Positions 1 through 32,275 of a stretch of 32,275 nucleotides of DNA are shown piece by piece. The position numbers and the translations under genes are program-made. The notes beneath the pieces were generated by a model, which made no database searches, was not told the origin of the DNA, and saw only the letters and a program-made list of their open reading frames with translations. Within the stretch, counting starts at the first letter, position 1, and every line of letters begins with the position of its first letter. This stretch comes from Paracoccaceae bacterium (GTDB lineage: Bacteria > Pseudomonadota > Alphaproteobacteria > Rhodobacterales > Rhodobacteraceae), in contig CANBRQ010000026.1 in assembly GCA_947371955.1 (NCBI GenBank), positions 1 to 32,275 on the forward strand, read 5' to 3'.

Positions 1-118
1 ACCCTGCGAAGCCAGAAGAGGACGCCCGCAAGGGCCAGCCGGATGGTTCAGTTTGGGATCGGGGCAGGATGCCTGATTGGGTCCGCCCCACAACATCGCC
101 TAAGAAAAGGGAACAGAT
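1..118. other. Leader upstream of dnaK
   Basis: No gene is called in these bases. All three plus-strand frames were read: one ends at a stop near 76 and none looks like the end of a recognisable protein. Just before the dnaK start there is an AAAAGGGAA stretch (about 103-112) that can serve as ribosome binding site. I see no convincing heat-shock (sigma-32) promoter, and no grpE or other chaperone gene in this short piece. Confidence 0.4.
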
Positions 119-2026
<1,908 letters not shown>

Positions 2027-2044
2027 CCAGCGCGGAACCGACCG

Positions 2045-2071
2045 TGGGCGGCCCTGTCATGGGGTCGCCCA
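2045..2071 (+). other. Hairpin between dnaK and dnaJ
   Basis: TGGGCG (2045-2050) pairs with CGCCCA (2066-2071), and CCC (2052-2054) can pair with GGG inside it, giving an interrupted stem with a short loop. There is no T-run after it, so it is not a textbook terminator. Such intercistronic hairpins can stabilise the upstream part of a message or reduce read-through, which would give more DnaK than DnaJ; that role is inference. Confidence 0.45.
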
Positions 2072-2098
2072 AACGCGTTCTAGAACAGAGGTCCCGGC

Positions 2099-3247
2099 AT
2101 GCCAAAGCGCGATTACTACGACGTCTTGGGGGCTACCAAAGGCGCTTCGGCGGAGGAGCTGAAGAAAGCCTACCGCACTAAGGCCAAAGAACTGCACCCC
2201 GACCGCAATTCCGACAATCCCGAAGCTGAAGCCCAGTTCAAAGAGGTGAACGAGGCTTATGACGTCCTGAAAGACGCCGACAAGAAAGCCGCCTATGACC
2301 GCTACGGCCATGCCGCCTTCGAAGGCGGGCGCGGCGGTGGCGGTGGCGGCGCAGGCAATGCCGACTTCGCCTCGGCCTTCTCCGACGTGTTCGAGGATCT
2401 CTTCGGCGATTTCATGGGCCGTGGCGGCCAGCCCGGCCAGGGCAACCGCCGTCGCGCCCAGCGCGGGTCAGACCTGCGCTACAACCTGCGCGTCTCCTTG
2501 GAGGAAAGCTTCAAAGGCGTCCAGAAGACCGTCACCGTCCCCTCCTCCATCGCCTGTGACACCTGCCACGGCACCGGGGCCGAAGGCGGGGCAGAGCCTG
2601 TCACTTGCCCGACCTGCTCCGGCATGGGCAAGGTCCGCGCCCAGCAAGGCTTCTTCACGGTCGAACGCACCTGCCCAACCTGCCAAGGCGCAGGCCAGAC
2701 CATCAAGAACCCCTGCAAGATCTGCGCCGGTGCTGGCCGGATCGAGCGGGAACGTTCCCTCTCGGTCAACATCCCCGCCGGTGTTGAAACCGGCACCCGC
2801 ATCCGCCTTGCGGGCGAAGGCGAAGCCGGCATGCGCGGCGGCCCGGCCGGTGACCTGTACATCTTCATCGAAACCCGCGAACACCCGATCTTCCAGCGTG
2901 ATGGAGTCAACCTCTTCTGCCGCGTCCCGGTGTCCTTGATCACGGCGGCGCTGGGTGGAGAGGTCGAAGTCCCCACCATCGACGGCGGCAAGTCCCGTGT
3001 CAAAGTTCCCGCCGGCACGCAAACCGGCAAACAATTGCGCCTGCGCGCCAAGGGGATGCCCGCGCTGCGCGGTGGTGGTGCGGGTGACATGGTGGTTGAA
3101 CTGGCGGTGGAAACCCCGGTCAACCTGTCAAAACGCCAACAAGAACTGCTGCGCGAATTCGAGAAGCTGGAAGCCGAAGACAACAACCCCGAAGGCTCCT
3201 CGTTCTTCGCCAAGGTGAAGGGCTTCTGGGACGGCATGAAGAACTGA
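2099..3247 (+). CDS. dnaJ: Co-chaperone DnaJ (Hsp40)
   Basis: Type I J-protein that delivers clients to DnaK and stimulates its ATPase. The 382-residue protein contains the N-terminal J domain (residues 1-70) with the essential HPD tripeptide at 33-35. Next comes a glycine/phenylalanine-rich linker (about 76-110). Four CxxCxGxG zinc-binding repeats follow, with cysteine pairs at 153/156, 170/173, 192/195 and 206/209, and then the two C-terminal beta domains. AGAGG sits a few bases before the ATG. It follows dnaK directly and is followed by a hairpin array and a terminator, so it is probably the last gene of the dnaKJ transcript. Confidence 0.99.
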
Positions 3248-3255
3248 CCTGGACC

Positions 3256-3299
3256 ATGGGCCAATGGCCCATCCTGCGTAGGATGGGCAATCTGCCCAT
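3256..3299 (+). repeat. Array of alternating ATGGGC/GCCCAT hairpins after dnaJ
   Basis: Directly after the dnaJ stop codon the hexamer ATGGGC and its complement alternate four times (3256, 3267, 3283, 3294). Three perfect stems result: 8 bp with a one-base centre at 3256-3272, 9 bp with loop GCGT at 3267-3288, and 7 bp with loop ATC at 3283-3299. The middle stem uses sequence from both neighbours, so it competes with the outer two. No U-run follows any of these stems. The arrangement resembles a switchable RNA structure or a transcript-end stabiliser; function is not shown by the sequence. Confidence 0.7.
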
Positions 3300-3308
3300 G
3301 CTCCCCGA

Positions 3309-3339
3309 AAGCCTCCCCCGCAAGGGCGGAGGCTTTTTT
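3309..3339 (+). terminator. Rho-independent terminator of dnaKJ
   Basis: AAGCCTCC (3309-3316) and GGAGGCTT (3328-3335) form a perfect 8 bp GC-rich stem; the loop region can add CCC/GGG pairs. The stem runs into six T residues (3334-3339). It lies about 60 bases downstream of the dnaJ stop and well before radC, so it should end the dnaK-dnaJ transcript. Confidence 0.85.
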
Positions 3340-3558
3340 CTTGCGCCGCCCCTGCACCGCGCGTTGCGTTAATCCGGCCCCCATCGTCCGGCGTGTCGGT
3401 ACAGATGCCATACGGAAAACAGACGCAAACCCGACGGAGATCCGACACCCGCAAACACCGCATTTTGCAGCGTTAACCATGGGAATTCGTTCTGATTCGC
3501 CCCTCTACGGCCAAAGCCGTTAACCGTTCCTTCACCAAGCCCATGGCAGTCTCAACCC
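3340..3558 (+). other. Intergenic region before radC
   Basis: About 220 non-coding bases between the dnaJ terminator and radC. A CGTTAACC motif occurs twice (around 3471 and 3520) and CCCATGGCA occurs twice just before and at the radC start (about 3541 and 3557). I do not recognise a promoter with confidence, although one is expected here because the terminator isolates radC from dnaJ. Confidence 0.4.
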
Positions 3559-4326
3559 ATGGCACAGAATGGCTTTCAGGAATCACTCCTCCCGTTGTTC
3601 CCCACCCCGGGGGATGAGGATGAGGCGCGGGCAAATCCCCTGCCCGCCAAACTGCCGTCCTATATCGCCGACCACCGCAAACGCCTGCGCGACCGCTTCA
3701 TGGAAGGCGGGGCCGCCGCCCTGCCAGACTATGAACTGCTGGAACTCCTCCTCTTCCGCGCCATCCCCCGCATGGATGTCAAACCCCTCGCTCGCCTGCT
3801 GCTCGACACCTTCGGCGACTTCAACCGCGTGATTTCCGCCTCACCGCAACGCTTGGCAATGGTCAAAGGTGTCGGCGAAGCCGTTGTTATTGAACTGAAA
3901 CTGGTCGAAGCCGCCGCAGGCCGCCTGATGCGCGCCAAAGTCATGAACCGCCCCGTCCTGTCCTCCTGGAACGCGCTTCTCGACTATTGCCAGACCGTCA
4001 TGGCACATCGGGAAACGGAACAATTCCGCATCCTGTTCCTTGACCGCAAGAACGTGCTGATCGCGGATGAGGAGCAGGCCAAGGGCACCGTCGATCACGT
4101 GCCCGTCTACCCAAGGGAAGTCGTCAAGCGCGCCCTAGAACTCAACGCCTCAGCCATCATCCTTGTCCACAACCACCCCTCCGGCGACCCGACCCCGTCC
4201 GAGGCTGACATATCGATGACCATCCAAGTGCAAGAGGCCGCGCAAGTCCTTGGAATCATTGTGCATGATCACCTGATCATCGGGAAATCCCGCGAACTCA
4301 GCTTCAAGGCACAAGGGTATTTGTAG
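3559..4326 (+). CDS. radC: RadC-family JAB1/MPN metalloprotein (DUF2466)
   Basis: A 255-residue RadC-type protein. The N-terminal part (about 35-115) contains a helix-hairpin-helix region ([14 protein letters not shown]). The C-terminal JAB/MPN domain has the zinc-binding signature [14 protein letters not shown], with His204, His206 and Asp217. RadC was once thought to be a DNA-repair protein; that role is no longer well supported and the true substrate is unknown. The ATG at 3559 has no clear ribosome binding site. Its last 23 bases overlap the 3' end of the convergent gene that follows. An extra proline-rich N-terminal segment of about 30 residues precedes the conserved region. Confidence 0.93.
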
Positions 4327-5815
4327 GCCTGTCCACCGCGAAAGTCGGCTTCAGCCAGACCTCCACCCGCCGGTTCAGCCGCCGCCCCGCAGGCACCGCA
4401 TCACAGGCAATCGGCAGCGCCGCGCCAAAGGCGGCAACGCCGGGCAAAAGCGCCTCCGGCATCCCCGGCACAATGGCTTTCAGCGCCGCCAGCACCGCAT
4501 CCGCCCGCCCCTGCGCTAGGTCCATCGTTGCCCCGGCATCGCCCTGACCATCCGAAAAACCGGCCAACATCAAGGCTTTACCCTTGAACATCCCAGCCTC
4601 CAGCATCTGCGCCAGATCAGCGAGATTGGCCTGACTGCCCGCATCCAGCGTGTTGGTCCCATCGTCAAACCGGAAGGTCAGTGACAGCCGGTCCGCCCCA
4701 TCCATTACCCCCACCAAGCGCTGCAAATCCTCCAGTGAGGTGGCCTTCCCCGCCCCCTTGATCGCGTTGATCAACCGCAAGCCATCCGCCGTCATCGGCT
4801 GGCGCTCCACACTCCGGTCAATATACCCCGCCCCTGCGACAGCCGCCTGCGCCTCGGGCGTTGACAAAAAATCCAGCAATTCCCGTGCTATAAGCGGCAA
4901 CCGATGCCGCGGCGTCAGGAAGAACACCGGCAGCGTCAAGGGATAATCCGCCGCCTTCACCGCCAGCCGAGACGGCAGCAGCGGAAACCCGCAACTGTCC
5001 GTCAAGGGCAGCAACTTCGCCGCCCCGGTCACAGACCGTCCCGTCACCGCAATCGCCCAAGGGTCCTTGGCCACCGCCGCCGCCAATTCCGCCAAGGTCT
5101 CATGCGGCACGGTCACCGCCGGGTCTTTGCCCAACCGTGCTCGCAAGGCCCGCGCCACATCGCTATCCACCGCCAAACCGTGCAGAATCAAGGGCATATC
5201 CGGCCCGCCGACCTCGCTCCAGTTCGTCACCTCTCCTGAAAGAACCCGTGCAAGATCGATGGTAGAAATCGCCGGCATCGGGTTATCGCGCGCCACGATC
5301 GGCACCATCGCGTCCAGTGCCACCGATTGCGCGCCCAGATCCGGCTCCACCGCCGAGGCAAAAGCCAGGGTCGCCCCGCCCGACAGCAGGGCATCATGCG
5401 CCGTCTTGGGGCTGGAGGCGGTGAAAGACACCTCCGCCAAAGTCTCACCCGAGACCGGATCGGCCAGAACCGTGGGCTGGCCCGGCGTCAGGGTCAGCCC
5501 CTTGGCCTTGGCAAAAGCCACCAGCAGCGGCGGCAACAGCTTGGCCCCGGCATCCGAAGCCCCGGTGATCGTGATCAGCGCTTTGGGTGCAATCAGATCC
5601 GGGCACGCCGGGCCGTCACAGACCACCCCCTGCCCGTCAATCGTCAGCGGCCCGTAAGCCGATGAAATCCTGAAGAATTCGCCATCGTAGCCGGTCAGTG
5701 TCCCCGAAATCGACAAAGCGCCATCGCGTGAGGTCAGGGTGATATCCTGCGCCACCGCCAATCCGGGAAACACAAACGCGGCGAAAACCGCCGCGCGCCA
5801 CGCCTTAAATGCCAT
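4304..5815 (-). CDS. Periplasmic PstS-like substrate-binding protein fused to OmpA domain
   Basis: A 503-residue exported protein. The start is placed at the ATG at 5815, giving a typical signal peptide ([23 protein letters not shown]); a longer frame upstream lacks one. The middle (about 80-330) resembles PstS/type II periplasmic binding domains (for example the stretch [20 protein letters not shown]). The C-terminal 130 residues are OmpA-like, including [28 protein letters not shown] and [12 protein letters not shown], the pattern that binds peptidoglycan. The likely role is a ligand-binding protein held at the cell wall. No phosphate transporter genes are adjacent, so phosphate as ligand is not established. 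It lies 14 bases after the upstream gene and is probably cotranscribed with it. Confidence 0.8.
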
Positions 5816-5829
5816 CGAACCCGCCGTTC

Positions 5830-6771
5830 CTACTTGGTGGCAAGTTTCATGTCTGGCGCGAGATTCTTCAACACCAGAAAATCGCCCACCGCAGAACAAT
5901 CGGGCATGGCCAGCGTCAGATCAACCACCTTGGCGCTGCCCTCCATGCTGCTGATCGTCTGTCCCAGCATTTCCTGCGCACAATTGGCAGCGGTCACCGG
6001 GGCTTCGACCACCACCTCTGCTAGGCCTTCGGCGGGGAAGGTGTAAATCTGCGCCATAAGGGGGCTGTCGACGCTCATCTCACCCAGTGCCATCAGCGAG
6101 CTTCCTGTCGCCGTCGGCCCCGGCTGGGCCGCCGAGACATCGCCCGGCTGGCCGAAATCTGCGCCATTTTCAAAGCCATGCAGCACGAAGCCATCAAGCC
6201 CCAGCCATTGCACGGCAAAACGGCGGACGGTGGCAAGGTCAGGGACCGGATGCACGGCCGAAACATTGCGGCCATCGGCGAATCGAATCTCGAACTGTCC
6301 GGCCTGATCCAGCGCCGGAATGGCCAACGTCAGACGGCCGTTGGCACCCACGCGCTGCGTCACTGTCAGCCCGCCATGCGCCAGAACCACCCGCGCGCCG
6401 CTGTCGCAGGGCGCGCGCAGCGTCAGCGCAACTGTGGCACCCGGCTCGGTTGAGGCGGTCAGCACCGGCGTGCAATCGCGTGCGAGTGCGCTGTCCGTGG
6501 CAGGGGCAACGGGCGGGGTTAAGAAAATATGCTGTTCTGGCAAAGGCTTGACAGGAACATTTGTCGTGGCCTTCACTCCGGGATCGTCTGGCGAGGCGGA
6601 CAGCACCACGATCTTGGTCGGCAAGCTCACCGCAGCCGCCATGGGCGTGGCTTTGCGCGCCGCGAGGGTTTGCGCCAAATGGCCTGCCGCAAGAGCAATC
6701 GCCAGAACTGCCAATAACCGGCCGATCCTGCGGACTGGGCTTGTCGAAAGTGTTGACCAGAGGGATGCCAT
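5830..6771 (-). CDS. Membrane-anchored periplasmic protein of unknown function
   Basis: A 313-residue protein with one N-terminal hydrophobic segment (about residues 18-35, RLLAVLAIALAAGHLAQ) that should anchor it in, or export it through, the inner membrane. The rest reads as a beta-rich periplasmic domain with regions such as SGARVVLAHGGLTVTQRVG, typical of small Ig-like or carboxypeptidase-regulatory folds. Cysteines (CTPVL, APCDS, ANCAQ, PDCSA) could form two disulfides. An AAAGG stretch lies before the ATG. It is the first gene of a pair with the OmpA-fusion binding protein, so a joint envelope role is plausible. I do not recognise a named family. Confidence 0.75.
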   Translation of the reverse strand: MASLWSTLSTSPVRRIGRLLAVLAIALAAGHLAQTLAARKATPMAAAVSLPTKIVVLSASPDDPGVKATTNVPVKPLPEQHIFLTPPVAPATDSALARDCTPVLTASTEPGATVALTLRAPCDSGARVVLAHGGLTVTQRVGANGRLTLAIPALDQAGQFEIRFADGRNVSAVHPVPDLATVRRFAVQWLGLDGFVLHGFENGADFGQPGDVSAAQPGPTATGSSLMALGEMSVDSPLMAQIYTFPAEGLAEVVVEAPVTAANCAQEMLGQTISSMEGSAKVVDLTLAMPDCSAVGDFLVLKNLAPDMKLATK

Positions 6772-6970
6772 GGCGCCTTTCCATCAGCTTACCCCTATGT
6801 GATCGGACTCAAACCGGGCTCTGTCGCGGCTCAAACAGGGAAAACCCAAGGCAATTCTTCGGAATTGAGGCAAACTGCCACATTTGCGGCCCGAATTTGC
6901 CCGGCGAGGAGCGGTTTACCATCCGCCGCATCGCCGCTAGGGTGCCCTCCCACACAGACGGAACGCGCAG
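6772..6970. other. Divergent intergenic region with TTCG-capped hairpin
   Basis: About 200 bases separate two divergently oriented genes, so promoters for both directions are expected; none is obvious by eye. CAATTC (6852-6857) and GAATTG (6862-6867) form a perfect 6 bp stem closed by the very stable tetraloop TTCG. Confidence 0.4.
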
Positions 6971-8401
6971 ATGGCCTCCAGAACCACCCTCAACGCCAAG
7001 AACCTGGAGACGCTGGGGGCCGCCGCCCTGGCAGATCTGTTGATCGAGGTCAGCAGCGGCAATGCCGCCGCCAAGCGCCGTCTGCGGTTGGCGCTGGCCG
7101 GCGGGCAAGGTCCGAAAGAGGCGGCGGCAGAGGTGCGCAAGCGCCTGATAACCCTGGCAAAGTCGCGCGCCCGGGTCGGCTGGCGGCAGCGCAAGACCCT
7201 GACCGATGACCTGACCGCACAGCGCCGCGCCATTCTGGACCAGATCGCCCCCAACGACGCGGTCGAGGCCTTTGACCTCGCCTGGCAGTTCCTGTCGCTG
7301 GCCAACGGCATCTTCGACCGCTGCGAAGACAGCAGCGGCGCCCTGATGACCCTGTTCCGCGAGACCGTGGCCCAGCTTGCCCCCCTTGCCGAGGCCGTCG
7401 AAATCCCGCCAGACCGTTTGGCCGACCGGATTCTGGATGCCCTTCTGGCCAACGGCTACGGCCAATATGACGACCTCATCGCCAACCTGACGCAATCCTT
7501 GGGGGCAGAGGGTCTGGCCCACCTCAAGGCCTTGGTGCAGTCCATGGCCGACCGGGTGGAGCCTGTCCCGCCAAGGTCCGAATGGCAGAAGGTCGGCGTC
7601 GGTCTGGGCGGCACCGTCTATGCCCACCAGCTGGAGGAGCGACACCGCCGCCGCGTCATCGACAAGGCGCTGAAAGACATCGCAGATGCGACCGGCGACG
7701 TTGATGCCTTCATCGCCGGCTACGCCCCGCTGGCCCGCAAGCTGCCCGTTGTCGCCACCGAAATCGCCACCCGCCTCTTGTCCGCCGGCCGCGCTGCCGA
7801 GGCGCTGGAGGCGCTGGACGCTGCCAGTCTGGACGCCCGCCCCTCCGATGACTGGCAAGACGCCCGCCTTGCCGCACTGGAGGCGCTGAACCGCCCGGAA
7901 GAGGCGCAAGCCTTTCGCTGGCAAAGCTTTTCCCGCGCGCTGGCCATCCCACCGCTGCGGGCCTACCTCAAACGCCTGCCCGACTTTGACGATGTCGAGG
8001 CCGAAGAGCGCGCCATGGCCCATGCCCTGGCCTACCCCAACACGACGCTGGCCCTGTGGTTCCTGACCCAATGGCCCGCGCTGTCCCATGCCGCCACCCT
8101 CGTCCAGACCCGGGGTGAGGAGCTTGACGGCGACCACTATGAGATCCTCGCCCCCGCGGCAGAGGCTTTGGCCGACAGATATCCCCTCTCCGCCGTTCTG
8201 GTGCTGCGCTGTCTGATCGATTTCACGTTGGCGAAAGGCCGCGCCAGCCGCTATGCCCACGCCGCCCGCCACCTTGCCGAATGCGCTCGGCTGGACACGA
8301 TGATCGGGGACTATGGCGAGGCTCTGCCGCACACGACCTATCTCGCCCATCTTCACCGCGAGCATCCAAGGAAAACCTCGTTCTGGGCCGAGGTCGTCTA
8401 G
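6971..8401 (+). CDS. DUF6880 family protein
   Basis: A 476-residue cytosolic protein with the opening pattern typical of a conserved alphaproteobacterial family (TTLNAKNLETLG, then AAKRRLRLALAG, then VRKRLITLAKSR). It is almost wholly alpha-helical by appearance, with repeated short helices rich in Ala and Leu like tetratricopeptide or HEAT-type solenoids, including AEALEALDAASLDARPSDDW. No catalytic motif, signal peptide or membrane segment is visible. Function is unknown. It stands alone, and its stop codon overlaps that of the convergent FAD oxidoreductase within a CTAG. A long antisense frame across the same region is low-complexity and rejected. Confidence 0.8.
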   Translation: MASRTTLNAKNLETLGAAALADLLIEVSSGNAAAKRRLRLALAGGQGPKEAAAEVRKRLITLAKSRARVGWRQRKTLTDDLTAQRRAILDQIAPNDAVEAFDLAWQFLSLANGIFDRCEDSSGALMTLFRETVAQLAPLAEAVEIPPDRLADRILDALLANGYGQYDDLIANLTQSLGAEGLAHLKALVQSMADRVEPVPPRSEWQKVGVGLGGTVYAHQLEERHRRRVIDKALKDIADATGDVDAFIAGYAPLARKLPVVATEIATRLLSAGRAAEALEALDAASLDARPSDDWQDARLAALEALNRPEEAQAFRWQSFSRALAIPPLRAYLKRLPDFDDVEAEERAMAHALAYPNTTLALWFLTQWPALSHAATLVQTRGEELDGDHYEILAPAAEALADRYPLSAVLVLRCLIDFTLAKGRASRYAHAARHLAECARLDTMIGDYGEALPHTTYLAHLHREHPRKTSFWAEVV

Positions 8402-9672
8402 CGGCTTTCCAACCGGTCGCGGATCATGCTGATCGGCAGCAGCACATTCGGCGCCATCCGTGACAGCGCATGGAACGGCAGTTCCTCGGCCTTGCGCAGT
8501 GGAATGGCCAAGTCTGCCAAGGGCTTGCCCAAGGCCCAGTCCGCCAGTTCGCGCCCCATCGCCGTCGTCAGGGCAATCCCTCGCCCGTTGCAGGCAAAGC
8601 CAGCCACCAGCCCCGGCGCCAGTTCCACCAGCCGGGGCAGAAAGTCCGGCATGACCGAGGCCATGCCAGACCAGGCAAATTCCAACGGCGGCAGGTCAGG
8701 CAGGCTCAGAAACTGCGCCAGACGCCGGTGAATAACCCGCGGCACCCGCGCCCCGGCCCCCAAAGACAGGATATGCATCCCCCCGCTGATCAACCGGTTC
8801 TGCGCATCAAAGCGGAAGGTGAACAGGTTGCGCCGCGTGTCCGAAACCGCCTGCCCGCCCGGCAGCAAGCGGCTGCGCACCGCCAAGGGCAAGGGCCGGG
8901 TTGCCACCTGAAACACCCTGAGCGGAAAGAAGCTCCGCGCCAGCCCGGGCCAAAGCGCCCCCACATAGGCATTCGTCGCCATCACCACCTTCGGCGCGCG
9001 CACCTGTCCGGCTAAGGTCCGCGCCACCCAGTCTGCGCCAACCTTCTCCAGCCCCAGCACCGGCGAGCCTTCAAACACCCGCACCCCCGCCGCCGCTCCA
9101 GCCCGTGCCAATCCCCGCGCATAGCCCACCGGATTGATCACCCCGCCCGAACGGTCGATCCACCCGCCGCGCCAGCCCTCGACACCCGTCAGCAGCGTAA
9201 CCCCTTGGGCGTCCAGCAATTCCACCGGCCGCCCCAAGTCCCCCCACTGGCGCACCCGCTCTTTTGCCTTGGCGAAAGCCGCAATTGAATGCGAGGGTTG
9301 TATCCAGCCAACCTGCGCCGCATCGCACGACATCCCATGCCGCTGGATCAGGTCAAACACCAGATCGCCGCTGCCGGCGGCCATCCGGATCAGCGGTTCC
9401 GCCCGCTCGCCCAGCAGCGCACGGATCCCATCCGGATCAACCTTGGCAAAGTTCGGCACGACAAACCCCGCATTGCGGCCCGAGGCGCCATGAGCGATCC
9501 GCTCGGCCTCCAGCAGCACCACCGATTGTCCCGCCTCCGCCGCGTGCAGCGCCGTCGAAAGCCCGGCAAAACCGCCGCCGATCACCAGAAGATCGGCCTC
9601 TTCGGCCCCTTTCAGCGCCGGAAAGCCGGCCACAGGTGCCGCGGTCGCGTGCCAAAGTGTGCGCGGAGTCAT
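8398..9672 (-). CDS. FAD-dependent D-amino-acid/amine oxidoreductase (DAO family)
   Basis: A 424-residue flavoprotein of the DAO/GlyOx family, the group that includes gamma-glutamylputrescine oxidase PuuB and D-amino acid dehydrogenases, which oxidise C-N bonds of amines or amino acids. The N-terminal dinucleotide-binding motif is ADLLVIGGGFAGLSTALHAAE (Gly-x-Gly-x-x-Gly near residues 32-38) and is followed by LLEAERIAHGASGRNAGF, a typical FAD-contact stretch. The C-terminal FAD motif is GLVAGFACNGRGIALTTAMG. The start at 9672 overlaps the stop of the livM-type gene by four bases; a much longer upstream extension in the same frame runs through livM and is not real. As last gene of the transporter operon it probably acts on the imported compound. 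Substrate unknown. Confidence 0.85.
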   Translation of the reverse strand: MTPRTLWHATAAPVAGFPALKGAEEADLLVIGGGFAGLSTALHAAEAGQSVVLLEAERIAHGASGRNAGFVVPNFAKVDPDGIRALLGERAEPLIRMAAGSGDLVFDLIQRHGMSCDAAQVGWIQPSHSIAAFAKAKERVRQWGDLGRPVELLDAQGVTLLTGVEGWRGGWIDRSGGVINPVGYARGLARAGAAAGVRVFEGSPVLGLEKVGADWVARTLAGQVRAPKVVMATNAYVGALWPGLARSFFPLRVFQVATRPLPLAVRSRLLPGGQAVSDTRRNLFTFRFDAQNRLISGGMHILSLGAGARVPRVIHRRLAQFLSLPDLPPLEFAWSGMASVMPDFLPRLVELAPGLVAGFACNGRGIALTTAMGRELADWALGKPLADLAIPLRKAEELPFHALSRMAPNVLLPISMIRDRLESR

Positions 9673-10598
9673 TGCCGCCGCCTTGGCCCGAAGAACCCCT
9701 GTGGCCGCCACAACAGGATCAGGCACAGCATCACCCCAATCGCCACGATCTGCAGCGAAGCCGCCCGCGCCTGCCAATCCTGCGGCACCAGTGAGGCCGT
9801 CACGGTCCCAGACCCCACCCAGATCGCCCAGACCACAATCGAGCCCAGCAGCGCCCCCCGGTTCGACCCCGACCCGCCCACCATCAGCATCGCCCAGACC
9901 TGAAACGTCAGCGTCGGCAGATAGTTGTCTGGCGCGATGAACCCGATGAAATGCGCCTGCACCGCGCCCGCCAGTCCCATCACCGCACCGCCGACCGCAA
10001 AGGCCTGAATCCGGTAGCTTTGCGCGCTTTTGCCCAAGGCAATCGCCGCCCGCTCGTCCTCTCGCAATGCCCGCAGCACCCGCCCCCAAGGGCTGCGCGA
10101 CAGCCGCTCCAGCGCCAGATAGGCCGCCAAAGTCACCACCGCGATGACCCCAAGGTTGGCAAAGTTGAACAGCACCGCCTGATCCTGCACCGATGCAAAA
10201 GGCCTTGGGATAAACGCCACCCCAAACGGCCCCCCCGTCAACCCTTGCGCGTTCAACGCCACCAGTTGCACCACAACCGCCACGCCAAAGGTCGTGATCG
10301 CCAGATAATCCGCCTTCAACCGCAGCGTCGCATAGCCCGTAAACGCCGCAGCCCCCGCCGTGATCAGCGCCGCCGCCAGCCATCCCGCCACAATCGGCCA
10401 GCCAAACCCGCCAATCCGGTCCGGCGTATCCGGCGAGGTCAGGATGGCCGAACTATAAGCCCCAATCGCCACGAACCCCGCAATCCCCACGTTGAACAGT
10501 CCCGTCAGCCCCCATTGCAGGTTCAGCCCCAGCGCAATCAGCCCGAAAATCAACGCGGTAGACAGAAAGAACGCGCCATAGCCCAGAAGGTCGATCAT
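9669..10598 (-). CDS. Branched-chain-amino-acid-type ABC transporter permease (LivM-like)
   Basis: Inner-membrane permease of the HAAT (hydrophobic amino acid uptake) class, 309 residues with about 8-10 hydrophobic segments. It starts MIDLLGYGAFFLSTALIFGLIALGL, and the conserved LNLQWGLTGLFNVGIAGFVAIGAYSSA stretch is a LivM hallmark. The region WGRVLRALREDERAAIALGKS is the cytoplasmic loop that contacts the ATPase. The ATG at 10598 overlaps the livH-type stop (ATGA); a longer upstream reading is less likely. The substrate cannot be deduced from the permease; many such systems carry compounds other than branched-chain amino acids. Confidence 0.9.
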   Translation of the reverse strand: MIDLLGYGAFFLSTALIFGLIALGLNLQWGLTGLFNVGIAGFVAIGAYSSAILTSPDTPDRIGGFGWPIVAGWLAAALITAGAAAFTGYATLRLKADYLAITTFGVAVVVQLVALNAQGLTGGPFGVAFIPRPFASVQDQAVLFNFANLGVIAVVTLAAYLALERLSRSPWGRVLRALREDERAAIALGKSAQSYRIQAFAVGGAVMGLAGAVQAHFIGFIAPDNYLPTLTFQVWAMLMVGGSGSNRGALLGSIVVWAIWVGSGTVTASLVPQDWQARAASLQIVAIGVMLCLILLWRPQGFFGPRRRQ

Positions 10599-11491
10599 CG
10601 CTCTGCCACTCCAAACAACCCGATGGGCCGGATCAGCAGCACCGCCATCAGGATCACGAAGGCCACCGCCTGCCGCCACTCCGCGCCGACAAACTGCACC
10701 GCCGCCGCCTCCGACAGCCCGATGATCAGCCCCCCCAAGACAGCCCCGCGCACCGACCCGATCCCCCCCAAAATCGCCGCCGCAAACATCGGCAACAGCA
10801 AGGACAGCCCCATCAACGGCCGGATCTGCACCAGCACCCCCACCATCACACCCGAAGCGCAGGCCAAAGCCGCCCCAATCACCCAGGTCGCCCGCACCAC
10901 AGCCGCCACATCAATCCCGACCACCTTCGCCAAAGCCGGGTTCTGTGAATAAGCCCGCATCTCCCGCCCGCGCTGGCTATGCGCCATGAACAAATGCATC
11001 CCCACCACCAGAACCAAAGTCAGCAGCAAAAGCGCCACCTGATCCGCCGTGATCTTGATCCCCAACCCCAACGGCGTGGCCATCTGAATGGCCCGACTGA
11101 AGTACGTAGGACGCGAGGTGAAGATGAACTCCAGCAAACTCCGCAGCGCCATCGAGGCACCGAACGAGGCCATCACCACAATGATCGACTGCCCCCTTGC
11201 CCTCAGCCTTGCAAACAGCAGCCAGTCCAGCACCAGCGCCAACAGCGCCGTCAAAGCCATCGCCACGACCAAGGCCACCAGCAACGGCAGCCCGAACGAC
11301 AAGGGTTTCAACGCCGTACTCCCGCCCAAGGCCCCCACCACCGCCAAAGCGGCATAGGCCCCCCATGCCATGAAATCCCCATGCGCGAAGTTGGAAAACC
11401 GCAGGATCGAATAGGTCAGCGTCACCCCAATCGCCCCCAGCCCGATCATCGAGCCGGCAATCACCCCATCCAGCAGAAATTGCAAACTCAT
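10595..11491 (-). CDS. Branched-chain-amino-acid-type ABC transporter permease (LivH-like)
   Basis: The partner inner-membrane permease, 298 residues and wholly hydrophobic in pattern. It has the LivH-type opening MSLQFLLDGVIAGSMIGLGA and YSILRFSNFAHGDFMAWGAY, which is almost diagnostic for this subunit. The coupling loop GREMRAYSQNPALAKVVGID contains the EAA-like contact to the ATPases, and GGIGSVRGAVLGGLIIG follows near the C-terminus. It starts inside the stop of the livF-type gene (ATGA overlap) and is itself overlapped by livM. It should form the channel heterodimer with LivM. Confidence 0.92.
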   Translation of the reverse strand: MSLQFLLDGVIAGSMIGLGAIGVTLTYSILRFSNFAHGDFMAWGAYAALAVVGALGGSTALKPLSFGLPLLVALVVAMALTALLALVLDWLLFARLRARGQSIIVVMASFGASMALRSLLEFIFTSRPTYFSRAIQMATPLGLGIKITADQVALLLLTLVLVVGMHLFMAHSQRGREMRAYSQNPALAKVVGIDVAAVVRATWVIGAALACASGVMVGVLVQIRPLMGLSLLLPMFAAAILGGIGSVRGAVLGGLIIGLSEAAAVQFVGAEWRQAVAFVILMAVLLIRPIGLFGVAER

Positions 11492-12207
11492 GACGCCCTC
11501 CGATGCCCAAGGTACAGTTCCGCAATGATCGGATCATCCCACAGCGTCTTGGCCTTACCCTCATGCGCCTCGCGCCCCTCGACCAGCACATAGGCCCTAT
11601 CGCCAATCGCCAGCGCCGCCCGGGCGTTCTGCTCCACCAGCACAATCGTCAGACCCCGAGACCGGATCTCCTGCAACTGCGCAAAGACCTGCGCCACCAG
11701 CTTCGGCGACAACCCCGCCGAAGGCTCATCCAGCATCAACACCCGTGGCCGCACGATCAAAGCCCGCGCCACCGCCAGCATCTGCCGCTGTCCGCCCGAC
11801 AGGCTCCCCGCCATCAAAGCCCGCTGCCGGGCAAGATCGGGAAAAGCCTCATACATCTCGGCAATCCGGGGGCTAACTCCACTCCGAGGCAGAATCCCAC
11901 CCGAGACGCGCAAATTCTCCTCCACCGTCATCAAGGGAAAGATGTTCTCGGTCTGCGGCACAAAGGCCAGCCCCTGCCGCACCATCAGATGCGCCGGAAC
12001 CGCCGTAATATCCCGCCCATCCAGAAGCACCTGCCCCCCGGTAACAGGAACCAACCCCGCAATGGCCTTGATCAAACTGGATTTCCCCGCCCCATTCGGC
12101 CCGAGGATGACGACGATCTCCCCCTCCGCCGCGTGAATGGAGGCCCCCTTCACAATCGACAGCCCCGGCTCATAGCCCGCAATCAGCCCCTTCACCTGCA
12201 AGATCAT
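11488..12207 (-). CDS. ABC transporter ATP-binding protein (LivF-like)
   Basis: Cytosolic ATPase of the HAAT class, 239 residues, the usual length of LivF. It contains Walker A (GPNGAGKSS, about residues 36-44), the signature LSGGQRQMLAVARAL and Walker B VLMLDEPSAGLSP, followed by an H-loop region (TIVLVEQNARAAL). The LivF-specific VRQGLAFVPQTENIFPLMTVEENL segment is present. Start and stop each overlap the neighbours by four bases, so translation is likely coupled with livG before it and livH after it. Confidence 0.93.
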   Translation of the reverse strand: MILQVKGLIAGYEPGLSIVKGASIHAAEGEIVVILGPNGAGKSSLIKAIAGLVPVTGGQVLLDGRDITAVPAHLMVRQGLAFVPQTENIFPLMTVEENLRVSGGILPRSGVSPRIAEMYEAFPDLARQRALMAGSLSGGQRQMLAVARALIVRPRVLMLDEPSAGLSPKLVAQVFAQLQEIRSRGLTIVLVEQNARAALAIGDRAYVLVEGREAHEGKAKTLWDDPIIAELYLGHRRAS

Positions 12208-12968
12208 GCCGCCGCCCCGCCCAGATAGGCCTCGATCACCCGAGGCTCGCGGGACACCTCATCCGGCTTGCCTTCAAACAGCAAAGCGCCTTGAGCCATC
12301 ACCACAATCCGGTTGCACAGGCGCGACACCATATCGATGTTGTGCTCGATCAGCACAAACGTCACACCCGAGGCGTTGATCTCCCGTATCCGCGCAATCA
12401 GCACCTCCAGCAGCGCAGGGTTTACCCCCGCCGCAGGCTCGTCCAGCAAGATCACCTTCGGGTCCGCCATCATCACCCTTGCGAGTTCCAACAACTTCCG
12501 TTGCCCACCAGACAAGACCCGCGCCGGATCATCCGCCAGCCGCCGCAATGCGACCAAGTCCAGCAAACTCAAAGCTTTCTCCTTCGCCGCCCGCTCCTCC
12601 GCCGCCACCCGCGCAAAGCTGGTGAAGTTCGCCCAGAACCGCTCCCCCGTCTGTGCCTGCCGCGCCAGCAGCATGTTCTCCAACAAGGTCAGTTCCGGAA
12701 ACGGACGGGGAATCTGAAACGTCCGCCCCATCCCCGCCGACAACCGCTGATGCGCAGGCTGCCCCGTAATCTCCGCCCCCATCAGGTGGATCGACCCCGA
12801 AGAAGGCCGCACCGACCCCGCCAGCAAATCAAACATCGTCGTCTTGCCCGCGCCGTTCGGCCCGATCAGCCCAAGGATCTCACCCTCGGTCACCGACAGC
12901 GACATATCACTGACCGCAGCTATACCGCCGAAGCGTTTGGTCAGGTTGCGGGCTTCCAGAACTGCCAT
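12204..12968 (-). CDS. ABC transporter ATP-binding protein (LivG-like)
   Basis: Second ATPase of the same transporter, 254 residues when started at the ATG at 12968 (MAVLEARNLTKRFGG), which matches the usual LivG start; the frame is open 23 codons further upstream but that part would run through the operator region. Walker A GPNGAGKTTMFDLLAG, signature LSGGQRKLLELARVM, Walker B VILLDEPAAGVNP and the H-loop FVLIEHNIDMV are all present. It is first in the minus-strand operon and is divergent from the GntR regulator gene. Confidence 0.93.
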   Translation of the reverse strand: MAVLEARNLTKRFGGIAAVSDMSLSVTEGEILGLIGPNGAGKTTMFDLLAGSVRPSSGSIHLMGAEITGQPAHQRLSAGMGRTFQIPRPFPELTLLENMLLARQAQTGERFWANFTSFARVAAEERAAKEKALSLLDLVALRRLADDPARVLSGGQRKLLELARVMMADPKVILLDEPAAGVNPALLEVLIARIREINASGVTFVLIEHNIDMVSRLCNRIVVMAQGALLFEGKPDEVSREPRVIEAYLGGAAA

Positions 12969-12984
12969 GCCATCCACATTTGAT

Positions 12985-13011
12985 CTGTGATCACACTTGA
13001 TTTGATCACAG
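12985..13011. promoter_or_regulatory. Probable GntR operator: paired TGATCACA sites
   Basis: Between divergent livG and the GntR gene lies a 10 bp perfect palindrome TGTGATCACA (12986-12995) and a one-mismatch copy TTTGATCACA (13001-13010), with centres 15 bp apart. Together they also form a 9 bp perfect inverted repeat (CTGTGATCA at 12985-12993, TGATCACAG at 13003-13011). A third TTTGATC half lies at 12979-12985. FCD-type GntR regulators typically bind short palindromes of the GTnnnAC kind, so this is a good candidate for autoregulation and control of both arms. It ends 17 bases before the livG start. Confidence 0.7.
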
Positions 13012-13059
13012 TAAGAACGTCTACTTCCCAAAAGCAAGACGATTCGAAGGCGGGTTCTA

Positions 13060-13752
13060 ATGGTGGAAGCGGCAGGCTTGGCCCCAGTTGGGCGCGATAC
13101 GGTGCAGGACCGGGTCTATACCGAACTGCGCCGCGCGCTGATCGGCGGCCTGTTCGCGCCCGGTCAGGTGCTGACGATCCGCCAACTGGCCGATGCGCTG
13201 ATGACCTCGACCATGCCGGTGCGCGAGGCCTTGGGGCGTCTGATCACCGAACAAGCGCTGGAGATGCAGGCCAACCGCTCCATCCGCGTCCCGCCTGTCA
13301 CGCTTCACCGCATCGAAGACCTTTTGCGCGCCCGCATCCTGATCGAAGGCGAGGCGATGGCTTTGGCGGCAGGCCGCATCACCCCAAAAAGGCTCGACAC
13401 CCTGCGTGCCATCATGGCCGAGTGGGAGGAGTTGCGGCTGGGCGGCAACCCCGCCACGGTCGACAGCGAGGCGACGCTGAACCAGTCCTTTCACTTCGAG
13501 ATTTACCGCGCCTGCGGTTCCACCATCCTGCTGCCGATGATCGAAAGCCTTTGGCTGCAATCCGGCCCCTTCACCCGGGCCGCGATCTTTGCCTTTTCGG
13601 AAGCAGGGGCCCATGATGCCTCGCGGTTTCATCATGATATCCTGCATGCGCTGGAGGCTGGCGATGCCCCCGCCGCCCGGGCAGCACTGGTGGCCGACAT
13701 CAGCCGGCCCTTCGCATACCTCAAAGACAAACTCGGGAAGGAGGCCGCATGA
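13060..13752 (+). CDS. GntR-family transcriptional regulator (FadR subfamily, FCD domain)
   Basis: A 230-residue regulator. The N-terminal winged helix-turn-helix (about residues 12-80) shows the GntR pattern VYTELRRALIGGLFAPGQVLTIRQLADAL and TMPVREALGRLITEQAL. The C-terminal helical FCD ligand-binding domain (about 90-220) includes LRARILIEGEAMALAA, FHFEIYRACG and DASRFHHDILHALEAGD, with the acidic and histidine residues that often bind a metal and a carboxylate effector. It is first gene of the plus-strand arm and its stop overlaps the next start (ATGA). The adjacent double operator suggests that it controls both arms and itself. Confidence 0.92.
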   Translation: MVEAAGLAPVGRDTVQDRVYTELRRALIGGLFAPGQVLTIRQLADALMTSTMPVREALGRLITEQALEMQANRSIRVPPVTLHRIEDLLRARILIEGEAMALAAGRITPKRLDTLRAIMAEWEELRLGGNPATVDSEATLNQSFHFEIYRACGSTILLPMIESLWLQSGPFTRAAIFAFSEAGAHDASRFHHDILHALEAGDAPAARAALVADISRPFAYLKDKLGKEAA

Positions 13753-14225
13753 GCCTGCGTATCCAATCGGGCGCCTCTGGCCTTGATGTGACGGCCGACT
13801 TCCTGCCCGGCAAGGCACCGGAGAATGCGGCCTTTCTGCGGGCCTATCTGGCCAGCCCCCGCGTCGTACCGGGCCTGCATGCCATGTGGACCGGACCCGA
13901 GATTTCCTGCCCCATCCCATCTCAGCACCTCGTCGACGCGGACTATGCCCATGCTCTGCCGCCCGAAAACGCCACTCTGCACCCCCAACCCGGCGACATC
14001 GTTCTGGCCTACGTCCCCGCGAGGGTCTGGGGCGGCAACCCCAACCCGATCTTCGACATCGGCCTGTTCTACGGCCCCGGCGCGCGGATGCTCTTCCCGA
14101 TCGGCTGGCTGGCCGGTTCCGTGGTGGCGCAAGTCCGCCCCGAGGACCGCGCCGCACTGGCAGACGCCTGCGGACGCATCCGCCGATTCGGCGCCTGTGA
14201 CATCAGCTTCAGTCTGGAGGCGTGA
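13749..14225 (+). CDS. DUF3830 family protein (cyclophilin-like fold)
   Basis: A 158-residue soluble protein that resembles the DUF3830 family, small proteins with a cyclophilin-like beta-barrel often encoded in catabolic clusters near amidohydrolases or transporters. The stretch VVPGLHAMWTGPEISCPIPS and the later PGDIVLAYVP and GARMLFPIGWLAGSVVAQV are the parts that led to this call. No signal peptide is present. It starts inside the GntR stop and its own stop overlaps the next start (TGATG). No enzyme activity can be stated; a role as small-molecule isomerase, lyase or binding protein is speculation. Confidence 0.65.
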   Translation: MSLRIQSGASGLDVTADFLPGKAPENAAFLRAYLASPRVVPGLHAMWTGPEISCPIPSQHLVDADYAHALPPENATLHPQPGDIVLAYVPARVWGGNPNPIFDIGLFYGPGARMLFPIGWLAGSVVAQVRPEDRAALADACGRIRRFGACDISFSLEA

Positions 14226-14578
14226 TGGACGACCGCTTCGAACTCTACGACCTGCGGGTTGAAATCATCGCCCCCGAGGGTGCAAAAATCTATTGCGGCA
14301 AGGTGGGCGACTGGTTTGAACTGAGGGGAGAGCAGTTGCACCTGCCGCCCGGCCAAAGCTTCTCGATCTACTCGCTGTCCTCGATCCTGCCCCTGTTGCC
14401 CGCCAAGCAGCGCCAGACCCATCCGCATGACTGGATGACGTCAGATGCCGAAATTGCCTGCCCTGACCCGAACTGCCCGTCTCGGCTCAAGATCACCCGG
14501 ATCGGCAAACGCAGCTTCTCCCACGCCGAAACCACTGCCGTTCCCCTGCCGCCCGAATCTGAATCGGACTCGAAATGA
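14225..14578 (+). CDS. TIGR04076-like small protein
   Basis: A 117-residue soluble protein, started at the ATG at 14225 which overlaps the previous stop by one base; a GTG directly before it is possible. It resembles the TIGR04076 family of short proteins with pattern KVGDWFEL, then a hydrophobic YSLSSILPLLPAKQR segment and a conserved cysteine pair in CPDPNCPS. The paired cysteines (ACPDPNCPS) suggest a metal site or redox role but this is not proven. It lies in a tightly overlapping run with GntR, DUF3830 and the aldo/keto reductase. Function unknown. Confidence 0.55.
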   Translation: MDDRFELYDLRVEIIAPEGAKIYCGKVGDWFELRGEQLHLPPGQSFSIYSLSSILPLLPAKQRQTHPHDWMTSDAEIACPDPNCPSRLKITRIGKRSFSHAETTAVPLPPESESDSK

Positions 14579-15627
14579 CCGTATCCCGCATCACCCTCCG
14601 CCCCGGCCATGAAATCTCCCGCGTGATCCGCGGCGGCTGGCAACTGGCGGGTGGCCACGGCCCGGTGGACCGCGCCGCGGCGGTCGAGGACATGATCGCC
14701 TTCGCCGACGCCGGGATCACCACCTTCGACTGCGCCGATATCTACACCGGCGTGGAAGAGCTGATCGGCGCTTTCCGGATGGCCTACCTCAAATGTTCCG
14801 GCACCGAGGCGTTGGCGCGGATCAAGGTGCATACAAAGCTGGTGCCGGATCTTGCGCGGCTTGCAACGGTGGACAAGGACTACATCCGCAGCATCGTGGA
14901 CACCTCGATCCACCGGCTTCGGGCGGAACGCCTGGACCTCGTGCAGTTCCATTGGTGGGACTATGACGTGCCGCGTTACATGGATGTGGTCGGCTGGCTG
15001 AACGACCTGCGGCTGGAGGGCAAAATCGCCAATGCTTCCGGCACCAACTTCGACAGCGTCAAGACAGCCGAAATTCTGGCGGCAGGGGTGCCGCTGACCT
15101 CGATGCAGGTGCAATACAGCCTCTTGGACGCGCGGCCCGAACGGCATCTGGCCAAGCTGGCCATGGCGAACGACATCTGGCTTCTCTGCTATGGCACCGT
15201 GGCGGGCGGCTTCCTGGGCGACCGCTGGCTGGGCCAGACCGAGCCGAAAGAGCCGCTCGAAAACCGGTCCCTGACGAAATACAAGCTGATCATCGACGAT
15301 TTCGGCGGTTGGGACCTGTTTCAGGCCCTCTTGCAAACCCTCCGCCAGATTGCCAACCGGCATCAGACCGACATCGCCACCGTGGCCTCTGCTGCCATGC
15401 TGGACCGTCCCGGAGTAGCCGCCGTCATCGTAGGGGCCCGCAACCGCAGCCACTTGGCCCGGAACGTCGCCATCTCGGAATTGCGCCTGACCGAGGCAGA
15501 CCTTGCCGAAATCGCCGCGATTCAGGCGCAGGGCCACATCCCGGAGGGCGACACCTACACTCTGGAACGCGACCGTCATGGGCGGCACGGCTCCATCATG
15601 AAATACAACCTCAACTCCGAGAGTTGA
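14575..15627 (+). CDS. Aldo/keto reductase
   Basis: A 350-residue NAD(P)H-dependent oxidoreductase of the AKR superfamily, a TIM-barrel enzyme that interconverts carbonyls and alcohols. The catalytic residues can be placed: Asp52 and Tyr57 in FDCADIYTG, Lys88 in IKVHTKL and His126 in LVQFHWWDY. The C-terminal cofactor-binding stretch VAAVIVGARNRSHLARN matches the family. It is longer than usual at the C-terminus, ending in a His/Arg-rich tail. It overlaps the preceding gene by four bases and precedes the substrate-binding protein by 73 bases, so it is a candidate for a step in breakdown of the imported compound. Confidence 0.88.
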   Translation: MTVSRITLRPGHEISRVIRGGWQLAGGHGPVDRAAAVEDMIAFADAGITTFDCADIYTGVEELIGAFRMAYLKCSGTEALARIKVHTKLVPDLARLATVDKDYIRSIVDTSIHRLRAERLDLVQFHWWDYDVPRYMDVVGWLNDLRLEGKIANASGTNFDSVKTAEILAAGVPLTSMQVQYSLLDARPERHLAKLAMANDIWLLCYGTVAGGFLGDRWLGQTEPKEPLENRSLTKYKLIIDDFGGWDLFQALLQTLRQIANRHQTDIATVASAAMLDRPGVAAVIVGARNRSHLARNVAISELRLTEADLAEIAAIQAQGHIPEGDTYTLERDRHGRHGSIMKYNLNSES

Positions 15628-15700
15628 GCACGAAAAGCCGCCGGGAAGCCCAGACCGGCGGGCAAAGATCAAGGGCATCCAATCAACAGCGAGATATCAG

Positions 15701-16948
15701 ATGAAAAGAACCCTTCTTGCGACCGCGGCGGCCCTGGCCTTCCTGCCGGGCGCATCCTTTGCCTGCGACATCACCGTGGGCCTCGTGCTGGAATTGACCG
15801 GAGAAGCCGGGGCCTATGGCCAGGCCGGGGCCAAGTCGGTCGAAATGGCCTTCCGTGACCTGAACGACGCCGGTGGCGTCGCGGGCTGCACGCTGAAGAC
15901 CGACACCCGTGACAGCCAGACCCAAGCCAACGTGGCCGTCGACGCGGCCACCCAACTGGTGCAGGTCGCCAAGGTTCCTGCGATCATCGGCGGCATCATC
16001 AGCCCGATGTCGATCCCGATCCTGACCTCGGTCACCGGTCCCGCCAAGGTCCTGCAAGTCTCCCCCGCCTCCTCCTCGCCCACGCTGACGGCACTGGGGC
16101 GTGAGGGCAAGACCAATGGCGTCTTCTTCCGCACCATCACCTCGGACGCGCTGCAAGGCGCTGCGGCGGCCAAGTTCGCCATCGACAACGGCTTCAAGAA
16201 GATCACCATCATCCACCAGAACAACGACTTCGGCGTGAACCTCGTCAAGGAATTCACCGACCCCTACAAGGCCCTGGGTGGAGAGATCGTCTCGGTCACG
16301 CCCTACAACGCCAAGCAGTCGGACTATTCGGCTGAAGTCACGGCAGCGATGGCTGGCGGGGCGGATGCGCTGTACCTGATCTCTGACCCGGTCGACGGTG
16401 CCACGATTGCGCGTCAGTGGGTCAGCCAAGGCGGCGTGCAGAAGTTCCTGCTGAATGACGGCATGAACTCGGATGACTTCATCAACGCGGTCGGCAAGGA
16501 GTATCTGGGCAACGCCTTCGGCACCTCCTCGGGCACCGTCACCACCCCCTCGACCGAGTATTTCAACGCCAACTACAAGGCCTTCTCCGGAATTGACCCT
16601 GCTGCCCCTGCGGCCGACCGCAGCTATGACGCGGGTGCTTTGGTGGGCCTCGCCATCGCCATCGCCGGCGGCCCCGATGCCGCCAAACTGCCCGACGCCC
16701 TGCGCAAGGCCGTCGATCCGGCAGGCGAAGTGATCCATGCCGGCAAGGACGAATTCGTCAAGGCGCTTGGCCTGATCAAGGATGGCAAGGCGATCCGCTA
16801 CGAAGGCGTCATCGGCCCGGTGGCTTTCGACCAGTACGGCGACATCGCAGGCCCGTTCCGCCTGTGGCAGATCGTCGACGGCAAGGTCACCACGGTGGGC
16901 GAGCTTTCGACGGCGGACGTTGAAGCCATCAAGGCGCAAGTGAAGTAA
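15701..16948 (+). CDS. Periplasmic substrate-binding protein, LivK/HAAT type
   Basis: A 415-residue exported protein with signal peptide MKRTLLATAAALAFLPGASFA and mature start CDITVGLVLELTG. It is a two-lobed type I periplasmic binding protein: GEAGAYGQAGAKSVEMAF, IGGIISPMSIPILTS, LQVSPASSSPTL and FFRTITSDALQGAAAAKFA are the usual ligand-contact stretches. It is the only binding protein of this class in the window and lies at the end of the arm divergent from livGFHM, so it most likely feeds that transporter. A cysteine directly after the signal peptide is not preceded by a lipobox, so export rather than lipid anchoring is assumed. The ligand is unknown. Confidence 0.9.
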   Translation: MKRTLLATAAALAFLPGASFACDITVGLVLELTGEAGAYGQAGAKSVEMAFRDLNDAGGVAGCTLKTDTRDSQTQANVAVDAATQLVQVAKVPAIIGGIISPMSIPILTSVTGPAKVLQVSPASSSPTLTALGREGKTNGVFFRTITSDALQGAAAAKFAIDNGFKKITIIHQNNDFGVNLVKEFTDPYKALGGEIVSVTPYNAKQSDYSAEVTAAMAGGADALYLISDPVDGATIARQWVSQGGVQKFLLNDGMNSDDFINAVGKEYLGNAFGTSSGTVTTPSTEYFNANYKAFSGIDPAAPAADRSYDAGALVGLAIAIAGGPDAAKLPDALRKAVDPAGEVIHAGKDEFVKALGLIKDGKAIRYEGVIGPVAFDQYGDIAGPFRLWQIVDGKVTTVGELSTADVEAIKAQVK

Positions 16949-16960
16949 GCACCCTGCACG

Positions 16961-16986
16961 CGGGCGCATCTGACCTGACGCGCCCG
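16961..16986 (+). terminator. Hairpin after the substrate-binding-protein gene
   Basis: CGGGCGC (16961-16967) and GCGCCCG (16980-16986) form a perfect 7 bp GC-rich stem with a 12-base loop, 12 bases after the stop codon. There is no T-run behind it, so it may act as a 3'-end stabiliser or a factor-dependent terminator rather than an intrinsic one. Confidence 0.5.
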
Positions 16987-17152
16987 CGATCAGCTGTATT
17001 GAACAGAGAAAACGCTTGTGACACGGGCGGATTGGCCCTTTGATGGCTCCGGACGGTCTTGGCACAGGCGTCTCGCCTGGTGACGGGACAGTCACACTCT
17101 CGCCCGGCGCGGGGTGTTTCAGCCTTATCGCCACCAGCGGGAACTCTGCCTC

Positions 17153-18976
17153 ATGTCTTTCGGATTTCCGCATTTTGCAGGCCGGATCGGATTGGCGGTG
17201 CAGTCCTATCTCTCGGGGCTTGCGTCTTATGTCTACGGCATCAAGCAGCAGGCCCAGATCCCCGACCCCGATCAGAAAGCCCAACTGCACGTCGATGAGG
17301 TGCATGCCCAACGCGATGCGATCCGGCGCGAAAGGCCGATCCGGATCATTGTCGTGGCCCTGCTTGCGGCGATCTTCTACCTGTACCTGCCCAAGGTCGT
17401 CGTCGTGCTTTGGCTGGCCGGGGTGCTGGCCTGTGACTTGCTTGAGGCCCGGCTGTTCCGACTGGTCGACGAAGCCGCAGACCGTCAACGCAACTACCCC
17501 TTCGCCCTCTTCACGGTTTATCTGGACGAATTCTGCTATTCGATTCCCTCCGCGATGATCTGGCATCTGGAGGATGCCTTCTCAAAAGGCATCTCGATCG
17601 GCGTCATGGCGGCCGCGATGATGCGGCTGACGACAATCCGCTCCATCCATCCCGCCACGGGCTATGCAGGAACGGCGGCCATAGCGACGCTGATCAGCAT
17701 CTCGAACAGCTATTACTGGCTGCATCTGCAGGACTATCGCGGATTTGCCTTCACCTCGGTCATCGCCATTGTCTCGGTCGGCTATGTCGTGGCGGCCATC
17801 ACCGAAAACCACCTGCAGCAACAGCAGGCCGCACTCAGCCGCATGGAAGTGCAGCGCACCAGCGAGGCGAAAAGCCATTTCCTGTCGCAGATGAGCCATG
17901 AACTGCGCACCCCGCTCAACGCCATCATCGGCATCGGTCTGGCAGCCCACCGGGCGGTCCCGCATCCCGAGGTGCGCGAACAGCTTGGCATTCTGGTGCA
18001 GTCGGCCAAGGGTCTCAGCATGGTGCTGGACGATGTGCTGGACCTTTCGGCCATCGAAGAGGGCCGCATTTCGCTGCGCCCCCGGATGGCCGACCTTCGG
18101 GACGAGATTGGTCAGGCCGTGGCCCTGTTCCGCCTGCAAGCCGAAGCGGCTGGGGTCACCCTGGTGGTCAGCTTCGGCCCAGACCTGCCACGCTCCGCCC
18201 GGTTGGACTTTGACCGACTGCGGCAGTGCATTTCGAATCTGATCTCGAATGCCCTGAAGCACACGAAGGCCGGCCATGTGGCCCTTCGGGCGAGTTTCGA
18301 AGGCGACTATGTGTTGCGGATCGTGGTGGAGGATACCGGCACCGGTATTCCGCCGGGCTTTGCCGAAGCGATCTTCAACCGCTATGAACGCGCGACGAAA
18401 GCCGCGGCCGGCTATGGGCTGGGCCTGACGATCTGCCGCGCCATCGCCCGCCGGATGGGCGGAGACGTCCGCGCCCTGCCCTCCACAAGCGGGGCGGCCT
18501 TCGATCTGTGGGTGCCGGTGGACGCAACCTCAGACCTGCCGATGCTGCGGCCAGAGGTCACGATCCTGCCACAGGTCAAGGGCCGCACAGTTCTGATCGT
18601 CGACGACATCGGCACCAACCGCATCGTGGCCGCGTCTTATCTGGCCCAGATGAACTGCCGCGCCATCGAGGCCTCCAGCGGGACAGAGGCGCTTGGCATT
18701 CTGGCCGGGCGGTCCGACATCGACATTGTCCTGATGGACATCAACATGCCGCAGATGGACGGTCTGGAAACCCTGCGCTCGATCCGCGCGCTGTCACCAG
18801 GCCCCGATGGACCTCCGGTCATCGCCATGACGGCAGACGCATCGGACCGCGACAGGCGCATTTATCTGGATGCCGGGATGGATGGCTATGTCGCCAAACC
18901 GATTGATCTGGCCGCCCTGAATGCCGAGATTGCCCGGATTATCCTGCTGAAACATGGCGCCGGGTCCAAGGCCTGA
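17153..18976 (+). CDS. Membrane hybrid histidine kinase with C-terminal receiver
   Basis: A 607-residue two-component sensor. The ATG at 17153 is preferred; a GTG 39 bases upstream is possible. Several hydrophobic segments (about residues 65-95, 120-140, 147-160, 172-190 and 199-218) form a membrane-bound input region with no recognisable PAS or periplasmic domain. The kinase core follows: H-box with phosphorylated His249 in SHELRTPLNAIIG, N-box around Asn362/Asn366 (NLISNALKH), G-boxes DTGTGIP (394-400) and GYGLGL (420-425). The receiver has acidic residues Asp484/Asp485, phospho-acceptor Asp529 in LMDINMPQMDG and Lys582. No histidine-phosphotransfer domain is fused. No partner regulator lies beside it, so its output is unknown. 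Confidence 0.9.
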   Translation: MSFGFPHFAGRIGLAVQSYLSGLASYVYGIKQQAQIPDPDQKAQLHVDEVHAQRDAIRRERPIRIIVVALLAAIFYLYLPKVVVVLWLAGVLACDLLEARLFRLVDEAADRQRNYPFALFTVYLDEFCYSIPSAMIWHLEDAFSKGISIGVMAAAMMRLTTIRSIHPATGYAGTAAIATLISISNSYYWLHLQDYRGFAFTSVIAIVSVGYVVAAITENHLQQQQAALSRMEVQRTSEAKSHFLSQMSHELRTPLNAIIGIGLAAHRAVPHPEVREQLGILVQSAKGLSMVLDDVLDLSAIEEGRISLRPRMADLRDEIGQAVALFRLQAEAAGVTLVVSFGPDLPRSARLDFDRLRQCISNLISNALKHTKAGHVALRASFEGDYVLRIVVEDTGTGIPPGFAEAIFNRYERATKAAAGYGLGLTICRAIARRMGGDVRALPSTSGAAFDLWVPVDATSDLPMLRPEVTILPQVKGRTVLIVDDIGTNRIVAASYLAQMNCRAIEASSGTEALGILAGRSDIDIVLMDINMPQMDGLETLRSIRALSPGPDGPPVIAMTADASDRDRRIYLDAGMDGYVAKPIDLAALNAEIARIILLKHGAGSKA

Positions 18977-18988
18977 CCCGGGGACAGG

Positions 18989-19765
18989 CTAGCGCTGGCT
19001 GAAGTGGCGCAGCCAGCCCAGACCGGCGACGGTCTCTCCGGCCGGGCGATATTCGCAGCCGACAAAGCCTGTGTAGCCCAGCGCATCCAGCGCCCCCAGC
19101 ACCCGCACATCGTCCAACTCGCCCGAGCAGGGTTCATGCCGGTCTGGAATTGCGGCGATCTGGACATGGCCGATGATGTGCATCAGGGCTTGCAGGCCTT
19201 TGATCACGTCACCATGCAGGATCTGCCGGTGGTAGATGTCGAACTGCAGCTTCAGGTTGGGCAGGGCGAGACTGGCGATCAGATCAGCCGCATAGTTGAA
19301 ATCGTTCAGGAAATACCCCGGCATGTCGCGCTTGTTGATCGGCTCGATCACCACATCCAGCCCGACAGCGCCGGCCTTGTCGCACAGGTACAAAAGCGAC
19401 TCGCCATAAGTCGCACGCGCCGTCGTGTCGACCCGGTCTGCAATCCCCGCCATCACATGCACCCGCCCGACCTTGGTGGCCGCCGCATAGGTCAGCGCGG
19501 TGGCGACCGAGGCGCGGAATTCCTCGCGACGGGCTGGCAAGGCGGCAAGCCCACGATCTCCGGCGGCCCAATCGCCCGGCGGCAGGTTGAACAGCGCTTG
19601 CGTCAGGCCATTCGCTTGCAATGCCTCGGCGATCTGGGCGGGCGGATAGGCATAAGGGAACAGGAACTCCACCGCGTCGAACCCAGCCCCGGCTGCGGCA
19701 GCGAAACGGTCCGGGAAATCGACCTCGGTGAACATCATCGACAGGTTGGCGGCGAAATGCGGCAT
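18989..19765 (-). CDS. Hydroxypyruvate isomerase / 2-oxo-tetronate isomerase family protein
   Basis: A 258-residue TIM-barrel enzyme of the AP-endonuclease-like sugar isomerase family. It opens MPHFAANLSMMFTEVDFPDRFAAAAGAGFDAVEFLFPY, the usual Hyi/OtnI start. Likely metal and catalytic residues lie in VIEPINKRD, LQFDIYH, GHVQIA and GCEYRPAG. Hyi interconverts hydroxypyruvate and tartronate semialdehyde in glyoxylate metabolism; OtnI acts on 2-oxo-tetronate, and sequence alone does not separate the two. GAGGAG is placed well before the ATG. It follows arsJ on the same strand after 73 bases, without evident functional link, and is convergent with the kinase. Confidence 0.85.
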   Translation of the reverse strand: MPHFAANLSMMFTEVDFPDRFAAAAGAGFDAVEFLFPYAYPPAQIAEALQANGLTQALFNLPPGDWAAGDRGLAALPARREEFRASVATALTYAAATKVGRVHVMAGIADRVDTTARATYGESLLYLCDKAGAVGLDVVIEPINKRDMPGYFLNDFNYAADLIASLALPNLKLQFDIYHRQILHGDVIKGLQALMHIIGHVQIAAIPDRHEPCSGELDDVRVLGALDALGYTGFVGCEYRPAGETVAGLGWLRHFSQR

Positions 19766-19838
19766 GGCGTGGTCTCCTCGTCCCGGCAGGGTCAGCCGCG
19801 ACGATAGCCATGGGCAAGTCCGGGCGATAGCCCCCGCG

Positions 19839-21059
19839 CTACAGCCTGCGCACCGCCACCCAGCTTGCCGCAGCCATGGCCCCCGCCGTAGCAAGGCACA
19901 ACGGCAGCCCGCCCAACTGATAGCTGATGCCCGACAGCGCCGTGCCCAAAAGCCGCCCCGCCGCATTGGCCATGTAGTAGAACCCCACATCCATCGAGAC
20001 CCTCTCTGCCCGCGAGAAGGCCAGGATCAGATAGGAATGCACCGAGGAATTCACCGCAAAGACAAAGCCGAAGGCCATCAGGCCAAGCACCAACACCACC
20101 GTGAACCACATCGCCGGGGCGGCAAAGGACAAAGCCGCCAGCACCAGTGGAATAGGCGTCAGAATCGCCGCCCAAAGCACGGCCTTGCCGATGATGGCCG
20201 ACTCGGGCTGGCCCTTCGCCTTCAGAAGCTGCGGCGCAAAGGCCTGCACTGCCCCGTAAGCGATGGTCCACAAAGCCATGAAGCCGCCTATCAGGAAAAA
20301 CGCCGTCCGGCGGCCATCCGGGGTGCCATCCGACAGAACCGCCTGAAAATACACCGGAATCCCCACGACAAACCAGACATCCCGCGCCCCGAACAGAAAC
20401 ATCCGCGCCAGCGACAACTGGTTGATGCGCCTGTCCTTCGACCAGATCTGCGAGATCTTCGCCTCTTTCTTGCCCGGCGGCAGACCCTTCGGCAGGAACA
20501 GCACCACGGCTGCCAGGATCACCGCCAGCACCGCCGCCATCCCCCAGACTGCCGTCTTGAACCCCACCAGCGCCAGCAAGGCCGCGCCCAGAAAGAACCC
20601 CAGCCCCTTGACCGCGTTCTTCGACCCGGTCAGCACCGCCACCCAGCGGAACAGCACACCCTCCCCCTTCGGCGCCAGCACCTTGACCGCCGACTTGGAA
20701 GACATCTTCGCCAGATCCTTGGCCACCCCCGACACACCCTGCACCGCCGTGACAAAGGCAACCGAGGCCGCAATGCTCCACGCCGGGTCCAGTTGCGCCA
20801 GCGCAACCAAAGCGGCGATCTGCAGGCACAGGCCCGCATACAGCGTGGTCGCCAGCCCGAAGCGCGCCGCAATCCAGCCCGCGTAAAGGTTGGTCACCAC
20901 CCCGGCCAGTTCATACAGCAGGAACAGCCACGCCAGTTGAATAGGCGTGAACCCCAACCCGTTGAACTGCAGCAACACCAGCAGCCGCAACGCGCCGTCT
21001 GACAGCATGAAAGCCCAATAGGCCGCCGTCACCGCCACATAGGCACGAAGGCCGTTCAC
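19839..21059 (-). CDS. arsJ: Organoarsenical efflux MFS transporter ArsJ
   Basis: A 406-residue inner-membrane protein with about 12 hydrophobic segments, of the major facilitator superfamily. The stretches [53 protein letters not shown] and [16 protein letters not shown] match ArsJ. In the known pathway GAPDH uses arsenate instead of phosphate to make 1-arseno-3-phosphoglycerate, which ArsJ exports; outside it falls apart to release arsenate. The adjoining GAPDH gene overlaps it by four bases, exactly as expected for an ArsJ partner, which strengthens the call. Confidence 0.95.
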
Positions 21060-22066
21060 AGCGACCCTGCAACCATGCGAACCACATCAGCCAGACGGCA
21101 GGAATAGCCCCACTCATTGTCATACCAAGCGTAGATCTTCACCTGCGTGCCGTTCACCACCATCGTACTCGCCGCATCAATGATTGAAGACCTCGGGTCA
21201 TTCACATAGTCGGTCGACACCAAAGGCCGCGTCTCAAACCCCAGAATCCCCTTCAACACCCCCTCCGATGCCGCCTTGAACAGCCCGTTCACCTCCTGAA
21301 CCGAGGTCTCCCGTTCCACTTCAAACACACAATCGGTCAGCGAGGCATTCAAAAGCGGCACCCTTACCGCATGGCCATTCAACCGCCCCTTCAACTCCGG
21401 ATAAATCAGCGTGATCGCCGTAGCCGACCCGGTGGAGGTCGGGATCAGGTTCATCAAAGCCGACCGCGCCCGCCGCATGTCCTTGGCCGGACGGTCCACG
21501 ATGGTCTGCGTGTTGGTCACATCATGGATCGTGGTGATCGACCCATGCCGGATGCCAATCCCCTCATGAATCACCTTGACCACCGGGGCGAGGCAGTTGG
21601 TCGTGCAACTCGCCGCCGTGATCAGGTTGTGCACCGCCGGGTCATAAAGGTGATGGTTCACCCCATAGACCAGATTCAAAGCCCCGCCGTCCTTGACCGG
21701 GGCCGAGACGACCACCTTCTTCACCCCCGCCGCATAGTAGGGCGCAATCTTCTCGGCAGTCTTGAAAATGCCGGTGCAGTCGATCACCAGATCAATCCCC
21801 ATCTCCGCCAACGGCAAATCCTCGATCCGCTTCGCAGCGGTCAGCCGGATACGCTGCCCCGACAAGGTCAGGCTTCCGGCATCAAAAGAAATAGACCGGG
21901 GCCAGCGGCCGTGCACCGAGTCGAACTCCATCAGCAAGGCATGCTGTTCCGGCTCCCCCACCGGGTCGTTGATCAGAACGATCTCTCCGCCTGCCCCGCT
22001 GTCGATCAGGTCACGCAGGGCAAGCTTGCCAATCCGGCCAAGGCCGTTCAGGGCGATACGGGTCAT
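21056..22066 (-). CDS. gap: ArsJ-associated glyceraldehyde-3-phosphate dehydrogenase
   Basis: A 336-residue NAD-dependent GAPDH. The Rossmann motif is [13 protein letters not shown], the catalytic cysteine is Cys154 in [11 protein letters not shown], and the general-base histidine is His181 in [10 protein letters not shown]. The C-terminal [16 protein letters not shown] is typical. Its place between the ArsR-ArsC fusion and arsJ, with four-base overlaps at both ends, identifies it as the dedicated enzyme that forms 1-arseno-3-phosphoglycerate from glyceraldehyde-3-phosphate and arsenate, rather than the housekeeping glycolytic gene. That role is inferred from established ArsJ/GAPDH pairing. 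Confidence 0.95.
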
Positions 22067-22875
22067 GTGAGGCGTCCAATTCGGTCAAGGTTCTGTTGCA
22101 GCGCAACTTTCTGCAATTCGGCAAAGGGCAAAGCGGCAAAGGCCGTGATGCGGCGGTGCAGTTCGGCATAGGCTTGGGCGAAAGCGAGCGCCTTTTCGGC
22201 GTCAGTTCCAGTGGCCTTGACCGGGTCCGGCACACCCCAGTGCGCGGTCATCGGCTGACCCGGCCAAGGGGCGCATTCCTCGGCGGCGGACAAATCGCAG
22301 ACGGTAAAGACGAAATCCATCTGCGGCGCATCGGCTGCGGCAAACTCGGACACATGTTTCGACCGAAGCGGCGCGACGTCATGCCCGGCCCGCGCCAGAA
22401 CCTCGATCGCGAAGGGGTTCAACTGTGTGCCGGGGCGCGTACCCGCCGAATAGGCGGTGAAGCGCCCCTTCCCCGCATCGCGCAGGATGGCTTCGGCAAA
22501 GATCGACCGGGCCGAGTTGCCCGAGCAGATGAACAGCACATTCCAAGGACGGTCAGCCATGGCAAACTCCTTTGGGTGGATGTGGGCGGAAAGATCCGGG
22601 CGGCCGCGCCCGGCGTCATTGACCAGATAGCCGACAAGATCCGCCACCTGTTCCAGCCGGACGCTGTAGAACAAGGACCGCCCCTGCCGTTCGGCCTCGA
22701 TCAACCCGGCGGCTTCAAGGTCTGACAGGTGGTGCGACAGCGTATTGGCCTTGAGGTCCAGCGCCTGCGAAATCTCGGTCGGCCGCACGCCCTGCGGCGC
22801 AAAGCGCATCAGCAACCGGAAGACGGCAAGGCGTCCGGGATGGCCAAGGGTGGCGAAGGCGAGGCTCTGTTCCAT
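22063..22875 (-). CDS. ArsR-type regulator fused to arsenate reductase (ArsC, LMW phosphatase type)
   Basis: A 270-residue two-domain protein. Residues 1-95 form an ArsR/SmtB winged helix ([16 protein letters not shown], then [32 protein letters not shown]). Residues 108-245 form a thioredoxin-coupled arsenate reductase with P-loop CSGNSAR (Cys117 to Arg123), redox cysteines Cys193 and Cys201 and Asp217 in WGVPDPV. The DNA-binding half contains no cysteine, so the classical arsenite-binding thiols are missing there. An AAAGGAG (22567-22573) lies six bases before an internal ATG at codon 106 (22560), so a separate ArsC may also be made. It heads the operon with gap and arsJ. An inverted repeat and a Pho-box-like element lie upstream. 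Confidence 0.9.
22560..22573 (-). promoter_or_regulatory. Internal ribosome binding site and start for stand-alone ArsC
   Basis: Reading the minus strand, AAAGGAG (22573 to 22567) is followed after six bases by ATG (22560 to 22558), which opens [15 protein letters not shown], a natural ArsC N-terminus. The sequence is an optimal Shine-Dalgarno site inside the inter-domain linker (residues P101 to A105). It suggests either internal initiation or a remnant of formerly separate arsR and arsC genes. Confidence 0.6.
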
Positions 22876-22877
22876 AC

Positions 22878-22893
22878 TTCCTGAATACAGGAA
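22878..22893 (-). promoter_or_regulatory. Inverted repeat at ars promoter, probable ArsR operator
   Basis: TTCCTG (22878-22883) and CAGGAA (22888-22893) form a perfect 6 bp inverted repeat around AATA, three bases upstream of the regulator start codon. A GATATT that could serve as -10 element on the minus strand overlaps its upstream edge. The position is right for repression by the encoded ArsR domain. It also contains the only purine-rich stretch (AGGAAG) near the ATG, which is too close for good initiation. Confidence 0.6.
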
Positions 22894-22909
22894 ATATCGC
22901 CGTGCCCTA

Positions 22910-22927
22910 GTGAAGGTTTTATGACAG
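22910..22927 (-). promoter_or_regulatory. Pho-box-like element upstream of the ars operon
   Basis: On the minus strand the 18 bases CTGTCATAAAACCTTCAC match the PhoB-box layout of two 7-base repeats 11 bp apart: the first repeat CTGTCAT is perfect and the second (CCTTCAC) agrees at 5 of 7 positions with CTGTCAC. A GATATT -10-like hexamer follows after 11 bases, similar to the spacing in phosphate-starvation promoters where the box replaces the -35 element. It lies directly behind the hisD-type stop codon. Control by PhoB is inferred. Confidence 0.55.
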
Positions 22928-22929
22928 CG

Positions 22930-24276
22930 TCACTCGCCCTGCCCAAGGTAAGGCGTCCGCATCGGCCCCGCCGCATTGGCATGGGCTGGAAAGCCCTCAT
23001 ACTCCGCCAGCCTCCGCGCATGGCCCGACAGTTCCGGCCAGGCCTTCGCGGTGACATAGCCAATCGAACTGCGCTTCATGAAATCCGTCACCGACAAGGG
23101 CCCATGACTGCGCGCGCCCGAGGAGGTCGGCAGCACATTGTTCGGCCCCAGACAGAAGTTCGCCACCGTCACCGGCGTATGCGGCCCCAGCAAGATCTCG
23201 GCAGCCTCGGTCAACTCGCCCAAGTGTTCAAAGGGCCGGGTCGACAAAATCTCCAGATGCTCCGGCGCATAGTCGTTGATAAACGCGTAAGCCTCCGCCA
23301 GCGACCCCGCCAGAATGATCCCCCCCGACCGCCCCGTCAGCACGGTCTGTGAAAACCCCTGCCGCTGCGGCGTCATCTGCGCCCAATGGGCCGGCAAGGC
23401 CTCCAACGCCTGCGCCACGACCGTCTCCGATGTGGTCACCAGCCAGGCCGAGGAATCCGGCCCATGCTCCGCCTCGATCAGCAAATCCAAGGCCGCAAGC
23501 CCGCCATGCACCGTCCCATCATCAAAGATGATGCATTCCGAGGGCCCCGCCGGAAGCCCCGGATCAATCACATCCGACAACAACCGCTTGGCCGCCACCA
23601 CATAAGGCGACCCCGGCCCGACGATCTTGATGGCCCGCTTCACCGTCTCAGTCCCAAACGCCGCTGCCGCCACTGCCTGCGCGCCGCCCACCTTGTAGAC
23701 CGTCTCAACCCCCGCCAACCGCGCCGCCACCAGCGTCGCCGCATCCACCTTCCCGTCCAAGGTCGGCGGCGTGAAGATCGCCACATCCTTCACCCCGGCC
23801 AATACCGCCGGAACCGAGGTCATCATCGTCACCGACGGAAAACTCCCTTTCCCCCGCGGCACATACAGCGCAACCGACCGCAGCGGCGTAAACCTGTCCC
23901 CCGCAAAGGCCCCCGGCCGGATTTCCTTGAGAAACATCGGGTCCGGCACCTGTTCCTCATGAAACCAGCGGATATTGCCAATCGCATAGCGGATCGTCTC
24001 GACCAAATCCGGCTCCAGCAGCGCAAAGGCCTCGTCAAACTCCGCTTCCGACGCCTTCAGCCCCTCAGGCCGCAACCCCTCCGCCCCATCCAGCTCCCGG
24101 CCAAACCGCGCCAGCGCCACATCGCCTTCCAGCCTCACGGCTTCAATGATCGGGCGCACCTTGTCGAAGAACTCGGCCAGATTGCCCTCCGACCGGCGCA
24201 GCAGGTCCCCCCGCGCCTCGGCCGACAAGCCTGCCAGTCTGACCACATTCACGTCTGCCATATCCGCCCCACCCAT
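22930..24276 (-). CDS. Histidinol-dehydrogenase (HisD) family dehydrogenase, probably non-biosynthetic
   Basis: A 448-residue NAD-dependent alcohol dehydrogenase of the HisD superfamily (ATG at 24276; ATG at 24261 behind GGGGCGG is equally possible). Family motifs include YVPRGKGSFPS, VGGAQAVAAAAFGTE, GPGSPYVVAAK and the catalytic pair Glu339-His340 in YAPEHLEI. Zinc-ligand positions differ from histidine-pathway HisD: the usual Gln is Glu268 (LLIEAEHG), the usual Asp is Asn373 (VANFCLGPNN), while His271 and His432 are kept; a nearby conserved His is Asn380. This and the adjacent SDR suggest a catabolic enzyme, of the kind seen with HpsN (dihydroxypropanesulfonate), not histidine synthesis. 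The exact substrate is unknown. Confidence 0.85.
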   Translation of the reverse strand: MGGADMADVNVVRLAGLSAEARGDLLRRSEGNLAEFFDKVRPIIEAVRLEGDVALARFGRELDGAEGLRPEGLKASEAEFDEAFALLEPDLVETIRYAIGNIRWFHEEQVPDPMFLKEIRPGAFAGDRFTPLRSVALYVPRGKGSFPSVTMMTSVPAVLAGVKDVAIFTPPTLDGKVDAATLVAARLAGVETVYKVGGAQAVAAAAFGTETVKRAIKIVGPGSPYVVAAKRLLSDVIDPGLPAGPSECIIFDDGTVHGGLAALDLLIEAEHGPDSSAWLVTTSETVVAQALEALPAHWAQMTPQRQGFSQTVLTGRSGGIILAGSLAEAYAFINDYAPEHLEILSTRPFEHLGELTEAAEILLGPHTPVTVANFCLGPNNVLPTSSGARSHGPLSVTDFMKRSSIGYVTAKAWPELSGHARRLAEYEGFPAHANAAGPMRTPYLGQGE

Positions 24277-24288
24277 CCCACAAAGCCC

Positions 24289-25038
24289 CTAGATAGAGGC
24301 CAGATAGCCGCCATCAATGCCAAGGCATTGCCCCGTGATATAGGCCGAAGCGTCCGAGGCCAAGAACACCACCGCCCCCACCAGATCCTGCCCGACCCCA
24401 AACCGCCCCTGCGGGATTTTCCCCAGCATCGCCTCGGCCCAGTCCTGATCCTGATAAAACACTTCCGTCAGGTCGGTGCGGAAATAGCCGGGTGCAATCG
24501 CATTCACCCTGACCCCCCGCCCGGCCCATTCCGCAGCCAAACCCCTTGTCATCCCCAACAGCCCCGATTTCGAAGACCCATAAGGCACCGCCGTCGGCAC
24601 GCCCACGAACGAAGTCAGCGAGGCCAGATTCACCACCGAACCCCGCCCCCGCGCCAGCATCCCCTTGCCCACCGCCTGCGTCGTGAAAAACGCGCCCTTC
24701 AGGTTGGTATCCACAATCCTGTCCCACAAAGCCGGGGTCACCTCGTTCGAGGGCATCACCTCCTCCACCCCCGCATTGTTGACCAGAATATCCACCTCCA
24801 GCCCCTCCAGCGCCGGCCCGATCCCCTCCGCCTCCGCCTGATCCAGCGCGAGGCATCTCACCCCCCGCCCCAGCCCCCTGATCCGCGCAGCCGTCTCCCC
24901 CAACGCCACCAAACTCCGGGCCGTAACCCCCAAATCCGCCCCCGCCTCAGCAAGTCCAACCGCCATAGCAGCCCCCAGCCCCCGACTGGCCCCCGTCACC
25001 AAAGCCGTCCGCCCCGAGAGTGAGAAAAGTTGCGACAT
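24289..25038 (-). CDS. SDR-family NAD(P)-dependent dehydrogenase
   Basis: A 249-residue classical short-chain dehydrogenase/reductase. It shows the cofactor motif TGASRGLG (about residues 15-22), NNAG, the catalytic serine in NLASLTSF and the Tyr-x-x-x-Lys in PYGSSKSG, and ends VFLASDASAYITGQCLGIDGGY. The overall look is that of gluconate 5-dehydrogenase or 2-deoxy-gluconate 3-dehydrogenase relatives, which oxidise sugar acids and polyols. A very strong ribosome binding site, GGAGGTGATC, precedes the ATG by six bases. The HisD-family gene starts 12 bases after its stop, so the two are cotranscribed and may oxidise the same polyol-like substrate in sequence. Confidence 0.88.
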   Translation of the reverse strand: MSQLFSLSGRTALVTGASRGLGAAMAVGLAEAGADLGVTARSLVALGETAARIRGLGRGVRCLALDQAEAEGIGPALEGLEVDILVNNAGVEEVMPSNEVTPALWDRIVDTNLKGAFFTTQAVGKGMLARGRGSVVNLASLTSFVGVPTAVPYGSSKSGLLGMTRGLAAEWAGRGVRVNAIAPGYFRTDLTEVFYQDQDWAEAMLGKIPQGRFGVGQDLVGAVVFLASDASAYITGQCLGIDGGYLASI

Positions 25039-25040
25039 GG

Positions 25041-25049
25041 ATCACCTCC
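25041..25049 (-). promoter_or_regulatory. Full-length Shine-Dalgarno site of the SDR gene
   Basis: On the minus strand GGAGGTGAT is an uninterrupted nine-base match to the 3' end of 16S rRNA, with the GGAGG core six bases before the ATG at 25038. It is the strongest ribosome binding site seen in the window and supports this start and high expression. Confidence 0.8.
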
Positions 25050-25121
25050 GAGGGCATCTTGCGAGGGTTTGAAGGGAAGCGGAAGGGCGTGTGGCAGGCA
25101 CTGTTCAACAACCTGCATTCG

Positions 25122-25778
25122 TCAATTCGCCCCGACTTCAAAATACCTCACGATGTATTCTGAATAGCGCGAGGTATTCCTCCGGTCCCATATTTCGACA
25201 CCGATACCGTAAATCTCACCATCGCTGGCGAAGGTGGTTAGCGTTCGCCGGAAGTTCGGCTCGTCCAGGAAGAAGATTGCGGTCGCTGTCGCGGATATAC
25301 TCTCAAGCGAACGACGCTCAATACACAGGGAAAAATCTGTAGCCGTGTAGCCCGTTCGGGGCTTTACGTTATCATATCCCGTGCACTCAAGTCTGAGTTT
25401 CTTCAGCTTCTGCCCGACGAACCGGTTTTGAAAGCTGTAAACAAAGTTCATCGGCACCGGCCCGTTCTTGTCATAACTGTTGAACTCAAGAAATTTGCCA
25501 AATCTGTAGAAACCAAACTCACCGGATCGGAAAAGCAAATGGCATCCGCTGCCTTTTGCCCCAACAGAGAACAAGAAGATGTCCTTTTCTGCAGGATCAT
25601 CAGCGCGCGAAACGATCAGGTCGCCTTGCCTTTCGACAACCTTTCCCTTCTGCGCTTGGCAAACGTAGCTGACGTCGGCCACGGGTTTATCAAGTGTTTG
25701 AGCGGAGAGATGCGGCGCAAGAAGGCCCGACATCAAAAATAGGGCGCACGAACCCAACAGCGCGAATGTTCTTACCAT
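25122..25778 (-). CDS. Secreted or periplasmic protein of unknown function
   Basis: A 218-residue protein from the ATG at 25778 (a TTG two codons earlier is possible). It begins with a clear signal peptide (MVRTFALLGSCALFLMSGLLAPHLSAQ). The mature part has four cysteines (SYVCQ, GSGCH, RLECTG, FSLCIE) that could make two disulfides, and many aromatic residues (FGFYRFGKFLEF, YSFQNRF), typical of a compact beta-rich exported domain. AGAGGGG lies upstream. Its DNA is visibly richer in A and T than the neighbouring genes, which hints at later acquisition. I recognise no family, and no neighbour gives a functional clue. Confidence 0.7.
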   Translation of the reverse strand: MVRTFALLGSCALFLMSGLLAPHLSAQTLDKPVADVSYVCQAQKGKVVERQGDLIVSRADDPAEKDIFLFSVGAKGSGCHLLFRSGEFGFYRFGKFLEFNSYDKNGPVPMNFVYSFQNRFVGQKLKKLRLECTGYDNVKPRTGYTATDFSLCIERRSLESISATATAIFFLDEPNFRRTLTTFASDGEIYGIGVEIWDRRNTSRYSEYIVRYFEVGAN

Positions 25779-25867
25779 TCCCAACTACCCCTCTTCAAAC
25801 GCCCGCACTTAAACCCCGATTCGCGCATCATGGTTAACACAGCCAAACACCTCCGCGCGTAGAGACG

Positions 25868-25900
25868 GAAGGAAGACCGAAGGAAGACGCAAGGAAGACA
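25868..25900 (+). repeat. Three tandem 11-base repeats (AAGGAAGAC core)
   Basis: The units gaaggaagacc, gaaggaagacg and caaggaagaca follow each other without gaps. Each contains AAGGAAGAC unchanged. A period of 11 bases is about one DNA helix turn, so a protein could contact all three on one face; replication slippage is an alternative explanation. Confidence 0.75.
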
Positions 25901-26026
25901 GCGCTTTCCCCTCAAATCCCGCCGATTAATCCAGCGTTCGCAAGCCCTTGCGGCCCGTTGTGCGGTGTTGGCAGGCTCCGGCGTCTTGCGAGGCGGAGGA
26001 AAGACGCTCAGTCATCGCTTCGTCGG

Positions 26027-26047
26027 TTTGCCTGAATTTCAGGCAAA
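26027..26047. promoter_or_regulatory. Perfect 21-base palindrome, probable operator or RNA hairpin
   Basis: TTTGCCTGAA (26027-26036) and TTCAGGCAAA (26038-26047) are exact inverted repeats around a single T, about 120 bases before the substrate-binding-protein gene. The GTTTGCCTGA half recurs at 26113-26122, which points to binding of one regulator at more than one site. Confidence 0.65.
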
Positions 26048-26048
26048 G

Positions 26049-26060
26049 TCCTACGTAGGA
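26049..26060. promoter_or_regulatory. Perfect 12-base palindrome TCCTACGTAGGA
   Basis: This is a fully symmetric 12-mer one base after the longer palindrome. Its sequence differs from the TTTGCC-type sites, so it may be the site of a second factor or part of a promoter. Confidence 0.5.
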
Positions 26061-26103
26061 GAAACCTAACCCACGCGGCGAAAATCCGTCATTGTTTCCC
26101 ATG

Positions 26104-26119
26104 GGCAAACATGTTTGCC
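26104..26119. promoter_or_regulatory. Perfect 16-base palindrome GGCAAACATGTTTGCC
   Basis: It shares the TTTGCC/GGCAAA arms with the palindrome at 26027-26047 and lies about 50 bases before the substrate-binding-protein start codon, a position suited to repression of the operon promoter. Confidence 0.6.
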
Positions 26120-26167
26120 TGACGCCCACAACAGCGCCGCAAGGGTGCGATGAACAGGGAGACTGCG

Positions 26168-27124
26168 ATGACCAAGTATCTGGCCTCGGTGGCGCTCATC
26201 GGTCTGATGGCCGGATCGGTGCAGGCGGGCGAAATCAAGCTCGGGATGACGACTTGGGTCGGCTACGGCGAGATCTTCCTCGCCAAAGAGCTGGGCTATT
26301 TCAGTGACTTGGGCCTGACCGTCGATCCGCAGATCATCGAGGAAGGCTCGCTGACCATGGCCGCGGTCGCGTCCGGTGAGTTGCAGGGCACCGCCGCCAC
26401 GATCGACGAGATCATGAAGTACCGCACGCCCGAGATGTGCTTCAAGGCCGTCTATGCGCTGGATGACAGCCACGGCGGCGATGGCATTCTGGCGGGCACG
26501 GATGTGAAGTCGATTGCCGATCTGAAGGGCAAGGATGTGGCGATGAACGAGGGTTCGGTCAGCCAGTTCTGGTTCAATATTCTGTTGAAACAGAATGGGT
26601 TGACCGAAAAGGACGTCAACATCGTCAACATGACCGCCGACGACGCCGCCGCCGCTTTCATGGCGGGCCAAGTGCCGGTTGCAGTGACTTGGGAGCCGCA
26701 TCTGACGCTCGCCAAGGATCAGCATATCGGTCAGGTGCTGATTTCCTCAGACAAGACCCCAGGCCTGATCGTGGACGTGATCGCGCTGCGCTGCGACACG
26801 GTCAAGGACCATCCAGAAGACGTGAAGGCGCTGGTGGCAGGTCTTGAAAAGGCGCATGAATACCTGCTGGCCAATCAGGAAAAAGCCTATGAAATCATGG
26901 CGAAAGGCGTCGGCGGCTGGCTTTCGGACCCGAAGGATTTCGCAGCCTCCGCCGCTGGCGTTCAGTTCTACGGCAAGGACCGCAACGCCGAATTCTTCAA
27001 GGACGGTGCCACAGGCGAATCCGGCAAACTGGTGACCTTGGGCGGCGAGATCTGGGGTGGTCTGGGCAAGCTGCACATGGATGTGAAATACGACGATCTG
27101 GTCGACACCTCCTTCCTGCAATGA
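26168..27124 (+). CDS. NMT1/SsuA-type ABC transporter substrate-binding protein
   Basis: A 318-residue exported protein with signal peptide MTKYLASVALIGLMAGSVQA, started at the ATG at 26168 because AGGGAG (26156-26161) lies six bases before it. The mature part begins EIKLGMTTWVGYGEIFLAKELGYF, the family hallmark, and continues with EEGSLTMAAVASGELQGTAATIDE and VNMTADDAAAAFMAGQVPVAVTWEP. Relatives bind sulfonates (SsuA, TauA), pyrimidine precursors of thiamine (ThiY) or other small organics. The ligand cannot be stated. It is first gene of an operon with permease, ATPase and a glycosidase-like protein. Confidence 0.88.
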   Translation: MTKYLASVALIGLMAGSVQAGEIKLGMTTWVGYGEIFLAKELGYFSDLGLTVDPQIIEEGSLTMAAVASGELQGTAATIDEIMKYRTPEMCFKAVYALDDSHGGDGILAGTDVKSIADLKGKDVAMNEGSVSQFWFNILLKQNGLTEKDVNIVNMTADDAAAAFMAGQVPVAVTWEPHLTLAKDQHIGQVLISSDKTPGLIVDVIALRCDTVKDHPEDVKALVAGLEKAHEYLLANQEKAYEIMAKGVGGWLSDPKDFAASAAGVQFYGKDRNAEFFKDGATGESGKLVTLGGEIWGGLGKLHMDVKYDDLVDTSFLQ

Positions 27125-27132
27125 CATCGGAC

Positions 27133-27149
27133 CGGGGCTAACAGCCCCG
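27133..27149 (+). terminator. Attenuator-like hairpin between binding protein and permease genes
   Basis: CGGGGCT (27133-27139) and AGCCCCG (27143-27149) make a perfect 7 bp stem with a three-base loop, followed by ATTCTTT. Such hairpins behind binding-protein genes reduce read-through or protect the upstream message, giving more binding protein than permease. This role is inferred. Confidence 0.55.
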
Positions 27150-27173
27150 ATTCTTTCACACAAGGTTCCCCAA

Positions 27174-27974
27174 GTGTCTGATAAATCCGCTTTTTCTGCG
27201 GCCCTCGTCCCGTATCGTCCGATTTCTGCGGGACTGTCGGTGACCTTGGGCGTGCTGGTCTGGGCCTTGGTTCTGGGTGGCTGGATGTATTTGGCCAACG
27301 GCAACCATGTGCCCGCCATGTTCCTGCCTGATCCTGGCAAGGTGCTGGCCACCGCTGGCAAACTGGCAATGGACGGCTCGTTGTGGAGCAACACGATCGC
27401 CTCGGCTCAGGTAGTACTGATTGGGTTTGTGGTATCCTCGGTCGTGGCGGTTCCCTTGGGGCTTTACATGGGCACCTACAGGGCGGTGCAGGCGGCGCTG
27501 GACCCTTTGGTGAACTTTATCAGGTACTTGCCGGTGACCTCTTTCGTGCCGCTGTTCATCCTGTGGATCGGGATTGGTCTGGAGGAGCGGGTCGCCGTGA
27601 TCGTCTTCGGCACCTTCTTCCAGCAGTTGGTCATGATCGCCGATGCCGCGCGATCCGTGCCCCGAGACCTTGTGAACGCCGCCTATACCCTTGGCACCAA
27701 ACGGTCGACGACCGTGCGGCACATCGTCTTCCCCTCCACCCTTCCGGCGGTGCTGGATGTGCTGCGGGTGACGGTGGGCTGGGCCTGGACCTATCTGGTG
27801 GTGGCCGAACTCGTCGCCGCGAAATCCGGCCTTGGCTACATGAGCCTGAAGGCCATGCGCGGCTTTCAGGTCGATATCATTTTCCTCGCCATCGCCATGA
27901 TCGGCATTCTGGGGCTGATCACGGATCAGGGCTTCCGGTTGCTGCGCCGGGTGATTGCCCCTTGGGCCATCTGA
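27174..27974 (+). CDS. ABC transporter permease (SsuC/TauC type)
   Basis: A 266-residue inner-membrane protein with about six hydrophobic segments, starting with GTG after CAAGGTTCCCCAA. The cytoplasmic EAA-type loop, which docks on the ATPase, reads NAAYTLGTKRSTTVRHIVFP and is followed by STLPAVLDVLRV. This is the BPD type 1 permease pattern found in taurine, sulfonate, nitrate and pyrimidine transporters. It presumably works as a homodimer because it is the only permease in the operon. The ATPase starts two bases after its stop codon frame ends. Confidence 0.9.
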   Translation: MSDKSAFSAALVPYRPISAGLSVTLGVLVWALVLGGWMYLANGNHVPAMFLPDPGKVLATAGKLAMDGSLWSNTIASAQVVLIGFVVSSVVAVPLGLYMGTYRAVQAALDPLVNFIRYLPVTSFVPLFILWIGIGLEERVAVIVFGTFFQQLVMIADAARSVPRDLVNAAYTLGTKRSTTVRHIVFPSTLPAVLDVLRVTVGWAWTYLVVAELVAAKSGLGYMSLKAMRGFQVDIIFLAIAMIGILGLITDQGFRLLRRVIAPWAI

Positions 27975-27975
27975 C

Positions 27976-28752
27976 ATGACCTCCTCCGCCGATATCACCA
28001 TCTCCGACGTGTCCTTGCGCTATGGCAAAGGGGCCAAGACCGTGCTGGCGCTGGACGGCATATCCTTGGACGTCAAGCCCAACGAATTCGCCGTCATCGT
28101 CGGGCCTTCCGGTTGCGGCAAGTCGAGCCTTCTGTACCTGATCGCCGGGCTGGAGGATCTGACCGGAGGCCGCATCACCGTCGGTGGCCAAGGCATTGAA
28201 GGACCGGGGCCGGATCGGGGGATGGTGTTTCAAAGCTATACCTTGTTCCCGTGGCTGACTGTGGCGCAGAATGTGGAATATGGCCCGCGTCGGCGCGGGT
28301 TGGGGGAGGCCGAGCGCAAGGCACTGGTCGATCACTATCTGGAGGAGGTCGGCCTTGCCTCCTTTCGCAACCACTACCCCGCGCAACTGTCTGGCGGCAT
28401 GAAGCAGCGCGTTGCGATTGCCCGGGCTTTGGCCAATGACCCGGCGGTTCTGCTGATGGACGAGCCCTTCGGCGCTTTGGACAGCCAGACCCGCCACACC
28501 ATGCAGCGGCTTTTGCTGCGGGTCTGGGATCACAGCCACAAGACGGTTCTGTTTGTCACGCATGACATCGAGGAAGCCATCCTTCTGGCCGACCGCGTCT
28601 TCGTCATGTCAGGCAGACCGGGGCAAATCCGCAAGGTCCTGACCGTGGATTTCCCAAGGCCAAGGGTCGGAGATATCGTGCTGGACCCCGCCTTCATCGC
28701 CATGAAGCGCGAGATCATGGGCCTTCTGCGCAGCGAAGACGACGATCACTGA
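27976..28752 (+). CDS. ABC transporter ATP-binding protein (SsuB/TauB type)
   Basis: A 258-residue ATPase started at the ATG at 27976, one base after the permease stop. It has Walker A GPSGCGKSS (about residues 44-52), the Q-loop in VFQSYTLFPWLTV, signature LSGGMKQRVAIARAL, Walker B VLLMDEPFGALD and the H-loop VTHDIEEA. The combination YTLFPWLTVAQNVEYG is characteristic for the nitrate/sulfonate/taurine class. The C-terminal tail RSEDDDH is acidic. Confidence 0.92.
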   Translation: MTSSADITISDVSLRYGKGAKTVLALDGISLDVKPNEFAVIVGPSGCGKSSLLYLIAGLEDLTGGRITVGGQGIEGPGPDRGMVFQSYTLFPWLTVAQNVEYGPRRRGLGEAERKALVDHYLEEVGLASFRNHYPAQLSGGMKQRVAIARALANDPAVLLMDEPFGALDSQTRHTMQRLLLRVWDHSHKTVLFVTHDIEEAILLADRVFVMSGRPGQIRKVLTVDFPRPRVGDIVLDPAFIAMKREIMGLLRSEDDDH

Positions 28753-28805
28753 GCTGGACAGGTGTATGAACCCGTCCTAGCCTTCCTCCAAAATGGGAGG
28801 CGAAG

Positions 28806-30431
28806 ATGTCATTCACCCTGTCAGGAACCGTGATCGTCAGCGGCACCAAGGCGCATCCCCACGCCTTCCGCCGGCTGAAAGAGGCCCTCCCGGGCATCGA
28901 CTGGCAAGAAGGCGGGGCCTTAGACCGGCCTGCCGTGATCCTGAAAACCGGTGACAGGCCCGAGGGCAGCTTCCGCATCACGGCTTCTGCCCCCGTCGTC
29001 ACGGTGGAAGGCGGTCCGTTCTCTGGCGTGATCTTCGGCGTGGAAGAGTTGATTGCCAAGGCCGAGAATCCCTCTCGCCTGACCGTGACCGAGACGGACC
29101 AGACCCCCGGCCTGACCTACCGCACTTTCTGGACATGGGATCATTCGACCAACTGGGAACTCTCCCAAATCGGCCAGCAGGAAATCGGTGTCTTCAACCC
29201 CTATGGCAAACCGCCCTCGGGCTTCCTGCGCGACTACAAACGCTGCGTGGATTTCTGCAGCCGCAACAAGATCGCTGCGATCGTGATCTATGGCTTCCTG
29301 CGCGATCCGCATGGCGGGGTGGAGGCGGCTCGGGAACTTTGCCGCTACGCCACAGAACGCGGCGTGCGCATCCTTCCAGGCATCGCGATAGGCTCCTATG
29401 GCGGGGTCTATTGGGAAGGTGCCAGCAGGTACAACCTCGCCACTTGGCTGCGCCAAAACCCGCAGCACGCGGCGACGCTGGAGAAGGGCGTGGGCTTCCA
29501 GATCGCCGATCTGGCGTTTCCTTTGAACTTCCCGAAGTCGGACTACACCCTGTCGGCCTGCCCCTCCGCCCCGGAAACCATGGCGTGGATGGAGGAGGGC
29601 GTGGCCTGGCTGACCGAGACTTTCGACATCGGCGGCATCAACATCGAGGCAGGGGACTATGGCGTCTGCGGCTGTGCCCGTTGCGTGGCGCGGCGCGACA
29701 ATGAGCGGGAGGCTGCACGTAGGCGCGAGGTGCACGGCGACTATTGGTCCCACACCGACATGGCAGACAACTTCCCAAGGCTGTACCGCACCGCCAAGGC
29801 GATCAAGCCGGACCTGTGGATTTATTCAGAAATCCAGTGGGATAACCTGTTGGACCCCGTGGCCCACGAGGCGCAGCGGCGCCTCCCAAAGGGCGGCATC
29901 TACCAGCACACCACCAACCGCAGCTATTGGGGTCGCATCCAGCAAGGGCTGACTCGTGGGTATGTCGAAAGCCTGCCGACCCAGCCCAATGTCCTGCGCT
30001 GCCAGTTCGCCTGCCAGTGGAACGGCGATGAGCGGTCAGAGCGCTATGCCCTCAACGCCCGCGTCTTTGGCGAAATGGCGCGGGTTTGTGACCGGACGGG
30101 GATGAACGGCCTGACGATCTGGGGCGAACCCTCGCCGTATCACGCGACGGTGGAACTGTCCTACCTCGCCTTCGCCCGCTTCAGCTGGAACCCAAGCCTG
30201 AGCTTCGAGGACTTCGTCGAACAGGACGCCGCATCCCGGTTGGGCGGGTTGGAGGCGGCGCAGCGCTTCATTGCGATTGCCGAAGAGCTTGACGCCGCAC
30301 AGACCCTGCCAACCGACCGTTTGGAAACCTTGCGGCAAGCCGCGGCAGAGCACCGCGCCGGTGGCGAGATCGGCCGTCGCTGGCTGAGCCTTGAAGACCA
30401 GATCACCCGCAGGCTTTACATGGGGGCCTAG
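28806..30431 (+). CDS. Putative cytosolic glycoside-hydrolase-like protein (GH20/GH67-type architecture)
   Basis: A 541-residue protein without signal peptide. Residues 1-95 look like the small alpha/beta domain found before the catalytic barrel in hexosaminidases and alpha-glucuronidases (ending VEGGPFSGVIFGVEELIAKA). The rest resembles a TIM barrel: TYRTFWTWDHSTNW, CSRNKIAAIVIYGFLRDPHG, GVRILPGIAIGSYGG, INIEAGDYG. Acidic residues Glu281 and Asp284 are candidate catalysts. A Cys288-x-Cys-x-x-Cys293 cluster (CGCARC) is present, as in some DUF4838-type relatives. GGGAGG precedes the ATG. Being encoded behind an NMT1-type transporter, it may act on the imported compound. Family assignment is tentative and activity unproven. 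Confidence 0.55.
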   Translation: MSFTLSGTVIVSGTKAHPHAFRRLKEALPGIDWQEGGALDRPAVILKTGDRPEGSFRITASAPVVTVEGGPFSGVIFGVEELIAKAENPSRLTVTETDQTPGLTYRTFWTWDHSTNWELSQIGQQEIGVFNPYGKPPSGFLRDYKRCVDFCSRNKIAAIVIYGFLRDPHGGVEAARELCRYATERGVRILPGIAIGSYGGVYWEGASRYNLATWLRQNPQHAATLEKGVGFQIADLAFPLNFPKSDYTLSACPSAPETMAWMEEGVAWLTETFDIGGINIEAGDYGVCGCARCVARRDNEREAARRREVHGDYWSHTDMADNFPRLYRTAKAIKPDLWIYSEIQWDNLLDPVAHEAQRRLPKGGIYQHTTNRSYWGRIQQGLTRGYVESLPTQPNVLRCQFACQWNGDERSERYALNARVFGEMARVCDRTGMNGLTIWGEPSPYHATVELSYLAFARFSWNPSLSFEDFVEQDAASRLGGLEAAQRFIAIAEELDAAQTLPTDRLETLRQAAAEHRAGGEIGRRWLSLEDQITRRLYMGA

Positions 30432-31354
30432 ACGGTGGGCCGCAAAGCCTCGGCCACGGCGAGGTCTGCCATGGCCAATGCGGCCTCGCGTGTTTTAGCG
30501 GCGGCGATGAAGCGGCCATTGTGGCAGAAGCTGGCACCCGGAATACCAGAGGCGGCTTCAAGGTCAGCCCCAGTCAGACCGGCCCATGTGGCGGGCAGGT
30601 CGGCGCGCAAGACGAAGCCGTCTTCGGCGCGGCGGATGCCCGTCACGCACCAGTCCTTGTCCCGGGGATGCACGACGAACAGCAGGTGATCCGCACCGGC
30701 CTTCACGATGGCGGGGCGGAAGGGCATGCCCATCGGCAGTTCCAGCACCCGGCCCGCCCCCGCCGCCACGATGGCTTCTGCCACCACGCCCTCGGCCCGC
30801 AGCTTGGCGGCACTGCGGGAGACACGCGCCTCGACAAAGGCCCGCGCGATGGTCACGGCGCCGTGGAAGGCGCGGGTTTCGGCCTCGGGATCGGTCTCGT
30901 CAAAGTCAGGTTTCAGCATTTCCAGCAGGCCGGGCAGAGTCATGCCGGCCAAGGGGCCAGCGACAGACAGGCTGACGGTGCCGTTGTCCACCTGATCGAC
31001 CGGAAGCACGAAACTGGCATCGAACGAAGCCCATATCGCGTCAACCCGCGCCTCGGGTACGGCCATCGCGGCCAGATAGGCGCGACCGAAGTGCTGCCAG
31101 ATCAACCCGAAGGAACTGAGCGGCTGGCCATCCGCCCGCAAAGGTGCGCCGCGCTGGTGGTGGTCGAAAATCTGTGCCTCGGCATCATACTTGCCACCCA
31201 CGTCATAGATGATCCGGTCCGGCGCGGGGCTGATCCACTCTGCCGCACGGCTGCGCATCAGTTGCGCCTCCGGGTAAAGCCGCGTCAGGATGACCGAGGA
31301 CATCACCTCATCCGCATGAAACCCGCCGGAATGGGTGACGAGGTATTTCACCAT
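30428..31354 (-). CDS. MYG1/UPF0160 family protein (DHH-type hydrolase)
   Basis: A 308-residue protein of the MYG1 family, related to DHH phosphoesterases; eukaryotic MYG1 acts as an RNA exonuclease, bacterial members are poorly studied. Motifs are THSGGFHADEVMSSV near the N-terminus and IYDVGGKYDAEAQIFDHHQRG, which supply the metal-binding histidines and aspartates. The C-terminal CVTGIRRAEDGF and ATWAGLTGADLEAASG are also typical. The ATG at 31354 overlaps the preceding stop (TGATG); a GTG one codon upstream is less likely. Its stop codon shares a CTAG with that of the convergent glycosidase-like gene. Confidence 0.9.
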   Translation of the reverse strand: MVKYLVTHSGGFHADEVMSSVILTRLYPEAQLMRSRAAEWISPAPDRIIYDVGGKYDAEAQIFDHHQRGAPLRADGQPLSSFGLIWQHFGRAYLAAMAVPEARVDAIWASFDASFVLPVDQVDNGTVSLSVAGPLAGMTLPGLLEMLKPDFDETDPEAETRAFHGAVTIARAFVEARVSRSAAKLRAEGVVAEAIVAAGAGRVLELPMGMPFRPAIVKAGADHLLFVVHPRDKDWCVTGIRRAEDGFVLRADLPATWAGLTGADLEAASGIPGASFCHNGRFIAAAKTREAALAMADLAVAEALRPTV

Positions 31355-31572
31355 CACGCAGCCTTCCCCATGCGCGTGGTGAAGAGGGTCTGCCAGCCCG
31401 CCACGACCTCTTCCGACAGGAACAGCAGGCCCGCCACATCCTCGACCGACAACCCGTCGGACAGCAGAAGCAGGGCATTGGCCATCCGGGCCTGCACGAC
31501 GTCAGAGGATTTGCTTTGCAGGGCCTTCAGCAGCATGGCGTGATCGTCGGCGGAAAGAAGCATTTGGGTCAT
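31354..31572 (-). CDS. Small helix-turn-helix protein
   Basis: A 72-residue protein from the ATG at 31572 (MTQMLLSADDHAMLLKAL); an extension of 20 residues upstream is open but unlikely. The region ARMANALLLLSDGLSVEDVAGLLFLSEEVVAGWQTLF is a helix-turn-helix similar to that at the N-terminus of IS630-type transposases and sigma-factor-like repressors. It overlaps the MYG1 gene by one stop/start base set (TGATG), so both are translated together. It may be a small DNA-binding regulator, possibly descended from a transposase domain; no catalytic transposase part follows. Confidence 0.7.
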   Translation of the reverse strand: MTQMLLSADDHAMLLKALQSKSSDVVQARMANALLLLSDGLSVEDVAGLLFLSEEVVAGWQTLFTTRMGKAA

Positions 31573-31712
31573 CGTCTTTGTGATCTGGGTGAAGCGAGGG
31601 GTGCGCTTGCCACAAAGCGGCGACGGCGGCAACCACTGCCTTGGTCCAAGCCGGGTGCCGCACAGGAACCCGCCGACACGCCCTGAACGGGTCCGATCCG
31701 GGTTTGGGGCCC

Positions 31713-31740
31713 TTGTCGCCAGCGCTCCAGCGGGTACAAT
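31713..31740 (+). promoter_or_regulatory. Probable sigma-70 promoter for the zinc-finger gene
   Basis: TTGTCG (31713-31718) and TACAAT (31735-31740) are separated by 16 bases, matching housekeeping -35 and -10 elements at 4 of 6 and 5 of 6 positions. The start codon lies about 30 bases further on, with GGAG in between. Confidence 0.5.
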
Positions 31741-31769
31741 GCCTTCGACCCTTGACCCCGGAGACCGCC

Positions 31770-31955
31770 ATGCCCGCAGCCCCTCAGCAAACCGAACTGG
31801 TGACCTCCTGGAAGGTCGCCTGTGATGGCGGCGTGGGTGCGCTTGGGCATCCCCGGGTCTGGCTGACCATCCCGGAGGACACCGGCTTTGTCGAATGCGG
31901 CTATTGCGACAAGAGGTTCGAGATCGACCGAGAGCACGCCCACAGCGACCACTGA
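31770..31955 (+). CDS. Small CHCC zinc-finger protein
   Basis: A 61-residue protein of the zf-CHCC type, related to the zinc-finger part of the mitochondrial complex I subunit NDUFS6. The zinc ligands are visible: Cys18 (WKVACDGG), His27 ([13 protein letters not shown]), Cys43 and Cys46 ([12 protein letters not shown]). The ATG is preceded by GGAG eight bases upstream. In alphaproteobacteria such proteins occur as free short genes; a role in respiratory complex I assembly is likely by homology but not shown here. It is convergent with the acetyltransferase gene, with three bases between the stops. Confidence 0.9.
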
Positions 31956-31958
31956 CCT

Positions 31959-32275
31959 TTAGGCCAGTTCAACCTTGAACCTTGGCCCGTACTGGACCTC
32001 TTGCAGACCCATGTCGCGATAGGCCGTCTGGGCTCCAAGATTTTCGCGGTAGGTGCCGATCATCAGAACCTCGGCCTCTGCATCGCGGCTGATCTGCCGA
32101 GCGGCAGCAATCATCGCGCGGCCAAGCCCCGCCCGCCGCCGCCATTCCATGATGAACAGATGTTCGATTTCATGCCGCACCCCGCCCGTCACCAGATTGG
32201 GGCGCGCGACGATCATCGCATAGCCCACCAGCCCTTCTTCCTCGGCCACGACCAGAATGCTGGCCTGCCGTTTCA
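31959..32275 (-). CDS. GNAT-family N-acetyltransferase (5' end outside window)
   Basis: The C-terminal 105 residues or so of a GNAT acetyltransferase, which transfers an acetyl group from acetyl-CoA to an amine. The reading frame stays open to the last base, so the true start lies beyond the window; a GTG at 32249 is only an internal codon. Seen are the beta-4 region VRHEIEHLFIMEWRRR and the acetyl-CoA binding motif RRAGLGRAMIAAA, then ENLGAQTAYRDMGLQEV, the common GNAT C-terminal pattern. The acceptor cannot be named. Confidence 0.85.
   Translation of the reverse strand, partial: KRQASILVVAEEEGLVGYAMIVARPNLVTGGVRHEIEHLFIMEWRRRAGLGRAMIAAARQISRDAEAEVLMIGTYRENLGAQTAYRDMGLQEVQYGPRFKVELA

Follow-up and report, generated by a model that had tools for sequence, protein, structure and literature searches.

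The ArsR-ArsC (ArsRC) fusion protein encoded in the window, i.e. the whole stretch of 32,275 nucleotides analysed here, is, as judged from comparison with its relatives, a genuine variant of a known fusion that has arisen repeatedly, in which the ArsR half has lost its arsenite-binding cysteines and the ArsC half has kept its catalytic ones. This pattern suggests that the enzyme half may now do the sensing, after the switch half lost its arsenite cysteines. Our preferred reading, to which we give a chance only just short of even, sees the protein as a one-component autorepressor that acts on an arsenate-export operon and would use the arsenate chemistry of its own ArsC half as input.

Architecture of the fusion protein

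ArsR and ArsC lie in one reading frame (Table 1), and the product is thus an ArsRC fusion of repressor and reductase. The ArsR half is a winged helix-turn-helix (HTH) protein of the ArsR family, as indicated by matches to Pfam HTH_5/HTH_20, a score above cut-off for NF033788 and a fold match to PDB 6j05. The second half carries the ArsC signature, consisting of a Cys-x5-Arg P-loop (C117, R123), the redox pair C193/C201 and the Asp-Pro loop D217-P218, and its AlphaFold2 model matches D. indicus ArsC2 co-crystallised with arsenate (8p5n) with a TMt of 0.92-0.94. 

By residues and fold, this half corresponds to a thioredoxin-type LMW arsenate reductase with predicted reductase activity; as it scores 67 against the TIGR02691 equivalog cut-off of 174, its exact ArsC subtype is left broad. 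The AlphaFold2 monomer contains both domains without an interface between them, the linker (residues 98-106) and the domain orientation being undefined (pTM 0.60), and roughly 15 residues join the catalytic domain to the end of helix 5.

Cysteine occurs in the 270 residues only at positions 117, 193 and 201, as read from the translation of 22063-22875 on the minus strand. Hence, the sequence-only reading was right in describing residues 1-116 as free of cysteine, although the interval it gave for them, 22563-22875, covers residues 1-104 of the fusion; its assignment of the three cysteines to the catalytic set of the reductase, here of LMW-ArsC type, agrees with their invariance across 115 aligned fusions. 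At a cysteine content of about 1%, 116 Cys-free residues are expected, by estimate, in roughly a third of proteins. Such a stretch alone is therefore weak evidence that could be due to chance, and its meaning comes from the alignment with relatives.

Table 1 Positions of the fusion gene, its operon partners and promoter elements in the window
Feature	Position	Strand	Remarks
ArsR-ArsC fusion gene, 270 aa, first in operon	22063..22875	-	Pfam HTH_5/HTH_20 and LMWPc; NCBIfam HTH_metalloreg and arsC_pI258_fam
Residues 88-96 (AGRGRPDLS), place of the lost AfArsR-type arsenite triad	22588..22614	-	Alignments of 115 fusions and with AfArsR 6j05
LMW-phosphatase-type ArsC domain, residues 113-246	22138..22539	-	Pfam; AlphaFold2 model matches 8p5n
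Cys117, P-loop nucleophile of CSGNSARS	22525..22527	-	Invariant, 115/115
Cys193, equivalent of pI258 ArsC Cys82	22297..22299	-	Invariant, 115/115
Cys201, equivalent of pI258 ArsC Cys89	22273..22275	-	Invariant, 115/115
Operator-like palindrome TTCCTG-AATA-CAGGAA	22878..22893		Overlaps ribosome-binding region, 2 bp before ATG
Pho-box-like element CTGTCAT-AAAA-CCTTCAC	22910..22927	-	52 bp upstream of ATG; 2 bp after hisD stop
ArsJ-associated glyceraldehyde-3-phosphate dehydrogenase (GAPDH)	21056..22066	-	Start overlaps fusion stop; NF033735, 549.8 bits (cut-off 450)
ArsJ MFS transporter	19839..21059	-	Start overlaps GAPDH stop; NF033734, 530 bits (cut-off 400)

The missing arsenite site

Among relatives of solved structure, AfArsR from Acidithiobacillus ferrooxidans (PDB 6j05) fits the ArsR half best, and the half belongs to the AfArsR type (type 2), in which the As(III) site is a CC-x6/7-C cluster located where helix 5 ends. 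The positions of AfArsR Cys95, Cys96 and Cys102 are taken by Ala88, Gly89 and Ser96, so that this site is absent from the window protein, while relatives carry cysteine at these same three positions. The sites of R773 (type 1, Cys32/34/37) and CgArsR (type 3, Cys15/16/55) are equally missing from the Cys-free residues 1-116. The sequence-only reading had looked for the arsenite site among cysteines of the DNA-binding domain; the absence stands, but the site it had in mind is that of the R773 subtype, and the relevant one is the C-terminal site of the AfArsR type.

AfArsR no longer responds to As(III) when Cys95 or Cys96 is exchanged for Ala, but can do without Cys102 (PMC8470949). P. denitrificans ArsR1/2 carry the same triad as Cys92/93/100, and arsenite or diamide converts them to monomers (PMC9137774). 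In the cited papers, those ArsR proteins that have been characterised as arsenic sensors detect trivalent arsenic through cysteines.

Recurrent loss of the triad in the fusion family

Relatives of the fusion (E <= 1e-70) were found in 226 of 397 genomes of the window's bacterial family, and 115 fusions were aligned, 114 of which were counted after one duplicate had been dropped. The triad reads CCC in 59 of these, is completely lost in 43 and partly lost in 12, corresponding to at least 14 triad changes on a fusion tree that was built without the triad columns and has many weakly supported forks. Meanwhile, C117, R123, C193 and C201 are invariant in all 115 fusions, as are N120, S124 and D217, also catalytic residues, in a 15-sequence alignment. 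The states that replace the triad vary by lineage (AGS, AGT, LGT, VGL, FAA, SFL, VAS and others), and the largest Cys-less clade shares the conserved replacement motif D-V-G-R-A/G-R-P-D-L-L.

The proposal of the sequence-only reading that sensing occurs through the reductase domain is partly borne out by these data: the arsenite site was repeatedly dropped while the ArsC active site stayed, as expected from it, but about half of the fusions keep CCC and the loss tracks the ArsJ operon. A plain enzymatic role of ArsC would keep its catalytic residues invariant just as well.

Fusion alone as the cause of site loss was rejected because 59/114 fusions keep CCC; among ArsJ-linked fusions, too, about half are still CCC. 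The CC pair is kept in all 29 stand-alone ArsR relatives first inspected (a few of them near-identical) and also in AfArsR-type ArsRs near ArsJ in further loci.

That the ArsR half is merely decaying was likewise considered and rejected. In close pairs, dN/dS ranges from 0 to about 0.22 in the ArsR half, similar to the ArsC half, and amounts to 0.10 and 0.09 in the two halves for the window and its relative L009. The HTH columns vary less among Cys-less fusions than among intact ones, the Cys-less set also being less diverse overall. Furthermore, the TTCCTG repeat that had been pointed out from the sequence is real, forming a palindrome (Table 1), and a related palindrome directly precedes the ATG in both intact and Cys-less relatives. 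With HTH, dN/dS and operator all conserved, the Cys-less ArsR half is not decaying.

Operon context of the loss

Fusion, GAPDH and ArsJ genes are linked by overlapping stop and start codons and hence form an operon, arsRC-gapdh-arsJ, encoding an arsenate rather than an arsenite exporter; both export proteins score above their curated cut-offs. Genes handling As(III) (Acr3, AqpS or ArsA) lie downstream of 23 fusions, of which 22 keep the CC pair (21 CCC, 1 CC-) and one does not. The association between such a neighbour and the CC pair gives a Fisher P of 9e-6, or 7e-4 within ArsJ/GAPDH operons alone, both values ignoring shared ancestry. Conversely, 47 of the 50 CC-broken fusions are located in GAPDH/ArsJ operons without Acr3, AqpS or ArsA; the other three comprise one that also has acr3 (L199), one at a contig end (L131) and an orphan (L140, G285:C39). 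After ancestry correction, exporter type and cysteine loss were not significantly associated, pair tests that respect ancestry pointing in the same direction as the uncorrected ones, with low power.

Several loci deviate from the common operon layout. The Cys-less orphan L140 has no recognised arsenic gene within 5 kb downstream and is followed by an Hsp70-like ORF and nuo-like genes. In L165 (about 1022-2026 past the fusion stop) and L028 (about 924-2063), a similar secreted-looking protein (VCNQT/FCNET...YYYWRAT) is encoded between GAPDH and arsJ, and L139 carries a different insert resembling a membrane transporter. L179 and L183 (G007 and G001, same genus) contain a second, stand-alone arsC after arsJ, and their fusion triads are partly degraded (CGA and CCL).

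In the window's own genome, an assembly of 353 contigs, neither Acr3 nor a second ArsRC fusion was found, and the channel present is of AqpZ type, not aquaglyceroporin type. A divergent ArsB-like permease (contig C59, L289 3511-4818; 157 bits against a cut-off of 457) has no recognised ars neighbours in the stretch seen. Another ArsR with an arsenite site acting in trans is therefore improbable as an explanation within this fragmented assembly, the more so since the eight other ArsR-family loci examined in the genome belong by inspection to other subfamilies and none has the DCC motif.

Pho-box-like element

The element upstream of the fusion gene consists of tandem CTGTCAT-like repeats with 11-bp spacing near the promoter, as in a Pho box. 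When 20 pst loci from relatives were scanned with a matrix derived from fusion promoters, most gave sites immediately before pstS. The pst contig of the genome itself breaks off within pstC, and the reverse comparison therefore relied on regions upstream of pstS in relative genomes: with a matrix trained only on these sites, the window element scores 22.8 (shuffle threshold 10.1), and a site exceeding the 99% shuffle threshold occurs in 70/114 fusion promoters, in 54 cases at -52 to -54. The element accompanies, mostly at -52 to -54, 43/50 CC-broken fusions versus 27/64 others, a count made without phylogenetic control, and 25 fully intact fusions have it as well; after phylogeny, box and site loss were not significantly associated in corrected tests of low power. 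A genome-wide scan with the exact pattern, whose strictness explains the low yield, returned the fusion promoter and a single further site with no obvious Pho gene beside it. In one genome (G316, L332), the arsRC-gapdh-arsJ operon is immediately preceded by the pst operon. Overall, the element suggests phosphate control of the fusion gene, presumably by PhoB activation.

Proposed mechanism and alternatives

In the proposed autorepressor, a dimer of the ArsR half would bind the start-codon palindrome and block expression. Arsenate would be bound and turned over at Cys117-Cys193-Cys201 of the fused thioredoxin-type ArsC half. In pI258-type ArsC, arsenate reacts with the P-loop cysteine, attack by a second cysteine releases arsenite, and a Cys82-Cys89-type disulfide together with a moved helix persists until reduction by thioredoxin. 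The short linker that follows dimerisation helix 5 may then pass on the arsenylated and/or disulfide state, which would weaken dimerisation or DNA binding; this relay point would be exactly where arsenite binds in AfArsR. GAPDH makes 1-arseno-3-phosphoglycerate for export by ArsJ. In an operon that thus exports arsenate instead of arsenite, the older As(III) site would have become dispensable and been lost repeatedly. Through the Pho box, expression would peak in phosphate starvation, with arsenate entering through Pst, and arsenate-dependent release would act as a second condition. The broader claim that a widespread clade of ArsRC fusions consists of true As(V) sensors, in which the covalent reductase cycle instead of metalloid coordination by the repressor signals derepression, gated by phosphate starvation via the Pho box, is put forward more tentatively and with somewhat lower probability.

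Alternatively, arsenate, 1-arseno-3-phosphoglycerate or phosphate might be sensed as a pentavalent ligand by the ArsR half itself, at a new site free of cysteine, ArsC being just a co-expressed reductase. Regulation of this kind is seen in the V. cholerae var operon, where an unfused ArsR with a C-to-A exchange in its site shows As(V) induction (PMC9601151), and which therefore manages without a fused reductase. An unfused VSVG ArsR also accompanies GAPDH-ArsJ in locus L264, and the conserved replacement motif of the largest Cys-less clade would fit a new site. However, replacements differ among independent losses (AGS, LGT, FAA, SFL, VAS), unlike one new ligand site, and we know of no pentavalent-arsenic site in ArsR proteins. 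In addition, the ArsR of A. rosenii does not respond to As(V) (PMC11868830). We regard direct sensing by the ArsR half as unlikely.

A similarly low probability is assigned to the idea that PhoB mainly controls the operon and an arsenic-blind ArsR half only sets its level by autorepression. The frequency and position of the Pho-box-like element among CC-broken fusions, the entry of arsenate as a phosphate mimic and the pst operon next to the fusion gene in G316 speak for it, while the strong constraint on operator and HTH, the invariant catalytic set of ArsC, the intact fusions that have the box and the lack of significance after phylogeny speak against it. Channelled arsenite, i.e. As(III) made by ArsC and bound by residual ligands of the ArsR half or by the ArsC cysteines, has been proposed for the Paracoccus ArsRC fusion, as far as described in a review (Chen et al. 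2022, via PMC9479143), and arsenite is present in a pI258 ArsC structure (1lju). With a Cys-free ArsR half in the window protein, and with AfArsR triple or 95/96 mutants giving no response to As(III) (PMC8470949), it seems very improbable here.

Reversed ArsC-ArsR fusions

Six arsJ loci from other proteobacterial classes (L249, L252, L253, L256, L260, L265) encode fusions of opposite order, with ArsC N-terminal and an R773-like ArsR C-terminal (Pfam LMWPc, then HTH_5); the arsJ loci sampled from these classes are probably mostly gammaproteobacterial. The CxC motif reads LCVC in three of the six and LCVY, LCVN or LSVG in the others, and is hence partly or entirely lost in 3/6 reversed fusions compared to 2/24 unfused ArsRs in such loci, both being small numbers. 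This trend toward site loss matches that of the ArsRC fusions, with independent parts. If the As(V)-sensor reading is true, the same solution would have arisen a second time, with domains reversed and in other proteobacterial classes.

Significance and comparison with known systems

ArsR-ArsC fusions are already known (PMC6205960, PMC6514093; Chen et al. 2022, as cited in PMC9479143), and so is GAPDH-ArsJ. No report of recurrent arsenite-site loss in ArsJ-linked fusions, or of a Pho box on an arsRC-gapdh-arsJ operon, was found in a search outside which most subscription papers lay, and the Cys-less, Pho-linked ArsRC variant appears new. Nature here provides fusions that have or lack the arsenite site while the reductase is always intact, and this series allows a direct test of whether a reductase cycle can drive a repressor. 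It also bears on how bacteria distinguish arsenate from phosphate and would offer a basis for biosensors of arsenate instead of arsenite. In addition, it connects defence against arsenate with phosphate starvation, and does so in a fusion family that over half of the genomes sampled from the window's bacterial family contain.

AfArsR (6j05) and P. denitrificans ArsR1/ArsR2 (PMC9137774) share subfamily and fold with the ArsR half (TMt 0.80-0.88), including helix 5 leading into the site; As(III) binding by a CC...C triad is established or inferred for them, whereas the window protein has A-G...S. The ArsRC fusion of Paracoccus sp. (Chen, Galvan, Nadar, Yoshinaga, Rosen 2022, Environ Microbiol 24:1977) likewise combines ArsR and ArsC as repressor and reductase. 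According to its description in PMC9479143, on which the comparison is based, it senses As(III) from its own reductase, while the window protein has no cysteine ligand for that. In P. aeruginosa gapdh-arsJ (Chen et al. 2016, via PMC6205960), GAPDH and ArsJ form the same arsenate exporter pair, but PMC6205960 describes no fused Cys-less regulator. The thioredoxin-dependent ArsC of pI258 and B. subtilis and D. indicus ArsC2 (8p5n) resemble the ArsC half in P-loop cysteine and redox pair, yet are stand-alone enzymes without DNA-binding domain. Finally, in the V. cholerae var operon ArsR-VarG-VarH-ArsJ (PMC9601151), an ArsR with degraded As(III) site controls GAPDH and ArsJ, much as proposed for the window protein, and is As(V)-induced; unlike the window protein, this ArsR is unfused, and the dual-specificity phosphatase VarH is encoded by a separate gene.
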